Source: an uncultured Pelagibacteraceae bacterium (GTDB lineage: Bacteria > Pseudomonadota > Alphaproteobacteria > Pelagibacterales > Pelagibacteraceae). From it: a stretch of DNA of 64,000 bases. The notes below the pieces were generated by a model that did not search any database, was not told the DNA's origin, and saw only the letters and a list, made by a program, of their open reading frames with translations. Below are positions 1-64,000 of this stretch, in pieces; position 1 is the stretch's first letter, and every line of letters begins with the position of its first letter. The position numbers were made by a program, and so were the translations under genes. The stretch is from positions 30,722 to 94,721 of the forward strand of contig CACONR010000003.1 of the NCBI GenBank assembly GCA_902628565.1, written 5' to 3'.

Positions 1-881
1 TTTTTTACTCAATGTTTGGCTTTCAAAGAATTGGTGATTTTGCTTGGGCGGGTGCTGATAGCCAGTCCAGAGGGTTTTTGATTGGAGCAACCGCTGGAAG
101 AACAACTCTTGCTGGGGAAGGTTTACAACATCAAGACGGTCATAGCCATTTAATGGCTTCAACTATTCCTAATTGCAGATCTTATGATCCAACATTTCAC
201 TATGAGCTTGCAGTCATTTTTCGAGAAGGTTTAAGAAGAATGCATGAGAAAAAAGAGAATATTTTCTATTATATTACGACCATGAATGAAAATTACCCTC
301 ATCCAGAAATGCCAAAAGATAAATCATGTGAGGATGGTATTTTAAAAGGAATGTATAAAATAAAGGAGTTCAACAAGTATAAAAAAACTAAAATTCAATT
401 TCTTGGATCTGGCACAATCTTAAGAGAAATGATAGCTGCTGCGGAAATATTACAAAATGAGTATCAAATTGATAGTGAGATTTGGAGTGTAACAAGCTTT
501 AATGAATTAAGAAGAGATGGTCTTGAAGTAGAGAGATATAATCTTCTAAATCCTGATAAAGAGCCTAAAAAAAGTTATGTAGAAAAATGTTTGGGTAATA
601 CTGAAGGACCAATTTTAGCAGCTTCTGATTATATGAGAATGAATTCTGATCAGATTAGACCATATGTAAATAAAAGTTTTTATTCATTAGGGACTGATGG
701 ATTTGGTCGAAGTGATACAAGAAAGAAGTTAAGAAAATTTTTTGAGGTTGATAAAGAACATATCGCAACATATGGGTTGAGTATTTTAGCTAAGGAACAG
801 CTTATTGCATCAAAATATGCAAAAGAAGCAATCAAAAAGTATAAGATTGATATTGATAAACCTATGCCAACAAAATTATAG
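1..881 (+). CDS. aceE: pyruvate dehydrogenase E1 component, homodimeric type (C-terminal part, truncated by window start)
   Basis: Frame open to the window edge (..FYSMFGFQRIGDFAWAGADSQSRGFLIGATAGRTTLAGEGLQHQDGHS), typical AceE C-terminal half; followed by aceF. Confidence 0.95.
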   Translation, partial: FYSMFGFQRIGDFAWAGADSQSRGFLIGATAGRTTLAGEGLQHQDGHSHLMASTIPNCRSYDPTFHYELAVIFREGLRRMHEKKENIFYYITTMNENYPHPEMPKDKSCEDGILKGMYKIKEFNKYKKTKIQFLGSGTILREMIAAAEILQNEYQIDSEIWSVTSFNELRRDGLEVERYNLLNPDKEPKKSYVEKCLGNTEGPILAASDYMRMNSDQIRPYVNKSFYSLGTDGFGRSDTRKKLRKFFEVDKEHIATYGLSILAKEQLIASKYAKEAIKKYKIDIDKPMPTKL

Positions 882-882
882 A

Positions 883-2157
883 ATGCCCAAAAAAGATATA
901 AAAGTTCCAAATATTGGTGAATTTAAAGATGTAGAGGTTATTGAAATTATAGTCAAAAAAGGTCAAGAGATTAAAAAAAATGATCCTGTTGTTACTATTG
1001 AAAGTGATAAATCGAGTGTTGAAATACCCTCATTACATAATGGAATAGTTACAGAATTAAATTTAAATGTTGGGGATAAGGTTTCTGAAGGTGACAAAAT
1101 ATTAGAAATTGAATTAAAAGATAATCAAGCAGAAACTCAATTAAAAACTGAAGAAATTAAAACAATTAAAAAAGAAAATACTAAAGAAAAAAAAATAGAA
1201 ATTGAAAGAGAAGTTGGATCAGAAAATGTTATCATAAAAGATTTTTCTAAAAAAACTGCAGCCTCACCAAAAGTCAGAAAATTTGCAAGAGAGCTTGGTG
1301 TTGATATTAGTAAAGTTGAAGGTAGTGAAAGACTAGGAAGAGTAACTGAAAGTGATGTAAAGTCATTTGTCGCAAATAAACCTGAGAGAAATTATGAAAA
1401 AGAATTCAAAAAAGATGAAACGATAGAACTAGAATATCCTCACTCTGAATTTGGAAAAACAGAAATAAAGGATATTCCAAGAGTGAAGAGACTTTCGTCT
1501 AAATATCTTATGAATTCTTGGACCAATATTCCTCATGTGACCAATCATGATGAAGCAGATATAACTGAATTAGAGGAGTTTAGAACATCTCTTACAGATG
1601 TTTACACTGGAGAAAAAAAAAAAATTACTCCTTTAGCTTTTATAGTCAAAGCATTAACTGCATCACTTAAAAAATTTCCAAATTTTAATTCATCTATAGA
1701 TGAAATTGATAAAGGAAAAATGACCTTAAAAAAGTATTACCATATTGGAATTGCTGTAGATACGAAGCACGGGCTTATGGTCCCAAAACTAAGAAATGCT
1801 GATAATAAGAATATCTCATTAATTGGCAACGAACTTAAAAAATTAAGTGATCAATGTAGGAATCTTAAAATTGATAAAAAAGAATTATTTGGTGGTTCCA
1901 TGACAATAACAAGCCTAGGAGGTATTGGTGGTTCTTTTTTTACACCAATAATTAACTATCCTGAAGTTGCAATTTTGGGAGTTGGCAAATCTCAAAAAAA
2001 ACAAATTTTTATTGATGGAAAATTTATTACACGAACAATGTTACCTTTATCTTTATCATATGATCACAGAATAATTGATGGAGCTGAAGCAGCTCGATTT
2101 AATAACGATTTGAAAGATAATCTGGGAAAAAATTTTGCTTACAAATTAGCTGTGTAA
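883..2157 (+). CDS. aceF: dihydrolipoamide acetyltransferase (PDH E2)
   Basis: Lipoyl domain with ESDKSSVEIP, peripheral subunit-binding domain, catalytic C-terminus SLSYDHRIIDGAEAARF. ATG at 883 (MPKKDIKVPNIGEF) preferred over the upstream start of the 805 ORF. Confidence 0.95.
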   Translation: MPKKDIKVPNIGEFKDVEVIEIIVKKGQEIKKNDPVVTIESDKSSVEIPSLHNGIVTELNLNVGDKVSEGDKILEIELKDNQAETQLKTEEIKTIKKENTKEKKIEIEREVGSENVIIKDFSKKTAASPKVRKFARELGVDISKVEGSERLGRVTESDVKSFVANKPERNYEKEFKKDETIELEYPHSEFGKTEIKDIPRVKRLSSKYLMNSWTNIPHVTNHDEADITELEEFRTSLTDVYTGEKKKITPLAFIVKALTASLKKFPNFNSSIDEIDKGKMTLKKYYHIGIAVDTKHGLMVPKLRNADNKNISLIGNELKKLSDQCRNLKIDKKELFGGSMTITSLGGIGGSFFTPIINYPEVAILGVGKSQKKQIFIDGKFITRTMLPLSLSYDHRIIDGAEAARFNNDLKDNLGKNFAYKLAV

Positions 2158-2161
2158 AAAT

Positions 2162-3052
2162 ATGTCAAAAACTCTCTCATTATTTAGTGCACTACTATGC
2201 ACTTTCATTTGGGGGACTACATTTATTGCGCAAGATACAGGCATGGACGAAATCGGCCCATTCACTTTTAATTCAGTAAGATTTTTTGTGGGTTTTTTAG
2301 CAATTGTTCCTTTAGCATTAATATTTGAAGCAAAAAAACTAAAAAAAGAATTTAGGTTTGATACAAAAACATTCGTTATCCTATCCTTTTTAATTGGACT
2401 ATCATTATTTTTGGGCTCAGCATTACAACAGGTTGCGTTGATTTACACTGATGTAGCAAATGCTGCTTTTTTTACAATTTTTTATGTGCCAATGGTCCCA
2501 ATTATTATTTTCATCTTTAAAAAAGATTTTTTACATTGGAGTGTATGGCCATCAGTAATTTTATGTTTAATTGGCGGATATTTATTAACAAATTTTCAAG
2601 ATGCAACTGTAAGATTAGGTGATACGCTTGTGGTATTAGGAGCTTTATTTTGGAGTGCACATATTATTTTTACTGGTATGATTGTCAAAAAGTACAATCT
2701 ACCATTGACCATTGGTGCAATTCAAACTCTGCTAGTTGCTCTATTCTCATTTATAATAGGTTTATTTTCCGAAGAATTTATAATCGATAATATATTAAAT
2801 GAAATAGACTCAATTTTATATGCTGGTATTTTATCAGGTGGTTTTGCATTTGTTTTACAAATATATGCTCAAAGAAATATAACTCCAGCACCAGCGGCAA
2901 TAATTTTTTCTTTGGAGGGTGTGTTTGCAACAATTGCTGCTTGGTTTCTTTTAAATCAAATATTAGGTATAAATAATTTACTTGGTTGTTTTTTTATATT
3001 GAGTGGAGTTTTATTATCTCAATTAGTTCCATTATTAAGGAAAGTAAATTAA
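2162..3052 (+). CDS. DMT superfamily EamA-type transporter
   Basis: About 10 hydrophobic segments; two EamA-like halves (FIWGTTFIAQD..., GALFWSAHIIFTG). Confidence 0.85.
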   Translation: MSKTLSLFSALLCTFIWGTTFIAQDTGMDEIGPFTFNSVRFFVGFLAIVPLALIFEAKKLKKEFRFDTKTFVILSFLIGLSLFLGSALQQVALIYTDVANAAFFTIFYVPMVPIIIFIFKKDFLHWSVWPSVILCLIGGYLLTNFQDATVRLGDTLVVLGALFWSAHIIFTGMIVKKYNLPLTIGAIQTLLVALFSFIIGLFSEEFIIDNILNEIDSILYAGILSGGFAFVLQIYAQRNITPAPAAIIFSLEGVFATIAAWFLLNQILGINNLLGCFFILSGVLLSQLVPLLRKVN

Positions 3053-3816
3053 CTATATAAAATATAAAATAAAATTAAGCCAAGAATTATCCGATAAATT
3101 ACAAATACATTAAAAGAAATTTTACTTATAAATTTAAGAAAATACTTAATTGTAAAAAATGAAAACATAAATGATAAAAAAGTAGCAATTAATAATAAAT
3201 AATTTATTTCTATTGATTGTTCAAAAGCTTCTCTTAAACCTAGGAAGCTTGCTCCTGCTAATGCAGGTATAGATAATAAAAAAGAAATTTTAATAGCGTC
3301 TGTTCTATTGAAATTCAAAAATCTTGCTGCTGTAATCGTTATTCCAGCCCTACTAACACCTGGTATCAACGCTAATATTTGAAATAAACCAATTAATAAA
3401 ACTGATTTAATATTTAAATCTGTAGAAATATTTCGATCAATTTTTCTTTGATCAGCAAAGAAAAGTATGAATCCAAAAAATAGTGTTGTTGATGCAATTA
3501 CTTTTGTATTTCTTAAAAGATGAATAAATTCAGTGGAATATAAAATGTATCCAAAAAATATTAAAGGTAACGAGCCAATAATTATTAAACTTAATAACCT
3601 ATTATTATTTCTTAGATCAAATAGTTCTTTTCTAAAATAAAAAATTACTGCAATTAATGAGCCTAAATGTAGACTTATGTCTATTAATAAAGAACTTGTT
3701 TTTAAATCATAAAAATTTGATACCAATATTAAATGAGCTGACGAACTTATGGGTAAAAATTCAGAAATTCCTTGAACAGCAGAAAGAATGAAAATTTCTA
3801 TAAAATCTTGCAACAT
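3049..3816 (-). CDS. uppP: undecaprenyl-diphosphatase
   Basis: Motifs GISEFLPISSSAHLIL and PGVSRAGITITAARFL. Confidence 0.93.
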   Translation of the reverse strand: MLQDFIEIFILSAVQGISEFLPISSSAHLILVSNFYDLKTSSLLIDISLHLGSLIAVIFYFRKELFDLRNNNRLLSLIIIGSLPLIFFGYILYSTEFIHLLRNTKVIASTTLFFGFILFFADQRKIDRNISTDLNIKSVLLIGLFQILALIPGVSRAGITITAARFLNFNRTDAIKISFLLSIPALAGASFLGLREAFEQSIEINYLLLIATFLSFMFSFFTIKYFLKFISKISFNVFVIYRIILGLILFYILYS

Positions 3817-4000
3817 ACATGTGTCGTAGCTTAAAAAATATTCATTTTAAACAATTCGATTTAATCATATTAGGTATGCAAAAATCAGAATAAGTAGATT
3901 TTAAGCTAAATATTATTATAATTAGGTAATAATAACTGACCTATTTATTTCTTTTACTAATAAAAACTATGTATATTTTGCGGTAAATTTATAAAAATTT

Positions 4001-5440
4001 ATGACTGATAAAATGCTAAAATTCGTAAAAATAGGTCAACAAACCCCACCTAAAAGAGGAGTTAATAATAGGAAAGATGATTTCAATGAAATCTATGATG
4101 AATTTATTACTCAAAAAGCACAAGAGCAGTCAAGTAGATGCTCTCAATGTGGAGTTCCTTTTTGCCAAGTCCATTGTCCTTTGAGTAACAACATTCCTGA
4201 TTGGCTCAAATTGACTGCTGAAGGTAGATTGAAGGAAGCTTATGAATTATCTCAAAGTACAAATAATATGCCTGAGGTTTGTGGCAGAATATGCCCTCAA
4301 GACAGATTATGTGAGGGTAATTGTGTTATTGAGCAGTCAGGTCATGGAACTGTAACAATTGGATCTGTCGAAAAATATATTACAGATAGTGCTTGGGAAA
4401 ACGGATGGGTAAAGCCTATATCAATCAAACACGAAAAAGACCAAAGTGTTGGAATAATTGGTGCTGGACCCGCTGGACTAGCAGCTGCTGAACAACTTAG
4501 GAAAAATGGATATCAAATTACTGTTTATGACAGATATGACAGAGCGGGCGGTTTGCTAATTTATGGAATTCCAAATTTTAAATTAGAAAAACATGTGGTC
4601 GAGAGAAGAACGAAACTGTTGAAAGATGGTGGAATTAAATTTGAACAAAATTTTGAGGTTGGTAAGGATGCAACTTTAGAGCAATTGAGAAAAAAACATG
4701 ATGCAATTTTAATTGCTACTGGAGTTTATAAACCAAGAGAAATTAATCTACCAGGTAATGATTTAGATAATATTTTTCCTGCTATGGAGTTTTTAACCGC
4801 ATCAAACAAAAAGGGGTTGGGAGACAAAGTTGATTTGTTCGATAAAGGTATATTAAACGCTGAGGGTAAAGATGTAGTTGTTATTGGAGGTGGAGATACC
4901 GCAATGGATTGTGTTCGAACATCAGTAAGACAAAAAGCTAATTCAGTTAAATGTTTATATAGAAGAGATAAAGATAACATGCCTGGATCTGCAAGAGAAG
5001 TGGCTAATGCAGAGGAAGAGGGTGTTGAATTTGTTTGGTTGTCTAGTCCAAAAGAATTTAAAGGAAAAAATAAAATCGAAAAATTAATTGTAGATCAAAT
5101 TCAACTTGGAGATCCAGATGACTCAGGTAGAAGAAGACCAGAAATTAAACAAGGCTCTGAATTTGAAATTAAAGCAGATATGGTAATAAAAGCTTTAGGA
5201 TTTGATCCAGAAAACTTGCCATTATTATTTGAAGCACAAGAATTACAAGTTACAAAATGGGGAACAATTAAAACTGACTTTGATACTATGGAAACTAATA
5301 TTAAAGGTGTCTTTGCTGCCGGAGATATTGTAAGAGGTGCATCTTTAGTTGTATGGGCAATTAAAGATGGTAGAGATGCTGCTTTATCAATCAAATCTTA
5401 TCTTGAAAATATCGAATTAAAAAAATCTAAAGTTGCATAA
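4001..5440 (+). CDS. gltD: glutamate synthase small subunit
   Basis: Fe-S cysteine motifs CSQCGVPFCQVHCPL, FAD/NAD motif GAGPAGLAAAEQL; adjacent to gltB. Confidence 0.95.
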   Translation: MTDKMLKFVKIGQQTPPKRGVNNRKDDFNEIYDEFITQKAQEQSSRCSQCGVPFCQVHCPLSNNIPDWLKLTAEGRLKEAYELSQSTNNMPEVCGRICPQDRLCEGNCVIEQSGHGTVTIGSVEKYITDSAWENGWVKPISIKHEKDQSVGIIGAGPAGLAAAEQLRKNGYQITVYDRYDRAGGLLIYGIPNFKLEKHVVERRTKLLKDGGIKFEQNFEVGKDATLEQLRKKHDAILIATGVYKPREINLPGNDLDNIFPAMEFLTASNKKGLGDKVDLFDKGILNAEGKDVVVIGGGDTAMDCVRTSVRQKANSVKCLYRRDKDNMPGSAREVANAEEEGVEFVWLSSPKEFKGKNKIEKLIVDQIQLGDPDDSGRRRPEIKQGSEFEIKADMVIKALGFDPENLPLLFEAQELQVTKWGTIKTDFDTMETNIKGVFAAGDIVRGASLVVWAIKDGRDAALSIKSYLENIELKKSKVA

Positions 5441-8400
5441 TGAGTATATATAAAAAAAATTTAAAATTACTAATTAGAAACAATGTTTATTCTAAAGAAA
5501 TGGAACATGATGCATGTGGAGTGGGGTTAATTGCATCAACAGAGGGAAAAAAATCAAGAGAGGTTGTAGAATATGGAATTGAAGCTTTAAAGGCTGTTTG
5601 GCATCGCGGAGCTGTTGATGCTGATGGAAAAACAGGTGATGGGGCAGGAATACATTTAGAAATTCCCAAAGATTTCTTTGTTGAAAAAATAGAGGTTACA
5701 GGACACACACATGATGGCTCTGATATTTGTGTTGGAATGATTTTTTTACCAAGAAATGATTACTCCTCACAAGAAAGCTGTAAAACGATTGTGGAAAGTG
5801 AGTTAACGAAAAACAATTTTAGTATCTATGGATGGAGACAGGTGCCTGTTAATCCAAAAGTTTTAGGAGAAAAAGCTTTCCAAACTATGCCAGAGATAAT
5901 TCAAGTGCTTTTTAAATCGAATGATAAAAATTTGCTTGATAAAGATCTTGAAAGAAAAATTTATGAAACAAGAAAAAAAATTGAGAATAAAGCTTTCAAT
6001 TTATCATTAAATAATTTTTATATTTGCTCAATAAGTTCTAAATCAATTATCTATAAGGGCATGTTTTTAGCTGAGGCTATCTCAGATTTTTTCTTAGATT
6101 TAAAAGACAAAAGATTTATTTCAAGATTTGCAATTTTTCATCAGAGATTTTCAACTAATACTGCTCCAAGCTGGAGTTTGGCACAACCATTTAGAGCAGT
6201 TGCCCATAATGGTGAAATTAATACTTACAAAGGAAACAAAAACTGGATGAGAGTTCATGAACAAGAGATGAGTAGCCCTCTCTTTGAAAATGTAGAAAAT
6301 TTAAAGCCAGTTATACAAAAAGGAGTTTCTGACTCTGCGGCACTAGATAATGTTTTTGAGTTACTAAATAAATCTGGCCAACCTGCACCTTTAGCAAAAT
6401 TAATGATGATCCCTGATGCTTGGTCAAAAAGAAATAAAACTCTTCCAAAAAGCCATCAACAATTGTTTAATTTTTTAAATAGTACTATGGAACCTTGGGA
6501 TGGTCCTGCCGCAATTGCCGCAACAGATAATGAATGGGTCATTGCAGCAAATGATCGTAATGGTTTAAGGCCTTTAAGATACGCAATAACAAAAGATAAA
6601 CTTCTTTTTGCCGGATCTGAAACTGGAATGATTGAATTAAATGAAAAAAGAATTCTATCAAAAGGAAGACTTGGCCCAGGGGAGATAATTGGTGTTAGAA
6701 TTGAAAAAGGCAAAGTGTTTACGAATAATCAAATTAAAGACTATTTGGCAAAAGAATATAAGCATTTCAATTCTCAGATAATAGATTTAGATGAAAAATT
6801 ATCCATTTCAAATGAGAAACATAATTTTGATGGTGAAGATCTAAGGAGACGACAACACTCTTTTGGAATAAGTTTAGAGGACTTAGAACTAATTTTACAT
6901 CCAATGGCTGAAGATGCAAAAGAAGCGACCGGTTCTATGGGCGATGATACACCTTTGGCAGTTCTATCAGACAAATACAGACCACTTTATCACTTTTTTA
7001 GACAAAACTTTAGCCAAGTGACGAATCCACCGATTGACTCTTTAAGAGAAAATAAAGTTATGAGTTTGAAAACAAGATTCGGTAATCTTGGGAATATTTT
7101 AGATTTTGATACTCTAACTAAAGAAAATATTTATGTTTTGAATAGTCCAATATTATCGAATTCACAATTTAATAAATTTATTAATTTTTTTGGAAAAAAC
7201 TCCGTCTCTATAGATTGTACTTTTTCGAATGATCAAAGTTTATTTGATAGTATCAAAAGGATCCAAAAAGAGTCGGAAGTTGCCGTTAGACAGGGTGTAA
7301 CACAATTAATTTTAAGCGATAAAGCTATTTCAGATACAAGGATGCCCATGCCAATGTTGTTATGCGTTGGTGCAATTAATACTTTTTTAATTGATAAAAA
7401 ATTAAGAGGATATGTTTCAATTAATGTTCAATCTGGTGAAGCTTTGGATACTCACTCTTTTGCAACATTGATAGGTGTTGGAGCAACAACAGTTAATCCA
7501 TATATAGCTTTTGATAGTTTATACCAAAGGCATGAGAAAAAGTTATTTGGCCAGTTTAGTTTTGATGAATGTGTTAAAAGGTATATCAAATCAGTGAATG
7601 CAGGATTATTAAAAATCATGTCAAAAATGGGTATATCCGTTTTAAGTTCGTATAGGGGTGGATGTAATTTTGAAACTGTTGGTCTAAGCAGATCAATAGT
7701 TGATGATTATTTTCCAGGAGTGACTTCAAAAATTTCTGGTATTGGATTGTCAGGAATAGAAAAAAAAATACGTTCAATACATAAAGAGGCATTTGAAAGC
7801 ACCGATACAGTTTTACCTATTGGTGGGATTTATAGATACAGAAAAAATGGAGAAACGCACCAATATCAGGGCAGATTAATCCACTTATTACAAAGTGCTG
7901 TAGGATCAAACTCGTATACAGCCTATAAAAAATATGCTGAGGGTATATATAACTTGCCACCAATTAACCTAAGGGATTTGATAGATTTTAGAAAAAAAAA
8001 ATTAGGACCATCTATTCAAATTTCTGAAGTTGAACCAATAGAAAAAATATTAAAAAGATTTGGTAGTGGAAGTATGTCTCACGGAGCATTATCCAAGGAG
8101 GCACACGAAACATTAGCTATTGGGATGAATAGAATTAAAGGTGCATCCTGTAGCGGTGAAGGTGGTGAAGATGCTAATAGATTTAAGATCATGGACTCTG
8201 GTGATAGTGCAAATTCGAGAGTAAAGCAAATTGCATCAGCAAGATTTGGCGTAACAATAAATTATTTAAACAATTGTAATGAAATTGAGATTAAAATTGC
8301 TCAAGGTGCGAAACCTGGTGAAGGTGGCCAATTACCAGGATTTAAAGTGACAGATGAGATTGCTAAGCTAAGACATTCAACCCCAGGTGTAACATTAATT

Positions 8401-9945
8401 TCCCCACCTCCGCATCATGATATTTATTCAATTGAAGATTTAGCGCAGCTTATTTATGATTTAAAACAAATCAATCCTAAGGCAAGAATTGGAGTTAAAT
8501 TAGTTGCATCTTCTGGCGTTGGTACTATTGCAGCCGGTGTTGCAAAAGCAAAAGCTGATATAATTTTAATTTCAGGACATAATGGAGGAACCGGAGCTAC
8601 ACCTCAAACAAGTGTAAAATACGTGGGTATTCCATGGGAGATGGGGCTAACGGAGGCCAATCAAGTTTTAACATTAAATAATCTAAGACATAAAGTTACT
8701 TTAAGAACCGATGGAGGTATTAAAACTGGAAGAGATGTTGTTATCGCAGCAATGATGGGTGCAGAGGAGTATGGTGTAGCAACTACCGCTCTAGTAGCGA
8801 TGGGTTGTATTATGGTAAGGCAATGTCATTCTAATACTTGTCCCGTAGGAGTATGTACACAAGATGAAAAATTAAGAGAAAAATTTACTGGAACTCCTGA
8901 TAAAGTTGTAAATTTATTTACATTTATTGCTACAGAAGTAAGAGAAATTTTAGCTTCACTTGGTTTTAAATCTTTAAATGAGGTTATCGGTCGAACTGAT
9001 TTATTAATGCAGGTAAGTAAAGCCTCGCCTAATCTAGATGATTTAGATCTTAATCCACTATTCGTTCAAGCAGACCCCGGCAATAATAAGAGGTATTGTG
9101 AGATATCAGAAATTAATCAAGTTCCTGATACGCTGGATCAAGAAATTTGGCCTCAGATAGAAAAAGCTTTAGATAACTCAGAAAAAATAAATAACGAGTT
9201 TTTAATTAAAAATACTAATAGAGCTGTAGGTACTAGAATTTCACATCACTTATACAAAAAATATGGTTATGAAAAACTTGAGGAAAATTTTTTAACTCTA
9301 AATTTTAAAGGTTCAGCTGGACAATCGTTTGGTGCATTTACAGCAAAAGGACTTAAACTTAATTTAAAAGGCGATGCAAATGATTATGTTGGGAAAGGTT
9401 TGTCGGGAGCAACCATTTCAATAAAACTTACTGATGAAAGCAATTTAATTTCGAATGAGAATACCATTATTGGGAACACAGTTCTTTATGGAGCAACGTC
9501 AGGTAAACTTTTTGCAGCTGGTCAAGCTGGGGATAGATTTGCAGTAAGAAATTCTGGCGCTATAACAGTTATCGAAGGCTGTGACTCAAATGGTTGTGAA
9601 TACATGACCGGTGGTACAGCAGTAATTCTTGGAGATGTCGGAGATAATTTTGCAGCTGGCATGACAGGGGGAATGGCTTTTATTTACGATAAATCAAAAG
9701 AATTTGAAAAAAAAGTTAATCCAGACTCAGTTGTATGGCAAAATGTTGAAACTGAGTATTGGTCAAAATTTTTAAAAGAACTGGTACTAGAACATAGTAA
9801 TGAAACAGAGTCCAGTTTATCAAAAAAAATAATTGATAACTTTGAAAACGAGTTAAAGAATTTTGTACAGGTCTGTCCAAAAGAAATGATAGATAAACTT
9901 AAAAATCCAATCTCTACAAAAACAAAAATACAAAAAGTCAGTTAA
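5440..9945 (+). CDS. gltB: glutamate synthase large subunit
   Basis: 1501 aa; N-terminal Ntn glutaminase after CGVGLIAS, GEGGQLPGFKV, GXGXG repeat C-terminal domain. Confidence 0.97.
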   Translation: MSIYKKNLKLLIRNNVYSKEMEHDACGVGLIASTEGKKSREVVEYGIEALKAVWHRGAVDADGKTGDGAGIHLEIPKDFFVEKIEVTGHTHDGSDICVGMIFLPRNDYSSQESCKTIVESELTKNNFSIYGWRQVPVNPKVLGEKAFQTMPEIIQVLFKSNDKNLLDKDLERKIYETRKKIENKAFNLSLNNFYICSISSKSIIYKGMFLAEAISDFFLDLKDKRFISRFAIFHQRFSTNTAPSWSLAQPFRAVAHNGEINTYKGNKNWMRVHEQEMSSPLFENVENLKPVIQKGVSDSAALDNVFELLNKSGQPAPLAKLMMIPDAWSKRNKTLPKSHQQLFNFLNSTMEPWDGPAAIAATDNEWVIAANDRNGLRPLRYAITKDKLLFAGSETGMIELNEKRILSKGRLGPGEIIGVRIEKGKVFTNNQIKDYLAKEYKHFNSQIIDLDEKLSISNEKHNFDGEDLRRRQHSFGISLEDLELILHPMAEDAKEATGSMGDDTPLAVLSDKYRPLYHFFRQNFSQVTNPPIDSLRENKVMSLKTRFGNLGNILDFDTLTKENIYVLNSPILSNSQFNKFINFFGKNSVSIDCTFSNDQSLFDSIKRIQKESEVAVRQGVTQLILSDKAISDTRMPMPMLLCVGAINTFLIDKKLRGYVSINVQSGEALDTHSFATLIGVGATTVNPYIAFDSLYQRHEKKLFGQFSFDECVKRYIKSVNAGLLKIMSKMGISVLSSYRGGCNFETVGLSRSIVDDYFPGVTSKISGIGLSGIEKKIRSIHKEAFESTDTVLPIGGIYRYRKNGETHQYQGRLIHLLQSAVGSNSYTAYKKYAEGIYNLPPINLRDLIDFRKKKLGPSIQISEVEPIEKILKRFGSGSMSHGALSKEAHETLAIGMNRIKGASCSGEGGEDANRFKIMDSGDSANSRVKQIASARFGVTINYLNNCNEIEIKIAQGAKPGEGGQLPGFKVTDEIAKLRHSTPGVTLISPPPHHDIYSIEDLAQLIYDLKQINPKARIGVKLVASSGVGTIAAGVAKAKADIILISGHNGGTGATPQTSVKYVGIPWEMGLTEANQVLTLNNLRHKVTLRTDGGIKTGRDVVIAAMMGAEEYGVATTALVAMGCIMVRQCHSNTCPVGVCTQDEKLREKFTGTPDKVVNLFTFIATEVREILASLGFKSLNEVIGRTDLLMQVSKASPNLDDLDLNPLFVQADPGNNKRYCEISEINQVPDTLDQEIWPQIEKALDNSEKINNEFLIKNTNRAVGTRISHHLYKKYGYEKLEENFLTLNFKGSAGQSFGAFTAKGLKLNLKGDANDYVGKGLSGATISIKLTDESNLISNENTIIGNTVLYGATSGKLFAAGQAGDRFAVRNSGAITVIEGCDSNGCEYMTGGTAVILGDVGDNFAAGMTGGMAFIYDKSKEFEKKVNPDSVVWQNVETEYWSKFLKELVLEHSNETESSLSKKIIDNFENELKNFVQVCPKEMIDKLKNPISTKTKIQKVS

Positions 9946-10684
9946 TTATTAATTTTAACTCTTTTTTCAATATCTTGAGCCATTTTGGTGAAGATAAACT
10001 ATGATCACCATTTTTTATAACTACTAATTTCTTTTTCTTAGATTGAAATATTTTCAAAACTTTTTTTGAGTAAATTACAGGTACAGATTTATCTTTACTC
10101 CCGTGAACCATTGTTACATTTATATTTTGATTTATTTTTTTATTTAAAATTTTATTTTTTTTTCCATCTTTTATCAATTGATAAGTGATTGGATATTCAT
10201 AATCGCCATGTTTTAAATTTATTAAACCTTTTTTTTTAATTTCTATCTTCATTTTATTAGAAAATTTATTCCACAATAGTTTATCTAAAAATTCTGGCGC
10301 TGAACCTATTCCTAAAAAACCTTTAATTTTGTTTTTGATAAGACTAAACTGGTTTAAAGAAATCCAAGCTCCCATACTTGATCCTATAAATATAATATCG
10401 TTTTTTTTTACAACTTTTTTAATTACTAAAGTAGTATCCCTAGTCCATTTTGAAATATTACCATTAATAAATTTTCCCGATGATTTGCCATGACCTGAAT
10501 ATTCTAAAGCAAGAAAACCCAGTTTATTTTTTTTTGCAAATTTTAAAAATGCTTGAGGTTTTTTACCTTCCAAATCTGACATAAAACCATGCAAAAAAAC
10601 AATGTAGGTGGCATTTTTTTGATGTAGTTTTAAATACCTTAATTTTCTGGAATCAGAAATTTTTAAGTAATTAAAATTTGTCAT
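9938..10684 (-). CDS. alpha/beta hydrolase
   Basis: HGFMSDLEGKK, nucleophile elbow GSSMGAW, C-terminal GDHSLSS histidine. Confidence 0.85.
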   Translation of the reverse strand: MTNFNYLKISDSRKLRYLKLHQKNATYIVFLHGFMSDLEGKKPQAFLKFAKKNKLGFLALEYSGHGKSSGKFINGNISKWTRDTTLVIKKVVKKNDIIFIGSSMGAWISLNQFSLIKNKIKGFLGIGSAPEFLDKLLWNKFSNKMKIEIKKKGLINLKHGDYEYPITYQLIKDGKKNKILNKKINQNINVTMVHGSKDKSVPVIYSKKVLKIFQSKKKKLVVIKNGDHSLSSPKWLKILKKELKLIIN

Positions 10685-10726
10685 AAAAGTTTATTAGTTT
10701 TGTCTATTATTATATAATTATTTTAA

Positions 10727-11881
10727 ATGTCATCTAATTTAAATGTTTTGCAAGTAATCCCAAAATTAGGTTACGGAGGTGCAGAAACTGGTTGCTATGA
10801 TATTGCACATTTTTTACCTGAAAATAATTGTAAATCTTACATTGTTACAAGTGGTGGAGAGTTAACTAAATTTGTTGATAAAAAAAAAGTAAAATTAATA
10901 AGGCTTCCTGTTCATAGCAAAAATCCATTATTGATTTTGATAAATTCGATTATCTTAATAGCAATAATTTTGATTTTTAACATTTCAATTGTTCACGCAA
11001 GAAGTCGAGCACCAGCTTGGTCGTGTTTATTTGCAACAAAATTAACTAGAAGAAAGTTTGTTACTACATTTCATGGGACTTATAATTTTAGAGGTAGATT
11101 AAAAAAATTTTATAATTCAGTAATGGTAAGGTCAGATTTAGTAATAGCAGGATCAAACTTTATCTTTTCACATATTCAAGAGAATTATCAGGAATTCTTG
11201 AATTCTAAAAAAAAATTTTTAGTAATTTTTAGGGGCATAAATGTAGATTATTTTGATCCAACAACCAAAATTGAAGCTGATGAAAAAAAACTTTTAAATG
11301 AGTGGAATATTAGTGATGAAAAAAAAATAATTCTCATGCCAGGTCGACTTACGTCATGGAAAGGCCAAGAATTATTTATTGAGGCAATAAATTTAGTTAA
11401 AATTGAATTAGGATACGAAGCATTTCATGCTGTAATATTAGGCAGTGATCAGGGAAGAGATTCTTACAAAGAAAAACTTATCAAATTAACTGAAAGGTAT
11501 AATCTGACCAATCAAGTAAAATTTATTGAACATTGTAAGGATATGGCATTAGCTTATAGTGTTTCTGATTTTATAGTTTCAGCATCAATTGAACCCGAAG
11601 CTTTTGGAAGAGTTGCGGTAGAGGCACAATCTATGGAAAAAATAATCATTGCTAGTAATATTGGAGGATCAAATGAGACAATTTTAAACGAAAAAACTGG
11701 TTTATTATTTGAATCTGGTGACGCTGGCTCCTTAAGTAAAAAAATCATTCAAGCAATGACAATGGATGAAACTTCCTTAAAATTAATGGGTAAGGAGGGA
11801 AGAAAAAACATTATAAAAAAATTTAATGTTGAAAAAATGTGTTTTTCTACTTATTCAGAGTATAAGAGATTACTAAATTAA
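10727..11881 (+). CDS. glycosyltransferase family 4
   Basis: GYGGAETGCYD N-terminus; PGRLTSWKGQ and EPEAFGRVAVEAQSM. Confidence 0.9.
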   Translation: MSSNLNVLQVIPKLGYGGAETGCYDIAHFLPENNCKSYIVTSGGELTKFVDKKKVKLIRLPVHSKNPLLILINSIILIAIILIFNISIVHARSRAPAWSCLFATKLTRRKFVTTFHGTYNFRGRLKKFYNSVMVRSDLVIAGSNFIFSHIQENYQEFLNSKKKFLVIFRGINVDYFDPTTKIEADEKKLLNEWNISDEKKIILMPGRLTSWKGQELFIEAINLVKIELGYEAFHAVILGSDQGRDSYKEKLIKLTERYNLTNQVKFIEHCKDMALAYSVSDFIVSASIEPEAFGRVAVEAQSMEKIIIASNIGGSNETILNEKTGLLFESGDAGSLSKKIIQAMTMDETSLKLMGKEGRKNIIKKFNVEKMCFSTYSEYKRLLN

Positions 11882-13804
11882 ATGCCTATAATTACTTTAC
11901 CAGACGGAAACAATTTAGATTTTCCTAAAAAAGTTACAGGCCTAGAGATTGCTGAAAAAATTAGCAAATCATTAGCAAAACAAGCCTTAATAATGAGTGT
12001 GAATGGAGAATTAAAAGATTTATATTTTTCGATTGACAAAAATTGTTCCGTTAAAATTTTTACAGCAAAAGACCCAGAGGGTTTAGAGGTTATTAGACAT
12101 GACGCTGCACATATCATGGCTATGGCAGTTCAAGAATTATATCCAGGCACCCAAGTTACTATTGGACCAGTTATAGAAAATGGATTTTATTATGACTTTG
12201 CCAGACAGGAACCTTTTACAGATGACGATCTCAAAAAAATTGAAGAAAGGATGTCAGAAATAATTGATAAAGACTTAAAAACAAGACGAGAAGTATGGGA
12301 AAGAGATAAAGCAATTAAGCATTTTAAAAAAATTGGAGAAAAATATAAGGCTGAAATTATTGAGAGTATTCCGGAAACTGAGGAACTTTCAGTCTATCAT
12401 CATGGTGATACTTGGTATGATTTATGTAGAGGACCTCATTTAGTATCATCTAGTAAAATTGGTAAGGCCTTTAAACTCACAAAAGTTTCAGGCGCATATT
12501 GGCGAGGTGACTCAAAAAATGAAATGCTTCAAAGGATCTACGGAACAAGTTGGGCCTCCCAGAAAGATTTAGACGATTATTTAAAAAGAATTGAAGAGGC
12601 AGAAAAAAGAGATCATCGTAAATTGGGCAAAGAAATGGATTTGTTTCATTTTAGAGAAGAAAGTCCAGGATCTGTTTTTTGGCATGAGAAAGGTTGGACT
12701 TTATTTCAAAAATTAATTAATTACATGAGAGCTAAACAGGACTTAGCCGGATACAAAGAGGTGAATACACCAGAGGTATTAGACAGATTATTGTGGGAAA
12801 AATCAGGACATTGGGAAAAATATGGGGAAAATATGTATACCTCAGAAACTCCTGATGAAAAAGTTTTTGCAATTAAACCAATGAATTGCCCTGGACATAT
12901 ACAAGTTTTTAATCAAGGTCTTAAAAGTTATCGAGATTTACCTTTAAGAATTACTGAGTTTGGAAAAGTTCATAGATATGAACCATCTGGTGCTTTACAT
13001 GGATTATTAAGAGTAAGAGCATTCACTCAAGATGATGCTCATATTTTTTGCTCCGAAGATCAAATTACAAGTGAATGTTTAAATGTTACAAATTTGATAT
13101 TAGAAATTTATAAAGATCTAGGTTTCGAAAATGTAATTCTGAAATATGCCGATAGGCCAGAGGTAAGAGTTGGTGAGGATGAAATTTGGGACAAGGCTGA
13201 AGCATCTTTGTTAAAGGCAGTCAAAGCTTCTAAACTTGAGTATAGTATAAATAAAGGTGAGGGAGCATTTTATGGTCCAAAAATAGAATTTGTTTTAAGA
13301 GATGCAATAGGAAGAGATTGGCAATGTGGAACAGTTCAAGTTGATTTAAATTTACCAGGTAGACTAGATGCATCATACGTAGATAAAGATGGCACTAAGA
13401 AAGTTCCTGTTATGTTACATCGTGCATTATTTGGATCACTTGAGAGATTTATAGGTATACTGATTGAAAACTATGCTGGAAAATTTCCATTTTGGATATC
13501 TCCGCTACAAACAGTTGTTATACCTATTTCCGAAGACTTCGAAGAATACGCAAAAAAAGTTTCCAATAAGATAAGAGAAGTTGGTATTACATCAATGGTT
13601 GATTTAAAAAATCATAATTTAAATTATAAAATAAGAGATCATTCATTAGCAAAAATACCTCTTTTAATAATTTGTGGTAAAAAAGAAGTTGACAGTAACT
13701 CAGTAACCATTAGAAGGTTGGATTCAAATAAACAAGAAAATATGGAACTAAACTCATTTCTAAAAAAATTTTCTGCTTTAAATAAAGCACCTTCAAATAT
13801 TTAA
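11882..13804 (+). CDS. thrS: threonyl-tRNA synthetase
   Basis: TGS domain, HDAAHIMAMAVQ, catalytic KPMNCPGHI..., upstream of infC. Confidence 0.97.
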   Translation: MPIITLPDGNNLDFPKKVTGLEIAEKISKSLAKQALIMSVNGELKDLYFSIDKNCSVKIFTAKDPEGLEVIRHDAAHIMAMAVQELYPGTQVTIGPVIENGFYYDFARQEPFTDDDLKKIEERMSEIIDKDLKTRREVWERDKAIKHFKKIGEKYKAEIIESIPETEELSVYHHGDTWYDLCRGPHLVSSSKIGKAFKLTKVSGAYWRGDSKNEMLQRIYGTSWASQKDLDDYLKRIEEAEKRDHRKLGKEMDLFHFREESPGSVFWHEKGWTLFQKLINYMRAKQDLAGYKEVNTPEVLDRLLWEKSGHWEKYGENMYTSETPDEKVFAIKPMNCPGHIQVFNQGLKSYRDLPLRITEFGKVHRYEPSGALHGLLRVRAFTQDDAHIFCSEDQITSECLNVTNLILEIYKDLGFENVILKYADRPEVRVGEDEIWDKAEASLLKAVKASKLEYSINKGEGAFYGPKIEFVLRDAIGRDWQCGTVQVDLNLPGRLDASYVDKDGTKKVPVMLHRALFGSLERFIGILIENYAGKFPFWISPLQTVVIPISEDFEEYAKKVSNKIREVGITSMVDLKNHNLNYKIRDHSLAKIPLLIICGKKEVDSNSVTIRRLDSNKQENMELNSFLKKFSALNKAPSNI

Positions 13805-14350
13805 GTGGCAGATTTTAAGCAAAACTATTTTCAAAGAAGGACCAAGGATCGTGGACCTCGATCAAATAACAGAATCTCCTCACCTGAGGTTCAAGTTATC
13901 GCAAGCGATGGAGAAAATTTAGGTGTGTTAAATACTAATGAGGCAATCACAATGGCAAAAAATCAAGGATTGGATTTAATCGAAATTGCCCCAAATGCCA
14001 ATCCCCCAGTTTGTAAAATTATGGACATGGGAAAATATAAATATGATGCGCAAAAAAAAGCGAACCTTGCAAAAAAGAAACAAAAAATAATTGCTTTAAA
14101 AGAAATTAAAATGAGACCAGTAACTGAAACGCATGATTATGAATTTAAAGTAAAAAATGCTAAAAAATTTATTGCTAAAGGTGATAAGGTGAAGTTTACC
14201 ATTAGGTTTAAAGGACGTGAACTTCAACACTCTCATTTAGGGAATGAATTGATGGCCAAAATTAAAGAAGATATGAAAGATATTGGTAAAGTTGAATTGC
14301 ACCCCAAGTTTGATGGGAAGCAAATGATTATGGTAATTCAACCTTTATAG
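13805..14350 (+). CDS. infC: translation initiation factor IF-3 (GTG start)
   Basis: DLIEIAPNANPPVCKIMDMGKYKYDAQKK; operon infC-rpmI-rplT. Confidence 0.96.
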   Translation: MADFKQNYFQRRTKDRGPRSNNRISSPEVQVIASDGENLGVLNTNEAITMAKNQGLDLIEIAPNANPPVCKIMDMGKYKYDAQKKANLAKKKQKIIALKEIKMRPVTETHDYEFKVKNAKKFIAKGDKVKFTIRFKGRELQHSHLGNELMAKIKEDMKDIGKVELHPKFDGKQMIMVIQPL

Positions 14351-14403
14351 GCTTTAATATAGGTTGTAAATTTTCAACATTCTTTGTATAACCTCGTCCA
14401 ATT

Positions 14404-14610
14404 ATGCCAAAATTAAAAACAAAAAGCTCAGCAAAAAAAAGATTTAAAATTTCAGCTAGAGGGAAAGTTATGATGGCTCAAGCTGGAAAGAGGCACGGCA
14501 TGATAAAAAGAACTAATTCTCAGATTAGAAAACTTAGGGGTACTACTGTGATGTCAAAACAAGATGGTAAGATTGTTAAATCGTATATGCCCTATAGCTT
14601 AAGAGGTTAA
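14404..14610 (+). CDS. rpmI: 50S ribosomal protein L35
   Basis: [15 protein letters not shown], position between infC and rplT. Confidence 0.97.
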
Positions 14611-14611
14611 A

Positions 14612-14968
14612 ATGGCAAGAGTCAAAAGAGGTGTAACAAGCAGAGCTAAACATAAAAAAGTTTTAAAAGCTGTAAAAGGTCAGTGGGGAAGAAGAAAAAA
14701 TACTATCAGAGTTGCAAAGCAAGCTATGGAAAAAGCTATGCAATATGCATATAGAGATCGAAGAAATAAGAAAAGAGATTTCAAATCATTGTGGATACAA
14801 AGAATCAACGCGGGTGTAAGAGCTGAAGGTTTGACATATTCCAAGTTTATTTATGGTCTAAATAAATGTGGAATTAAAATTGATAGAAAAATTTTAGCTG
14901 AGATAGCCTATGATAGCCCAGAAGCCTTTAAAACTATTGTCCAAAAAGCACAATCTGCTTTAAATTAA
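14612..14968 (+). CDS. rplT: 50S ribosomal protein L20
   Basis: [38 protein letters not shown]. Confidence 0.98.
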
Positions 14969-15011
14969 TCTTCACTATTGTTTTATTTCGCTGAAGAAAT
15001 AATCTGTAAAA

Positions 15012-16079
15012 ATGTCTGATCTAAAAAAAATAAGAGACGAGTTTATATCAAAATTAAAAGGTAAAATAGATCTAGCAGAACTAAATCAAATTAAATTAGA
15101 TCTATTTGGTAAAAACGGTTTGGTCTCATCTCAATTTAAAAAAATAGGTACTATTGATGTCTCAGAAAGAAAAAAATTTGCATCTGATTTGAATATAATT
15201 AAGGATGAACTTCAAGATCTTATTAATTTTAAAATAAACGAAATACAAAAAGCAAATATCAATGAAAAATTGGAAAAAGAAAAAATTGATGTTACTTTAC
15301 CAGAGCGATCATTTGTAAGGGGTAAAATTCATCCTGTATCACAAACAATTGATGAAATATCTTCTATATTTTCCGAAATAGGCTTCAGTGTAGAGGAAGG
15401 ACCGGATGTTGAAAATGAATATAACAATTTTACTGCTTTAAATACTCCAGACAATCATCCAGCAAGAGATATGCATGATACATTTTATCTTGATGATAAA
15501 AAAGAAAGATTGTTACGTACTCATACGTCTCCTGTTCAAATAAGAACAATGTTAAAAGACAAACCACCTTTTAAAATAATTGCACCTGGTAGAACATACA
15601 GATCAGATAGTGACCAAACACATTCACCAATGTTTCATCAAGTTGAAGGTCTTCATATAGACAAAAATATAAACATGGGTCATTTAAAAGGGTGTTTGAA
15701 TTATTTTATCAAAGAATTTTTTGAAGTTAAAAAAATAAAAATGAGATTTAGGCCAAGTCATTTTCCTTTCACAGAACCATCTGCCGAAGTTGATATTGGA
15801 TATGAAATCAAAGATGGAAAAATTGTTATAGGGGAAGGTGATCAGTGGCTAGAAATATTAGGTTGTGGGATGGTTCATCCAAATGTTTTAAAAAATGTAA
15901 AGGTAGATCCAACTAAGTTTCAAGGTTATGCGTTTGGAATAGGAATTGATAGACTGGCGATGTTAAAATATGGAATTAATGATCTTAGAGCTTTCTTTGA
16001 TTGTGATTATAGATGGTTAAATCATTTTGGATTTGATCCTTTGGACGTACCCACAAACTATAGAGGCTTAAGTAGATGA
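15012..16079 (+). CDS. pheS: phenylalanyl-tRNA synthetase alpha subunit
   Basis: [22 protein letters not shown], class II aaRS motifs. Confidence 0.97.
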
Positions 16080-18481
16080 AAATCACATTTGATTGGTTAA
16101 AAGATCATTTAAAAACTAATTTGAAAGAAAAAAATCTTTTAGAAAAACTTACCAATATAGGACTAGAGGTAGAAAGTGTGGAAAGCCTTTCATCTGATAA
16201 TCAATTATTTAAAGTTGCAAAAATTATCAAGATAGAAAAACATCCAAACGCAGACCGACTTAAAGTTTGTGATGTAAACATCGGTGAGAAAGAGCTTAAA
16301 AAAGTTGTGTGTGGTGCCACCAATGCGAACGAAGGACTTATTACCATATACGCACCTCCAGGTGCAACTATCCCAAAAACTAACACAAAATTAGAAATAG
16401 TAAAAATTAGAGGCGTAACTTCTTACGGAATGCTTTGCTCTGAGTCTGAGTTAAATTTATCTGATGAAAGTGATGGTATTACCGAATTATCAAAAAAATA
16501 TGAAAAAAATATTGGTAAAAGTTATTTTTCAAAATCGAAATCTAATATTATTGATTTATCTATTACACCTAATCGACCAGATTGTCTTGGTGTAAAGGGA
16601 ATAGCTAGAGATCTTGCCGCTTCAGGTTTTGGACGGCTAATAGTATCTAAAGAAAAACAAATTAAATTAAAAACAAAACAAACTTTAAAAGTTAAGATTA
16701 ATAAGGAGAAAGGACAAGGATGTAGTGCTTTTGGAAGTTGTTTAATCAAAAATGTGAAAAATAATGAGAGTCCTCAATGGCTCAAAGATAAACTAATTTC
16801 AGTTGGTCAAAAACCTATTTCAGCTATTGTTGATGTAACAAATTATGTAATGCTTGATATTAATCGACCATTACACGCATATGATGCTGACAAAATTGAA
16901 AAAGGGATAATCGTAAGAAACTCAAAGTCTGGAGAAGAATTTACAGCACTGGACAATAAAATTTATAAGTTAGAAAAAGGTATGTGTGTCATTAGTGATA
17001 ACAAAGGAGTTTTAGGATTAGGTGGAATTATTGGAGGCACAAGAACAGCCACAGAATTTGATACAAAAAATATATTATTAGAGTCTGCTTATTTCGATCC
17101 AAGATCAATTAGAAATACGGCAAAAAAATTGAATTTAGATACAGATGCAAAATTTAGATTTGAAAGAGGAATTGATCCATTATCTATCGAAACTGGTTTA
17201 AAGAAAGCAGCATCACTAATTCAAGAAATTTGTGGTGGCGAGGTTAGTAAAATCGATATACAAAAAATTGAGTCTTATAAAACCAAAACTATAAACTTTG
17301 ATGTAAATTCTTTTGAAAATATAGTTGGATTTAAAATTTCTGAAAAGGAAATGAAAAGAATTTTGACTGATCTTGGTTTTATAATTAAAAAAGAAAAAAA
17401 TTTTTTAAAGTTGAAAGTTCCATCTTGGAGACCAGATATTTCACAGCAAATAGATATTATTGAAGAATTGGTAAGAATAAGTGGTTATGATAAAATAAAA
17501 ACATTAGATCCAATTAAGGAGAGATCTAAATCTACTTTAACTAAAACTCAAAGATTATTCCATTTCTTACAAAGAGCAATTGCTTCAAAGGGTTATTTAG
17601 AGACAATAACATGGTCATTTACAGATCAAAGTTATAACGATCACTTTAGAGAAACTAATAAAGAGGTAAAAATTGTAAACCCTATAAGTTCTGAATTGGG
17701 AGTTTTAAGAAATTCCATATTTTCAAATTTAATTATGTATATGAGTAAAAATTTAGATAGAGGCTTTAAAGATTTATCTATATTTGAGATAGGTCCTGTT
17801 TTTACTGGTTCAAATCCAGGTGAACAAAAGATAGTAGTTTGTGGTTTGTCAGCAGGAAAAAAATCAAGACTTTCTTGGATCGATAAAGAGAGAAATATTG
17901 ATTTATTTGATGCAAAAAGAGATGTGGTGCAAACTTTGAACGAAGCAGGTTATAATTCTGATCAATTTTTTATTGATAGCAAAACACCCAATTATTATCA
18001 TCCAGGGAAGTCTGGTAGAATTTTCTTAGATCATAGTAAAGATAAAGTTGCTGCTTGCTTTGGTGAAATTCATCCCAATATCCTGAAAAAAATTGATATT
18101 AAAACTGATAATTTAATTGGTTTTGAAATCTTTTTAGAAAATTTAAAACTTCCAAGACAAACATTTAAAGATCAAAAATTGAAGTTTTCTGTATCGGATT
18201 TTCAAAAATCAGAGCGAGATTTTGCATTTGTCGTTAATAAAGATGTAGAAGCACAAGAGTTAATAAGTGTAATTTCTAATGTGAATCCAAATCTTATTAG
18301 CAATATAAAAGTTTTTGATGTTTATGAAGGTGGAAATATCCCAGATAACCAAAAGTCTATAGCTATCAGCATCACAATTCAGTCATCAGAAAAAACTTTG
18401 AACGACAAGGATTTAGAGAAAATTAATAATTCAATCATCGAAGCAGTAGAAAATAAAACTGGTGCTAAAATTAGATCTTAA
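16076..18481 (+). CDS. pheT: phenylalanyl-tRNA synthetase beta subunit
   Basis: tRNA-binding domain at N-terminus, B3/B4 and FDX-ACB C-terminus; ATGA overlap with pheS. Confidence 0.97.
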
Positions 18482-18488
18482 AATTTAA

Positions 18489-20297
18489 ATGAGCACAATC
18501 AATAATATAAGAAATTTTGCAATCATTGCTCATATTGATCATGGGAAATCTACAATAGCTGATAGAATAATTCATCAATGTGGTGGTTTGACAGAGAGAG
18601 AAATGAAATCGCAAGTACTTGATTCTATGGAAATAGAGAGAGAAAGAGGCATCACAATAAAAGCACAAACAGTAAAATTAAACTATAAAGCAAAAAATGG
18701 GAAAGATTATATTTTAAATATTATAGATACTCCTGGTCATGTAGATTTTAGTTATGAGGTAAGTAGATCTTTGTATGCCTGTGAAGGATCAATACTGATT
18801 GTAGATAGCACCCAAGGTGTTGAAGCTCAAACACTTGCTAATGTTTATCAGGCTTTAGACATTAATCATGAAATTATTCCTATCTTAAACAAAATAGATT
18901 TACCTGCTTCTGATTTAGATAGAACAAAAAAACAAATCGAAGATGTTATAGGAATTGATACTGAAAATGCAATTCCATGTTCAGGAAAGACAGGAGAAGG
19001 CATAAATAATATTCTAGAGCAAATTATTGATCAATTACCAAGCCCAAAAGGTGACTCTGATAAAGACTTAAAATGTTTATTAGTTGATAGTTGGTATGAC
19101 ACTTATTTAGGTGTCGTAATCTTAGTAAGAGTAATTAACGGTAAACTTTTAAAAAATATGAAAATTAAAATGCTTTCTACTAATCAAGATTATATAGTTG
19201 AAAAAGTTGGAGTTTTTACTCCAAAGGCAAAAGATATAGATGAATTAAATACTGGGGAAATAGGTTTTATTACTACAGGAATTAAAGTTCTTTCAGAGAC
19301 AAAAGTTGGTGACACTATCTGTGATGCAACGAAACCGCCTGTAAATGCATTGCCTGGGTTTAAACCAAGTAAACCTGTAGTTTTTTGTGGGTTGTTTCCT
19401 GTCGATAGTTCTGAGTATCAAAAATTAAAAGATGGGTTAGCTAAATTACAATTAAATGACGCAAGTTTTTCATATGAAGCAGAATCATCATCAGCTCTAG
19501 GATTAGGATTTAGATGTGGATTTTTAGGTCTCTTACATCTTGAAATCATCACTGAAAGATTAGAAAGAGAGTTTGACGTAAACTTATTAACAACCACGCC
19601 TGGAGTAGTTTATAAAGTTAAATTAAATAATGGTAAAAATATTGATTTACAAAATCCATCAACTCTTCCTGATCCAACAATTATTAGTTCAATTGAGGAG
19701 CCCTGGATCAAAGCAACCATAATTACTCCAGACGAATACCTGGGTTCAATAATCAAATTATGTCAGGATAAAAGAGGAATTCAAACTAATCTTTCATATT
19801 CAGGTAACAGAGCTGTATTAAATTATGAATTACCATTAAATGAAGTAGTTTTTGATTTTAATGACAGAATAAAATCTATGACTAGTGGTTATGCAAGTTT
19901 TGATTATGAAATTTTAGAGCATAGAGAGGGAGATTTGGTAAAGCTTAGCATTTTAGTTAATAGTGAACCAGTAGATGCACTGGCCATGATGATACATAAA
20001 GATTTTGCCCAAAAAACTGGAAGAGAAGTTTGTGAAAAATTAAAAGATTTGATACCTAGGCATAATTTTATGATTCCTGTACAAGCTGCAATTGGTGGTA
20101 AAATAATCGCAAGAGAGACAATTAAGGGATTTAAGAAAGATGTTTTGACAAAGATTCATGGTGGTGGAGCAACAGATAGAAAAAGAAAACTTTTAGAAAA
20201 ACAAAAAAAGGGAAAAGCAAGATCTAAACAATTTGGCAAAGTGGAAATCCCACAAGAAGCCTTTATAGGAGTTTTAAAAATAAAAGGCACCAAATGA
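18489..20297 (+). CDS. lepA: elongation factor 4 (LepA)
   Basis: GTPase motifs [32 protein letters not shown]-terminal LepA domain. Confidence 0.97.
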
Positions 20298-21100
20298 AAA
20301 TTTACGATTGTTTTATATTTTTTAATGAAAATTTATTAACTGAAATAAGATTTAACATATTGGATAAATATGTAGACTATTTTGTAATTTGTGAGTCTTA
20401 TTATGATCATAGAGGTAACATTAAGGGATATCTTTTTGATCATAAAAAATTTGAGAGTTTTAGTCATAAAATCATTTATTTAAAAATTGACAATTTTCCC
20501 AAAAGTTTAGGAATTTGGGAAAGGCAAGATTATCAAAGAAATTTTCTTATGAATGGATTAAAAGATACTCAGCCAGATGATTTAATAATATATTCAGATG
20601 CTGATGAAATTATTAATCCTGATGTCATAAGTGATATATCAAGTATTGGTGATAATATAGCTATTTGCGAACAATATTGTTTTTATTACAAATTAAATTT
20701 GTTGTCAGAGCAATATAAAGATGTTTGGGAAGGTAGTCGTGTTTCAAAATTTAAAAATTTGAAATCTTTTAGTTGGTTAAGACTTATTGCAAAAAAAAAT
20801 TTGAAATATAGCTTTTTAAGATTTGATAAATTTAAGAAAATAAAAGTAATTAATAAGGCTGGTTGGCATTTTTCATATTTAATGTCTGAGGAAGATATTC
20901 AGAAAAAGATTAAAGCATGGACACACTCCGAATTAGATACTATTGAAAATAATAATTTAGAGACAATAAGAAAAAGAGTAAAAGAAAAGAAAGATCTTTT
21001 TGGCAGGAATATTAAATTTTCAAAATTGGAGTTTAGTAAACAATTTTTTCCAGAATATTTAATAAAAAATCAAAATTTTTATAGAAATTGGATTATATAA
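20294..21100 (+). CDS. glycosyltransferase family 17-like
   Basis: [47 protein letters not shown] resemble GT17. Confidence 0.8.
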
Positions 21101-22037
21101 CTTTTTTTTTAATACAACTTTTAACTATTTCATAAATGCTAAATTCGAAATTAAAATTTAATATTTTTCTTAGTCTTTGATTGTTACTTAAAGTATAGTT
21201 GTAGTTACCTAATTTATATAATTTTTTTTTGTAAAGAATTTTTTTTTTTGTTTGTTTTTCAAAGATTTTAATTATTTTATCCAAGTAGATTAACTCTCCT
21301 CTTCCTACATTCATAGTATATGTGCCAATATTGTTTTTTTTTAAAATCTTTAATACAATATTTAAAAAATCTTTTATATGAACAAAGTCTCTTCCAGGGA
21401 AAACTAACTTTTTTCTCTTCTTCACAAGATTTATTTTAAATAAAATTTTTTTTCTGGATGCTTCAGTTATTACGGGCATGATCCTTCTAAACTTGTTTTT
21501 AAATTCAAAAAATTCTTTTTTATTTATATAACCAGCTATATTAAATAATCTTAATATGTAACAAATTTTGAATTTATTTTTTAGATATTTTTCAATTATA
21601 GATTTTGTTTTACCGTAATAATTTCTTGGTTTATTTTTTTGTCTTTCAGATATTGCTTTAACTATATTTGAATTAAAGTTATAGACATTGGAACTTGATA
21701 AAAAAATAAATTTTTTTACTTTATTCTTAAAACAAATATCAATAAATTTTTTTGTTTTTTCAATATTATTTATAAAATAAATTTTTTTATTTTTTTCTGA
21801 TTCTGGTGGAAAGCTATAAGCTGCAGCATGTACAACAGTATGAATTTTTTTTGAAGAAATTAAAGATGAAACAACTTGTGAACTAATATCAGTTTTTAAA
21901 AATCTTTTTTTATTAATAATATTTTTTGAATGTGATCTAGAAAAATTGTCAATTCCAAAATAAGGTATTCTTTTTAACTCTAAAATTTCACAAATGTGGA
22001 ATCCTATATATCCAGTGCACCCTGTAACAAGTATCAT
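21093..22037 (-). CDS. NAD-dependent epimerase/dehydratase (extended SDR)
   Basis: N-terminal MILVTGCTGYIGFHICE; YYGKTKSIIEKYL active-site YxxxK; GRDFVHIKD. Confidence 0.88.
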   Translation of the reverse strand: MILVTGCTGYIGFHICEILELKRIPYFGIDNFSRSHSKNIINKKRFLKTDISSQVVSSLISSKKIHTVVHAAAYSFPPESEKNKKIYFINNIEKTKKFIDICFKNKVKKFIFLSSSNVYNFNSNIVKAISERQKNKPRNYYGKTKSIIEKYLKNKFKICYILRLFNIAGYINKKEFFEFKNKFRRIMPVITEASRKKILFKINLVKKRKKLVFPGRDFVHIKDFLNIVLKILKKNNIGTYTMNVGRGELIYLDKIIKIFEKQTKKKILYKKKLYKLGNYNYTLSNNQRLRKILNFNFEFSIYEIVKSCIKKKVI

Positions 22038-22063
22038 TTTAATTTTAATATTTTTTTAATATA

Positions 22064-22753
22064 GTGATTCATATGTTTTTTTTGAAGCTAAAATATCTCA
22101 TACATTTCTATAAATCTAAAGTGCTTAAAAAAAGATGCAAAAAAAACTACGCTGATCAGAAAAAAAAATTTGAACAAGGATTGAATAAAAAAAAATTTTC
22201 ACAAAAATGGTTTCTAAATAATTTTGAAATTTTTAATTTTTTTTTACCAAAAGACAAGAATGCAGAATTTGATTACTTAGAAGTAGGCTGTTTCGAAGGA
22301 CTATCATCATTTTATATATTATCTGAATATAAATCTGTTAATGCTTTTTTTTTAGATATATGGGACATGCCAAATTCTAATAGCAAAACACTCTCACATA
22401 ATTTTGAGAAAATAGAAAAAACTTTTGATCAAAATCTTTTAGGATTTAATTTTAAAAAAATTAAAAATGATTCAGTAATTTCTATGAGAAATTTGTTAAA
22501 ACAAAATATTCAATTTGATTTTATTTATATTGATGGATCTCATAATGGTGAAGATATTTTATCAGATGCAATTGAAGCATTTAAGATACTTAAAGTTAAT
22601 GGACTTATATTCTTTGATGATTTTTTGCAACATGACGATAATAGAATTTTACAATCATATGAAGGTATTGAAAAATTTTTGTCACTATATTCTGACTATT
22701 TGATAATTGAATATTTTCAAAATAATCTAGTTGTAAGGAAAAAAGTTAACTAA
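22064..22753 (+). CDS. class I SAM-dependent methyltransferase
   Basis: YLEVGCFEGLSSFYIL, FIYIDGSHNGEDILSDAIEAFKILKVNGLIFFDD. Confidence 0.75.
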   Translation: MIHMFFLKLKYLIHFYKSKVLKKRCKKNYADQKKKFEQGLNKKKFSQKWFLNNFEIFNFFLPKDKNAEFDYLEVGCFEGLSSFYILSEYKSVNAFFLDIWDMPNSNSKTLSHNFEKIEKTFDQNLLGFNFKKIKNDSVISMRNLLKQNIQFDFIYIDGSHNGEDILSDAIEAFKILKVNGLIFFDDFLQHDDNRILQSYEGIEKFLSLYSDYLIIEYFQNNLVVRKKVN

Positions 22754-22760
22754 ATTTTAA

Positions 22761-23408
22761 ATGAAAAAAATTATAATAGAAACTATCAAGAAATTTATTT
22801 TTAATAACACTCCCTTTGGAGCTCCAAGTTATTCTTATAATTTAGAACCAATTCAACTTTCTGAAATAATTGTTTCAATAGAAAAAATTAAGGACTTAAA
22901 AGGATCAATATGTGAAATCGGTGTAGCACGTGGCATGACCTCAAGATTTATCTGTGAACATTTAGAAATACAAAATTATGAGGAAAAGTTGTATTGCATA
23001 GATACTTTCACATCTTTTGAAAAGGAAGATATTGAATTTGAAATAAAAAATAGAAAAAAAAATAAAAAAGATTTAATTGGATTTAGTTATAATAATTTTA
23101 AAAAATGGAAAAAAAATTTTGCAAAATTTGATTTTGTTAAACCAATAAAAACTGATGTTAAAAAATTTGATTTTAAATCTATCTCTCCAATAAAGCTCGT
23201 TATCTTAGATGTTGATCTCTACAAACCAACACTGATAGCACTTAATAATTTAAAAGAGTGCATGGTTTCAGGAGGAATAATAATGGTAGATGACGTAAAA
23301 GATAATAATATGTGGGATGGAGCTTATCAAGCTTTTAATGAATTTGTAAAATCCAACTCTTATGAATACAAAATTGTTGGAAACAAATGCGGGATAATTA
23401 ATTTTTAA
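22761..23408 (+). CDS. TylF/macrocin O-methyltransferase-like protein
   Basis: GSICEIGVARGMTSRFI, LVILDVDLYKPTLIALNNLKECMVSGGIIMVDD. Confidence 0.75.
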   Translation: MKKIIIETIKKFIFNNTPFGAPSYSYNLEPIQLSEIIVSIEKIKDLKGSICEIGVARGMTSRFICEHLEIQNYEEKLYCIDTFTSFEKEDIEFEIKNRKKNKKDLIGFSYNNFKKWKKNFAKFDFVKPIKTDVKKFDFKSISPIKLVILDVDLYKPTLIALNNLKECMVSGGIIMVDDVKDNNMWDGAYQAFNEFVKSNSYEYKIVGNKCGIINF

Positions 23409-24433
23409 TGAGTAAAAAAATGGTAATCATAACTAATGAAAAATTTTTTAATTTAGATGGTAAGTTTAGTTGTGATAATGTTGCGGAAAAGTCTTTACCA
23501 GATGAATTAAAAAATAATTTTAAAATTGAAATTATAGGTAGAAAAAGTCAAATTAAACAGGCTCATCAACTTGAAACAAAAAACATAAATGCTTGTTCTA
23601 ATATTTTTTCTTATATTCTAAGAATTTTTAAAGAAAGAAATGAAAACAATTCAGTTTACTTAATTTTATCAATTACTCCATTAACTTTTTTATCAGCTTG
23701 TATATTAAGTTTTTTCAAAAAAAAAATTTTTACGTATTTAAGAAGTAATGGTCATGAAGAATATAAAAAAATAATTGGTTCGATAGGGTCAAAAATTTAT
23801 AATATTATGTTCAATTATATTTCAAAAAAAAGTATTCTAATAAGTTGCCGTAAACATATTTTAATGGGAAAAAAAGGGTTTGTTGTTGAGCCATCTGAAC
23901 TTGATGAAAATTGGAATAAAAACACTTTTGAAAAAAATATTGATAAATTTAAATTATTATATGTTGGAAGAGTAAAAGTAGAAAAAGGTATATATTCGCT
24001 TGATAATCTTTTGTTATCTTTAAATAGTAATATATTTCTCACAATAGTTGGTTCTGATAAAAATCGTAAAAAATTAAAATATAATAAAATTAAGATGTAC
24101 CCCATAGAGTCAGATCAACAAAAGTTAATCAATTTTTATGATGAATGTGATATATTTATTCTACCATCATTTACGGAGGGGCATCCTATGGTATTACTAG
24201 AGGCATTATCTAGACTAAGACCCGTTATAATTTTTAGAGATATTGAACATATTGTTGGAAATAAAAAAGGAGTATTCGTGTCTGAAAGGAATGCAGAAAG
24301 TTTTTTTAAAATTTTAAATTTAATTAAGAAAAACTACAATTCTATTCAAAAAGAGATGAAACAAAATATTTTACCCAAAAAAAAAGATTTTATAGACGCA
24401 TTTTCCAGAATTGTTGTTAGTGAGATTTTATAG
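23408..24433 (+). CDS. glycosyltransferase (GT4-like)
   Basis: KLLYVGRVKVEKGIYSL, DIFILPSFTEGHPMVLLEALSRLRPVI. Confidence 0.85.
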   Translation: MSKKMVIITNEKFFNLDGKFSCDNVAEKSLPDELKNNFKIEIIGRKSQIKQAHQLETKNINACSNIFSYILRIFKERNENNSVYLILSITPLTFLSACILSFFKKKIFTYLRSNGHEEYKKIIGSIGSKIYNIMFNYISKKSILISCRKHILMGKKGFVVEPSELDENWNKNTFEKNIDKFKLLYVGRVKVEKGIYSLDNLLLSLNSNIFLTIVGSDKNRKKLKYNKIKMYPIESDQQKLINFYDECDIFILPSFTEGHPMVLLEALSRLRPVIIFRDIEHIVGNKKGVFVSERNAESFFKILNLIKKNYNSIQKEMKQNILPKKKDFIDAFSRIVVSEIL

Positions 24434-24522
24434 GAGAGGTGGCCGAGCGGTTTAAGGCGCACGCTTGGAAAGCGTGTAAAGGGGCAACTCTTTCATGGGT
24501 TCGAATCCCATTCTCTCCACCA
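24433..24522 (+). tRNA. tRNA-Ser (anticodon GGA), CCA encoded
   Basis: GGAGAGG acceptor pairs TCTCTCC; anticodon loop TTGGAAA in ACGCT/AGCGT stem; long variable arm; T-loop TTCGAAT. Confidence 0.96.
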
Positions 24523-24633
24523 CAAATAATCTATATTTTATGCGGTCAATATGATATTTTTTACTAATTGATAAAATTATAAAATGAGCAATTTAGGTTA
24601 AAAAATGATATAATTTAACTTTCCGTAAAATAA

Positions 24634-26697
<2,064 letters not shown>

Positions 26698-26699
26698 AA

Positions 26700-27968
26700 A
26701 TGAAGTTTTTTGAAACTTCTAAACAATATTCCTTAAAAAAATCAATTTATATAAATTTAAGGTGGATTGGTATTATAGGGCAATTAATATCTGTATATCT
26801 TGTATATTTCTATTTTAATTTTGACTTCGACTTCATTTTTGCAAATTTATTTATTTCTATTGGAGTAATTGGTAATTTATATTTAATTTTTATTTACAAA
26901 AAAACTCAATTAACAGATAGATCAGCATTTATTCATTTATTTATTGATATAATTCAATTAAGTGGACTAATTTATCTTACAGGAGGTGTAAAAAATCCAT
27001 TTGTTATTTTTTTAATAATACCAAGTGTATTTGCCTCCTCAAATTTGAGTTTCAAAACTAATTCATTGTTAGTATTATTAACTACTCTATCTATTTTGGG
27101 GTTAACTTTTATTTCAAAAGATCTACCCGGACCTTTGAATGATCACTTTCATGTTAGTAATTATTATATCTATGCGATACCTTTAGCCTTGATAATAGCT
27201 CTTCTTTTTTTGAATTATTTTGCAATTATATTTGGTGCAGAGAGCAAGTTAAGAAAAGATGCTTTGAATAAGATGGAAGAGATTATGGCTAAAGAGCATG
27301 AGATGTTATCTTTAGGTGGACAAGCTGCTGCTGCTGCACATTCATTAGGGACGCCCTTATCAACAATAAAAGTAATTACCCAGGAATTATCAAAACAATT
27401 AAAAGATCAAAAAGATGTTTCACAAGATATTGAACTCTTAGCAAGTCAGGTTGAAAGGTGTAATGAAATATTAAAAAGATTATCCTTAAATCCTGATCAG
27501 GAAGATGAATTTATTGATGAGGACTTATCAATGAGAGAATATTTAAGACAAATTATTTCATCATTTAAGGAAGCAAGTAAAAAAGAATTTAGTCTTAATT
27601 TAGAACAAGATCTTAATTCAAAAAAAATTTATAAATCGATCGAAATTGTTTATGGCTTAAGAAATTTTATAGGTAATGCAAATAAGTTTTGTAAAAATAA
27701 GGTTTTTATTACTTTGAAAAGTGATAATAATTTTACTGAAATAACTATAGAAGATGATGGCGATGGATATCCAAATGATATTTTATCAAAAATTGGAGAA
27801 CCTTATCTCAAATCATCTGATAAAAATAGTGGATTAGGTTTAGGATTATTTATAGGAAAGACTTTATTAGAAAAAAATTTTGCCACTGTTAATTGTTGGA
27901 ATTCTCAAACAAGAAGTGGAGCTGAAGTGACAATTAAGTGGAAAAATAAAGATTTATTTAATCTTTAA
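26700..27968 (+). CDS. regB: membrane sensor histidine kinase, RegB/PrrB-like
   Basis: Six-TM N-terminus; H-box [22 protein letters not shown] typical of RegB/Prr[15 protein letters not shown] ATPase box. Confidence 0.85.
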
Positions 27969-29764
27969 TGTAAATTTTTTTTATTCTTAAAGAGTTCACT
28001 TAATTGAGAAATCATGACATCTCCTAATTCATTGACATCAGTAATTTTTATTGCGCGATTGTAGTATCTTGATACGTCATGACCTATTCCTATTGCTAAA
28101 ATTTCTGTTTCGGTTTTTTCCTCTATAAATTTTACAATTTTTTTTAGATGTTTCTCAAGAAAATCACCAGAGTTTACTGAAAGAGTTGAGTCATCAACCG
28201 GTGCGCCATCAGAAATTACCATCAATATTTTTCTTTCTTCTTTTCTTTTTTTTAATCTATTAAATGCCCAAGAAATAGCCTCTCCATCAATATTCTCTTT
28301 CAATAATCCCTCTTTTAACATTAAACCAAGATTATTCTTACATTGTCGCCAGTGAGTATCAGCCCCCTTATAAATTATATGTCTTAAGTCATTTAATCTT
28401 CCTGGTGTTTTTGGTTTGCCTTCTTTATTCCAAAATTCTCTGCTTTTTCCACCTTTCCAATTTTTTGTTGTGAAGCCTAATATTTCAACTTTGACAGAAC
28501 ATCTTTCCAATGTTCTCGATAAAATATCAGCACAAATCGCAGCAATCGTTATTGGTCTCCCTCTCATGGATCCTGAGTTATCAATTAGGAGAGTAACTAC
28601 TGTGTCTTTAAAATCTAAATCCTTTTCTTTTTTGAAAGATAATGAATTATAAGGATCCATAATTATTCTTGGTAGTTTTGAACTATCCAATAACCCTTCT
28701 TCTAAATCAAACTCCCATGACCTATTTTGTTTTGCCAGAAGTTGTCTTTGAAGTTTGTTTGCAAGTTTGGTGATGACATCCTGAAAACCTATTAACTGCT
28801 GATCTAGGGTTTTTCTTAATTTTGAAGCTTCATCAGAGTTTTCTAAATTTTCTGCTTTTGTTATTTCATCAAACTGGGTTGTAAAGATTTTATAGTCTGT
28901 ATTTAAATCATTAATTGATTTTTTTTGGATAACTTGTTCGTTATTTTTTTGATCAGATTCACTATCAATTAGTTGCTCATCAAGTTTGTATTCATCTATG
29001 TCATATTCAGAATCTAAGCTCGCTTCAGTCTCTTTATTATCATTTTCATCTCTAGAGTCATCTGAATTATTGTCTTGGTCATCATTAGAAGGATTATTTT
29101 GACCATCATCTTGGTTTTCTTCACTGTTTTCTTCATTGTCCTCATTTTTAAAAATATCCATTTCTTGTAATATTTCTGAAAACTTTGAGGAATATTCATT
29201 TTGATATTCTAAGTTTTCTTTTAAAAATTCGATGTGTTTGTTCATTACTTTATCGAAGTCTTTTTCCCAAAAATTTAACATATTATTAGTTAATGTATTT
29301 AATTTAACGTTTAAAAATTTTTTTAACATATACAATTCAAAAGCTTCCACCACCGGAACATCTTCTTTTGAATTTAATTGGTCTTTTCTTTTTAATTGGA
29401 TTATTTGATCATAATTTTCTGTAAGATTTTTTGCTATACCTTTCAACATTTTTGAGCCTAAGCATTCATACCTTACTTTTTCTGCGATAGAATAAAGAGA
29501 CTTATATGAGGAATTTAAAGGTAAATTCTTTTTATAAATCTCATCATTTGAAAACTTTTTTTTTAAAGCAGATGAGTCAGACTCTGCTCTAGCTTTGATA
29601 AAATCTCCTTTCGAGTTTAGATTTTCAATATCAACAAAATTCAAATCTTTCTTTTTTCTTTCATCAATAGTTTTTAGATGAATCTCATCAGAAATTACTC
29701 TTGCTGTTGAAGTTAAAGCTTGCTTAAGTTTTTCTCTTAAGTTTTCAGCCTTGTTATTTTTCAT
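27965..29764 (-). CDS. cobT: CobT-like VWA-domain protein (cobaltochelatase CobT family)
   Basis: Acidic middle region, C-terminal VWA with MIDAS-like [14 protein letters not shown]; next to CobS-like AAA+. Confidence 0.88.
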
Positions 29765-30739
29765 TTAAATTTGAATATTTGCGAGTGACTCAGGCAATTC
29801 TTCTCCGAAACATCTTTGATAGTATTCAGCAATTGTATTTTTTTCAATTTCATCACATTTATTTAGAAAAGTAACTCTAAATGCGTATCCTACATCTTTA
29901 AAAATTTCTGCATTTTCAGCCCAATGCAATACAGTTCTTGGACTCATTACAGTACTTATATCGCCTGCTATAAATCCTTTTCGAGTTAAGGATGCAACTT
30001 TTATCATATTTGAAACTTTCTCTTTTCCTTTTGGATTATTTAAAGATTTATTTTTAGCTAATATAATATCCATTTCTTTATCTAGACTAAGGTAATTTAG
30101 TGTTGTTACAATATTCCATCTATCCATTTGACCTTGATTGATTTGTTGTGTTCCATGATAAAGTCCAGTGGTATCTCCTAAACCAACTGTATTCGATGTT
30201 GCAAATAATCTAAAAAATTTATTTTGCTTTATGACCTTATTTTTATCTAAGAGGGTAAAGTTACCCTCAGCTTCAAGAACTCTTTGAATGACAAACATTA
30301 CATCAGGTCTCCCAGCGTCATACTCATCAAAAACTAAAGCTACTGGATTTTGAATTGACCATGGTAAAATACCCTCATTAAATTGTGTAACTTGTTTTCC
30401 TTCTTTAAGAACGATAGCATCTTTTCCAATTAGATCTATTCTGCTGATGTGGCTATCTAAGTTTACTCTAATACAGGGCCAATTTAATCTAGCAGCAATT
30501 TGTTCTATATGTGTAGATTTTCCTGTACCATGATAACCTTGCACCAGAACTCTTTTGTTGTGTGCAAATCCAGAGACAATTGCAAGTGTAGTATCTCTAT
30601 CAAATTTATAATTTTTATCTATTTCTGGAACATATTCGCTTTTTTCAGAGAATGCGTCTACTTCCATCTCAGAATCAATCCCAAATGATTGTTTTAATGA
30701 AATTTTAATATCTGGCTGAATGTTAAGATTGGGTGTCAA
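29765..30739 (-). CDS. cobS: CobS-like AAA+ ATPase (cobaltochelatase CobS family)
   Basis: Walker [10 protein letters not shown], Walker [21 protein letters not shown]; MoxR-like. Confidence 0.9.
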
Positions 30740-31256
30740 TTTTTTTCCTATATGTATTTTTTAGTTGCGTGTAAGCTAAAGTAATTAACTTTAGTTTTTC
30801 TTCATATTTTTTATTTCCGGCATTCATATCAGGGTGAAATTTTTTGACAAGTGTTTTGAATTTTTCTTGAACTTTTTGCCATTTTAAACCTACGGAAATA
30901 CCCAATATCCCAAAGGCTTTAATATCTTTATGGTCAAATTTAAATTGACGCATATGATTGAATTCACTTTTAAATTTATCATTATCCATTTCATCTTTTA
31001 AAGTGTTATTCCATAAAACTTTAAAAAAATTATCAGACGAACTAAAACTTTGAGTAGGTTTATGCCAAATCATATCTGATTTTAAAAAATTAATTATTTG
31101 ATCATCATTCATACCGGAAAAATAATTCCAATTTTTATTAAATTCTTTAACGTGTTCTAAACATAACATCCTATATTTTTTACTATTATCCTTTTCAATA
31201 GGTGCTTTATATTCACCAATTTCTTTACAATTATTCCAGTCGCAAATATTTTTCAT
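30723..31256 (-). CDS. J-domain (DnaJ-like) protein
   Basis: C-terminal J domain with [11 protein letters not shown] (HPD). Confidence 0.88.
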
Positions 31257-31274
31257 GATAATATAATTATACTT

Positions 31275-31535
31275 ATGAATATAAATGATTTAATTGCAAT
31301 CGTAAAAAAAAAATTACAAAATCAAATTGCTTTAGAGAGTATATTAATTGAAGATAAATCTTTTCTACATAAAAATCACGCTGGAAACCAGGCAGGTAAA
31401 TTTCATCTAAAAATTTCTTTAGTATCAAAGGAACTAAAGCAAATGAAAAGAATTGATAGTGATAAAAAAATTTACAAAATTTTAAATGAAGAATTAAAAA
31501 AATACATTCATTCTATTCAAATTTTAATCAATTAA
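31275..31535 (+). CDS. bolA: BolA family protein
   Basis: 86 aa, KFHLKISLVSKELKQMKRIDSDKKIYKILNEELKKYIHSIQI; divergent from the J-domain gene as often seen in alphaproteobacteria. Confidence 0.85.
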   Translation: MNINDLIAIVKKKLQNQIALESILIEDKSFLHKNHAGNQAGKFHLKISLVSKELKQMKRIDSDKKIYKILNEELKKYIHSIQILIN

Positions 31536-32630
31536 TTCATTTTTTAAGAATCCATTTAAATTTTTTACTGAGTATTCTTGATTTAAAATTGTTTGGCCCA
31601 TTTTTTTTAATAATACCAACTTTATTTTATCAGAATTGTTTTTTTTATCAGTTTTCATAAATTTAATAATTTTATTAAGATCTTTACTTTTAAAATATTT
31701 TCTAATATCCGAGGGTAATTTTGAATTTTTGTAATGATCAGAAATCAATTTATAATCATTAATATTAAGGAATTTATTCTTTTTGCTAAATTTAAAAGCC
31801 ATCATCATTCCCAAAATAACAGCTTCACCATGATTTAATCTTTTAGAATATCCTAATGAAGCCTCAAATGAGTGACCAAAAGTGTGACCAAAATTTAATT
31901 TTTTTCTTAAGTTGCTCTCTTTTTCATCTTTTTCAACTACATCTTTTTTAATTTTACAACTCTCAAATATCGCCTTTTCTATATGCGGAGATTTAAGTTT
32001 AATAATGTCGTCAAAATTCTGATCTAAATATTTAAAGAATTTCTTTTTTGAGATTATAGAGTGTTTTAAAATTTCACCATACCCACAAACAATTTCCCTT
32101 CTTTTAAGTGTTTTTAAAGTATCTATATCACTTATGACTAATTTTGGTTGATAGAAGCTACCAATGAGATTTTTTCCATACTTAGAATTTACTCCAGTTT
32201 TGCCACCAATCGATGAGTCTACTTGAGCCAAAAGAGTTGTGGGAATATTTATAAAATGTAATCCTCTTTTAAATAAACTTGCAGCAAAACCACCAATGTC
32301 TCCAGTTATACCTCCCCCTATTGCTAATAAACTATCCTCTCTAGAAAAATTTTTATTCAGTAAAATTTCTAAAATTGAATTTATAGTAGTTTGGTTCTTA
32401 TTTTTTTCGTTGGCATTAAAATTGAATAAAAATATTTTTTTATTTCGTAGTTTTTTTTTAATTTCAGAAATAAATTTTTTAGGAACTTTTCTGTCAACTA
32501 CCAATAAACATTTTTTTGATTTAATGGAATTATTGACCATCAAACTTGATATTTTTGTAATAAGATTTTTTCCAATAAATATTGGATATTTTTCAGAATT
32601 AGTCTTAATTATCAATTTAATTGGTTTCAT
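31524..32630 (-). CDS. aroB: 3-dehydroquinate synthase
   Basis: LAIGGGITGDIGGFAASLFKRGLHFINIPTTLLAQVDSSIGGKTGVN. Confidence 0.96.
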   Translation of the reverse strand: MKPIKLIIKTNSEKYPIFIGKNLITKISSLMVNNSIKSKKCLLVVDRKVPKKFISEIKKKLRNKKIFLFNFNANEKNKNQTTINSILEILLNKNFSREDSLLAIGGGITGDIGGFAASLFKRGLHFINIPTTLLAQVDSSIGGKTGVNSKYGKNLIGSFYQPKLVISDIDTLKTLKRREIVCGYGEILKHSIISKKKFFKYLDQNFDDIIKLKSPHIEKAIFESCKIKKDVVEKDEKESNLRKKLNFGHTFGHSFEASLGYSKRLNHGEAVILGMMMAFKFSKKNKFLNINDYKLISDHYKNSKLPSDIRKYFKSKDLNKIIKFMKTDKKNNSDKIKLVLLKKMGQTILNQEYSVKNLNGFLKNELID

Positions 32631-33130
32631 ATAATATCTAAAATTCTATCTACAATTTCTTTTTTAGTTTTATTGTGACAATCAATTTTATTTTGCGCTT
32701 TTGCATAATATTTATTACGATTTTTTATCATATTTTGTAGATCACTATTAGAAACATTATAAGCTAATGGTCTTTTAGCACTTTTTCTTATTCTTTGGAT
32801 TAAAATATCATCCTTGGTTTTAAGCCAAAAAGATATGTGGTTCTTTAAAACTTCGTTTCTTATGTTTTTATTTAAAAAAGCGCCACCACCCAGAGACACT
32901 ACTATTCCCTTAATTTTCATAAGTTCTAAAGTAATTTTTTCCTCGTATTCTCTGAAAAATTTTTCACCTTTGTTTTTGAATATATTTGAAATTTTCATTT
33001 TAAGCTTATTTTCTATGTAATGGTCAACATCATAAAAATCTAATTTTAGTTTTTTTGAAACTAAAAATCCGATAGATGTTTTACCGGATCCCATCATACC
33101 TAAAAAAACAATATTTCTATCAGATTTCAT
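32627..33130 (-). CDS. aroK: shikimate kinase
   Basis: MKSDRNIVFLGMMGSGKTSIG P-loop, SLGGGAFLN. ATG at 33130 preferred to the 33193 ORF start. Confidence 0.93.
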   Translation of the reverse strand: MKSDRNIVFLGMMGSGKTSIGFLVSKKLKLDFYDVDHYIENKLKMKISNIFKNKGEKFFREYEEKITLELMKIKGIVVSLGGGAFLNKNIRNEVLKNHISFWLKTKDDILIQRIRKSAKRPLAYNVSNSDLQNMIKNRNKYYAKAQNKIDCHNKTKKEIVDRILDII

Positions 33131-33187
33131 AATTTTCTTTATTGAAAAACCACAAATATGTCTTAATTTGAAATTAGTTAAAAGTAT

Positions 33188-33367
33188 ATGCAATTTATAA
33201 AAAAAACAAGTTCAAGCCGAAGTATTGTGGGTATTGTAACTAAATTAGTTTTACTTTTGCTTGTCTTTTTTTTAATTATTTTTTTACTGAACAAGATTGA
33301 TTTTCCAGCTCCTAAAAAAGATATAGATAAAACTATTCCTAATGAAAATTTTAAAATTGTTAAATAA
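33188..33367 (+). CDS. small single-TM protein, 59 aa (not in supplied ORF track)
   Basis: Read directly: MQFIKKTSSSRSIVGIVTKLVLLLLVFFLIIFLLNKIDFPAPKKDIDKTIPNENFKIVK*; overlaps next CDS by 26 nt. Confidence 0.7.
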   Translation: MQFIKKTSSSRSIVGIVTKLVLLLLVFFLIIFLLNKIDFPAPKKDIDKTIPNENFKIVK

Positions 33368-35117
33368 AAAAAATTTTTTAATTTTATTTTTTTTATTTTT
33401 CACTTCTATTTCTAATGCAGAGGAAAAACCAGTTGATATTTGGAATATAGATAAAAAAGAAATTGAAGAAAAAAATACAACTAACAATTCAGAAATTTCA
33501 AATGGGGAAAATATTTTACAAGAGAGTATTCAGCCAAGTGTATTTGGAATGCAAAATCAAAATCAAAAATCAATTATTAATCTTGATGAAAAGTTTGATA
33601 CAAAAGAAATTAAAATAATCGGATTATATGACCCTGAAGATTATGGTCTCAATGTAGATATGTGGGCTAATTCAGATGGAGACCAATTAGAAAATTTGCT
33701 TACAAAACTAAATAAGATGGATCTTTCAAATGATGCAATTGAAATCATTAATACTTCACTCTTAATTAATGCTCATAGTCCCAAAAAAAATATATCAGAT
33801 AACGAATTTCTAAAATTAAAGTCAGATTGGTTAATAAAAAACTCAAACCTAGATTTAATTGAAGAATATTTAATTCAAAATCAAATAATTAATTTACATC
33901 CAGAACTCACAAAACATCTTGTGGATGAACATCTCTCTAATTCAAAAATTGACAAAGCTTGCAGTGTTTTTTCAAAAAATAATGAATTAATTACAGATGA
34001 GTATTTATCTAAATTTAACATCTATTGTTTGATTAAAAATAATAAAAGAGAGGAAGCACAATTAATTTTAGATTTAAAAAAAGAAACAGGCTTTAAAGAT
34101 GAATATTTCGAAAAAAAAATAAATTATTTACTAAAATACACAAAAAAAATAGATGAATCAGTATCTGAAAAATCAATATTTGATTTTTTCTTAGCCCATC
34201 AAACAAATCCTAATTTTAATTTCGAACCTAACGATAAAACTAAAAAAATAATTTGGAAATATCTTTCATCTGCAAATTTACTAGGTTCATTTAAAAAAAT
34301 TGATGTTTCAGAAATTGAGAAAATAGGAACTATAGAAAAAGCTGTTCATGATAAAAATTATCCAGAAAAAGAATTATTTAATTTATATAAAAGATTTCAA
34401 TTTAATTTTAATCAACTTCTCAATGCTCAAAATGAATATAAAAAACTCTCCAAAATTGAAGGTAGGGCTCTTATTTATCAGAAAATTTTACTAGAGTCAG
34501 AAATGGTACAAAAATTAAAGTTATTAAGAGTATTAAAAAATTCCTTTAAAGATGATGATTTAGAAAAAGCGTTTGATTTAGAATTGAAAATCTTTCTCGA
34601 GAAAATTAATCCAGTGGATATACCAGATAATTTAACCAGTTTTTATTATACAAATATTCAAATTGAAAAGGATGAAGATAAAAAAATTAAGTTTAATAAT
34701 GATATAATGCATCAGTCAAAACTAATTAATTACTTTAACGGTGATTATGCTAGTTCCAAAATTTCTAAAGACACAAATAATTTTTTAAAAAAGATAAAAA
34801 AAAACAAAAAATATTTTCTATCTAAAAAAGATATTATATTTTTAGAGTCTTTAAGATATGATGGAATTGAAATTTCAGAAAAATACAATGATTTGTATCA
34901 AATTGATGAAAATGAAATTCCTACAGATATACAAATTATGATTAATAATAGTGAAACTGGTTTAGCACTTTTGAGAATTGCTGAAGTGATTGGACAAGAT
35001 GAAATTGACAGAATAGATGAAGATACAATTTATTTTATAATCACAGCTCTTAATAAGCTTAATATTGATTGGATGAGAAATAAGATATTGCTTAAAGTTC
35101 TTCCTTTAAAAGTCTAA
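33342..35117 (+). CDS. exported protein of unknown function, 591 aa
   Basis: Signal peptide MKILKLLNKKNFLILFFLFFTSISNA/EE; no recognised catalytic motif; intact long ORF. Confidence 0.8.
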   Translation: MKILKLLNKKNFLILFFLFFTSISNAEEKPVDIWNIDKKEIEEKNTTNNSEISNGENILQESIQPSVFGMQNQNQKSIINLDEKFDTKEIKIIGLYDPEDYGLNVDMWANSDGDQLENLLTKLNKMDLSNDAIEIINTSLLINAHSPKKNISDNEFLKLKSDWLIKNSNLDLIEEYLIQNQIINLHPELTKHLVDEHLSNSKIDKACSVFSKNNELITDEYLSKFNIYCLIKNNKREEAQLILDLKKETGFKDEYFEKKINYLLKYTKKIDESVSEKSIFDFFLAHQTNPNFNFEPNDKTKKIIWKYLSSANLLGSFKKIDVSEIEKIGTIEKAVHDKNYPEKELFNLYKRFQFNFNQLLNAQNEYKKLSKIEGRALIYQKILLESEMVQKLKLLRVLKNSFKDDDLEKAFDLELKIFLEKINPVDIPDNLTSFYYTNIQIEKDEDKKIKFNNDIMHQSKLINYFNGDYASSKISKDTNNFLKKIKKNKKYFLSKKDIIFLESLRYDGIEISEKYNDLYQIDENEIPTDIQIMINNSETGLALLRIAEVIGQDEIDRIDEDTIYFIITALNKLNIDWMRNKILLKVLPLKV

Positions 35118-35138
35118 AAATTAGTTTAATTATTCATT

Positions 35139-35660
35139 ATGCTTAAAGAAATTGTTACAGTTCCAGATGAAATATTAAAAAAGATATCTGATCCAATTGA
35201 AAAGGTTGGAGTTAATGAAAAAAAATTAATTGAAGATTTGTTTGAAACAATGTACCACTCCAATGGAATTGGTCTTGCAGCAGTTCAAGTAGGTATACTA
35301 AAAAGAGTTTTAGTAATTGACGTTTCAAATAAGGACGAAAAAAATCAACCAATTGCATTAATCAATCCTGTAATAAAAAACTTAAGCGAGGAGACATCGG
35401 TGTATGAAGAAGGTTGTCTATCAATACCTGAAACTTTTATTGAAATTGAGAGACCAAAAATTTGTGAGTTGGAATATATAAATGAAAAGGGAGAGAAGAA
35501 AAATCTTAAATGTGATGGACTTTTATCTACTTGTGTTCAACATGAAATAAATCATTTGGATGGAAAATTAATTATTGATCATTTATCAAAATTAAAGAAA
35601 GATTTTATTATAAAAAAAATTTCAAAAATTAAAAAAAATCCAGACAGAATAGTAGTTTAA
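35139..35660 (+). CDS. def: peptide deformylase
   Basis: NGIGLAAVQVG, EEGCLSIP, CVQHEINHLDG. Confidence 0.96.
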   Translation: MLKEIVTVPDEILKKISDPIEKVGVNEKKLIEDLFETMYHSNGIGLAAVQVGILKRVLVIDVSNKDEKNQPIALINPVIKNLSEETSVYEEGCLSIPETFIEIERPKICELEYINEKGEKKNLKCDGLLSTCVQHEINHLDGKLIIDHLSKLKKDFIIKKISKIKKNPDRIVV

Positions 35661-35662
35661 AG

Positions 35663-36595
35663 ATGGCAAATAAGATTATCTTTATGGGTACACCAATATT
35701 TTGTGTCCCTATTTTAAAATCTCTATATCAAAATGGTTATAATATTTCTGTGGTTTTTACTCAACCACCGCAAAAATCTCATAGAGGACAAAAAATTAAC
35801 AAAAGTCCAATTCAGGGTATCTCTGAAACTTTAAATATAAATTATAGAACACCTAAGACACTTAAGGATAATCAAGAAGAGTATGAATTTTTAAAAGAGT
35901 TAAATGCCGATCTTGCAATAGTGTGTGCATATGGACAAATTATTCCTGAAAATTTTTTAAACTTAACCAAAAAAGGTTTTATAAATATTCATGCCTCAAT
36001 TCTTCCTAGTTGGCGAGGGGCGGCGCCGATCCAGAGATCAATTATGAATTTAGATCGAGAAACTGGCATAAGTATTATGAAGATCAAAAAAGAATTGGAT
36101 AGCGGACCAGTTAGTAATATTTATAAAATCAAAATAGATCAAAACCAAAATGCTCAAGAAATTTCAGAAAAACTCTCCGCTTTAGCTGCTGAAAAAATCT
36201 TAGATAATGTGGATGATATATTTGAAGATAAGGCGAAGTTTATTGATCAAGATCATTCAAAAGCAACTTATGCAAAAAAAATTGATAAGGAGGAGTCTCA
36301 GATTAATTGGGACGAGGATGCTTCTAAAATTATTGGAAAAATAAATGGATTATTTCCCTCCCCAGGTGCTTCTTTTAGTTTTAATGGCGAAAGATATAAA
36401 ATTTTGAAAGCCGAAATTGGTAATGGCAAAGGTCAAGTTGGAGAAATAATTTCAAATCAGTTAGAAGTAGCATGTAATAACAACCAATCTATTAAGATTC
36501 TCGAAATTCAAAGACAAGGAAAAAGACCACAAAAAATTAGCGAATTCATGTTGGGCTCTCAAATTAAAAAGGGCTCAAAGTTATCAAATGTTTAG
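35663..36595 (+). CDS. fmt: methionyl-tRNA formyltransferase
   Basis: INIHASILPSWRGAAPIQRSI. Confidence 0.96.
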   Translation: MANKIIFMGTPIFCVPILKSLYQNGYNISVVFTQPPQKSHRGQKINKSPIQGISETLNINYRTPKTLKDNQEEYEFLKELNADLAIVCAYGQIIPENFLNLTKKGFINIHASILPSWRGAAPIQRSIMNLDRETGISIMKIKKELDSGPVSNIYKIKIDQNQNAQEISEKLSALAAEKILDNVDDIFEDKAKFIDQDHSKATYAKKIDKEESQINWDEDASKIIGKINGLFPSPGASFSFNGERYKILKAEIGNGKGQVGEIISNQLEVACNNNQSIKILEIQRQGKRPQKISEFMLGSQIKKGSKLSNV

Positions 36596-37328
36596 ATATC
36601 AAATATTAATTGAATATGAGGGCACTAATTTTAGGGGGTGGCAAATTCAAAAAAAAGGAAAAACTGTCCAGGGGTTATTACAAGAGAAAATTTCAAAACT
36701 TTTAAAAGAAAAAATCATAATATGTGGGGCTGGAAGATTAGATGTTGGTGTACATGCCAAAGAACAGTCAGCACATTTTGATTGTAAAAATAAGATTATC
36801 AAAATTGATAGGTTTTTAAAATCAATCAATCATTTTTTAAATAAAGATGGAATAGCAATACTTAAAATTACAAAAAGAGGTAATAATTTTCATGCTAGAT
36901 TTTCAGCTAAAATGAGAGTTTATAATTATGTGATTATTAATCGGATTAGTGGACCAGTTTTAGATAAAAATAGAGGCTGGCATATTATAAAAGATCTTGA
37001 TTTAAAATTGATGAAAGGTGCTGCAAGAAAATTGATTGGTACTAAAGATTTCAGTACTTTTAGAAAATCGAGTTGTAGGGCTAAAAGTCCAATAAAGACT
37101 ATGAAATCTGTAAAAATTAGATCTACAAAAAATAAGATTGAAATAGAATTCAGATCTCAATCTTTCTTACAACAACAAGTTCGGTCTATGGTTGGTTGTT
37201 TAAAATATGTTGGGGAAGAAAAATGGACATTAAAAAGATTTGTAAATGTAATGCAGTCTAAAAAAAGAGAATTATGTGCTCCACCTGCACCACCTCAAGG
37301 TCTCTATTTAACGAAAGTTATTTATTAA
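36588..37328 (+). CDS. truA: tRNA pseudouridine synthase A
   Basis: YEGTNFRGWQIQ, CGAGRLDVGVHAKEQSAHF. Confidence 0.96.
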   Translation: MFRYQILIEYEGTNFRGWQIQKKGKTVQGLLQEKISKLLKEKIIICGAGRLDVGVHAKEQSAHFDCKNKIIKIDRFLKSINHFLNKDGIAILKITKRGNNFHARFSAKMRVYNYVIINRISGPVLDKNRGWHIIKDLDLKLMKGAARKLIGTKDFSTFRKSSCRAKSPIKTMKSVKIRSTKNKIEIEFRSQSFLQQQVRSMVGCLKYVGEEKWTLKRFVNVMQSKKRELCAPPAPPQGLYLTKVIY

Positions 37329-37802
37329 TTTTTTTTTATTACTCATCGCAAATTTACGGTGTATTCGCCATCTACTTTCCTCACGAATTATAAAACCACA
37401 ACAATTTTTTGATTTACATTTACAAGGAAATTGCTTGTAATCTTCTTTATCAAAACTAAAACCATAATCACAAGTTATCTCTTCGCCCTTTTTAATATCT
37501 CTATCAGCTGTTATCCAAATTTTTAAACCCTTACCATCATAACGTGCGTTTGCATCACAACTATGATTTACCAATCCAGCAATATTAAATGAGAAATCAC
37601 CATCTAAGGTATATTTTTTATTTAGAGTAAATAGATAAATAGGTTTTTTATTGTCATATTTATCTGACTCTTCAACTTCTTTATTTGTAATTATTTTTCC
37701 TAAGTAATTAATAATTTTTGTACCTTCTTTGATATTTTTAGTAGCATAAAGTCCACGACCTTTATTATCAATTTTTGATTTTCTTATTTTGTATAGTTTC
37801 AT
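37308..37802 (-). CDS. SET-domain protein (putative lysine methyltransferase)
   Basis: IDNKGRGLYATKNIKEGTKI, NHSCDANA, GEEITCDYGF, CKCKSKNCCGFI post-SET cysteines. Confidence 0.9.
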   Translation of the reverse strand: MKLYKIRKSKIDNKGRGLYATKNIKEGTKIINYLGKIITNKEVEESDKYDNKKPIYLFTLNKKYTLDGDFSFNIAGLVNHSCDANARYDGKGLKIWITADRDIKKGEEITCDYGFSFDKEDYKQFPCKCKSKNCCGFIIREESRWRIHRKFAMSNKKKLINNFR

Positions 37803-37832
37803 GAAGTTGATTTATGATGGGCTAGATATTTA

Positions 37833-38756
37833 TCAATTGTATTCTACCAATGCATTGACATGTTCGTTAGCGCTTTCTGCTAAAGCATTTAAATCATATC
37901 CACCTTCAAGTATAGAAACAACTTTACCTGCCGTAAACTCATTAGTAGCCGCTAATGTTCTTTTAGTAATTTCATAAAAATCTTTTGAACTAAGTTGAAA
38001 TTGAGCTAATGGATCATCTTTATGTGCATCAAAACCTGCTGAAAATATAAGAAAATCTGGTTTATATTGAACTAATCTTTCTAACACCCTATCAAATGCA
38101 TTAAAGTATTCTTCTGAGTTCGTCCCAGCGGGCAAAGGGATATTCAATGAATTATTAAAGTCCCCTTTATCTTTATCTGTTCCACCCCCAGGATAAAAAG
38201 GATATTGGTGCGTAGAAATATATAATGAATTTTTATTATTACGCATGACATCATAATTTCCATTACCCCAGTGCACGTCAAAATCTACACAGGCAATTCT
38301 TTTGTATTTATATTTTGACACTAAATAGTTTGTTGCTACTCCTGCGTTTGATATACAACAAAATCCCATAGCTTTATTTTTTTCAGCATGGTGCCCAGGT
38401 GGTCTAGCCAAACAAAATGCATTTTTAAATTGATTACTCTCTATTCCATCTATTGCTCTTATTGTTGAACCAGCAGCATCAAAAACTGCTTTTTTACTTT
38501 CAGGTGATACAACAGTATCGCCGTCTAGAAACTTAAGGCCTTTTTGAGGAAAAGAATCTTTTAAATTATTTATATAGTCTTTTGAATGTGTCATAGACAA
38601 TATATCATCAGGAACATTATCTGGCTTATCCCAGATTATGTCTTTTCTTTTTTTTAACTTTTCTTTTATAGCAATTACTCTTTTAGGCTGCTCAGGATGA
38701 CCATCGCCAGTCTTATGTTTCTCATAGGAGTCAGAATTTATGATCGCTGTTTTCAT
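37833..38756 (-). CDS. histone deacetylase family protein (AcuC/HDAC-like)
   Basis: GHPEQPKRV, RPPGHHAEKNKAMGFC, DFDVHWGNGN, SAGFDAHKDDP. Confidence 0.93.
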   Translation of the reverse strand: MKTAIINSDSYEKHKTGDGHPEQPKRVIAIKEKLKKRKDIIWDKPDNVPDDILSMTHSKDYINNLKDSFPQKGLKFLDGDTVVSPESKKAVFDAAGSTIRAIDGIESNQFKNAFCLARPPGHHAEKNKAMGFCCISNAGVATNYLVSKYKYKRIACVDFDVHWGNGNYDVMRNNKNSLYISTHQYPFYPGGGTDKDKGDFNNSLNIPLPAGTNSEEYFNAFDRVLERLVQYKPDFLIFSAGFDAHKDDPLAQFQLSSKDFYEITKRTLAATNEFTAGKVVSILEGGYDLNALAESANEHVNALVEYN

Positions 38757-39910
38757 TTAAAATAATTTATTAAAATGTTTTCATAAATTTTCTTAAGATT
38801 TTTCAAATCTTTTAAAGATACGGCTTCATCAACTTTATGCATTGTTTTTCCAACAAGCCCAAATTCTAATCCAGGTGATATTTTTCTTATGAATCTTAAA
38901 TCTGAGGTTCCACCTGTAGTAGATAGCTTTGGTTTAATTTTGGTAAATTTTTTTATGATATTTTGTATCATGTGCGTTGTTTCGTTTGGCTTTGTTAGAA
39001 ATGCCTCACCCGAAACTCTATAATCAATTTTAAATTTTGATTTATTTTTCTTGGTTATTTTTTTAAAAATTTTATTAAGTCTATTTTTAATAGAATTTGA
39101 CGAATGTTTATTATTAAACCTTATATTAAATGTTGCCTCAGCCATAGCCGGGATAACATTATCAGCGTTATTATTTATATTTATTTTTGTAACCTCTAAG
39201 TTTGTAGGTTGGAAGTTTTTTGATCCTTTATCAAATTTAATATCTTTTAATTCTTTTAAAATTTTTACAATTATAGTTGAGGGATTATTAGCTCTATGGG
39301 GATATGCAACATGGCCTTGCTGACCAAAAATATTTAATTTACCAGTTAAACTACCCCTACGTCCAATCTTTATCATTTCGCCTAATTTATTTGGATTTGT
39401 TGGTTCACCAACAAGACAAAAGTTAATTTTTTCTTTACTTTTTATTAAATAATCTACAACTTTTTTGGTGCCATTTACTGCATCACCTTCTTCATCCCCT
39501 GTAATAAGTAAACTTATCGACCCGTTGAATTTTCTATTTTTTGATAAAAAAGTGCTTACGGCAGACACAAAAGCTGCAACAGAGCTTTTCATATCATTTG
39601 CACCTCTCCCAATTAAATGGCCTTTTTTGATAGATGGTTTAAACGGATTTACTGTCCAATCCTTAATGTTTCCTGGAGGGACAATATCAACATGTCCTGC
39701 AAACATAAAATTCGGTTTCTTAGATCCTAATCTTGCATACAAGTTTTTCACAGGCTGAAATCCTCTTTCTTTAAATTCCAATATTTTTGTTTTGAAACCT
39801 AATTTTTTTAATTTTTTTTCTAAAAATTTCATTACTCCAGCATCAACTGGGGTGATGGAAGGAAATCTGATTAGCTCTTTAGCTAATTTTAACTCATTTA
39901 AAGTTTTCAT
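38753..39910 (-). CDS. dapE: succinyl-diaminopimelate desuccinylase
   Basis: MFAGHVDIVPPG, GRGANDMKSSVAAF, TGDEEGDAVNGT; adjacent to dapD. Confidence 0.95.
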   Translation of the reverse strand: MKTLNELKLAKELIRFPSITPVDAGVMKFLEKKLKKLGFKTKILEFKERGFQPVKNLYARLGSKKPNFMFAGHVDIVPPGNIKDWTVNPFKPSIKKGHLIGRGANDMKSSVAAFVSAVSTFLSKNRKFNGSISLLITGDEEGDAVNGTKKVVDYLIKSKEKINFCLVGEPTNPNKLGEMIKIGRRGSLTGKLNIFGQQGHVAYPHRANNPSTIIVKILKELKDIKFDKGSKNFQPTNLEVTKININNNADNVIPAMAEATFNIRFNNKHSSNSIKNRLNKIFKKITKKNKSKFKIDYRVSGEAFLTKPNETTHMIQNIIKKFTKIKPKLSTTGGTSDLRFIRKISPGLEFGLVGKTMHKVDEAVSLKDLKNLKKIYENILINYFK

Positions 39911-39912
39911 TT

Positions 39913-40740
39913 TTAGTCTCTTAAGAGGTCGTTAATAGAAGTTTTAGATCTTGTTTTTTCATCAACTTGTTTAATTATTACTGCACAATACAAGGAGGGT
40001 GCAGAAGAATTATTTTTATCAGGCAACGAGCCTGGAACTACAACTGAATAAGGTGGTATTTTACCATAAGAAATTTTCCCAGTTTTTCTTTCAACTATTT
40101 TTGTTGATTGACCGATATACATACCCATACTTAAAACTGAACCTTCTCCAACAATTACGCCCTCAACTACCTCTGACATCGCTCCAAGAAATACATTATC
40201 CTCTATGATTGTTGGTAAAGCTTGCGCAGGCTCTAGAACTCCACCAACACCCGAACCTGCAGAAATATGGCAATTCTTACCTATCTGACAACAACTACCA
40301 GCTCTTGCAAAAGTATCTATCATTGTTCCTTCGTCAATATATGCTCCAATGTTTACGTAACATGGCATAAGAACAGCATTTTTTCCGACAAATGAACCTT
40401 TTCTTACTGGTGAGTTCGGAACCATTCTAAAACCTGCTTTTTCATGATCAGCTTTGGTCCATCCTGCAGTTTTACCTTTCAATAAATGTGATTTATCGTA
40501 CCAACTACTATAAGGACCATTTAAATTTTCCATTGGGTAAATTCTAAAACTTAACATTATAGCTTTCTTAAGGTGCTGATGAGTTACCCATTCTCCATTT
40601 ATTTTCTCAGCAACTCTTGATTTACCACTATCTAAATCAGCAATAACTTGGTTAATAGCATCTTTTAAATTTTGATCAGAATTTTGGTTTACCTGATCTT
40701 TTTTTTCCCAAGCATCATTGATTATTTTTTCTAAAGACAT
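39913..40740 (-). CDS. dapD: tetrahydrodipicolinate N-succinyltransferase
   Basis: Hexapeptide repeats; [47 protein letters not shown]. Confidence 0.96.
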
Positions 40741-40742
40741 AA

Positions 40743-41432
40743 TTAATTACTTTTTAATAGCCTTATTTCTTTTAGAAATAAAGACAGATTTTCAATTTTG
40801 TGTGAAATAAAATCTTTGTCTGCATCCATTTTTCCAAAATGCTCATCATTAATTAACCAAACGGTTGTACAACCTCGTTCGTGACCTATACTTAAGTTTT
40901 TAGCTATATCTTCAATGTAAATAGTCTCTTTTGGATTTATACCAAATTTTTTTACCATTAAGTCGAAGGTTTCCGCTTCTGGTTTGGGTACATAACCAGC
41001 ATCTTTAATATCAAAAACCTTATCTCTTCCAAATAAATCATACACACCCAAGTGAGTTAAAATATTAGCAGCATGTTCAGCACTACCATTGGTAAAGATA
41101 AATTTTTCCATATCTAATTGTTTAAGCTCATTTCTCATAATTTTATCTTCTTTCATAAATGATAAATCAATTTCATGGACGTAAGATAAAAATTCATCTG
41201 GTGATATTCCATTATGAACCATTAATCCTCTTAATGATGTATTATATTTATAGAAATAATTTGTTTGTAATTCTTTAGCTTTATCCTTATCAATTTTAAG
41301 TTTTTCAGATATAAATTGAGTCATCCTCTTTGAAACTTGACCAAATACACGCTCTAAAGAATAGTTATTGTGCTTTCCATAACAAACACCATCAAGATCA
41401 AGTAGCAGATATTTTTTCTCTTTTAAGTTCAT
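40743..41432 (-). CDS. HAD hydrolase, pyrimidine 5'-nucleotidase type
   Basis: [35 protein letters not shown] at 41432 overlaps argB stop (ATGA). Confidence 0.88.
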
Positions 41433-42277
41433 TTTCTTATTAATGTACCTGATCCCTTGTCTGAGAAAATTTCCCATAAACAAGAATGCTGTTTTGTACC
41501 ATTAATTATACCCGCTGCTGTAACTCCATTATTAACAGCATCTAGACAAGCATTTATTTTGGGTATCATTCCTTCAGTAATTGTCTCATCTTTTACCATC
41601 TCTAATATTTCGGATGAGGATATTTCATCTATAAGTTTTTTTTCTTTATTTAAAACACCATCAACATTTGTCATCAATAGCAATCTCCTTGATTTGACAG
41701 ATTTGGCTACAGCCATTGCCGCAGTATCACCATTAATATTATGTGTTTGATTGTTTTTATCTAAGCCTAATGGTGAAATAATCGGTATTTTATTTTGTCG
41801 AATTATATCCAATAAAATATCGTTATTAATCTTATTTGGTAGACCAACAAAACCTAGTTCTTTTGCCTCTGGTACGACCTCAATAATATTATCTTTTTTA
41901 GTGTGGATGGAGACCGCTTTTGTATTTTTTTTGTTCAAAGAGCTTACAATATCATTGTTAAAATCTATTAAGACTGACTCAACAATGTTTATAATTTTTT
42001 CATCAGTGACTCTTAACCCTCTTATAAATTTTGATTGAATATTAGATTTATCTAATTCTCTCTTGATTCTTGGACCTCCACCATGAACTACAATAACTGA
42101 AAGACCTAATTTATTTAAGATACTTAAATCAGTAATAAAATTATCAAAGATATTTCTATCAATTAAAACATTTCCTCCATATTTAATAACAATCAAGTCA
42201 TTTTTATATTTTTCAATATATTTATTAACCTCGTTTATTGGAGGTCCGTTTTCAGGAAGAATTTTTTTTAAGTCCAT
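41429..42277 (-). CDS. argB: acetylglutamate kinase
   Basis: IVIKYGGNVLID, SVIVVHGGGPRI, NINGDTAAMAVA. Confidence 0.96.
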   Translation of the reverse strand: MDLKKILPENGPPINEVNKYIEKYKNDLIVIKYGGNVLIDRNIFDNFITDLSILNKLGLSVIVVHGGGPRIKRELDKSNIQSKFIRGLRVTDEKIINIVESVLIDFNNDIVSSLNKKNTKAVSIHTKKDNIIEVVPEAKELGFVGLPNKINNDILLDIIRQNKIPIISPLGLDKNNQTHNINGDTAAMAVAKSVKSRRLLLMTNVDGVLNKEKKLIDEISSSEILEMVKDETITEGMIPKINACLDAVNNGVTAAGIINGTKQHSCLWEIFSDKGSGTLIRK

Positions 42278-42297
42278 TAATTTATTTTAATTAAAAT

Positions 42298-43977
42298 TTA
42301 GGTTGTCGTTTTGACTGTTGTTCTTCTCATAATAAATACTTGCTGAGCCATTGTTAAAATATTATTAACAGTCCAGTAAATAACTAACCCACTTGGAAAT
42401 GGTGCGAGAATTACAGTTAAGAAAAGCGGGAAGAAAGCAAAAATTTTAGCCTGCATTGGATCAGTTGGTGCGGGATTTAATTTTTGTTGCACCCACATAG
42501 AAACTCCCATAGCTACTGGCCAAGCTCCAATAACTAAGAAACTTGGAACGTCGTAGGGTAGTAAACCAAAAATATTAAATATACTTGTAGGATCTCTCTC
42601 ACTTAAATCATGAATCCATCCATAGAATGGCATTTGTCTCATTTCAATAGTGACAAACAAAACTTTATATAATGCAAAAAATACAGGTATTTGAACAAGA
42701 ATTGGCAAACAACCTGACATAGGGTTTACTTTTTCCTTTTTGTAAAGAGCCATCATTTCTTGTTGAAGTTTCATTTTATCATTTTTGTGCAGCTCTTTTA
42801 AACGAACCATTTCTGGTTGAAGAACTTTCATTTTTGCCATGCTTTTAAATGAGAAATTAGCTAATGGGAAAAAAACTAAACGAATACAAATAGTGATAGC
42901 TATAATTGCCAAACCATAGTTTCCAAGTAGTTTAAAGAAATAATCAATTCCATAAAATAGAGGTTTGGTTATGAAGTATAAAAATCCCCAATCAATAACT
43001 AAATCAAATTTATCTATGTTGAGTTTTTCAGCATATCCGTCTATCACATCCACTCTTTTTGCAGCAACGATAATTTGTAATTCTTCTTCAATTGAACTTT
43101 TTTCATTTAATGCCAAAGGATCTGTAGAAATAAAATTTACTCTAAATTTATTTTTATAGTCGAATGTTGTTTTAAACTCTTTATCTTTTGGTGGTATTAA
43201 GGAAGTAATCCAATATTTATCACTTATACCTAACCACCCTTTATTAGCTACTTTAGTAAACTTTTTTTCTTGAATATCATCATAATCCTCCTCTATTAAT
43301 TCATCATCTAAAGTTGCAATGAGTCCTTCATGAAGAATTAAAAAGTCAATTATTTCCGGAATTTCATTTCTTATTATTTGTCCATATGAGTAAAAATCAT
43401 ATTTATTATTACTCTCATTAATTACTTTTTGTTTAACTGTAAAAAGATATTTATCATCTAACGATATTATTTTTTCAAATTTTAGGCCCTGTTCGTTGGA
43501 CCATGATAGTTTTATTGGAGACCCGTCTGTGAGTTTGTTGTTACCTTCTATTGACCAAATTGTATCTGAGTTAGGAACATCAATATTTTTATCAGAAGTA
43601 ACAAAACCACTATCTATTAGATACCCTTCTTTAATATTTCGAGGTCCTAATAAAGTTACTCTTTTTTCATTATCAAGGGTTACTTTATAATTCTTGAAAG
43701 TTAAATCATCTATTGATGCACCTTTTAATGATATTGAACCTATAATATTTTCATTTTCAAATTGAATTCTTTCACTTTGTTTTAATGCATCATCTCGTGA
43801 AATTGTAATTTGTGTTTCCTTTTGTTCTAAACTTGGTGCATCACCGCTTTGTTCAATTTTTTCTTTTTCAACAATATTTTGATCCACTGTTGATTTTTCT
43901 GGAACAAAGAATAATGCCCATAAAACAATTACAGCAGATGATAAAGCGATAGCTGCTATTGTATTTTTAGAGTCCAT
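42298..43977 (-). CDS. yidC: membrane protein insertase YidC
   Basis: [25 protein letters not shown]-terminal QEMMALYKKEKVNPMSGCLPILVQIPVFFALYKVL. Confidence 0.96.
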   Translation of the reverse strand: MDSKNTIAAIALSSAVIVLWALFFVPEKSTVDQNIVEKEKIEQSGDAPSLEQKETQITISRDDALKQSERIQFENENIIGSISLKGASIDDLTFKNYKVTLDNEKRVTLLGPRNIKEGYLIDSGFVTSDKNIDVPNSDTIWSIEGNNKLTDGSPIKLSWSNEQGLKFEKIISLDDKYLFTVKQKVINESNNKYDFYSYGQIIRNEIPEIIDFLILHEGLIATLDDELIEEDYDDIQEKKFTKVANKGWLGISDKYWITSLIPPKDKEFKTTFDYKNKFRVNFISTDPLALNEKSSIEEELQIIVAAKRVDVIDGYAEKLNIDKFDLVIDWGFLYFITKPLFYGIDYFFKLLGNYGLAIIAITICIRLVFFPLANFSFKSMAKMKVLQPEMVRLKELHKNDKMKLQQEMMALYKKEKVNPMSGCLPILVQIPVFFALYKVLFVTIEMRQMPFYGWIHDLSERDPTSIFNIFGLLPYDVPSFLVIGAWPVAMGVSMWVQQKLNPAPTDPMQAKIFAFFPLFLTVILAPFPSGLVIYWTVNNILTMAQQVFIMRRTTVKTTT

Positions 43978-44216
43978 TATTTTTTAACTTTTATTTCTTT
44001 TTTTACAGGATCAATTCCACCTTCTTTAAAAGGGTGGCATGAAAGAATTCTTTTTAAACTTAAATATCCACCCTTAAAAAAACCATAAGTTTTTAATGCC
44101 TCAATGCTATAATCGGAACAAGATGGAAAGTACCTACAAGAGTTACCTAGTAATGGACTTATTAAGTATTTGTAAGCCTGAATTAATTTTATAAATATAA
44201 TTGTAAAAATTTTCAT
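43977..44216 (-). CDS. yidD: membrane protein insertion efficiency factor YidD
   Basis: [27 protein letters not shown]; between rnpA and yidC. Confidence 0.95.
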
Positions 44217-44557
44217 TATTTAATTTTTTTAAAATCCTGAAATAAGGTTTCTTTTATAATTTTAAATTCATTATTTAGCATAGTTGACTTAGCAATAACA
44301 AGATATGAATAGTGATATTTTAGAGATATTTCTTTAACAGCATCATTCATAATATTCCTTAGTCTCCTCTTTATCTTATTTCTCTTTACAGCATTTCCTA
44401 TCTTCTTCTTAGTTACAAAAGAAATATTAAGTTTCTGATTATTTTTTTTATTAATATTACCAAAAAAAATTGTTACATATCTGTTTGATACTTTTTTCTT
44501 TTTGAGCAAAAATTTAAAGTCTTCATTCTTTGAAAGAGCAACAATTTTGCTTTTCAT
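44216..44557 (-). CDS. rnpA: ribonuclease P protein component
   Basis: [24 protein letters not shown]; rpmH-rnpA-yidD-yidC order. Confidence 0.94.
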
Positions 44558-44567
44558 TGAGTTGGCT

Positions 44568-44729
44568 TTATTTTCTTCTTCTTTTAACAGTTGAGGATAC
44601 TGTTAAATTTTTTCTTCCTCTAGCTCTTCTTCTTTTTAAAAGTTTTCTGCCTCCCTTGGTTTTCATTTTTGATCTAAAACCATGGGTTCGGCTTCTTTTT
44701 TTCCTAGATGGTTGATATGTTCTTTTCAT
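44568..44729 (-). CDS. rpmH: 50S ribosomal protein L34 (not in supplied ORF track)
   Basis: Reverse-complement read: [53 protein letters not shown]. Confidence 0.97.
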
Positions 44730-44817
44730 AAAAGCGGTTAAATTTATATAAAATTTCGCCCTTTATAATAATTAAATATATAAATAGCAAATAGAAGATT
44801 TATAAATACCATGAACC

Positions 44818-45543
44818 ATGATGGAAAAAGCTAAGAAAACTAAAATAATAATAGGTTTATCATACTTAGTTTTACTTACTATATTTGTGTTATTGTTTTT
44901 TTCAAAATTTAGTATCCAAGAAATAACTTCTTATGACTTCATTAAAGAAAACAGATTGTATTTTCTAAAATTAAAAAATTCTAATTTGTTTTTAATATCC
45001 ATAATTTTTTTAATTTTCACAATATTATGGGTTTTCCCATTTTTAGGTTTTGGTTCTCCAATTGCATTACTAGGAGGATTTATTTTTGGCAAATGGCTGG
45101 GTACTATAATTGTGGTCATAGGTATGAGTGTTGGTGCAACATTTCTATATATTTTTGGAAACTATTTTTTAAAAGATCTAATTAGAGATAAATTTTTAAA
45201 TAGATATCAAAATCTAGAGAGAAAATTTAAAAAATCTGAATTTTATTATCTATTAATATATAGATTTATTGGAGGAATACCCTGGCAACTTAGCTGCATT
45301 TTGCCTACAATTTTTGATGTTAGGGTAAAAAATTTTTTTTTCGCATCATTAATAGGAATTATACCTCAAATTTTTTTAGCTGTTTCTTTAGGTAGTGGTC
45401 TGGAAAAAGTAATAGAACAAAATTCACAAGTTCCTAAAATTACAGATATAATTTTTTCACCTGAAATATATATTCCAATTTTAGCCTTTTTTAGTTTAGT
45501 CTTGATTACAATTTTTCTTAGAAAGTCTTTTTATAAAAATTAG
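44818..45543 (+). CDS. TVP38/TMEM64 family (VTT domain) membrane protein
   Basis: FGSPIALLGGFIFGKWLGTIIVVIGMSVGATFLYIFGNYF; YRFIGGIPWQL. Confidence 0.85.
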   Translation: MMEKAKKTKIIIGLSYLVLLTIFVLLFFSKFSIQEITSYDFIKENRLYFLKLKNSNLFLISIIFLIFTILWVFPFLGFGSPIALLGGFIFGKWLGTIIVVIGMSVGATFLYIFGNYFLKDLIRDKFLNRYQNLERKFKKSEFYYLLIYRFIGGIPWQLSCILPTIFDVRVKNFFFASLIGIIPQIFLAVSLGSGLEKVIEQNSQVPKITDIIFSPEIYIPILAFFSLVLITIFLRKSFYKN

Positions 45544-45617
45544 TGGTGCTCCCACCAAGAATCGAACTTGGAATTTATCCTTACCATGGACACGTTATGC
45601 CATTTAACTATAGGAGC
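45544..45617 (-). tRNA. tRNA-Thr (anticodon GGT), CCA encoded
   Basis: Reverse complement GCTCCTATAGTTAAATGGCATAACGTGTCCATGGTAAGGATAAATTCCAAGTTCGATTCTTGGTGGGAGCACCA folds as a cloverleaf; loop ATGGTAA. Confidence 0.94.
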
Positions 45618-45717
45618 ATTTGGATCAATTCTATTTTTATTGATAATAGAGCATTTTTTCCAAATTATTGCCTTAATTTTTTGATTAATATGATTTATAT
45701 CTTACCAAGGAAATTTT

Positions 45718-45918
45718 ATGGGTATTCATTACGATTATAAATCAACCAAAAGTGCCAAGCTCATGGAAAAGCAAGCGAAAAGGGAAAGAAAACTTGCTGA
45801 AAAAAAAGCAAAAAGATTAGCAAAAGAAGGCCCAAAAAAAGATGATAATAAGGATAAAGCTTTAGATGCATCTAAACCAATAACTTTAGATTTCCTTACC
45901 AATCCAAATAAAGAATGA
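45718..45918 (+). CDS. small Lys-rich conserved-type hypothetical protein
   Basis: MGIHYDYKSTKSAKLMEKQAKRERKLAEKKAKRLAKEG...; intact ORF, preceded by AAGGAAATTTT. Confidence 0.65.
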   Translation: MGIHYDYKSTKSAKLMEKQAKRERKLAEKKAKRLAKEGPKKDDNKDKALDASKPITLDFLTNPNKE

Positions 45919-46016
45919 TTACTAAAAATAAAAATGAGCGCTTGAGCATTGCGCTTAGGAAAAATTTAAAAAAAAGAAAAATTTTTCAAAAAAAAAATAA
46001 AAAGAAAACAAAATAA
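45915..46016 (+). CDS. tiny basic peptide, 33 aa, overlapping neighbours at both ends
   Basis: [33 protein letters not shown]; start overlaps stop of the preceding ORF, stop overlaps dcd start (TAATG). Confidence 0.5.
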
Positions 46017-46576
46017 TGTCCATTCAGCCAGACTCTTGGATAAAAAAAATGTGTAAAGAGCATAAAATGATCGAACCATTTTTGGATCATCAAGTCTCTG
46101 AGGGGAAAATATCATATGGACTAAGTAGCATGGGTTACGATGTCAGAATTTCTGACGAGTATAGAATATTTACAAATGTTAATAGTTCTCTAGTGGATCC
46201 AAAAAACTTTTCTGATGAAAACTTTATTGAGCGAAAGGGGCCATACTGTATAATTCCACCAAATTCATTTGTTTTGGCAAAAACCATTGAATATTTTAGA
46301 ATTCCTAAGGATGTCCTTTGTATTTGTGTTGGAAAAAGTACTTATGCGAGAACAGGAATTATTTGCAATGTAACGCCAATTGAAAATGAATTTGAAGGTA
46401 ATATTGTTATCGAATTAAGCAACACAACTCCTAATCCCGCAAAGATTTATTCAAACGAGGGTATTGCTCAATTTTTATTTTTCAAATCAGATACCCAGCC
46501 AGAAACCACATATAAATCAAAAAACGGTAAATATCAGGGACAAACCACCATACAGGTTGCTAAAATAAAAAAGTAA
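46016..46576 (+). CDS. dcd: dCTP deaminase
   Basis: [39 protein letters not shown]. Confidence 0.95.
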
Positions 46577-46579
46577 TTT

Positions 46580-47839
46580 ATGGATAAATTTCTGATCAAT
46601 GGTCCTTGTAAAATCAAGGGTAAAGTCTCGATTTCGGGTTCTAAAAATGCATCTCTACCAATTCTTGCAGCAACTTTATTATTTGACAAACCAGTAATTA
46701 TTAAAAATTTACCTAGAGTAAGAGATATAGATACTATGCTTAATTTATTAAAATCTCTTGGATCAAAAATAATTTTATCTAAAGACAGAAAAACTGCAAA
46801 AATTATTAATAAAAAGAATATGAAAACTTTTGCAAGTTATTCACTTGTAAAAACAATGAGAGGTTCAATATTAGTGTTGGGTCCATTAATTTCTAAATTT
46901 CATAAATCTAAAACATCTTTGCCTGGTGGATGTCTTATAGGTGCAAGACCTGTAAATTATCACCTTAGTGCATTAAAGAAGTTGGGAATGGAATATAAAA
47001 TACGAGATGGTTATATTTTAGCCAAATCAAATGGAAGACTTAAAGGCAAAAAAATAAATTTTCCTAAAATTAGTGTAGGCGCTACAGAAAATTCTATAAT
47101 AGCTGCATGTTTAGCTAGAGGTAAAACAATTTTAAAAAATTGTGCCGTGGAACCTGAAATTAAAGATTTAACAAAATTCTTAAGTCAAGCAGGTGCAAAT
47201 ATAAAATGGTCTGGAAGAACCTGCACCATCATAGGAGTTAATTCTCTCAATCAAACAAGTCACACAGTTATGGCTGATAGAATAGAGGCGGGAACTTTTT
47301 GTGTAGCGGCAACGCTTGCTAAAGGCAATCTACAAATTAAAAATTTAGACCCAAATATAATTAATACCGAAATTGAACTATTAAAAAAAGTCGGGGCAAA
47401 GATTAAAACTTCGGATAACAAAATTTTTATAAAAGGACCTGACAAAATCAAGCCTATTCAAAATATAAAAACTAAAGAATTTCCAGGCATTCCAACAGAT
47501 CTTCAAGCTCAATTAATGGTGTTAATGTGCAAAAGCGTTGGGAAAAGTTCCATAACTGAAAGTATTTTTGAGAATAGATTTATGCATGTTGCTGAGTTGC
47601 AAAGACTAGGTGCGAAAATAAATATTCAAAATAATAAAGCATTGATTGAGGGCAATACCAAATTTATTGGTGCTGAATTAATGTCTAGTGACTTAAGAGC
47701 CAGTGTTGCTTTAGTATTAGCCGCAATAGTGGCGAATGGTAAAAGTATTGTTGGAAGAGTTTATCACTTGGAAAGAGGATATGAAAATATTGAAAATAAA
47801 TTACAAAAAATTGGTGTTAAAATCAAAAGATTGAAATAA
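46580..47839 (+). CDS. murA: UDP-N-acetylglucosamine 1-carboxyvinyltransferase
   Basis: GKVSISGSKNASLPILAATLL, LPGGCLIGARPVNYHLSALKKLG. Confidence 0.96.
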   Translation: MDKFLINGPCKIKGKVSISGSKNASLPILAATLLFDKPVIIKNLPRVRDIDTMLNLLKSLGSKIILSKDRKTAKIINKKNMKTFASYSLVKTMRGSILVLGPLISKFHKSKTSLPGGCLIGARPVNYHLSALKKLGMEYKIRDGYILAKSNGRLKGKKINFPKISVGATENSIIAACLARGKTILKNCAVEPEIKDLTKFLSQAGANIKWSGRTCTIIGVNSLNQTSHTVMADRIEAGTFCVAATLAKGNLQIKNLDPNIINTEIELLKKVGAKIKTSDNKIFIKGPDKIKPIQNIKTKEFPGIPTDLQAQLMVLMCKSVGKSSITESIFENRFMHVAELQRLGAKINIQNNKALIEGNTKFIGAELMSSDLRASVALVLAAIVANGKSIVGRVYHLERGYENIENKLQKIGVKIKRLK

Positions 47840-48231
47840 TGAGTAAATATTTAGCAAAAATAATTGCAAATGATCAAGAGGGGCTTCAAATGATTTCTGC
47901 TTGTAGTTCTGGCGCAAAAGTTAAAGTGACAGATATAAAGTATCTGGCATCTAATAAGGTTTTTTTGTTATCAATTGAAAGAACTAAAATTGAAACTGAT
48001 CAAGAGGGTAAGAAAATCAATAGTATCTGTCGATTTGATTTTGTTGATAAAGTGAGATCAAAAAATATTAATCAATCAAACAAAGATTTAGTTTTAGAAT
48101 TAATTGGAATTGATTATTTGAAAAATAATGATGATTATGAAATAAATCTTATTTTTAATAATAATGCCCACATAGCTTTGACGACAGAAACTATCGAAGC
48201 GCGGCTTGAGGATCAAAACGAAATTAAGTAG
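47839..48231 (+). CDS. DUF2948 family protein
   Basis: 130 aa located between murA and hisD, as in many alphaproteobacteria; ANDQEGLQMISACSSGAKVKVTDIKYL. Confidence 0.75.
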   Translation: MSKYLAKIIANDQEGLQMISACSSGAKVKVTDIKYLASNKVFLLSIERTKIETDQEGKKINSICRFDFVDKVRSKNINQSNKDLVLELIGIDYLKNNDDYEINLIFNNNAHIALTTETIEARLEDQNEIK

Positions 48232-48233
48232 TT

Positions 48234-49517
48234 ATGAAAATATTAAATAGTAAAACTAAGAATTTTGATAAAAATTTGGATTATTTACTTTTTAAAAGGA
48301 GAAAAAGTATAAAATCTGACAAAGTTTCTGTTACTAATATTATTAATGACGTAAAAAAGAATGGTGATAGAGCATTAATTAAATATGAAAGGAAATTTAA
48401 TCGAAATACTACAATTATTCCTAGTGCTACAAAAATTAATAAATTAATAAAGTCTTTAAATCCTAAAGTTAAGAAAGCAATCGACACAGCCTATAATCGA
48501 ATTTACAAATTTCATTCTTTGCAAAAATTTAAGAATATTTCTTATACAGATAAATTTAAAAATAAACTTGAATATAAATACTTACCTTTAGAGTCTGTTG
48601 CAATTTATGTTCCTGGTTCACTTGTCTCTTATCCATCAAGTGTGCTTATGAATGCTATACCAGCAATTGTTGCGGGAGTTAAAAGAATTGTAATGATAAA
48701 CCCAGGTTTCAAGGGAAACCAAAATCCGGCTGTTTTATACGCAGCAAGAAAATGTAAAATTAAAGAAATTTACTCTATTGGTGGTCCATCTGCTATAGCA
48801 GCTGTATCTTATGGAACTAAAAAAATTAAAAGAGTTGATAAAATAGTTGGACCCGGGAATTCATATGTAGCAGCGGCAAAAAAAGAAGTTTTTGGGGATG
48901 TTGGTATCGAAGGTATGACCGCAGGGCCCTCTGAAATAACTATTGTCTGTGATAAATTCTCAAATCCTGAGTGGACCGCAAGTGATTTAATCGGCCAAGC
49001 AGAACATGATCCTCAAGCACAATGTATATTGATTTCAAAAGATAAAAAACTAATTAGTAAAGTCCAGATAGAAGTTTCAAAACAATTAAAAAGTATTCCA
49101 AGAGAGTCTGTGGCAAAAAAAAGTTTAAAGAGAAATGGAATTTTAATGTATGTAGCCAAAGATAGTAAAATAATTAATATCGTAAATAAAATCGCACCTG
49201 AACACTTGGAATTAAACGTAAAAAACTACAAATCCTTTTTACCAAAAATTAAAAATTCTGGTTCGATTTGCTTAGGAAAATATGCTGTTATGGCAATGAC
49301 AGATTATAACATTGGATCAAATCATATATTGCCAACTAATGGGTCAGCAAAATATTCTAGCGGTATTAGTGTTAATGAATTTTATAAAAGAATTTCTTAC
49401 ATAAACTTATCAAAAAAGGGTATTGAAAGTCTTGGGCCATCAGTTATAACTCTTGCAAATTATGAAGGGTTAGCAGGACATGCTCAATCTGTAAAAAAAA
49501 GAATAAGGAGAAAATAA
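48234..49517 (+). CDS. hisD: histidinol dehydrogenase
   Basis: [48 protein letters not shown]. Confidence 0.97.
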
Positions 49518-49519
49518 AT

Positions 49520-49735
49520 TTGTCAAAACAAGACTTACTTGAATTCAAAGGCAAGGTAACTGATTTACTTCCAAATGCCATGTTTAGAGTTCAACTGGAA
49601 AATGGTCATGTTGTAACAGCACATACAGCGGGCAAATTAAGAAAAAACAGAATTAGAGTATTACAAGGTGATAATGTGACAGTCGAAATGACTCCTTATG
49701 ACCTCACGAAAGGCAGAATAATCTTTAGGGGTTGA
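49520..49735 (+). CDS. infA: translation initiation factor IF-1 (TTG start)
   Basis: [61 protein letters not shown]. Confidence 0.96.
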
Positions 49736-49741
49736 CCTTTT

Positions 49742-49816
49742 GCCTCGGTAGCTCAGGAGTAGAGCAGAGCCCTGAAAAGGCTTGTGTCGGAGGTGCGAAT
49801 CCTTCCCGAGGCACCA
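49742..49816 (+). tRNA. tRNA-Phe (anticodon GAA), CCA encoded
   Basis: GCCTCGG/CCGAGGC acceptor, anticodon loop CTGAAAA, T-arm GGAGG-TGCGAAT-CCTTC. Confidence 0.94.
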
Positions 49817-49891
49817 TCAAAACATCTTGAAATTAATTTAAAAGAACCTAACCTTGTATAATAATAAATAACTAAAGGACGAGTAAATAAG

Positions 49892-50104
49892 ATGAGTACA
49901 ATACAAGGAAAAGTAAAGTGGTTTAACGGCAAAAAGGGTTACGGCTTTATCGAAAGAGATGATAAAGAAAAAGATGCGTTTGTACATGCAAGTGCAGTTA
50001 AAGCAGCGGGCATGAGATATCTAAATGAGGGTGATAAAATAGAATTTACACTAGAAGATGGTCCCAAAGGCCCTTCAGCAGTAAATTTAAAAAAATTAGA
50101 CTAA
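49892..50104 (+). CDS. cold-shock protein
   Basis: [19 protein letters not shown]...DAFVHASAV. Confidence 0.96.
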
Positions 50105-50123
50105 TTTTCTAAAATTACAAAAA

Positions 50124-50163
50124 GGGCGATATATCCTTTAGTGGATATACGTCCTTTTCTTTT
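50124..50163 (+). terminator. Rho-independent terminator downstream of csp
   Basis: GGGCGATATATCC-TTTAGT-GGATATACGTCC: 12 bp stem with one bulged A, followed by TTTTCTTTT. Confidence 0.85.
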
Positions 50164-50203
50164 AGGGGTTGCATTATCATTTTTTTTGTCTAAAAAGCAC
50201 TCA

Positions 50204-50305
50204 ATGAAAAAAACTGAGTTAAATAAATTAGCGATCAAAAGTACTTTAAGAATAACTCTTGAAGGAACTAGTAGAGTTGCGCACGCTCACTTCCATGCTG
50301 GCTAA
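50204..50305 (+). CDS. possible 33-aa peptide ORF
   Basis: MKKTELNKLAIKSTLRITLEGTSRVAHAHFHAG* read in the otherwise empty 50.16-50.37 kb gap; no homology evidence. Confidence 0.3.
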   Translation: MKKTELNKLAIKSTLRITLEGTSRVAHAHFHAG

Positions 50306-50374
50306 AGCTAGCGAATAATCATTTATATTATAATTTTAAATAACAACAAAATAAGATAAAACAAAAAAGGATAT

Positions 50375-50448
50375 GCCTTGATGGTGAAATAGTATCACGT
50401 CGGTTTGTGGATCCGAAGTCGTAGGAGCGTAACCTACTCAAGGTACCA
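50375..50448 (+). tRNA. tRNA-His (anticodon GTG), CCA encoded, atypical T-loop
   Basis: GCCTTGA/TCAAGGT acceptor (G1-U72), D-stem GTGA/TCAC, loop TTGTGGA, T-stem GTAGG/CCTAC with loop AGCGTAA. Confidence 0.85.
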
Positions 50449-50452
50449 AAAA

Positions 50453-51850
50453 ATGAGTGAAAAAAATAAATTAATTCCTGGATTACCTTCAGGTTTTGAA
50501 GACAGATGGAATAAAACATTAATTCTCAAAAAAAGACTATTAAAAGTCATTGAGAATAATTTTATTAAATATGGTTTCGATCCTTTAGAAACCCCATCAT
50601 TTGAAATTGCAGAAAATATCGGATCCTTTCTTGCAGAGGATGATAGTAATCCTATGTCTGATGTTTTTTCTTTTAAAGATGGTGAAAAAAATATTACTCT
50701 TCGATATGATCTTTCCAGTCCTTTAGCAAGATTTGTTGCTCAAAATAATCAAGAACTTCCGTCTATATATAAAAGATATGCTATTCAAAATGTATTTAGA
50801 AATGAAAAGTCTGGAAATGCACGTTTCAGAGAATTTACTCAAGCTGATTGTGATATTGTAGGTAATGTTAATTCAGCTCAGGCAAACGCTGAATTGTGCA
50901 ATCTTGTTGCAAGTACTCTAATTGAATGTGGTTTAAATAAAGATCAGTTTACTATCAATGTTAGTAATAGAAAAATTATTCAAGGTTTAATTCAAGATTT
51001 AAAAGTTCCTGAGGATAAAACAATAAAAGTAATGAGAGCTATTGATAAATTAGACAAACCTGGTTTTGGTTTAAAAGGAGTTGAAGATCTTTTAAAAAAA
51101 GAGAGGAAAGATAAAAGTGGTGCTATTACCAAAGGTGCTAATTTAAATGACGACCAAGTTTCACAAATATTAGATTTTCTGAAGATTCAAGACTTAAACC
51201 AATTAAAAAAGAATTTCAAAAATCCATTAACTCTGGAGGGAATTAAAGAATTAGAGGAGTTATTTGAAGTTTTAAATTTTGGGAAATATGCTAACCAAGT
51301 AAGGACTAATTTTACAATTGTAAGAGGTCTAGATTACTATGATGGTTTTTGTGTTGAGACCAACTTAAATTTCAAAGCAAAAAATAATAAAGGTAAAGAA
51401 GTTGATATTGGAAGTATCTGCTCGGGTGGACAATACAATAAATTAATTTCAAGATTTAAAGGTGTCGATATACCAGGCACTGGTGTCAGTATTGGTGTTG
51501 ATAGATTGTTATTTGCAATGACACAATTAGATCAAGTAGAAATCGATCAACAGAAACCTGTAATTGTATGTGTGATGGATGAAAAATATTTAAAAAATTA
51601 CTACGAAATTTTAGAAACTTTAAGAAAAAATAATATCAATTCTGAGATTTTTTTAGATAGTAAAAAAAATCTTGGCAAACAATTAACTTATGCAAATAAA
51701 AGACAATGTCCCGTTGCAGTAATTTGTGGTGAAAATGAATTCAAAGATAATAAAATTACATTAAAGAATCTCCTTGGGATTAAAGGAGAAAATAATCAGA
51801 GTACATTTCCAAAGGAAGATCTTATCAATGAAATCAAAAAATATATCTGA
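50453..51850 (+). CDS. hisS: histidyl-tRNA synthetase
   Basis: RYDLSSPLARFVAQN, RAIQNVFRNEKSGNARFREFTQADCDIVG-like motif 2, VRGLDYYDGFCVE. Start MSEKNKLIPG at 50453; the 50405 ORF start lies inside tRNA-His. Confidence 0.93.
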   Translation: MSEKNKLIPGLPSGFEDRWNKTLILKKRLLKVIENNFIKYGFDPLETPSFEIAENIGSFLAEDDSNPMSDVFSFKDGEKNITLRYDLSSPLARFVAQNNQELPSIYKRYAIQNVFRNEKSGNARFREFTQADCDIVGNVNSAQANAELCNLVASTLIECGLNKDQFTINVSNRKIIQGLIQDLKVPEDKTIKVMRAIDKLDKPGFGLKGVEDLLKKERKDKSGAITKGANLNDDQVSQILDFLKIQDLNQLKKNFKNPLTLEGIKELEELFEVLNFGKYANQVRTNFTIVRGLDYYDGFCVETNLNFKAKNNKGKEVDIGSICSGGQYNKLISRFKGVDIPGTGVSIGVDRLLFAMTQLDQVEIDQQKPVIVCVMDEKYLKNYYEILETLRKNNINSEIFLDSKKNLGKQLTYANKRQCPVAVICGENEFKDNKITLKNLLGIKGENNQSTFPKEDLINEIKKYI

Positions 51851-52880
51851 TAAGATTTTTAGGTCGGTTAAGTCCAGAGGATTTAAACACATCGAATTAC
51901 CTTCGGTTATTGAGGCTAATCACATTGTACAAAGATCTGGTGAGAGTTTTCGGAAATTTATATTTTCATTTATAGATAATACAGGTAATGAATTATGTCT
52001 TAGACCTGATCTCACAATCGTCTCATGTCTAAGATATTTAGAAAACAATTTAAAAGGTAAAGAGAAAATATTTTATAATGGTCAAGCCTTCAGAAAGTCT
52101 CAAAATAAAAAAGACTCAATAATTAGAAATCAAGTTGGTTTTGAAATTATTGGATCTCAAGATGAGAAAAATGATGACAAAGAAATAATAAATACATCTC
52201 TTAAATCTCTTCAAAATTTACAGTTTTCATCAGGCACTCTTACACTCGGCAACGTTGAAATCTTTAATCTTTTAATTTCAAAACTAGATATACCAAAAAG
52301 ATGGAAATTGAGACTCTCAAGACATTTTTGGAGAGAAGACTATTTTAATGATTTGCTTAAAAGATTAGAAACTAATTCTGATGTAGACCCAACAATTGTT
52401 GAGATAGATAAAAAACGTTATCTCAAAATGTTAAAAAATGATCAATCAATTATTGTTGCTAACAGAACAATAAAAGAAATTTTAGAGAGATTTGATAAAA
52501 AAATCAGAGATCCGAGAAGGGCCCGTGAAGGAAGAAATATTTCAAAAATTATTAAGGAATTTTTAAGAATTAAATGTCCAATTAATAAAGCTGCTTATGA
52601 ACTGAATAAATTTTTTAAGAAGAATAAAATTAATCTTATTGTTGATCAAAAATATTTTCCAATTTCAAAAAATAAGATTTCCAAACTTAATGTAGTTTTC
52701 TCAACAGCTTTTGGTAGGCAATTAGAATATTATACAGGAATGGTCTTTAAAATAGATATTAAATCCAATTCAAAAATTATTAATTGTTGTAATGGCGGTC
52801 GTTACGACAGGTTAATTTCTGATCTTGGTTCCAAAAAACAAATACCAGCAGTTGGTGCTGCTTTAAATCTTAATTATTAA
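51828..52880 (+). CDS. hisZ: ATP phosphoribosyltransferase regulatory subunit
   Basis: HisRS-like class II fold (LRPDLTIVSCLRYLE, YYTGMVFKI), lies between hisS and hisG; ATG at 51828 inside the hisS 3' end. Confidence 0.88.
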   Translation: MKSKNISDKIFRSVKSRGFKHIELPSVIEANHIVQRSGESFRKFIFSFIDNTGNELCLRPDLTIVSCLRYLENNLKGKEKIFYNGQAFRKSQNKKDSIIRNQVGFEIIGSQDEKNDDKEIINTSLKSLQNLQFSSGTLTLGNVEIFNLLISKLDIPKRWKLRLSRHFWREDYFNDLLKRLETNSDVDPTIVEIDKKRYLKMLKNDQSIIVANRTIKEILERFDKKIRDPRRAREGRNISKIIKEFLRIKCPINKAAYELNKFFKKNKINLIVDQKYFPISKNKISKLNVVFSTAFGRQLEYYTGMVFKIDIKSNSKIINCCNGGRYDRLISDLGSKKQIPAVGAALNLNY

Positions 52881-52882
52881 TT

Positions 52883-53569
52883 ATGAAGAATTTTATAAAT
52901 ATAGGAATTCCCAGTAAAGGACGATTAAGAAAAGATGTTTTGAAAATTTTTAATAAAAAAAAATTGAGACTTATTTCTGAAAGAGGAGAAAGGGACTTAA
53001 TTGGATCAATTAAGAATAAACGAAATATAAAAATTCTATATTTGCATGCGCGAGAGATTATTGAGAGATTAGGAGATGGCTCTTTAGATATTGGTTTCTC
53101 TGGTTTTGATTTACTTAAAGAAAGTGAAATTAATGTACAAAGTAAAATTAATGTAATCAAAAAATTTGATTTTGGAAAAGCTAATTTAGTAGTGGCAATA
53201 CCCGACCCTTGGATTGACGTTCAAACTATAGCTGATCTTGAGGAAATTGCTTTTGAATTCAGAGATAAAAAGAAAAAGAGGTTAAGAGTTGCAACTAAAT
53301 ACCCAAATTTAACTAGAGATTTTTTATTTTCAAAAGGGGTTACGCAATTTAAGCTAGTAGATAGTTTAGGTGCTACAGAATCTTATCCTTTCACAGGTTC
53401 AGCTGAACTCATTACTGATATAACCTCTACAGGTGAAACTCTTAAAGCAAACAATTTGCGTATTTTGAAAGATGGAGAAATTTTGAGATCTCAAGCCTGT
53501 ATCTTTATCTCAAAAAAAAATAGTAAAAAAAAAGGATTAAAAAATTTTATAAGATTACTTTCCAAGTAA
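52883..53569 (+). CDS. hisG: ATP phosphoribosyltransferase (short form)
   Basis: NIGIPSKGRLRKDVLKIF, VATKYPNLTRDFL, GATESYPFTGSAELITDITSTGETL. Confidence 0.94.
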   Translation: MKNFINIGIPSKGRLRKDVLKIFNKKKLRLISERGERDLIGSIKNKRNIKILYLHAREIIERLGDGSLDIGFSGFDLLKESEINVQSKINVIKKFDFGKANLVVAIPDPWIDVQTIADLEEIAFEFRDKKKKRLRVATKYPNLTRDFLFSKGVTQFKLVDSLGATESYPFTGSAELITDITSTGETLKANNLRILKDGEILRSQACIFISKKNSKKKGLKNFIRLLSK

Positions 53570-53683
53570 TTTATCTTTAAAATAAATAAGAATAATTTTA
53601 ATTATATCTAAATTTCTTATTACTGCGTAAAAAGTGATTATTATAATCAATACAAAAAAAATTTTAATTAAGCTAATTTCCAT
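53555..53683 (-). CDS. 42-aa membrane peptide coupled to the DUF4338 gene (not in supplied ORF track)
   Basis: Reverse-complement read: MEISLIKIFFVLIIIITFYAVIRNLDIIKIILIYFKDKLLGK*; start overlaps the last codons of the 53673-55790 CDS. Confidence 0.6.
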   Translation of the reverse strand: MEISLIKIFFVLIIIITFYAVIRNLDIIKIILIYFKDKLLGK

Positions 53684-55790
53684 AAATTGTTTTTAATTTC
53701 TTTAAATTATTTTTTTTGTTATCTTTATCAAAAAATAGTTGATTATGAATATATTCAGGACCAAGTGAAATTAATTTTTTGAGAGTTTCCTCTCTTTTAA
53801 TTCTTTTTATTAGCCATCTATTAATCCATGCCTTTGTAATCTCTTTGACGTTTGCAGTCTCGATAGAATTATAAGGTTTCGAGAATTTCATCAAGGAATT
53901 CAAAATATCGTTTTTATAAAACATAATATAATTTTTTCTTTTAATATTGTGTGCAAAAAAATCATCTATTTGAATATTTGATTTTTTTTTGTCTTTTAAT
54001 AATTCAATTCCTTTACGTATGTTTCTGAGTTTTGGTGAAGTTCCTTCACCAAATTTGTAATTTACCTCAACACGACCTAATGTTTTTCTAGTTAAAATGC
54101 TCAATAATTTATTTGTGTAATTGTGAAAATGATATACTCCCTGTCCTTTTGTCTTTTGTGACTTGTTATCTTTATGAACTTCTTGCCAAATAATATCATT
54201 TTTTAAATATGGATAATCTTTTTTTAAAAACTTAATTCTATTATATTGGCTTGAGGATACACCGTAGAGGCTAGTAGTTGTTAAACACATCAAATTAGCA
54301 TCTCGATAGACAGGCTCACCTTTATTACTAGAGGCAATTATTGCAGGCTTTTTGTATTTTTTTGAATTGTATCTGGTTCTAAAACATTCTCTTACCTCCG
54401 TTGATGCCATAAGAGTGGCTATTAATTTTCCTCCAATTAATTCAGAATAAGGAGCCACTGAACCACAAACAGAAACATCCATTATATTTTCAGCCAGAGC
54501 CTTCATTCTTATCTCTCTTAAAACTCTAGAAATCATTTCATTGCCCTTTTTATTTTTTGGGTGAATTAATGATGCATAGCCTCTTGAAGGATTTTCTTTG
54601 AGATTTACCTCGTTGAAATATTTTCTTGTTTCCAATAATCTTGCTAATTTTATAGCTCTTTTCTTTTTAAAAAGAGACTTTTCCGACTCTCTAGCAAAAT
54701 CTATATTTTCTAAATTATGGGTTTTGTAAGTTTCATCCTTTTCATTATCTAGATCTCTATGTCTTTTTTCTAAATTTTCTTGATAAAGGTCATTTAGTCT
54801 AACAATAACTTCATTGTTTGGAAATTTAATCAATTCACTATTTAAAAAATCAATATCATCTTTCCTTAGAGAGTTGATCTGTTCTTCTAAACTTTTGAGC
54901 ATTGACTCAACAACAAATTCAACTTTAATTTCTTTTTTATAAATTCTGTCTCTTATAATTTTCTCATCGGTCCAACCTATAGCGTCGTCTCTTGCTTGGT
55001 CAGCTAATGCTGCACTCCTTAACATTGCTATACCTATGATGGGTTTGTTGGGTCTTGCCGCATTTCTAATCAATAAAGGAAAACTCTTACCTGGGACAGT
55101 TTTATACTCACTAGACCATGTAAGTCTAAAATACTTCCAAATATCTGTTAATCTTAAGCCAGTGTAAGGACACTTGAGTTCTTCCTCTTTAAACAAAGGA
55201 TCATCTGGAAAGCACACCACTATCTCGGGTTGAATTATTTTCTCGAGGAGAGATATTTTTTTTTGGCTCTCTAGAGAGGAGATATCTTTAAAGATTTCAG
55301 ATAATTCCTTCCCGTTATCAATAAGATTTAGGATTGATTTTTTCTCATTCCCAACACTCTTTGGTCTTTCCATTCGCTCTATAAAATGTTGAACTTCATA
55401 ACTTTCGACCTGTTTATTTCTATTTATCAATTGAACTTTTCTCATTTGGTCTTTTATTTCATCAGTTGAATTACCCTGAAATGTTTTGTCATATTCAGGT
55501 TTAGCTATAACAAAACCCATATCTTCAAGTGAAATACTTACATTCCATCTAGCTTCAACTAAATCAGCTATTAAAGAGCAGGCTGCCTGAAATCTTATTT
55601 TCTCTGCATTATGATGACAAAATGTTTTTACGTGATCACCCATATTACTAGGATTAACAATATCTATTTGTTCTCTAAGACTATTAATTAAATTTTCTTT
55701 AGAACTTAGGTTATCGACAAATATTTTCCTCAATAACCTAAGTTTATGTATTGATAGTCTAGGTACAAATTTAAGAGGTTTAAGCACCAC
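53673..55790 (-). CDS. DUF4338 (DruA-like) protein, 705 aa
   Basis: C-terminal half: VSVCGSVAPYSELIGGKLIATLMASTEVRECFRTRY...IASSNKGEPVYRDANLMCLTTTSLYGVSSSQYNRIKF...GQGVYHFHNYT, recalled as the DUF4338/Druantia DruA signature. Confidence 0.75.
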   Translation of the reverse strand: MVLKPLKFVPRLSIHKLRLLRKIFVDNLSSKENLINSLREQIDIVNPSNMGDHVKTFCHHNAEKIRFQAACSLIADLVEARWNVSISLEDMGFVIAKPEYDKTFQGNSTDEIKDQMRKVQLINRNKQVESYEVQHFIERMERPKSVGNEKKSILNLIDNGKELSEIFKDISSLESQKKISLLEKIIQPEIVVCFPDDPLFKEEELKCPYTGLRLTDIWKYFRLTWSSEYKTVPGKSFPLLIRNAARPNKPIIGIAMLRSAALADQARDDAIGWTDEKIIRDRIYKKEIKVEFVVESMLKSLEEQINSLRKDDIDFLNSELIKFPNNEVIVRLNDLYQENLEKRHRDLDNEKDETYKTHNLENIDFARESEKSLFKKKRAIKLARLLETRKYFNEVNLKENPSRGYASLIHPKNKKGNEMISRVLREIRMKALAENIMDVSVCGSVAPYSELIGGKLIATLMASTEVRECFRTRYNSKKYKKPAIIASSNKGEPVYRDANLMCLTTTSLYGVSSSQYNRIKFLKKDYPYLKNDIIWQEVHKDNKSQKTKGQGVYHFHNYTNKLLSILTRKTLGRVEVNYKFGEGTSPKLRNIRKGIELLKDKKKSNIQIDDFFAHNIKRKNYIMFYKNDILNSLMKFSKPYNSIETANVKEITKAWINRWLIKRIKREETLKKLISLGPEYIHNQLFFDKDNKKNNLKKLKTIYGN

Positions 55791-55799
55791 TGTTTTAAT

Positions 55800-57719
55800 C
55801 TAATTTATTTTATTATTCTCTTCTTCATTATCAATAGGCAATGGATCATCCATGTCATTTGAATTGTTTTCATCCTCTTGGTCTCTTTTCTTTTTAAATC
55901 GAGCTTTAATAGATATCTGTTCACTGATTTGAGCAAGAAATGTTGATAGAAAATCTCTTTCCCCCTCTGTTCTAGTGAAATAAATATCAGCCCAAGATAA
56001 CCAAAAATCATCCCAATGTTTTTCTGACTCTTCATTGCTCTTGGAAGAAGCATAAACATTTTTAAAGTATCTATGATCCTCGTTTAAATAAACCTCGATA
56101 GTTCTACCATGCTCTTCAAACTCAACCATAGGGCCCTTTTGGCCTTTGTTAACTCTAGTTATTATATAAGGTCTATCTCTATATTTTTCTACATAACGTG
56201 TCTTTGCTTGTTCAAGTGTGATATCTTCATCTGCAGCTATCTGTTTTTCTTTTTCCTCTTGTTTCTTTTTAGCTAGATCTGTTCTATCTTGAAACTCACT
56301 AGTTGCAGTGTCAGCACCTTGATTAAGTCTTGCCTGCTCTTGATCAATTTCTGCTTGGGTTTTTTGATCAATACCGTCTTCAGCTTGCTGTTTTGCAAAA
56401 GTCTTTATTTCTTTTGACAATAATTCACCTTCATCTTCAACAGCATTTTCAAATTCTCTCATTTTTTGAAAGACGTTGTTTTTTTCAAGTGCCTTCATTA
56501 TATCACTGCTAGGCTGAACATATTGTTTGGTTGTATTTACGTCAAAGTGTTCGTCTAATACTGGGTGAAAGTCTATTTCGCATTTAACATATCTAGTATT
56601 GTTTTGGAAATTGTAACCCATTCTTTTCACATCCATTTTTCTACCAAGTCTTCTAAATATTAAACCATTATTTGATTTAATAGATTTAAAACGAAAACTT
56701 TTTTCATCTAGTTTAGCTTTACCTTCAACAGCAGCTTTCCAGGTAGGCATGCTGGGTTTTGCAGGTTTACCATCCTCATCTTTTTCACAAAAAGCGAACA
56801 CTCGAGGTAATCTAGAAATTCTAATTTTCAAGTTAGCTCTTTTTTCTCCACCGTGCTCTTCCTCTAGTGGGATAGTATCTTCGTAATAATGACTTGCATC
56901 AGATGGGCAAACTATATCATTAAATTTCCAAGAGTATTCTTTCATTCCTGTAGATACAAATAATGGATCACATGGAGTCACCTTTGTGTCATTCACATAA
57001 ATATTCGTAGCTTGTAAGAAGCTTGTGTAAGTCTCACCGAAATCAGATAGTAAATCATTTGTTAATTTATCTAAAGCAACAGGCTTTATTCTATCTAATT
57101 CCTCAAGATGAATTATTGTTCCACTTTTCATTTTGCTTACATCAATACTTCCCAATCTACTTCTGCTTTGAAGCACATCAGGTAACTTTGTTTTTTCAGG
57201 TTTAGATAATAATTTAGACAAATCAGGTTCACTTGAGCCTTCTATCGAAGTAAAATCAAATGTAACTTTATGCCAATCTCCATCTGACGCCTTTGAGTAT
57301 AAATGATATTTCTTTGACATACTTATACAAGCCGTCGGTAGTCCAAAACCATATTTACCAAAACCTTTTCTGCTATCTTGTCTATGGGTACCGCCCCATG
57401 TCACTGCCACAGTTAACATGTCAGGTATCATTCCGTGACCATCATCAATTATAAAAACATCACTAACTCTATTTTTTTTCTCTAAATCCATCAGTGCATA
57501 ATAAATATTTCTTGCACCTGCTTGCATTGAATTATCATTTAATTCGTTGAAAGCATAGGCACAACTCTTGTATTTTATGTCTCTCATGCCTGACACTAAT
57601 GCATCTACAAATACTGGGCCGCTTAGATTACGCATTTTTCCTGATTTTAAAAAATCTAGTTGGCTCTTTAATTCAGGGTTTTCAATAAAGTCTTTTTGTA
57701 TTTCTAATTCAGTTTTCAT
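55800..57719 (-). CDS. GHKL (HSP90/MORC/MutL-type) ATPase, 639 aa
   Basis: Bergerat motifs: ALNDNS-like NELNDNSMQAGARNIYYAL, FIIDDGHGMIPDML, SRKGFGKYGFGLPTACISMSKK; acidic C-terminus. Confidence 0.88.
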   Translation of the reverse strand: MKTELEIQKDFIENPELKSQLDFLKSGKMRNLSGPVFVDALVSGMRDIKYKSCAYAFNELNDNSMQAGARNIYYALMDLEKKNRVSDVFIIDDGHGMIPDMLTVAVTWGGTHRQDSRKGFGKYGFGLPTACISMSKKYHLYSKASDGDWHKVTFDFTSIEGSSEPDLSKLLSKPEKTKLPDVLQSRSRLGSIDVSKMKSGTIIHLEELDRIKPVALDKLTNDLLSDFGETYTSFLQATNIYVNDTKVTPCDPLFVSTGMKEYSWKFNDIVCPSDASHYYEDTIPLEEEHGGEKRANLKIRISRLPRVFAFCEKDEDGKPAKPSMPTWKAAVEGKAKLDEKSFRFKSIKSNNGLIFRRLGRKMDVKRMGYNFQNNTRYVKCEIDFHPVLDEHFDVNTTKQYVQPSSDIMKALEKNNVFQKMREFENAVEDEGELLSKEIKTFAKQQAEDGIDQKTQAEIDQEQARLNQGADTATSEFQDRTDLAKKKQEEKEKQIAADEDITLEQAKTRYVEKYRDRPYIITRVNKGQKGPMVEFEEHGRTIEVYLNEDHRYFKNVYASSKSNEESEKHWDDFWLSWADIYFTRTEGERDFLSTFLAQISEQISIKARFKKKRDQEDENNSNDMDDPLPIDNEEENNKIN

Positions 57720-57736
57720 TTTTTTTCCTTTCTTAA

Positions 57737-57758
57737 GAGTGGCTCATTTGAGCCACTC
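57737..57758. promoter_or_regulatory. Perfect 10-bp inverted repeat just upstream of the GHKL ATPase start
   Basis: GAGTGGCTCA-TT-TGAGCCACTC in the gap between sigma-like and GHKL genes. Confidence 0.6.
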
Positions 57759-57773
57759 ATTGTTTAAGTTTTT

Positions 57774-58385
57774 TTAAAAGTTCATGTTACCAGAGTAATA
57801 TCCCTCTAGAACCTTCTGAGCTTTATTATAAATGGAGTCTTTTAACAAAAAAGCTGTTCCAACACTTACTCCAAGTGTAGTTGCAGCTTTTTTAATTGAG
57901 TGATTATTATACATAAATAATCCCCAAGCCTTCTTTTCTAAAAGATTAAAAGTTTTAAAGAGAGCTTTGTGTAACTTTCTTTTTACATCGTAGCAAAATT
58001 CAAAATTTTGAATATAGCCACTACCCTTGATCTTATTTTGCTCCATTATATTTTCTTTAACCGAAGTTTCTCTAATATCTGCGGTTCTTTTTGATGCATA
58101 AAAGTTCCTAAGATGATTCTTGAGATAGGTTAAAATAGGATCACTGGATTTTTTAGATCTCTCTAAATCAAATCCTTGCATCCATTTTTTTGCCCATACT
58201 TCTGTAAAGAAGCCTTGAGCTAGATCTTCGACACCATCTACAGTCCTTTTATAGCCTGCATAAGCATCAAGTTTTCTTATGCTTTTTTTAATTTTAGGCA
58301 AATATTGATTATACAATAGCCCAAAATTTGAACTCAGCAATTCACACTGAGAAGCACTTATTTTTGCGTTCGATGATTGTGTCAT
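57774..58385 (-). CDS. sigma-70 family (ECF-like) RNA polymerase sigma factor
   Basis: Region-2-like TVDGVEDLAQGFFTEVWAKKWMQGFD...ILTYLKNHLRNFYASKRTADIRE; C-terminal HTH-like NHSIKKAATTLGVSVGTAFLLKDSIYNKAQKVLEGYY. Confidence 0.7.
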   Translation of the reverse strand: MTQSSNAKISASQCELLSSNFGLLYNQYLPKIKKSIRKLDAYAGYKRTVDGVEDLAQGFFTEVWAKKWMQGFDLERSKKSSDPILTYLKNHLRNFYASKRTADIRETSVKENIMEQNKIKGSGYIQNFEFCYDVKRKLHKALFKTFNLLEKKAWGLFMYNNHSIKKAATTLGVSVGTAFLLKDSIYNKAQKVLEGYYSGNMNF

Positions 58386-58494
58386 CGTAACTCCTTTCTA
58401 TTTAATGGGTCACGAGACAAAGAATTCTGTATTCATAAACTGATCTACTGGGGTCACTGTAGGATCCCCATTCAAAGTCCATGACCTTGTTTTT

Positions 58495-58521
58495 TATTAA
58501 TATAAACAATTTATATTAATA
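58495..58521. repeat. Perfect 12-bp inverted repeat, 3-nt spacer
   Basis: TATTAATATAAA-CAA-TTTATATTAATA between the sigma-like and PD-(D/E)XK-like genes. Confidence 0.6.
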
Positions 58522-58590
58522 GGTAAAGCAGATTAACCTGAATTACCTATTTATATATGTAAGATTTTTCTGAAAATGTTCGATTTTTTA

Positions 58591-59142
58591 TTATTTTTTT
58601 TTAACAATATAGAGAACTGCTTTTGCTTGAAAAACGGGATGTTTTGAGCCTATTTTGCTGAATACTAAATAAATTAATATAACAGGCTTTCTACTATTGA
58701 TTGTATAATTATAACACTGAGATGCATGTTTTTTTAAAAGTGATTTTTTAATTTGATTTGTAACTTTCAATTCTACACAACAATTTTTAAAACATTCATC
58801 ATTAATGTTCAATTTATTAACTTTAAAGTCAGGGTAAACAACAGTTTTAATATGATCTTTTTTAATTTTTAAGCTTTTTAAATTAATGATTTTTTTTATC
58901 ATTAGAGAATTAAAGGTTTTAATGCCAATTTTAACAAGAGAATTTATTGGCTTTGCATTAAACTTGACAATTTTTCCAGGTAAATCTTTAGTTTTTAAAT
59001 AATAAAGATCATTAGCATAAGTTTCAATAGAAGTAATTGATAAATCTTTATCTTTATTCTCTAGATAAAATCTCAGAGCTTCCTCAATTACTTTACCCCT
59101 AATCATACAAGCACGAGAATTTTTATTAATATACCAACTCAT
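58591..59142 (-). CDS. putative PD-(D/E)XK nuclease-fold protein, 183 aa
   Basis: GKVIEEALRFYL helix, VYPDFKVN...CCVELKVTNQ...HASQCYNYT...KPVILIYLVFS: PD...ExK arrangement with downstream Q/Y helix. Confidence 0.55.
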   Translation of the reverse strand: MSWYINKNSRACMIRGKVIEEALRFYLENKDKDLSITSIETYANDLYYLKTKDLPGKIVKFNAKPINSLVKIGIKTFNSLMIKKIINLKSLKIKKDHIKTVVYPDFKVNKLNINDECFKNCCVELKVTNQIKKSLLKKHASQCYNYTINSRKPVILIYLVFSKIGSKHPVFQAKAVLYIVKKK

Positions 59143-59214
59143 TATTTATTTATGTGAATTAAAATTAATTTTATTCAAATTGAATTTTTTTTTTAAAAGT
59201 TCACATAGATAGGT

Positions 59215-59316
59215 ATGAGCAGTCACATGTTTATTTTATTATGTCTCCTTTCTTTGTTGTTGGTTAATGTGGCTGCTCAAATAATCAAAAAAGAAAAATT
59301 TTTTAAAAAGAAGTAA
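59215..59316 (+). CDS. 33-aa TM peptide ORF (not in supplied track)
   Basis: [33 protein letters not shown]; immediately upstream of the next ORF. Confidence 0.45.
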   Translation: MSSHMFILLCLLSLLLVNVAAQIIKKEKFFKKK

Positions 59317-59317
59317 A

Positions 59318-59518
59318 ATGAAAAAAAAATATTGTTCAAATCCAATATGTAATAATGAAATTGAGGGAATGGGTAACAACCCACAACCTCTTTTAGATTT
59401 AAAAGTCACAGACTCTGTATGTGACACATGTAATGAGGAATTTGTTATTCCTGCAAGATTAGGTGAACCAGTTTCTGAATTTATAAGATTGATGATTTTA
59501 GGATTTCAAAAAAATTAA
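59318..59518 (+). CDS. small zinc-ribbon-like protein
   Basis: Two cysteine pairs CSNPIC...CDTC in 66 aa. Confidence 0.6.
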   Translation: MKKKYCSNPICNNEIEGMGNNPQPLLDLKVTDSVCDTCNEEFVIPARLGEPVSEFIRLMILGFQKN

Positions 59519-59522
59519 TTTA

Positions 59523-59621
59523 ATGTTTAGTTTTATATGGCAAATTTTGACGAGTATAATTTTGGTAACAATTTTAGGATTTGGAATATTTTATTTAGGA
59601 AAATTATTTTTAGGAGTTTAA
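59523..59621 (+). CDS. 32-aa TM peptide ORF (not in supplied track)
   Basis: MFSFIWQILTSIILVTILGFGIFYLGKLFLGV*; stop overlaps the next ATG (TAATG). Confidence 0.45.
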   Translation: MFSFIWQILTSIILVTILGFGIFYLGKLFLGV

Positions 59622-59638
59622 TGAAAAAAAATTTATAT

Positions 59639-59720
59639 GCTCAAATGGCGAAACAGTTAGACGCGACAAGAAAAACTTGTTCCACTGCGGTGGGTACCAG
59701 TGCAAATCTGGTTTTGGGCA
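59639..59720 (+). tRNA. tRNA-Leu-like (class II) element with shortened anticodon arm; possible tRNA pseudogene or tRNA mimic
   Basis: GCTCAAA/TTTGGGC acceptor, D-stem GCG/CGC, ACAAG-AAAAA-CTTGT anticodon arm (15 nt), variable arm CCAC-TGCG-GTGG, T-arm ACCAG-TGCAAAT-CTGGT, discriminator A, no encoded CCA. Confidence 0.55.
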
Positions 59721-59780
59721 CTATAGATGACTATGTCTTGCGGGGAGAGATAGCTCCTCTTCCTGCAAAAAAAGGATTAG

Positions 59781-59948
59781 ATGAAAAAAATAGATAAAAT
59801 TACTGAAATAAGAATTGAAGAAGTAATAGATGAAGAAAATAATGAGAATTATTACTGGGTTTATTTTGTTCGAAATGGGAAAATAGAAATTATAGGTAAG
59901 TCGTCTGAAAAACCGCAGTGTTACAGACAGATAGCAATATATCAATGA
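59781..59948 (+). CDS. 55-aa hypothetical protein (not in supplied track)
   Basis: MKKIDKITEIRIEEVIDEENNENYYWVYFVRNGKIEIIGKSSEKPQCYRQIAIYQ*; ATGA overlap with the next gene. Confidence 0.55.
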   Translation: MKKIDKITEIRIEEVIDEENNENYYWVYFVRNGKIEIIGKSSEKPQCYRQIAIYQ

Positions 59949-60223
59949 ACTATTTAATTAAAGAAAAGCTTAAGGATCGATTAGAATATTGTTTGGATTG
60001 GAGAAGAGATACAGAGTTATACTTAGTATCTGTAGATCTAACTGACACAGTAAATAATAGATATTACGAGAGAAGACCTTTATTGCGTTTTTTATTAAGA
60101 ATTTTTAACTTGCCAATAAGCACTTATTATTTTTTTAAATTTCTAAGAATAAGAAGAGATCTAGAAAAAAATGCTATTGAGATAGACTATATTCACAGTC
60201 AATTAGAAAAAAGAGAAGATTAA
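59945..60223 (+). CDS. hypothetical protein, ~92 aa
   Basis: MNYLIKEKLKDRLEYCLDWRRDTELYLVSVDLTDTVNNRYYERR...; start at 59945 favoured by the ATGA overlap. Confidence 0.6.
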   Translation: MNYLIKEKLKDRLEYCLDWRRDTELYLVSVDLTDTVNNRYYERRPLLRFLLRIFNLPISTYYFFKFLRIRRDLEKNAIEIDYIHSQLEKRED

Positions 60224-60224
60224 T

Positions 60225-60431
60225 ATGAAAAAAAGCAATGTAATTATTTTTTCTGAACACTTTATTAATAGAAGAATTATCAAAGAGGGAAAGATTTATA
60301 GTAATGAAATTGTTGGTGAATGTTGTGAGTGTAGCGGACTGGGCATCAGCACTGAAACTGGTTCAGAGATGATATGCATCGGCTGTGATGGCACCGGTAT
60401 AATTTATTACGGTAAAGAAAATATAAATTGA
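60225..60431 (+). CDS. small DnaJ-type CxxCxG zinc-finger protein
   Basis: CCECSGLGISTETGSEMICIGCDGTGII: paired CxxCxG motifs. Confidence 0.65.
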   Translation: MKKSNVIIFSEHFINRRIIKEGKIYSNEIVGECCECSGLGISTETGSEMICIGCDGTGIIYYGKENIN

Positions 60432-60463
60432 AATATAAAAATAGGAGTATAACGTAGAGAATC

Positions 60464-61519
60464 ATGGATGTAATAATAGTAGGATTAGTAGTAGTTGTTT
60501 TATTGGTAAATATAGCTTTATTTCTAAAGTTCAAAAGCAAACCTAATGATGAGGATAATAAAGATCAAGAAGTCCTTAAAATTAAGGACGATATTAATAG
60601 TCTTAAAAATTCATTAGGTGAATCATTTAATAGTATGAGCAAAGAGGTTGCTAAAGATATGACAGCAGCCCTAACTAAAGTAGATGAAAAAGTTGGTAAT
60701 TTTAATCAACAAGTTCAATTACTAAATCAAAGCCAAGAGGGGATTACCAAAATTTTAGCTGGGGTTAAAAAATATGGAACTTTAGCAGAGTATTCTTTGG
60801 GAGCTCTTATGAAAGATTTGCTACCTACTTCTCAATTTATGACCAATGTAAAGATGAAAGAGGACACTAGTGAAAATGTTGAATTTGCAATTAAACTTCA
60901 AGGAGATGTTCTGGTACCAGTGGACTCGCATTTTCCTGCTGAAAAGTTTAAAGCTATCACTGATGCCCATGAGGCAGATGATAAAAAGGCAGCAGCAGAT
61001 GCTAGGACTAAATTAGCAAGCGCATTTAAAGCAAAAGCAAAAAGTGTTAATGAAAAATATATCGTTCCACCAAAGACCACTGATTTTGCAATTGTCTATG
61101 CACCAACTGAGAGTCTTTATAAAGAATTAACAGAATATCAAGATCCCAGCACAAAGGAATTATTAACCCAAGAATTAATGAAAAAGTATAAAATTGTAAT
61201 TTGTGGTCCTAATACTCTATCAGCTTACTTGCAATCTTTACATATGGGCTTTCAATCATTGAAAGTGCAAAAAGGCGCTACAGAGATTTATAATCATCTA
61301 AAAACAATCACCACTAGATTTGGTAAGCATTTTGATAATATTATTGTGCTTAGAAAAAAACTAGAAGAGGCCATGAGTGTGGTTGATAAGTTTGGAACTG
61401 ATGCAAGATCAATTAGTAGAACTTTAGAAAATATCAAAGATCCCGAACAGGTTGAGAAAGCTGTTCAAACTGAAAACGTAGAAAAATTTGTCGAAAGAAA
61501 TAAACAAGCAAAAAATTAA
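60464..61519 (+). CDS. rmuC: DNA recombination protein RmuC family
   Basis: N-terminal TM plus coiled coil, KKYGTLAEYSLGALMKDLLP, QGDVLVPVDSHFPAEKF, DFAIVYAPTESLYKEL, GPNTLSAYLQSLHMGFQSLKVQ. Confidence 0.9.
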   Translation: MDVIIVGLVVVVLLVNIALFLKFKSKPNDEDNKDQEVLKIKDDINSLKNSLGESFNSMSKEVAKDMTAALTKVDEKVGNFNQQVQLLNQSQEGITKILAGVKKYGTLAEYSLGALMKDLLPTSQFMTNVKMKEDTSENVEFAIKLQGDVLVPVDSHFPAEKFKAITDAHEADDKKAAADARTKLASAFKAKAKSVNEKYIVPPKTTDFAIVYAPTESLYKELTEYQDPSTKELLTQELMKKYKIVICGPNTLSAYLQSLHMGFQSLKVQKGATEIYNHLKTITTRFGKHFDNIIVLRKKLEEAMSVVDKFGTDARSISRTLENIKDPEQVEKAVQTENVEKFVERNKQAKN

Positions 61520-61556
61520 TTTCTTTTTTCCAAAAATACAGATTATAAGAAATCAC

Positions 61557-62243
61557 ATGCGTTGGAATAAGAAATACAACTATCCTACATCATCAAGAGC
61601 TACTGAAGATGGAATAAGAAGATATGTTTTGGGAGAAACAAAATTACCAAGCGTGACATCAATACTTGATGCAACTAAGTCTGAGGAAGATAAAGCGGCG
61701 TTAGCGAATTGGCGTGAAAGAACAGGTTATAAAGAAGCAGAGGCAATAACTAAAGCAGCTAGCAGCCGAGGTTCTCAGATGCATAGTTATTTGGAGTCTT
61801 TTCTTTTGGGCAGAGAAAATTTGAGCTTCTTTGAAGACAATGAACAGTATAAAAAAATGGCAAAAGAAATCATAGATAAAGGGCTTATGAATAGACTAGA
61901 GGAAGTATATGGCGTCGAATGCACAATGCATTATCCTGAAAAATATGCCGGCACAGCAGATTGTGTTGGGTTATACGAGGGAAAAGAAACAATTATTGAT
62001 TTTAAACAATCTAATAAACCCAAAAAAGTTGAATATATAGACTCATGGTTTTTACAAACAGCAGCTTATTCTCTAGCACACAATGTGGTTTATAATTCAA
62101 ATATCAATGCTTGCGTTATTCTTGTTTGCACAGTAGATAATTTGTTTCAGGAATTCAAAATTCAGGGCCCTGAATTAGTCACTTATCAAAATTTATTTTT
62201 GGGTAGATTAAAAAGATTTAATGAAATGAGTAATATAAGTTAG
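61557..62243 (+). CDS. RecB/MGME1-like PD-(D/E)XK exonuclease
   Basis: RGSQMHSYLESFLLG, YAGTADCVGLYEGKETIIDFKQSNKPKKVEYIDSWFLQTAAYSLAHN; ATG at 61557 chosen (MRWNKKYNYPTSSR). Confidence 0.8.
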   Translation: MRWNKKYNYPTSSRATEDGIRRYVLGETKLPSVTSILDATKSEEDKAALANWRERTGYKEAEAITKAASSRGSQMHSYLESFLLGRENLSFFEDNEQYKKMAKEIIDKGLMNRLEEVYGVECTMHYPEKYAGTADCVGLYEGKETIIDFKQSNKPKKVEYIDSWFLQTAAYSLAHNVVYNSNINACVILVCTVDNLFQEFKIQGPELVTYQNLFLGRLKRFNEMSNIS

Positions 62244-62248
62244 CAAAA

Positions 62249-63685
62249 ATGGATAAAATTGTAATTTACGATACAGAAACAACTAATAGTACTATTTGGG
62301 GATCAATAATTGAAGTAGGTGCTGTCGTTGTTGATAAAAACCTTAAAGAGATTGGAAAATTGAATATTAGGGGTCGAATGCCAGAAGGAGAGGTTCCCAG
62401 TGCCAAGGCTTTACTTGTTAATTCAACTAGTATTGATTTATTAACCAAAGGTAATTATTCACATTATGAATTTTTAGGTGCTGTTGAAAATTTTTTTACA
62501 AAATGTGCTCCAGCGGTATTTATGGGTTGGTCAAATCTTAATTTTGATAGAAGAATGTTTCACTTTAATTTCTTTAAAGGTAATCGGTATCCTTATGCTA
62601 CACACTCATCACCGAATAGTGAACATGACGGTTTGCACATAGCTAGAGCAGCCCAAACATTAAACTCAGAGACCTTAAAAACAGAACTAACAGAGGCAGG
62701 AAATCCAAGCCTTGCCTTAGAATCTTTGTCAAGAATGCAAGGTTTTGACACTTCAGCTAGCCACACAGCTTACGTAGATGCACAAAACTCACTAAAGGTT
62801 CTTAGAATTATAAAAGATAAGCATAAAGAAAATTGGGATACATTTCTAAAAACATCAACAAAAACCAGCGTAGAGACATTTTTAAAAAATGAAGGTATCT
62901 ACTCAATATTTGAAAATGTGAAAGGTAGAAACATGATGTATCTTACTAGTACGTTGCATCCAAATCATTGCTTTCATCCATCTTATGCATCTTGGGGATA
63001 TGTTTGGGACTTAAGAAGAGATCCAGAACCATTATTAAATCTACCAGTAAATCAATTACGAGACGTATTAAAAAAATATAGCCCTAAGGCTTTAAGAGTT
63101 TTAAAAACAAATAAAGCTCCAGTAATTTTAGATAAACAATTTGCTCTTAAGCAAAAACCCTATTCAGATTTGGATTTAGCAACAATTCAAAAAAGAGCTA
63201 AACTTGTTAGAGAAAACGAAAATTTTTGTAAAAATATTCAAGTTATAAATAGAGAAGCTGCAGAGGAAAAGGAGCAAACAAAAACTCAAGAAGATTTATT
63301 ACCAGAGGAAACTCTTTATGAAAAATTTATTCCAAATAAAGATACTGCATTATTTAAAACTTGGCATAGCTCATCTTGGGAAGACAAATTGAGATTATTA
63401 GATAAGTTTACAGATAAAAGATGTAGTTGGTTTGGCCAAAAAATTATTTATCAAGAGGCACCACAAATTTTACCACCTGATCTTTACAAAAATATCAAAA
63501 GTGAAATTGCCAGAAGAATTTTAAGTAAAAATAAAGAAAAGTGGCAAACAATTAATATGGCTTATACTGAAATTGATTATTTAAGAGATCAAGCCTCAAA
63601 TAGAGATGATGAGGAAGAACTAAAAAAACTAGATGAAATAAACGAATTTATAATGTCAATTGAAAAAAAATATGAAATTGCCTAG
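62249..63685 (+). CDS. DEDD exonuclease, exodeoxyribonuclease I-like
   Basis: IVIYDTETTNSTIWGSIIEVGAVVV, FMGWSNLNFDRRMFHFNFF, SHTAYVDAQNSLKVLR; ExoI-like C-terminal region. Confidence 0.85.
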   Translation: MDKIVIYDTETTNSTIWGSIIEVGAVVVDKNLKEIGKLNIRGRMPEGEVPSAKALLVNSTSIDLLTKGNYSHYEFLGAVENFFTKCAPAVFMGWSNLNFDRRMFHFNFFKGNRYPYATHSSPNSEHDGLHIARAAQTLNSETLKTELTEAGNPSLALESLSRMQGFDTSASHTAYVDAQNSLKVLRIIKDKHKENWDTFLKTSTKTSVETFLKNEGIYSIFENVKGRNMMYLTSTLHPNHCFHPSYASWGYVWDLRRDPEPLLNLPVNQLRDVLKKYSPKALRVLKTNKAPVILDKQFALKQKPYSDLDLATIQKRAKLVRENENFCKNIQVINREAAEEKEQTKTQEDLLPEETLYEKFIPNKDTALFKTWHSSSWEDKLRLLDKFTDKRCSWFGQKIIYQEAPQILPPDLYKNIKSEIARRILSKNKEKWQTINMAYTEIDYLRDQASNRDDEEELKKLDEINEFIMSIEKKYEIA

Positions 63686-63719
63686 TTGACTTTGTATTTG
63701 TAATTTATAGAAAGAATGG

Positions 63720-64000
63720 ATGCTAACAGATTTTAAAGACGAAGATTTTGATAACAAAATTAAAAACGAAGATATTTCTGTAATTCAATTTTCAGCTGCG
63801 TGGTGTGGACCATGTAAAGCCTTAAAACCAATTATGGATAAACTCGCTGTTGAGTATAAAGATAAAGCAGGATTTTATTACGCTGATATTGAAGAAGGTG
63901 GAATTAATACTGGGAGTGCCGCTGGAATAAGAGGGGTGCCCACTGTCATTATTTATAAAAAAGGTGTTGAAGTAGACAGAAAAGTTGGTGGTGTACCCGA
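63720..64000 (+). CDS. thioredoxin (truncated by window end)
   Basis: MLTDFKDEDFDNKIKNEDISVIQFSAAWCGPCKALKPIMDKL...GIRGVPTVIIYKKG; WCGPC active site. Confidence 0.92.
   Translation, partial: MLTDFKDEDFDNKIKNEDISVIQFSAAWCGPCKALKPIMDKLAVEYKDKAGFYYADIEEGGINTGSAAGIRGVPTVIIYKKGVEVDRKVGGVP

What the first reader, a model, noticed from the sequence alone, without database searches (positions are those of the whole stretch)
53555..59142. Candidate undescribed module: DUF4338 (DruA-like) + MORC/HSP90-type ATPase + sigma-like factor (+ PD-(D/E)XK protein) in one co-oriented block
Seen: four minus-strand CDS in series, with DUF4338 and GHKL genes 9 nt apart and the sigma-like gene ~54 nt upstream of the ATPase. 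Established: DruA/DUF4338 is a component of Druantia anti-phage systems, normally with the helicase DruE; bacterial MORC-like GHKL ATPases are known from restriction/conflict loci. Inference: no DruE-like helicase is visible here, so an ATPase plus dedicated sigma factor may replace it, giving a novel DruA-containing defence or DNA-processing system in a genome type otherwise thought to be poor in defence systems.
Basis: partly seen in the sequence, partly recalled or inferred. Interest (0 to 1): 0.78.

Follow-up and report, generated by a model that had tools for sequence, protein, structure and literature searches.

The report
Sigma-linked MORC–DruA defence-like module in SAR11
A rare four-gene block in a SAR11 ocean bacterium looks like a mobile anti-phage module: a DruA protein, a MORC-type ATPase, a DNA-cutting nuclease and its own sigma-like factor preceded by a structured RNA; related versions recur across several bacterial phyla, so it is a testable and apparently unnamed relative of Druantia.

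Summary
Window 53673-59142 (minus strand) encodes a long DruA, a MORC/GHKL ATPase with intact motifs, a sigma-70-like protein and a Cas4/RecB-type PD-(D/E)XK nuclease. The interpretation needs correcting. The ATPase does not replace DruE: a GHKL gene sits directly upstream of long DruA in 72 of 84 sampled loci, including loci that do carry DruD and DruE. What marks this version is a long-form ATPase linked to a sigma-like gene (27 of 29 sigma loci), usually without Druantia genes; no DruE was found in seven genomes carrying it. Three further findings support a mobile, regulated defence-like module. (1) In SAR11 it is rare (6 of 397 genomes) and occupies an insertion hotspot beside rmuC, in either orientation; other SAR11 genomes there are empty or carry a HerA/NurA island. 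(2) All 12 SAR11 loci with complete upstream sequence carry the nuclease gene. (3) The sigma gene follows a structured leader. One leader family, absent from Rfam, is single-copy in each genome tested and always lies just upstream of the sigma gene. Anti-phage activity, DruA's chemistry and the sigma protein's role are untested. Best reading: a Druantia-like, sigma/RNA-controlled MORC–DruA nuclease module.

The parts
53673..55790 (-). druA-like gene, long form (705 aa, GTG start)
   Evidence: PF14236 3.3e-23; PDLC00001 2.3e-138; 59-sequence alignment with invariant residues incl. C442-G443, P447-Y448, G454-K455, Q515-Y516, W655, R658-W659; AlphaFold pLDDT 87.3, pTM 0.87; no PDB fold match
55800..57719 (-). 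MORC-type GHKL ATPase gene, long form (639 aa)
   Evidence: HATPase_c_3 2.1e-15; MORC2 3e-12 by profile; N-box E59/D62/N63, DxGxGM, GxxGxG and K398-Q399 invariant in 24 sequences
57774..58385 (-). sigma-70-like gene (203 aa; regions 2 and 4 recognisable)
   Evidence: TIGR02985 1.1e-4; SAR11 alignment A4 vs FliA 1rp3 2.4e-4; A4 vs non-SAR11 sigma-like alignment A8, hhalign 91%
58386..58520 (-). structured 5' leader of the sigma-like gene (in a 205-bp intergenic region)
   Evidence: -38.0 kcal/mol, z=-3.7, 0 of 200 shuffles as stable (stretch 58366-58520); window-clade leader alignment z=-8.5 against column shuffles; two near-isoenergetic alternative folds share the strand next to the ribosome-binding site
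58591..59142 (-). PD-(D/E)XK nuclease-like gene (183 aa), Cas4/RecB type
   Evidence: invariant PDF..ELK..Q...Y; model pLDDT 87; Foldseek top hits ACE1/Cas4, SSO0001 Cas4, AddB; profile match to the nuclease of the second SAR11 clade, hhalign 96%, 1.5e-9
53570..60463 (.). inserted stretch (6.9 kb) between hisG (52883-53569) and rmuC (60464-61519), absent at the same place in most SAR11 genomes
   Evidence: hisG and rmuC lie 17-194 bp apart in 27 module-free SAR11 genomes; empty sites read in L100 and L101

Best explanation
A mobile, Druantia-related defence-like module inserted at a SAR11 hotspot. Its core is a MORC-type ATPase with long-form DruA, expected to act together on DNA: the ATPase dimer closing on, looping or compacting invading DNA, and DruA acting as an essential partner of unknown chemistry. 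In SAR11 the cutting part is most likely the Cas4/RecB-type nuclease encoded just upstream. Expression is controlled by a dedicated sigma-like protein whose own mRNA starts with a structured leader, so the module is probably kept low and switched on by an infection-related signal, with the sigma-like protein recruiting RNA polymerase to the module. Shown: gene content, order, conservation, catalytic motifs, hotspot, leader structure and its linkage to the sigma gene. Inferred: defence function, sigma activity, direction of control, order of events.
For: Nuclease, sigma-position, ATPase and DruA genes in the same order in 12 SAR11 loci with complete upstream sequence. GHKL gene codirectional and within 100 bp upstream of DruA in 72 of 84 loci across many phyla, median gap 9 bp. 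Intact GHKL motifs and nuclease motifs. Same DruA family with DruD/DruE operons. Sporadic distribution (2/147, 6/397), insertion at one hotspot in both orientations and with divergent versions, carriage on plasmids and on IMG/VR contigs L102, L103, L106. Another island with HerA/NurA at the same hotspot. Sigma-like gene directly adjacent to the ATPase or DruA gene in 29 loci. RNA model R1 finds one match per genome, immediately upstream of the sigma gene, including three places not used to build it (L063 2.8e-9, L007 1.2e-5, L006 1.5e-4). In L006/L007 the sigma gene is inverted downstream of DruA and the leader moved with it, so the leader belongs to the sigma gene.
Against: No activity of any component has been tested. 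DruA matches no solved fold. In one SAR11 clade the protein in the sigma position (c29) is not demonstrably a sigma factor, and in roseobacters L041/L043/L055 no sigma-like gene was found. Occlusion of the ribosome-binding site by the leader is not stronger than in shuffled leaders for most loci (6 of 34 at 5%), so the riboswitch-like reading is weak. Associations are not corrected for shared ancestry, and the sample is the 80 loci most like the window's DruA out of 227.
Confidence: 0.6

Rival explanations
1. It is simply a Druantia type I system that has lost DruB-E (a decayed remnant or a satellite that borrows a helicase from elsewhere in the genome).
For: The GHKL-DruA pair does occur with DruD and DruE in many genomes, and SAR11 genomes are small.
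Against: No DruE-like gene anywhere in seven searched genomes that carry it. All genes are intact and conserved over DruA identities of 34-87%, catalytic motifs are invariant, and a DruE-less set with sigma occurs in Calidithermus, an Opitutia MAG and Roseivivax. The long ATPase form is a separate group on the tree.
Confidence: 0.12
2. The sigma-like protein is not a transcription factor but a DNA-targeting subunit: its region 2 and 4 folds bind promoter-like or melted DNA on the invader and hand it to the MORC-DruA-nuclease machine.
For: Very divergent sigma proteins, one clade with a different protein in that position and SAR86 with a short protein there, which tolerates loss of ordinary promoter use; often only a few bp from the ATPase gene.
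Against: The sigma gene carries its own conserved leader even when inverted relative to the operon, which looks like separate regulation of a regulator. No physical evidence either way.
Confidence: 0.2
3. The block is a DNA repair or chromosome-maintenance module rather than defence (MORC/MutL-like ATPase plus RecB-type nuclease).
For: MORC and MutL ATPases and RecB-type nucleases act in repair; the neighbouring rmuC and ExoI-like genes are DNA-maintenance genes.
Against: Present in 1.5% of related genomes, at an indel hotspot, in both orientations, on plasmids, with close gene partners known from Druantia.
Confidence: 0.08

Closest known systems
Druantia type I (DruA, DruD, DruE as modelled in PADLOC)
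   Same: Long DruA scores 460 bits with PDLC00001; the same GHKL-DruA pair stands in operons with DruD1 and DruE1.
   Different: No DruE, DruD or other Druantia gene near the block, and no DruE in the genome; sigma-like gene, leader RNA and Cas4/RecB-type nuclease instead; the GHKL partner matched no Druantia model in PADLOC 2.0.0.
MORC/paraMORC restriction neighbourhoods (Iyer, Abhiman and Aravind 2008, PMC2292703)
   Same: MORC-type GHKL ATPase next to a restriction-endonuclease-fold nuclease; mobile, hotspot-associated.
   Different: No SFII helicase or methylase beside it; that paper's text mentions neither DUF4338 nor sigma factors.
MZA system (MzaB ATPase)
   Same: N-terminal GHKL part matches MzaB (NCBIfam 1.8e-9, PADLOC 2.1e-7).
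   Different: 36.5 bits against a cut-off of 850; no other MZA gene matched in the block.
VcSduA, GHKL-ATPase Shedu (PMC12137116)
   Same: GHKL ATPase working with a PD-(D/E)XK nuclease; both activities required for defence in that system.
   Different: Single fused protein with DUF4263; here separate genes, a Cas4/RecB-type nuclease, plus DruA and sigma.

Membership tests
Druantia type I | DruE (YprA-like helicase) present | tested here: not met
   No match to a 1879-aa DruE1 in G000, G144, G403 and four other SAR11 genomes at E<=1e-5; G000 is only 74% complete
Druantia type I | DruA (DUF4338) present | tested here: met
   PF14236 82.7 bits (cut-off 27); PDLC00001 460.6 bits
Druantia type I | DruB, DruC, DruD present | tested here: not met
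   No PADLOC Druantia hit for the three other proteins of the block; clusters of DruD and of the other Druantia-linked genes absent from all 22 long-ATPase-only loci
MORC/paraMORC GHKL ATPases | Intact GHKL motifs with closest similarity to MORC | tested here: met
   Motifs invariant; MORC2 3e-12, MORC4 1.9e-6, MORC3 3e-5, MutL 6e-3
Sigma-70 family | Regions 2 and 4 recognisable by profile | tested here: met
   Window clade: FliA 2.4e-4, on region 4, full-length hhalign match to sigma-like relatives; relatives above Pfam cut-off for r4 (L050, L061) and r2 (L076). For the second SAR11 clade (c29): not met
Sigma-70 family | Binds RNA polymerase and directs transcription | not testable with these tools
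   Needs biochemistry
PD-(D/E)XK superfamily | Core fold and catalytic residues | tested here: met
   Motif invariant in both clades; model and fold hits; Foldseek E about 1e-3 to 5e-3, prob 0.98-1.0
MZA | MzaB at curated cut-off | tested here: not met
   36.5 bits vs 850
Known RNA family (Rfam 15) | Leader matches a curated RNA family | tested here: not met
   No match at E<=1 in window 53000-61000; only tRNAs in L029, L031 and L014
Anti-phage defence system | Protects against phage | not testable with these tools
   Needs phage challenge

The most novel reading that the evidence does not exclude
A previously unnamed class of bacterial immunity in which a dedicated sigma-like factor, translated from an mRNA with a switchable structured leader, turns on a MORC-DruA DNA-handling machine and its nuclease upon infection; the leader RNA would be a phage-sensing element.
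Probability: 0.22. Interest if true: 0.9.

Novelty: new variant of a known kind. Interest (0 to 1): 0.7.

Why it matters
SAR11 are among the most abundant cells in the ocean and how they resist phages is poorly known; this gives a concrete, rare, mobile defence-like module and the chromosomal hotspot in which to look for more. It shows that long DruA has a constant partner, a MORC-type ATPase, that the PADLOC models do not list for Druantia, which bears on how Druantia itself works. It links a dedicated sigma-like gene and a new single-copy leader RNA family to a defence-like operon across phyla, which makes the question of how such systems are switched on directly testable, also in cultured carriers (Roseivivax, Leisingera, Calidithermus).

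Tried and rejected
DruA in phage records: none; close relatives in IMG/VR with the single protein: none, with the alignment 11. DruA sequence and fold against PDB: nothing significant; a few of the insignificant fold rows are GNAT acetyltransferases (TmcA, Elp3), in line with the statement in PMC10853773 that DUF4338 is a GNAT-like domain, but this was not counted as evidence. Relation of the second SAR11 clade's protein (c29) to sigma factors: not shown. Ribosome-binding-site occlusion as a general property of the leaders: the difference from control genes is small (mean +0.08 vs -0.03, p=5e-4 without correction for relatedness) and only 6 of 34 leaders pass individually, so it is kept only as a weak inference. 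RNA model R1 in 385 alphaproteobacterial genomes: none, uninformative alone, but its positive control gave exactly one match per genome in nine records. Leader in viral contigs by exact pattern and in plasmids by blastn: none (the latter missed the two plasmid copies that R1 finds). Considered and dropped: calling the 327-aa protein of the alternative hotspot island a sigma factor (FliA E=0.12 only).
Full report
OBSERVATION. Four minus-strand genes stand in series at 53673-59142 as described: long DruA (PF14236 3.3e-23; PADLOC DruA 2.3e-138), a GHKL ATPase 9 nt upstream of it, a sigma-like protein 54 nt upstream of the ATPase, and a 183-aa protein. The window is part of an 892-kb, 74% complete genome of the Pelagibacter family. 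The ATPase profile is closest to MORC2, MORC4 and MORC3, then SMCHD1 and MutL, and all its ATP-binding motifs plus the K-Q pair are invariant. The 183-aa protein has an invariant PD..ELK..Q...Y signature and a confident model (pLDDT 87) whose best fold matches are Cas4-type and AddB nucleases.

IS IT A UNIT? A second SAR11 genome carries the same four-gene order with DruA at 38% identity. A scan of one genome per species, keeping the 80 most similar of 227 relatives, gave 84 non-redundant loci together with the earlier hits. In 72 of them a GHKL gene lies directly upstream of DruA on the same strand, never more than 100 bp away, median 9 bp. The groups include Alpha- and Gammaproteobacteria, Acidobacteria, Actinobacteria, Bacteroidetes, Verrucomicrobia, Deinococcota (Calidithermus) and Myxococcota. 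The GHKL-DruA pair is therefore the real core. It is not a substitute for DruE, because many of these operons also hold DruD and DruE (L087: DruD1 2.6e-100, DruE1 1906 bits).

TWO VERSIONS. The GHKL proteins fall into a long form (about 600-690 aa) and a short form (mostly 485-570 aa). Loci with only the short form: 23 of 35 have Druantia genes, 2 have a sigma-like gene. Loci with only the long form: none of 22 has Druantia genes, 10 have a detectable sigma-like gene. Loci with both: 17 of 17 have the sigma-like gene, 4 have Druantia genes. Fisher tests give p=1e-8 (sigma with long form) and 7e-7 (long form without Druantia genes), uncorrected for relatedness. The sigma-like gene lies next to the GHKL or DruA gene in 29 loci, with one further sigma-like ORF 3.7 kb away in L074. 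The search model was seeded with adjacent genes, so adjacency of the seeds is built in; the hits added by the search were adjacent too, apart from that one. Members match Pfam Sigma70 regions 4 and 2 above cut-off. The window clade matches FliA. The second SAR11 clade has a different protein (c29) in that position that could not be tied to sigma factors. All 12 SAR11 loci with complete upstream sequence, and L019, have the nuclease gene; its two versions match each other by profile (96%, 1.5e-9). No DruE was found in seven genomes carrying the block.

WHERE IT SITS. It is rare in SAR11: 2 of 147 and 6 of 397 genomes. hisG and rmuC are 17-194 bp apart in 27 sampled genomes without it (empty sites read in L100/L101); the window has 6.9 kb between them. 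The block occurs there in both orientations (L018 against the window) and with strongly divergent sequences. In genus g4, where hisG is not next to rmuC, the block again sits beside rmuC (L036), and the relative G018 has an empty site there. Two further genomes carry a different island at the hisG-rmuC site, with an AAA_15 ATPase, NurA and HerA. Relatives also occur on plasmids and IMG/VR contigs. This is the pattern of mobile, defence-like cargo.

LEADER RNA. In the compact SAR11 genomes a 143-215-bp gap precedes the gene in the sigma position at every complete locus, and a gap of similar size precedes it in most other groups. The window leader folds far better than its shuffles (z=-3.7, 0 of 200). 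The alignments of three leader families score z=-8.5 (window clade), -4.6 and -2.0 against column shuffles (these z-values are rough). The third family, from Alphaproteobacteria and Acidobacteria, is a strongly conserved block of about 116 nt with two helices, an outer pair of which changes on both sides in one sequence (G-C to A-U) and on one side in three. Its covariance model R1 finds the ten training loci plus L063, L007 and L006, always at the start of the sigma gene, once per genome or plasmid in nine records; no Rfam match. In L006/L007 the sigma gene is inverted downstream of DruA and the leader went with it, so the leader belongs to the sigma gene. In the window clade the strand next to the ribosome-binding site can pair either with that site or with an upstream strand at nearly equal energy, a switch-like arrangement, but a general test of site occlusion was weak.

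MECHANISM. Shown: parts, conservation, motifs, hotspot, leader. Inferred: the MORC-type dimer closes on or loops DNA (the proposal for prokaryotic MORCs in PMC2292703), DruA is its obligate partner, the Cas4/RecB-type nuclease cuts, and the sigma-like protein with its leader controls when this happens. DruA's own activity is open: the model is confident but matches no solved structure; PMC10853773 describes DUF4338 as GNAT-like.

MEMBERSHIP AND NOVELTY. It fails Druantia type I on DruE and DruB-D while sharing DruA, so it is Druantia-related but not filed as Druantia. Searches of the open-access library for combinations of DruA/Druantia, GHKL/MORC and sigma factor found no description of this combination; subscription papers are not covered. 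The verdict is a new variant of a known kind, with a less certain, more novel reading in which the sigma/leader pair is a phage-responsive switch.

Noticed in passing
L097:1702-9742 (G533) and L098:1710-9188 (G543), between rmuC and hisG: A different island at the same SAR11 hotspot: AAA_15 ATPase, 389-433-aa protein, 314-327-aa protein faintly like sigma factors (FliA E=0.12), NurA, a GIY-YIG-like protein in one, HerA; looks like another defence module.
   Followed up: partly
L087:8250-21569, L082, L084, L064, L071, L081: The MORC-type ATPase is encoded directly upstream of DruA in loci with DruD/DruE-type genes, yet it matched no Druantia model in PADLOC 2.0.0: a probable unlisted component of Druantia type I.
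   Followed up: partly
L091:12085-18194, also L021, L033, L038, L042, L073: GHKL-DruA near a pair of about 1000-aa proteins, one an SNF2-type helicase similar to DpdE/DrmD, the other without a family: another partner set.
   Followed up: no
L008:7818-17647, L009, L049, L059, L068, L083, L085: Long DruA (about 1200 aa in some) with one or two unknown proteins and an FtsK-like translocase, mostly without the GHKL gene, in haloarchaea and bacteria.
   Followed up: no
L070:7578-11788 and L075:7631-11791 (SAR86 and relative): GHKL-DruA preceded by a 122-123-aa protein that looks like a lone helix-turn-helix, in the place of the sigma-like gene.
   Followed up: no
model of window 53673-55790: The DruA fold matches proteins of giant viruses in BFVD (Faunusvirus 2.4e-9, Yasminevirus 3.5e-7).
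   Followed up: no
window 59639-59721: ARAGORN calls an odd 83-nt tRNA-Phe(aaa) inside the inserted stretch, overlapping an ORF; possibly a tRNA-like remnant.
   Followed up: no
window 59318-60431: Small plus-strand ORFs (66, 101 and 68 aa; two Cys-rich) in the insert between the nuclease gene and rmuC, of unknown function.
   Followed up: no
window 61488-63685: Phage-type exonuclease (PHROG 298, 3e-46) and ExoI-like protein (PADLOC RTasSbcB 1.4e-56) next to rmuC; present also beside empty sites in SAR11, so not part of the module.
   Followed up: partly
L029, L038, L040, L042, L046, L025: about 40-70 bp before the leader block (c14 group): A shared CGCAC-about 15 nt-CTATC(n)TGG stretch upstream of the third leader family looks like a non-standard promoter, possibly recognised by the module's own sigma.
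   Followed up: no
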